A stretch of 10,821 nucleotides of DNA from Desulfobacula sp. (GTDB taxonomy: Bacteria > Desulfobacterota > Desulfobacteria > Desulfobacterales > Desulfobacteraceae), in NCBI GenBank assembly GCA_023139225.1, contig JAGLNZ010000173.1, positions 1 through 10,821 on the forward strand. Reading direction: 5' to 3'. Position numbers and translations under genes: made by a program. This document shows positions 1 through 10,821 of the stretch, piece after piece. The notes below the pieces were generated by a model that did no database searches, was not told the origin of the DNA, and was given only the letters and a program-made list of their open reading frames with translations. Each line of letters begins with the position of its first letter. Within the stretch, counting starts at the first letter, position 1.

Positions 1-51
1 ACAGCTCAGGCCGCAAGGGGCCAATAATGCCTTAATTTGTTCAGATATCAT
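1..51 (-). CDS. 5' end of a leftward gene, probable DUF3795 protein (partial)
   Basis: The reverse strand reads an ATG at 51 followed by 17 open codons to the window edge, giving MISEQIKALLAPCGLSC. A strong ribosome binding site (GGAGAG) lies just upstream of the ATG. The LLAPCGLSC segment with its CxxxC spacing is typical of the start of DUF3795 proteins, small cysteine-rich proteins thought to bind metal, with no established function. The gene is transcribed divergently from the GlxA-type regulator at 180, so it could be that regulator's target; this is inference from position. Only the N-terminus is visible, so the family call is tentative, although the start itself is well supported. Confidence 0.55.
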   Translation of the reverse strand, partial: MISEQIKALLAPCGLSC

Positions 52-87
52 ACACTCTCTCCTTTCATTAAAATAATAAATTTAATT

Positions 88-95
88 ATTATAAT
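88..95. promoter_or_regulatory. Palindromic -10-like element in the divergent intergenic region
   Basis: ATTATAAT is its own reverse complement, so it offers a perfect TATAAT on the plus strand (90-95) and on the minus strand (88-93). It lies in the AT-rich spacer between the leftward DUF3795-like gene and the rightward GlxA-type regulator. No good -35 match is seen on either side. A short direct repeat, GGCATA at 119-124 and 128-133, sits between it and the regulator start and could be part of an operator. Both are weak, sequence-only suggestions. Confidence 0.25.
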
Positions 96-179
96 AGTTG
101 TATTCCGGTAATAAAAATGGCATAAACGGCATATTAAGGGGTGATATCGACATTTGTCTTTTTGTTTAAGTGAGGCCCA

Positions 180-1166
180 ATGAAAAAAGTAACCATTCTC
201 GGACTTTATAATTCCATGGCAACCACCATTTTTGGCCCCATGGATATTTTGAATCAGGCAGGGCGGCTCTGGAACCGTGTAAGCAAGTCCCCTCCAACCC
301 CGTTTTTTGATGTCACCCTTGCCTCGGCAGACGGACAAGTCATCCAAACCCAGAATAATATTCTTATCCAGCCCCATTGCAGTATTGAGGCAATTGATAA
401 AACAGATTTGATTGTCATTGCGTCGGCTACCTATATCAAACAGATTCTCCAGAAAAACCCTGAACTGGTTCCATGGATTCGCCGGCAATACAGCCAGGGT
501 GCCCATGTGGCCAGTATCTGCACCGGAGTGTTTTTACTGGCCCAAACCGGTTTGCTGGATGGGAAATCGGCAACCCTTCACTGGGGGTTTGCCCAGATGT
601 TTCGTCAAAAATATCCCCGGGTCAATTTAAGACAGGACCGAATGTTCATCGACCAGGGTCGCCTTTATTGTGCGGCAGGAGTGAATGCCGGTATGGATTT
701 GTCCCTTTACCTGGTGGAAAAATTTTGTGGCCGGAAAACCGCCGTACTATGTGCCAAGACCATGATCCTGGATTTGGGACGAGAACTGCAGACCCCCTAT
801 GAGTGTTTTCTTTTTTCCAAGGATCATGGCGATCCCTTGATCGTTAAAGCCCAGGAATGGATAGAACAGCATCACACCCAATCAATTGATTACGACCGAC
901 TGGCCGGGAAATACAGGATGAGCCGCCGGTCATTGGAACGCAGGTTTAAACAGGCCACCTCTGTCACCCCTTTGGGGTATCTGCAGCAATTACGGGTGGA
1001 AAATGCCAAACACCTGCTGGAGGACGGCAGCCAGACCTTTAATGACATCACCTATCTGGTCGGGTATGAGGATATTTCCTTTTTCAGGAAAGTATTTGTC
1101 AGGCTGACCGGCCTGCGGCCAAAAGAATATCAGCAGCGGTTTGCAGGGTACTCGGCCATTTATTAA
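180..1166 (+). CDS. GlxA-family transcriptional regulator (DJ-1/PfpI-like domain plus AraC helix-turn-helix)
   Basis: A 328-residue cytoplasmic DNA-binding regulator. Residues 1-190 form a class I glutamine amidotransferase-like (DJ-1/PfpI) domain. It includes the nucleophile-elbow segment ASICTGVFLLAQ with Cys114 and the downstream ATLHWGF segment. Family members of this type usually use the domain to sense a ligand, not as a proven enzyme. Residues about 224-322 form the AraC/XylS double helix-turn-helix, with the first helix pair around LAGKYRMSRRSLERRFKQ and the family signature GYEDISFFRKVFVRLTGLRP near the end. Length is normal for the family. The ATG at 180 has GAGG at 172-175, a spacing of four bases. 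It is divergent from the DUF3795-like gene and convergent with the curA-type reductase. The ligand and target genes cannot be read from the sequence; the divergent neighbour and curA are the obvious candidates. Confidence 0.93.
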   Translation: MKKVTILGLYNSMATTIFGPMDILNQAGRLWNRVSKSPPTPFFDVTLASADGQVIQTQNNILIQPHCSIEAIDKTDLIVIASATYIKQILQKNPELVPWIRRQYSQGAHVASICTGVFLLAQTGLLDGKSATLHWGFAQMFRQKYPRVNLRQDRMFIDQGRLYCAAGVNAGMDLSLYLVEKFCGRKTAVLCAKTMILDLGRELQTPYECFLFSKDHGDPLIVKAQEWIEQHHTQSIDYDRLAGKYRMSRRSLERRFKQATSVTPLGYLQQLRVENAKHLLEDGSQTFNDITYLVGYEDISFFRKVFVRLTGLRPKEYQQRFAGYSAIY

Positions 1167-1221
1167 TGGACTGGTTCGTTCTATCGTCATCTCCTGCTAA
1201 TATCCTTTTTAAAACTATAAA

Positions 1222-2259
1222 TTAGTGCTCGTCATTCACCCGGACAACTAATTTTCCGAAATTTTGACCTTCCAGCATGCCGATAAATGCTTTTGGTGCA
1301 TTCTCTAATTTTTCAATTAAATGTTCACGGTATTTTACAAGTCCTGTCTTCAGCCATTGAGACATATCATTTACAAATTCATCGTAACGGGGGCCATAAT
1401 CATCAAAAATAATAAACCCCTGAACCTTGATTCGTTTAATTAAAATTGTGGCCATAAGAATGGACATGCGATCCGGTCCGTCAGGAAGTTGTGTGGCATT
1501 GTACCGGGAAACAATCCCGCACACCGGGATTCTGGCTTTTATATTAAGCAGCGGCAAAACAGCATCAAATACTTTGCCCCCTACATTTTCATAATAGATG
1601 TCAATTCCCCTGGAACAAACTTTTTTGAGCTGCCGGGAAAAATCCAAAGCTTTGTGGTCCAGGCACTCATCAAAACCAAGAACATTTTTTGCATATTTAC
1701 ATTTTTCGCTGCTGCCGGCAACACCGACAACACGGCACCCTTTTAACTTGGCGATTTGTCCTACAGTAGCACCGACCGGTCCGGTGGCAGCAGCGACAAC
1801 CAAGGTGTCTCCCTGTTTTGGTTGGCCAATATCCAATAATCCCATATAGGCAGCAAAACCCGGCATGCCCAATATCCCTAATGCATAGGATGGGTTTTTG
1901 GGGTTTTTTCCTAACCGGGTCAGGCCGGAGCCATCGGAAAGCGCATAGTCCTGCCACCCGCTATCCGCAAGAACCCATTCTCCCGTTTTGTAATCAGGGT
2001 GTCGGGATGCTTCAATTTGACAAACCGTTGCACCGACCATGACGTCATTAATCTTGAGAGGTTCTATATAAGATGGTGCATCGGCCATCCGCCCTCTCAT
2101 ATAAGGGTCAAGCGATAGAAAGATGGTGCGTAACAGGACTTCTCCTTCTTTTGGCAAAGGTATTGAGGCTTTTTCTAAACGAAAGTTTTCTTGGGTTGGT
2201 GCGCCTACAGGGCGCGAGGCAAGTACAATACGGTGGTTTAATTTTTCAGTTTTTTCCAT
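1222..2259 (-). CDS. curA: NADPH-dependent enone/curcumin reductase, CurA/leukotriene-B4-dehydrogenase type
   Basis: A 345-residue zinc-independent medium-chain dehydrogenase/reductase that reduces activated carbon-carbon double bonds of enones using NADPH; it is cytosolic. The N-terminal catalytic part carries RPVGAPTQENFRLE and SLDPYMRGRM (about 49-58). The Rossmann part carries AAATGPVGATVGQIAKLKGC (156-175), the cofactor-side VVGVAGSSEKC, IDIYYENVGGKVFDAVLPLL (219-238) and the terminal NFGKLVVRV. No structural-zinc cysteine cluster is present. From memory, long stretches are nearly identical to Escherichia coli CurA, notably the GMPGFAAYMGLLDIGQPK and ATGPVGATVGQ segments, which makes the symbol reasonable. 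The likely biological substrate is unknown; detoxification of reactive electrophiles is the usual family role. The purine-rich AGAGGA upstream of the start is about 14 bases away, so the ribosome binding site is weak, but no better start is seen. It stands alone, convergent with the GlxA-type regulator. Confidence 0.93.
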   Translation of the reverse strand: MEKTEKLNHRIVLASRPVGAPTQENFRLEKASIPLPKEGEVLLRTIFLSLDPYMRGRMADAPSYIEPLKINDVMVGATVCQIEASRHPDYKTGEWVLADSGWQDYALSDGSGLTRLGKNPKNPSYALGILGMPGFAAYMGLLDIGQPKQGDTLVVAAATGPVGATVGQIAKLKGCRVVGVAGSSEKCKYAKNVLGFDECLDHKALDFSRQLKKVCSRGIDIYYENVGGKVFDAVLPLLNIKARIPVCGIVSRYNATQLPDGPDRMSILMATILIKRIKVQGFIIFDDYGPRYDEFVNDMSQWLKTGLVKYREHLIEKLENAPKAFIGMLEGQNFGKLVVRVNDEH

Positions 2260-2395
2260 TATTCTATGATTTTTCCTCTTATTTGTTAAAAATTCAGTTT
2301 TTGGTATTCAAAAAGACTATGTTCTAAACGATAATGCATGGATATGATTTTTCAAGATGACAAGGGCCAACTGCCAGGGTTACCAATAGTGTCTG

Positions 2396-2578
2396 TCAGA
2401 TTTTTAAAATTTCATCAAAATTTGAAATGATATCATTAATACTCTGGTTTTTCTGACACCAGCTCTTAACCACAGATAGAAAACAAAGACCCTTCGAGCT
2501 TAAAAAATAGGGTTTGCTTTCTGATTTACTACACGATAAAATACCGGAAAGGTTAACGGTCGGTATTAGGTGCTGTTT
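2396..2578 (-). pseudogene. Possible decayed winged-helix (HxlR-like) regulator, C-terminal remnant
   Basis: On the minus strand an open frame without a start codon runs 60 codons from just after a TGA (2579-2581) to a TGA at 2396-2398. Its product reads protein-like: KPYFLSSKGLCFLSVVKSWC followed by an amphipathic tail ending NFDEILKI. The pattern Y-x-L-S-x-x-G-x-x-x-L-x-V-V loosely matches the end of the winged helix in HxlR-type regulators (consensus near YSLTExGxxLLPVL). Such regulators often sit beside oxidoreductases like the adjacent curA. The upstream part is interrupted by stops in this frame. The resemblance is by eye only and may be chance. Confidence 0.2.
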
Positions 2579-2627
2579 TCAGTTGTCCGAGCCTGTTCTT
2601 TCAGATTTTAGACCGTGTCAACTTACT

Positions 2628-2655
2628 TTGCCGGCAGTAATTTGGTTGATATGAT
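2628..2655 (+). promoter_or_regulatory. Candidate sigma-70-type promoter for the cyclase-FIST-kinase operon
   Basis: TTGCCG (2628-2633, four of six matches to the -35 consensus) and TATGAT (2650-2655, five of six matches to the -10 consensus) are separated by 16 bases. Transcription would start near 2662, giving a leader of about 65 bases before the diguanylate cyclase gene. This is a consensus match by eye and has no experimental support. Confidence 0.35.
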
Positions 2656-2726
2656 AAGACCGCTGGCCTGCTGTCATTAATTTAAAGGCCTCGTAACTAT
2701 TAAACAGTGTGGAAAATGGTTTATAT

Positions 2727-3626
2727 ATGTTAACTGAAACCCCACCGCAAAAAACGATTCTTGTTGTAGATGATGCTGTAAGCAACATCGACATGCTGCT
2801 TGTAATTCTCAAGGACTATGATGTAATCCCTGTCACCTCGGGCGAAGAGGCTCTCTCCCTTCTGGATGAAGAGATTGTGGACATGATACTTCTTGATATT
2901 ATGATGCCGGTTATGGATGGATTTGAAGTTTGTCTTAATCTTAAGGCCAATGATGCAACCAAAGAAATACCTGTCATTTTTATTACCGCCAGGAATGATG
3001 TGGAAAGCATTGAAAAAGCCTATGATGTGGGAGGGGTTGATTATGTAACCAAACCTTTTAGACCAAGAGAGCTTTTGGCCCGAGTCAAAACCCATCTTCA
3101 TCTGCGTGAGGTAATCCATAGACTTGATTATCTTGCCACCCACGACAGCCTTACCGGGCTTTACAACCGCAGAAAGTTTTTCGAACTGGCACAGCAGTTG
3201 TACAATGCAAAAAGAGACGATGTGTTTGCCGTCATGATCGATATCGATCATTTTAAACGGATCAATGACCGTCATGGTCACCATTCCGGGGACCTGGTTT
3301 TAAAGGCCATCACAAAAAGCATCAGGGATTTGTTACCGGCGGATTCTATTTTTGGCCGTGTGGGCGGTGAAGAGTTTGCCGCCCTGATTAACGCTTATAA
3401 CCTGGATGAAGTGAAACAATTGATTGAAAAAATTCGAATTACTGTTTCAGAACTGATCATATCAATCAGGGGCGGGGCCAATCTATCCTGCACAATAAGC
3501 AGTGGCGTAGCTCAAACAGGAGAAGACATCACTTCATTGGATGATCTGTTAAAAAAGGCGGATGATGCGTTATACGAGGCTAAGGGAAGTGGACGTAATC
3601 GATCTGTATTCAGACAAAGGGATTAA
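2727..3626 (+). CDS. Response regulator with GGDEF output, diguanylate cyclase
   Basis: A 299-residue soluble protein. Residues about 10-125 are a receiver domain with acidic pair D15/D16, phospho-acceptor D57 in LLDIMMPVMDG, T87 and K109 in TKPF. Residues about 132-295 are a GGDEF domain that makes cyclic di-GMP from two GTP. The entry motif is HDSLTGLYNRR, the metal/GTP segment MIDIDHFKRIND, and the active-site loop an intact GGEEF (213-217). The position of the product-inhibition I-site (RxxD, five residues before GGEEF) reads PADS, so allosteric feedback is probably absent. There is no transmembrane segment or EAL domain. I chose the ATG at 2727. An in-frame GTG at 2709 would add six residues, and neither has a good ribosome binding site. 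It is first of three co-directional genes and is probably phosphorylated through the hybrid kinase encoded third; that partnership is inferred from linkage. Confidence 0.92.
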   Translation: MLTETPPQKTILVVDDAVSNIDMLLVILKDYDVIPVTSGEEALSLLDEEIVDMILLDIMMPVMDGFEVCLNLKANDATKEIPVIFITARNDVESIEKAYDVGGVDYVTKPFRPRELLARVKTHLHLREVIHRLDYLATHDSLTGLYNRRKFFELAQQLYNAKRDDVFAVMIDIDHFKRINDRHGHHSGDLVLKAITKSIRDLLPADSIFGRVGGEEFAALINAYNLDEVKQLIEKIRITVSELIISIRGGANLSCTISSGVAQTGEDITSLDDLLKKADDALYEAKGSGRNRSVFRQRD

Positions 3627-3726
3627 AACCCTGGAAGCCATCTCAAAAAAAATGGGGTTGTAATTAAGGCAAGTCAAAGTTTTTTTATAAAAGATGATTT
3701 CTATATCAACTGAAAGGACTATCGAG

Positions 3727-4863
3727 ATGCCTGTTACCAAATACGAAAAAATAAAGTGTGCCGAGGTTGTTTCACTGGATCCTGCAGCAGCAGTAAAATC
3801 CCTGGCAAGGCAACTGCATCAGGATGAAATCGCAGGGGTGATATTTTTCTGCTCCTCCAAGTATGATCCCCATACCCTGGCAGCTGAATTCAGAGATCGT
3901 TTTGATTGCTCGGTGGTGGGATGTACTACTGCAGGAGAGATTGGAACTCATTATCAGGAAGACGGAATCGTGGCGGTTAGTTTTAGCAAACGGGATTTTA
4001 GCTTTCATCCCCATCTGATTTCTTCTATGGCCGATTTTAATGCTGAAGACGCTTTTAAAATGGCTGACAAAATTCATGGAGAACTAGAATTTTCTGAAAA
4101 TTTTAATCCTGATGAAATGTTCGCCATGGTCCTTTTGGACGGCCTTTCGGTTATGGAAGAACCTGTCACTGCTTATATTAATGCTGCTATCAAAGGGGTT
4201 CCCCTGATCGGTGGATCCGCAGGCGACAGCCTGGAATTCAAAGAGACCCGGGTATTTGCTCACGGAAAGTTTCACACCGGAGCCGGCGTTTTTATCATGA
4301 TCGAGTCCCGCCTGCCTTTTAAGACCTTTAAACTTCAACATTTTGAACCGTCGGAAGACGATCTGGTCATCACCGAAGCCGATCCCACGACTCGGACGGT
4401 ATCGGAAATTAACGGTGTGCCTGCGGCCGAGGAGTACGCTAATATATTGGGGCTGGAAATCCGGGAGCTGACACCCCAGGTTTTTGCCCGTTACCCTGTC
4501 ATGCTGGAGATCGGTGATGCATGGTATGTTCGTTCGATCCAGAAGGTTAATCCAGACGGAAGCCTCACCTTTTTTTGCGCCATTGACAACGGGTTGGTTT
4601 TGACGGTGGCCAGGGGCGTTGGGTTTGTGGAATCCCTTGAAAATAAAATAGAGGAGTTGACAGCCGAGTTCTCCAGTATTTTATGCACCCTCGGATGCGA
4701 CTGCATCCTGCGTCGGTTGGAACTTCTTGAAACAGATGAGACTGCAAAGACCGAAAAGGTATTGTCCCGGCTGAATTTTGTTGGATTCAGCACCTTTGGC
4801 GAGCAGTTCAATGCCATTCACGTCAACCAGACGTTGACAGGTGTCGTTCTGGGAGAGAGATGA
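3727..4863 (+). CDS. FIST-domain sensor protein, NosP-like candidate
   Basis: A 378-residue cytoplasmic protein made of FIST_N followed by FIST_C and nothing else. FIST_N landmarks are SVVGCTTAGEIGT (62-74) and the GVPLIGGSAGDSLEF segment (157-171). FIST_C landmarks are the DCILRRLELLE segment near 325-335 and GFSTFGEQFNAIHVNQTLTG near 353-372. FIST domains are ligand-binding input modules. One characterised branch, NosP, binds haem, senses nitric oxide and inhibits a co-encoded histidine kinase. Here the next gene is such a kinase, starting 3 bases after this stop, which supports a sensor-kinase pair; the ligand itself is inferred. Cysteines at 320, 324 and 326 form a close group. The ATG at 3727 is preferred because AAAGGA (3713-3718) precedes it by eight bases. 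An upstream in-frame ATG at 3694 would add 11 residues but lacks a ribosome binding site. Confidence 0.9.
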   Translation: MPVTKYEKIKCAEVVSLDPAAAVKSLARQLHQDEIAGVIFFCSSKYDPHTLAAEFRDRFDCSVVGCTTAGEIGTHYQEDGIVAVSFSKRDFSFHPHLISSMADFNAEDAFKMADKIHGELEFSENFNPDEMFAMVLLDGLSVMEEPVTAYINAAIKGVPLIGGSAGDSLEFKETRVFAHGKFHTGAGVFIMIESRLPFKTFKLQHFEPSEDDLVITEADPTTRTVSEINGVPAAEEYANILGLEIRELTPQVFARYPVMLEIGDAWYVRSIQKVNPDGSLTFFCAIDNGLVLTVARGVGFVESLENKIEELTAEFSSILCTLGCDCILRRLELLETDETAKTEKVLSRLNFVGFSTFGEQFNAIHVNQTLTGVVLGER

Positions 4864-4866
4864 GCC

Positions 4867-7221
4867 ATGGCTGCCAGGGAAGATCTACAAAAAAAAGTTA
4901 TTGATTTGGAAAAACAGCTTAGTAAAGCAAAGAAGATCAACCATGCCCTCAAGGATCGCGTTCGAAAAAGTGTCAAGTCCACAGGCGATTCCTATTCCGT
5001 GTTTGAAAACAATATCCTGCTCCAGAATGCTGTCAATCAAAAAACCAGAGCCCTGGAGAAAGCCATTGTTGCTGCCACTGCGTCCACAAGGGCAAAGAGT
5101 GAATTTCTGGCTAACATGAGCCATGAAATCCGTACACCGATGAATGCCATCACCGGCATGACCTATCTTCTAAAGCAAACCGATCCCACGCTCCGGCAGC
5201 GTGACTATATTACCAAGATTGAAAACTCGGCCAACGCCCTGCTGGGTATTATAAACGATATCCTGGATATTTCCAAAATTGAAGCTGGCAGACTGGACAT
5301 AGAGGCCATTGATTTTGATCTTCACAAGGTGATCGAAGATGTAACCATGCTGGTCGAAATCAATGCAGCGGAAAAAGACCTTGATTTTGTAGTCTCCTAT
5401 GAGAATATCACGAACATGAATTTTCATGGGGATCCCCTGAGGCTTACCCAAATTCTCACCAACCTGGTGAATAATGCAGTGAAATTCACTTCAAAAGGTG
5501 AAGTGGGCGTCTATGTTCGAACCCTGACAAAGGACCGTTTTTGTTTTGAAGTGAAAGACACCGGCATAGGCCTGACTGAGGAGCAGAAAAACAAGCTGTT
5601 TCAATCATTCAGCCAGGCTGACGCCAGTACTACCCGGAAATATGGTGGCACAGGACTGGGGTTGTCCATCTGCAAGCACTTGGTAGAGATGATGGGCGGT
5701 CGGATTTGGGTGGAGAGTGAATTCGGCAAAGGGAGTTCATTCATTTTTGAAATAACCCTCAAGGAACTTGAAAAAACCGAAAAACCTGTAGAGAAGTTCA
5801 ATGATAAGAGAGTTCTTATTGTTGATGATACGCCGTCATGGCAGATAATCTTGCAAAAAATGCTTCACCGGTTCTCCATAGAAACCGATGTGGCTGGAAG
5901 CGGCGAGGAAGCCCTTAGAATGATAGGCAGTCAAGATCAGATCTATGACTTGATATTAATGGACTGGCGCATGCCCGGGATGGACGGCCTCCAGACAGCC
6001 AGATTAATACAAGAGCATTGCAAATCTATCCCACCCACCATTATCATGGTTTCAGCCTACAGGCAGGAATCCCTGCAGCAAATTGCAATGGAACAGGGTA
6101 TTGATATATTTTTGCACAAACCGGTCAACCCTTCGACTCTGTATGATATTATCACAGATTTTTTTGGCTCCGGTATTGTCAGAGATTACCGACATAAGGC
6201 CAAGAAATATTCCCTGAAAAGAAAGCTTACCACACTCAAGGGCAGCACCCTCTTACTTGTTGAAGACAATACCATGAATTGTGAGATTATCCATGGCATT
6301 CTGGAACCCAGCGGTATCATCATTAAAGAGGCAGCAAATGGAAAAGAAGCCGTGGCCATGTATCAGGCTTCTCCTGACACCTATGAGCTTATACTCATGG
6401 ATCTTCAAATGCCTGTCATGGACGGCTATGCAGCAGCAAAGGAGATTAGAAAGATTGATCAAACTGTTCCTATCATCGCTGTCAGTGCCAATGCAATGAC
6501 CAGTGACATTGAAAAGACACGTCAGTATGAGATGAACGAACATCTCAATAAGCCCATTGATGTGGAAAAATTATTTGCAGTGCTGTTAAAATATATTCCT
6601 AAAAAATGTGATACGGCCCAGGAAGCCGGCCGGCTTGATACCATAAATGGAAAAATCCCATTACCTGCTTTAAGGTCCATTGATACAAATGCAGGTCTCA
6701 AACAGATGCTGGGAGATGTGAGTCTTTATATCAAAATAGTACGGGATTTTTCTGACAACTATGAGGGCACTGCAGAGACGCTGATTCAACTTATCAATGA
6801 TAACAGGGCCGAAGCAAAACGTCTCGTCCATACGATAAAAGGACTGAGCGGCAATATTGGTGCGGTTAAACTCCATAAAAAGGCTGTCCGGTTCGATGAA
6901 TCATTGGACCTTAGTCTGCTTGCCCCATTTACTGCTGAGTTGCAAAGGGTCGTTGATGAGATTAAACACAGCAAGGTATTCTCTGACCGTCAGCCATTGG
7001 AGTTGAACCAAACAAAGAGGTTGAACAAAACAGATCGGGATCAGTTAATGCAGCAGCTTAAAGAAGCCTTGAAAAAGCGACGTCCCCAACTTGTAAGTCC
7101 AATTCTTGATGAACTTAACCTCTGTGATTTGGGCGGTACTGATCTTGAATTGCTCGATAAAATCACTACTTTGGTTAAGAAATATAAGTTCAAGGATGCC
7201 TTTAATATTATTGCTGTTTAA
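4867..7221 (+). CDS. Soluble hybrid histidine kinase: coiled coil, HisKA, HATPase, two receivers, HPt
   Basis: A 784-residue phosphorelay kinase with no membrane segments and no recognisable PAS, GAF or other sensor domain. Residues 1-78 are a charged coiled coil ([20 protein letters not shown]) followed by a [15 protein letters not shown] stretch seen in FIST-linked kinases. HisKA has phospho-acceptor His86 in [14 protein letters not shown]. The ATPase domain shows [10 protein letters not shown] (199-208), DTGIG (231-235) and GGTGLGLSI (260-268). Receiver 1 (about 314-434) has D320/D321, D366 and K418. Receiver 2 (about 459-578) has E466/D467, D512 and K562. The HPt domain has His655 in [13 protein letters not shown], and a helical tail runs to the end. 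All key residues are intact, so a full His-Asp-His-Asp relay is possible. GGGAGAGAGA just before the start overlaps the end of the FIST gene, implying coupled expression. The diguanylate cyclase two genes upstream is a plausible final acceptor. Confidence 0.94.
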
Positions 7222-7226
7222 GGTGG

Positions 7227-7421
7227 TCATCCACAACTGTAAGCAGCCGGATCTTTTGACCGTTCAGACAAGAACAGCTTTCGATCGTTCACATTATTTG
7301 CTCTTAGTTTCAAGACTTTACCAATCCTCATACCACCTCTTGCCATTAAATCAAGCATCAACCTATTTCTGCGATTATCTGTTTTGAAAATTATTTCATC
7401 AATCACATCTTTATCATCCAT
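7227..7421 (-). pseudogene. Fragment of a tyrosine-type site-specific integrase
   Basis: A 64-codon open frame on the minus strand reads MDDKDVIDEIIFKTDNRRNR followed by LMLDLMARGGMRIGKVLKLR and NDRKLFLSE. This matches the start of the catalytic domain of phage-type tyrosine recombinases, where ARGGMRIGEVLKL carries the first catalytic arginine (here Arg32, codon 7326-7328). The downstream catalytic HxxR and tyrosine boxes are missing. Near the end the frame departs from the family pattern. A shift of one base gives a KRSG string resembling the usual PKSG turn, so a frameshift is likely. It abuts the end of the hybrid kinase gene and overlaps the last bases of the aminotransferase gene. It should be non-functional and marks a past integration event. 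Confidence 0.6.
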
Positions 7422-8574
7422 GAAGCTTGGATAACTTATTTGAAATCACTTTCCCAAGGCGACGGGCACCCTCTGCCAGGATCTTATCGTCATAAAAAGC
7501 AAAGGAAAGGCGCATATAATTCTTTAATTCTTTTCTGTATGAAAAAAGGCTTCCAGGATGAAAATCTACATTTTGTTTTCGGGCGGCTTTCCTGAAAATA
7601 TTGGTGTCAATACCATCCGGGAACCGCACCCAAATAAAATATCCTCCCTCTGGAACCTTAAATACCGCCTGATCGGGCAGATATTCTCTCAGATAATCGC
7701 AAAAAATTTCAATCCTTTGACGGTAGACGGTTTTGAGTTTCTGTATATGGGTCGTTAAGAATCCAAGGTGAATAGCTGAATTTACAATTTCCGACGTGAA
7801 GGGATTGAACCCACCGCCGCTGGTCAGGAGTCCTGACCTGGTCATTTTTTTTACCAGTGCAGGGCTGGTATGCATCCATCCCAGCCTCAACCCCGGTGCC
7901 AAAATTTTTGAAAAGGAACCCAAACTAATTACGGGGCATATATTATTCCAGGTTCCCATGGAAGGCACTGAATCATTTGAATAATTAAGAAGTTGATAGA
8001 CCTCGTCGGCCACCACCAACAAGTTTTTTTGTGTACAAATTTTGACCAGTTCCTCTCGCCTTTTGAGAGACAAAGTGACACTGGCCGGATTGTGAAAAGT
8101 GGGAATGGTATACAGGAAGGCTGGGGTTAGTGTTTCTAACCTTTCTTTGAGAACATCTGTCACCAGTCCATTATCATCCACAGGTATACCGACCAGATTG
8201 AGCTTATGATCTGCAAATATTTTTAGAGCCAGAAAATAACTGGGCTCCTCAACCAGCACTGTATCTCCCGGATGGGCAAACAATGTACAGATAAAATCTA
8301 AGGCTTGAGAATTCCCGTTGGTGATCAACAATTGTTTGGGATCCACCCTGTTTGGGTATTGAGAGGTTAAAAACTCGGCCAGGGTTTCCCTGAAATTTGT
8401 ATTACCCTGCTCTTCTCCGTAGGCAAGCAAGGATCTGTCATCCCTGGATAGGGAATGGGCAGCAGCTTTTTCCATTTCTTTTGAGGGGAGTAAATGGCTG
8501 CTCGGCTGCCCTAATCCCAGGTGAATCATGTTGGAAGGGAGATCAACCTGAGGAAGGCCCTGATTAAAATCCAT
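7414..8574 (-). CDS. PLP-dependent class I/II aminotransferase (2-aminoadipate/aromatic type)
   Basis: A 386-residue cytosolic fold-type I aminotransferase that moves an amino group between an amino acid and a 2-oxo acid. The N-terminus reads MIHLGLGQPSSHLLP. The cofactor site shows PSYFLALKIF (Tyr113), TIPTFHNPASVTLS with Asn162, VVADEVYQLL with Asp190 and Tyr193, and the Schiff-base lysine Lys223 in SLGSFSKILAPGLRLGW. Arg355 in NYMRLSFAF is the expected substrate-carboxylate ligand. The TIPTFHNP pattern places it with the LysN/Aro8/MocR-catalytic group (COG1167), but here without a GntR helix-turn-helix. Substrate is not predictable. I chose the ATG at 8574, which has GGAGA seven bases upstream. 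The frame stays open to 8766, but that would overlap the preceding M23-like gene and add 64 unrelated residues. It starts 28 bases after the M23-like stop and is the last gene of the leftward operon. Confidence 0.92.
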   Translation of the reverse strand: MDFNQGLPQVDLPSNMIHLGLGQPSSHLLPSKEMEKAAAHSLSRDDRSLLAYGEEQGNTNFRETLAEFLTSQYPNRVDPKQLLITNGNSQALDFICTLFAHPGDTVLVEEPSYFLALKIFADHKLNLVGIPVDDNGLVTDVLKERLETLTPAFLYTIPTFHNPASVTLSLKRREELVKICTQKNLLVVADEVYQLLNYSNDSVPSMGTWNNICPVISLGSFSKILAPGLRLGWMHTSPALVKKMTRSGLLTSGGGFNPFTSEIVNSAIHLGFLTTHIQKLKTVYRQRIEIFCDYLREYLPDQAVFKVPEGGYFIWVRFPDGIDTNIFRKAARKQNVDFHPGSLFSYRKELKNYMRLSFAFYDDKILAEGARRLGKVISNKLSKLHG

Positions 8575-8602
8575 AACGTTTCTCCATTTTTTCGGCACCT
8601 GA

Positions 8603-9265
8603 TTAAATCCTAAACAGGGACAAAGGCGATGGGCAGAGCTCCTCCATTTGTGCAAGATCGCTTGCAGCACTATATCCTTTGGAAAGATACCCGTTTTCAA
8701 GACCCTTTTGAGTAATAACCTGAAGATGGGTATGATAAAACCAATTCCCATTTTCATGGAAATCACCGATATAGGAGAAGGCTTCTCCTGCGGTAAATTT
8801 TGTACCGACCGCAGGAAGCTTTTCTTTGTTTAAATGGCCGTAAAAGCTGTAAAAAGTTTCAAAATCAGGGCTTTCATGCATTAAAAGGACATGAGCACCA
8901 TAATTTCCCTCACCTGCTTCATATCCACTCTCCTTGACCCTGGCATCCAAAGGAGCGTGCAAGGGTGTGCCTAATGGAACAATGATATCAAGTCCCAGGT
9001 GATAAAACCGTTTTTCCTCAACCATCTGGGGGCAGGGGGACAGGAGTATTTCCCGGTTTTCAAGATAGGATGAAACACCCCATGTGTACCTGTCGTTCAT
9101 CATATTGTCCAAAAGTTGCTGAAACCCTTTCTGATCCCTGACATCAATAGTATCAAAAAGGGTAGACTGAACTGACATATCCACTTCCAGCGGATCACCT
9201 GTCAGGTTTTTGAAAATGGGTTGAATATCAATTTTTTTACTATATGCGATATAGGGGTATTTCAT
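8603..9265 (-). CDS. Leaderless M23 (LytM-fold) metallopeptidase-like protein
   Basis: A 220-residue protein with a C-terminal M23/LytM beta-barrel. The zinc-site motifs are complete: HLGLD with His89 and Asp93, YGHL with His144, and HTHLQV with His178 and His180. M23 enzymes normally cut peptidoglycan cross-links outside the cytoplasm. This one has no signal peptide or membrane segment, as the N-terminus MKYPYIAYSKK is polar, so it probably acts in the cytoplasm on another substrate. The segment HLGLDIIVPLGTPLHAPLD and the ending resemble, from memory, the M23 domain embedded in long class III aminotransferase/phosphotransferase fusion proteins. The fact that this gene sits directly before an aminotransferase gene fits that association. 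AGGAT precedes the ATG at a suitable distance. It begins 14 bases after the radical SAM stop, so the two are cotranscribed. Confidence 0.85.
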   Translation of the reverse strand: MKYPYIAYSKKIDIQPIFKNLTGDPLEVDMSVQSTLFDTIDVRDQKGFQQLLDNMMNDRYTWGVSSYLENREILLSPCPQMVEEKRFYHLGLDIIVPLGTPLHAPLDARVKESGYEAGEGNYGAHVLLMHESPDFETFYSFYGHLNKEKLPAVGTKFTAGEAFSYIGDFHENGNWFYHTHLQVITQKGLENGYLSKGYSAASDLAQMEELCPSPLSLFRI

Positions 9266-9279
9266 TATTCTATCCTGCC

Positions 9280-10821
9280 CTAAGAAATTGGAAAATTGTT
9301 TGTCTTTATGAGTCCCGGCACCTGAACCAGGGGAGAACCATCATCATCTGTAATAATACCAGTTGGAAACTCAAAATTTTTATCCAATCCTTTGTAATAT
9401 GACAAGTCATAGCATCCAAGCTTTATTTTTACCTGACCATTGTCATGAACAAATGATGAGGTTAAACCATAATCCACCTCGCCCAGAAGCGTTGAGATAA
9501 TATATCTGGGAATTTCCCTTCCTGATCCTTCTCTTCTCACTTTTGTAGCAATGTCAACAACATCATAGGAATCCACGGGGTGGTCACTGTTCCACTTTTG
9601 CTGAATGGGAAGCCCGGCAGCATAAATGTGATGGAATTCCATCCCTGATTTTCGTACGCTATACGCAAGGGAGTGTATGTGAACATCAGAATCATTGACC
9701 CCCCCTAAAAGTGCTGTATTGCAATAAACGGTTATTCCTTTGTTGTTCAGTCTTCTAACCAGTTTTTCATGAGCATTTGTTATTTCATCAGCCAGGATAA
9801 ACCATGTTTCGATTTCAAGCCTTAAAGGATTTACCACACAAAGATTGTTTAAATCTCCAAGGGTATTGATTACAGCCCTTGTATACGCTTTTGGCTGGAC
9901 ATTAAACTTCGGGCTGACCAGGCGGACAGCATTCACATGGGGAATCTCGCCAAGTTTTTTAATAAGCGGTTTTATATAAAACAGAGAATCGATTGCATCG
10001 ATTGAGGAGGATATGATTACATCGGTAATCCTGTCATCTGATCTGATGTAGTCAATTTGCTTATCTTTAGCCCGGGCATCAATCTCAACCCTTGTTTCAT
10101 GGAGTCGCAAAAGTTTTTCAAAACCTGAGTTCTCTCCAACATCTACAATGGACGGCCCTGTTTGTCTTTGGTTTACTAACACGGATTGAAGCATTTCAAT
10201 ATCATCTGAAGAGGCCCATTTTTTTTCTATCACTTCTCTTTTGGGTCTGGGTCCATGAAGAAGAGATTCATCCCCGATCTGTGCCAGATATTGAATATCA
10301 ATGGTGCCTTCATCATTCACCCTGATATTAGTGAGTTCATTGGCAAGGGGGGCAAAAGCTTTAAAATAATCCGGTGTATACGGGGTCCTGATCCAAACGA
10401 AATTCTCATTGTCTTTCACCTTTTCCACTGCCCATCCGCTGGTATACCAGTCCATTTTCCCAATGGGGGTTGCCGTGCAGATTCTCGGGATGACCCTGTC
10501 TGAAAGATGTGCTCGAAGGTGCTTGGCAATTCCCATTCCTTCAGACAGGGTACTCCAGTAAATACTGTTTCCATGGATGGGGCTGCAGGGGATATAAATA
10601 TAATGAAGCTCAGCACCGGCACCGCGCAAAAGGCTGAAAAGTCTCACAAGTTCAGGACCTTTGTCATTGCAGTCCTTCAAAAACGGCGTCTGGATATAAA
10701 CCGCAATCCCATTGTTAACAAGATCGGAGATAATATCAAGACTTTCAGGCGACACTTCATCCGGATGAATAAAATGGGTGGCCACTTCCATTCTTTTACC
10801 GCGCTGCTGGAGTTCAAAGTT
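9280..10821 (-). CDS. KamA-family (lysine 2,3-aminomutase-like) radical SAM protein with duplicated barrel, 5' end missing
   Basis: 513 residues are visible; the frame is still open at the right edge, so the true start lies outside. The first 160 or so residues are the C-terminal half of a lysine-2,3-aminomutase-like barrel: RMEVATHFIHPDEVSPESL, then IQTPFLKDCND, HYIYIPCSPIHGN and IPRICTATPIGKMDWYTSGW. A second, weaker copy follows from about visible residue 225: DYIRSDDRITDVIISSSIDA, RLEIETWFILADEIT, NTALLGGVND, HHIYAAGLPIQ and IPRYIISTLLGEVDYGLTSS. KamA relatives use a [4Fe-4S] cluster, S-adenosylmethionine and usually PLP to migrate amino groups. In the second copy the position of the CxxxCxxC motif reads as SGFEKLLR and the THFxHP histidines are gone, so it looks non-catalytic. 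Any catalytic motif would be in the first copy, off the window. It is followed closely by the M23-like and aminotransferase genes. Confidence 0.82.
   Translation of the reverse strand, partial: NFELQQRGKRMEVATHFIHPDEVSPESLDIISDLVNNGIAVYIQTPFLKDCNDKGPELVRLFSLLRGAGAELHYIYIPCSPIHGNSIYWSTLSEGMGIAKHLRAHLSDRVIPRICTATPIGKMDWYTSGWAVEKVKDNENFVWIRTPYTPDYFKAFAPLANELTNIRVNDEGTIDIQYLAQIGDESLLHGPRPKREVIEKKWASSDDIEMLQSVLVNQRQTGPSIVDVGENSGFEKLLRLHETRVEIDARAKDKQIDYIRSDDRITDVIISSSIDAIDSLFYIKPLIKKLGEIPHVNAVRLVSPKFNVQPKAYTRAVINTLGDLNNLCVVNPLRLEIETWFILADEITNAHEKLVRRLNNKGITVYCNTALLGGVNDSDVHIHSLAYSVRKSGMEFHHIYAAGLPIQQKWNSDHPVDSYDVVDIATKVRREGSGREIPRYIISTLLGEVDYGLTSSFVHDNGQVKIKLGCYDLSYYKGLDKNFEFPTGIITDDDGSPLVQVPGLIKTNNFPIS

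Follow-up and report, generated by a model that had tools for sequence, protein, structure and literature searches.

A tandem KamA-like radical SAM protein with a cluster-less second half, linked to predicted uptake and catabolism genes in mostly sulphate-reducing bacteria

The window, by which we mean the whole 10,821-nucleotide stretch of Desulfobacula DNA analysed here, ends inside a gene whose product is supported, by likeness, as a two-barrel member of the KamA (lysine 2,3-aminomutase, LAM) superfamily. On balance we favour the reading that this tandem protein is a duplicated and fused radical SAM and pyridoxal phosphate (PLP) mutase, whose second half would have a partner-like role, and that it works within a gene cluster for uptake and catabolism.

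The visible 3' part of the gene occupies 9280..10821 on the minus strand, with 513 codons and a stop in a frame that is open at the window edge. As the window is an entire contig (G000:C83:1-10821) of a fragmented source genome (3.5 Mb, 752 contigs, 77% complete), the gene is truncated at the contig end. The full protein was obtained as P0001, of 824 residues, whose residues 312-824 are identical letter for letter to the window frame; a named radical SAM protein of Desulfobacula, P0003, is 88% identical to it. The 311 residues that lie beyond the contig end include CPVYCRFC of half 1, and the first copy therefore has the cluster motif, whose absence upstream an earlier note on this DNA had named as fatal to its reading. 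An N-terminal domain takes up about residues 1-118, a stretch in which no Pfam family was found above its cut-off.

Placement within the superfamily has to be worded with care. Against TIGR00238, the KamA family model, P0001 and P0067 score 160.4 and 159.3 bits, below a cut-off of 199.2 that ten of ten single KamA controls exceed, and no equivalog model among those compared reaches its cut-off with P0001. By the curated rule the protein is therefore KamA-like and not a KamA member, and the label aminomutase is itself one that we infer. Half 1, for its part, lies above the cut-off of the radical SAM model PF04055, with 40.1 bits against 29.5.

Profile comparison of half 1 (residues 119-500) with half 2 (535-824) returned a probability of 99.8 and an E-value of 1.2e-30, with 26% identity across 256 columns, and the pairs of aminomutase-like segments that the earlier note had aligned within the visible part are genuine. 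Each half alone matches LAM 2a5h (i-E 5.5e-4 for half 1 and 1.1e-4 for half 2), and the full protein is modelled confidently with two barrels (pTM 0.92), so that the LAM fold is found in both halves by model and profile matches, as that note had expected. The full-length Foldseek alignment to LAM, with an rmsd of 14.5 over 446 columns, perhaps mixes the halves, and a separate model of half 2 was used; the VIA-align range of the full model (103-815 against 3-369) may mix them likewise, and no domain swapping is read from it.

Conservation was judged on a defined sample. There were 98 clustered tandem ORFs, of which 84, at 740-900 residues, formed the full-length set; a 75% identity filter retained 45 of these, and P0001 with 39 of the 45 (L020, L026, L051, L058, L060 and L068 being excluded) made up an alignment of 40 members, 43-88% identical to P0001. 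Nine residues of half 1 are invariant in this alignment, namely C212, C216, C219, R221, H327, H330, C390, C426 and K433. The first three form the CxxxCxxC motif, present in 40/40, and CPxYCxxC was found in all 84 full-length ORFs. What the window holds of half 1 (residues 312-505, radical SAM barrel and C-terminal beta region) lies at 10240..10821 on the minus strand, as do, on the same strand, three of its motifs: THFIHP (326-331; 10762..10779), which retains both THFxHP histidines, as claimed earlier, and does so in every aligned member; PCSP (389-392; 10579..10590), with C390; and CTATPIGK (426-433; 10456..10479), which ends in K433. In the alignment with single KamA proteins this lysine is in register with that of the single KamA L110 (TPYGK/TPIGK), and K433 probably binds PLP.

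The same alignment bears on the substrate. Asp293 and Asp330 of LAM, which we take to be the aspartates that hold the epsilon-amine of lysine, pair with C390 and A428 of the tandem protein, both present in 40/40, although the C390/Asp293 pairing is alignment-dependent, HMMER's own alignment having a gap near C390. Equivalents of the two aspartates, as expected of a lysine 2,3-aminomutase, thus appear to be replaced by Cys and Ala, and because of this the substrate would probably lack a free omega-amino group. C390 and C426 are further invariant cysteines of half 1, located at or close to where LAM has its substrate-binding aspartates.

Beyond a variable linker (about residues 506-547; 10114..10239, minus strand), half 2 (about 548-824; 9283..10113, minus strand) is a LAM-like barrel that has neither the [4Fe-4S] loop nor the PLP lysine. 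CxxxCxxC is absent from half 2 in all 40 aligned members and from the final 310 residues in all 84 full-length ORFs, just as the second copy had been described. By eye, half 2 is shorter by about 26 residues, the cluster loop among them, and in the predicted structure strand 555-559 runs into helix 564-572. The loss of the THFxHP histidines claimed for the second copy holds for this protein, in which ETWFILAD stands where half 1 has THFIHP, but not for the whole family: the first histidine is kept in 0/40, with W, Q or another residue in its stead, and the second position is still His in 11/40, so the loss is incomplete. The place of K433 is taken by E (37) or D (3) among the 40, this being E759 in P0001, within SGREIP...T..GE.D (744-761; 9472..9525, minus strand). 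The proposed pairing of a probably active radical SAM unit with a pseudo-enzyme half thus stands as regards the motif in half 1 and the missing cluster motif and PLP lysine of half 2; calling the unit an aminomutase goes further than a score below the KamA cut-off.

What half 2 has kept is considerable. Among the 40 members it has 22 invariant columns, the polar ones being R550, H552, D578, R611, E647, E649, Y677, N687, R701, E706, Q718, S744, R746, T755 and D761, and many of its conserved charged or polar residues lie on or beside predicted barrel strands. RLEIET (645-650; 9805..9822, minus strand), with E647 and E649 in 40/40, corresponds to the RMEVAT strand in half 1, and R645, E647 and E649 alternate along it; EFHH (706-709; 9628..9639, minus strand) has E706 in 40/40 and each histidine in 38/40. 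Because of this conservation a role for half 2 as built-in partner or second pocket is likely, and a fixed built-in partner, which fits the confident two-barrel model, is the most likely form of it. A substrate carrier or dimer mimic, as the earlier note proposed, is a candidate role. A serious competitor, to which we give somewhat less credence than to its denial, is that half 2 serves chiefly as a further binding site for the imported substrate, its product or an effector, through which half 1 would be controlled. The invariant polar residues by the barrel strands, with their alternating R645/E647/E649, are what would be expected of such a pocket; against this, they may serve folding or an interface, and the histidine pair is missing in L072 and L073.

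The wider setting of the gene was surveyed by scanning a species-genome collection with two half-1 peptide patterns, which gave 79 loci. By record title these are mostly Desulfobacterota or 'Deltaproteobacteria', a few titles giving no lineage, and outside those lineages stand L066 (Candidatus Vecturithrix granuli) and L051 (a Sphaerochaetaceae bin). The tandem gene belongs to a cluster of nutrient-uptake type, in mostly sulphate-reducing bacteria, whose usual order is a racemase-family gene, an amidohydrolase, a sigma-54-type regulator, two permeases, a binding protein, an ATPase, a gene for a 109-residue protein, the tandem gene and an M23-like gene; in Desulfosarcina, among others, these genes are divergent from an IclR-type regulator. 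Profile search of the 79 loci, many of which end early, found the binding protein in 52, the racemase family in 40, the amidohydrolase in 36 and M23 in 50, and an ATPase, binding protein or first permease in 66. ABC ATPases of such importers are common, so an ATPase match is weak evidence of an importer and the binding-protein count is used instead. Where 8 kb of upstream sequence was available (41 loci), the binding protein was present in 37 and the racemase family and the amidohydrolase in 34 each, and only L052 was without any ATPase, binding protein or first permease. In the window's own assembly, at 77% completeness, no importer binding protein was found, and a racemase-family gene there is truncated where contig 287 ends. 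In the short loci retrieved for a second group of tandem paralogues, mostly 43-47% identical, the importer, racemase and M23 genes of this cluster were all missing.

The racemase-family protein of L003 scores 299.8 bits against a PF05544 cut-off of 27, and both it and that of L011 contain YLCGHA and SPCGTG, motifs of the type that we take to be the two active-site cysteine contexts of the proline racemase family; the L003 protein falls below all six listed equivalog cut-offs. For the 109-residue upstream protein (L003:9644-9976) no Pfam family was over its cut-off, and Pfam and NCBIfam gave no usable name. At L037, L059 and L077 the adjoining importer has amino-acid-type permeases and binding proteins, and at L031 there is such a permease. 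The L059 binding protein is an SBP_bac_3 member (140.1 bits) and scores below the cut-offs of the named models closest to it, which are those of cystine and lysine/arginine/ornithine binders. At L037, L059 and L077 a polyamine-type importer beside the tandem gene has thus been exchanged, non-orthologously, for an amino-acid-type one; this exchange is the strongest clue to an amino acid as substrate. From these gene contents we consider that the cluster would serve uptake and catabolism. At the sequence level half 1 has the equipment of a radical SAM/PLP aminomutase, and as its pocket appears to be short of the two carboxylates that bind the omega-amine of lysine, it would carry out a 1,2-amino shift or related rearrangement on an imported amino acid that is without a free omega-amine.

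Immediately downstream of the tandem gene, at 8603..9265 on the minus strand, is its usual neighbour, a 220-residue M23-like protein with HxxxD and HxH and no signal peptide evident by eye. Of the 66 loci in which downstream sequence extends for 900 bases or more, 48 have this gene and 18 lack it. The main tandem group, at 56% identity or above, is present in 14 of 38 related genomes, ten of which carry the M23-like gene as well; in two of the remaining four the tandem gene is truncated by the end of its contig. The M23-like gene occurs without the tandem gene in three related genomes, among them G020 (G020:C34:11529-12333), where it adjoins a C-terminal remnant of the tandem gene with three stops and the tandem gene has apparently been lost. 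The window continues with a class I/II PLP aminotransferase at 7414..8574 on the minus strand (with the start at 8574 taken from relatives, the listed ORF extending to 8766), which is the next gene in a few relatives. Further off, 2709-7221 holds a response regulator-GGDEF protein, a FIST-domain sensor and a hybrid histidine kinase with Hpt in a row, likely a signalling operon; a medium-chain reductase at 1222-2259 matches the NCBIfam model for NADPH-dependent curcumin reductase (594.7 bits, cut-off 440) and is convergent with a DJ-1/AraC regulator gene at 180-1166.

Such a cluster could be put to other uses. It is unlikely, though worth stating, that it serves to scavenge an amino-acid solute in N-acylated or cyclic form, such as N-acetyl-beta-lysine or a proline-type compound, with the mutase working in the beta to alpha direction and the amidohydrolase deacylating: importer, amidohydrolase and racemase-family genes are indeed linked to the mutase, some loci have an amino-acid-type importer, and the pocket of half 1 appears to be without the charges expected for a free omega-ammonium group, but the solute is here something we infer, and the L003 racemase-family protein and amidohydrolase reach no curated, substrate-naming cut-off among the families compared.

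Less probable again is that the tandem protein is a lysine 2,3-aminomutase making beta-lysine for AblB-linked osmolyte synthesis. In the part of PMC3543383 drawn on here, AblA/AblB is given as the usual route to N-epsilon-acetyl-beta-lysine. AblB would fit a beta-amino-acid product, AblB-family genes occur in 14 of the 79 loci, and at L052, L055, L057 and L064 one lies directly upstream in the same orientation, that of L052 passing its cut-off (307.4 against 205.1). Yet the lysine-binding aspartates both appear to be replaced, osmolyte synthesis is ill-fitted to import and racemase genes, and L073 has a separate true AblA (750.6 bits, cut-off 525.4) and an AblB-family gene besides the tandem gene; AblB is above its cut-off in only 2 of the 38 related genomes, and it was rejected on this count as a fixed partner of the tandem protein in the window's genus. 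The L073 AblA (L073:13846-15324), in a Desulfonatronum bin, lies near the tandem gene.

The tandem form is a conserved family, as had been asked of it, to judge by its 40 aligned members and by the tree, in which the halves group separately. For the tree, 17 of the 40 members supplied one half-1 and one half-2 row each, to which 11 single proteins were added; L063 was omitted as a fragment comprising just the N-terminal domain. Half-1, half-2 and single proteins each fall on one side of a branch with support of 100/99 or better, and from this clean grouping the tandem KamA-like protein probably arose once. When the root is placed among the single proteins the two halves are sisters, which fits internal duplication, and in the aligned rows inspected the loop ahead of the RxE strand is longer in both halves, which also have VY..T patterns in common. 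Since the tree is unrooted and its joining branches are long (a tool warning), internal duplication is a likely rather than a proved origin of half 2. A closer kinship of half 2 with another KamA subfamily is not seen in this same unrooted tree. Two other candidates were discarded: gene fission in L097, where the apparent break is an artefact of an N stretch in the assembly, and selenocysteine, the in-frame TGA of three paralogues being the natural stop near each gene's end.

Between the window gene and six relatives, dN/dS lay at 0.031-0.078 over the part of half 1 that the window shows and at 0.085-0.125 over half 2, where dS exceeds 1 in three of the six pairs and those ratios are therefore rough; in two further pairs half 1 gave 0.05 and 0.11, and half 2 gave 0.14 in both. 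Together with the 22 invariant columns, the half 2 values argue for a function. That half 2 is a functionless, decaying relic is scarcely credible: it evolves faster than half 1 in all six own-versus-relative pairs and has lost its catalytic motifs, but these constraints speak against decay, and the members without a full half 2 (L074, L077, L080, L097 and L100) are truncated at contig ends or at a run of N.

The reading we favour, of a fused mutase with a partner-like second half, can be put as a sequence of steps. A KamA-like gene would have been duplicated in tandem and fused, probably once, after which the second copy would have lost its iron-sulphur loop and PLP lysine and been kept under selection. 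Half 1, in which the motif is observed, would bind a [4Fe-4S] cluster and SAM, and probably PLP via K433; its 5'-deoxyadenosyl radical would drive an amino-group shift or related rearrangement of an amino acid that R221 would hold in place. Half 2 most likely takes the part that the partner subunit plays in LAM, and it has a conserved polar pocket of its own in which substrate, product or an effector may bind. The enzyme would act alongside an ABC importer, a proline-racemase-family enzyme, an amidohydrolase, the M23-like protein and sometimes an aminotransferase.

A bolder form of this reading, which we offer only tentatively, is a cis-heterodimeric class of radical SAM enzyme from anaerobes, in which a cluster-less pseudo-barrel with a ligand pocket would pass on or sense a non-lysine substrate within an import and catabolism cluster. 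It is doubtful, but conceivable, that this is a previously undescribed class with a PLP-dependent rearrangement; among open-licence papers, a literature search found no description of a KamA-type tandem with a pseudo-barrel and no paper on the gene cluster. Pseudoenzymes fused to their own live copy and conserved with it are instructive on how enzymes gain regulation or new substrates, and should the mutase and its cluster act on a solute whose anaerobic degradation is not yet known, an unassigned amino-acid pathway of marine sulphate reducers would be indicated, for which the cluster supplies concrete genes for testing.

Among known systems the nearest is lysine 2,3-aminomutase itself (KamA/AblA; TIGR03820; PDB 2a5h). 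The tandem protein has its fold in both halves, and half 1 has its CxxxCxxC, the Arg that follows, THFxHP and a lysine at the PLP position. It differs in being only 20% identical to 2a5h over 346 aligned residues, in its fused cluster-less duplicate and extra N-terminal domain, and in having Cys and Ala aligned with Asp293 and Asp330; P0001 scores 161.4 bits against a TIGR03820 cut-off of 525.4. Glutamate 2,3-aminomutase (TIGR04368) and arginine 2,3-aminomutase (TIGR04468) belong to the same superfamily and act on other substrates; unlike the tandem protein they are single-barrel models, of 404 and 351 positions, and P0001 reaches 149.6 and 149.1 bits where the cut-offs are 650 and 600. EpmB, the EF-P beta-lysylation protein (TIGR03821), is likewise of the KamA superfamily but a single-barrel model, with 133.9 bits for P0001 against 369.3. 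The 220-residue neighbour, finally, matches the middle part (361-570 of 1015, 108 bits) of PRK06148-type fused proteins (NF004799), far below the cut-off of 1128, and, unlike those fusions, it is free-standing beside the radical SAM gene.
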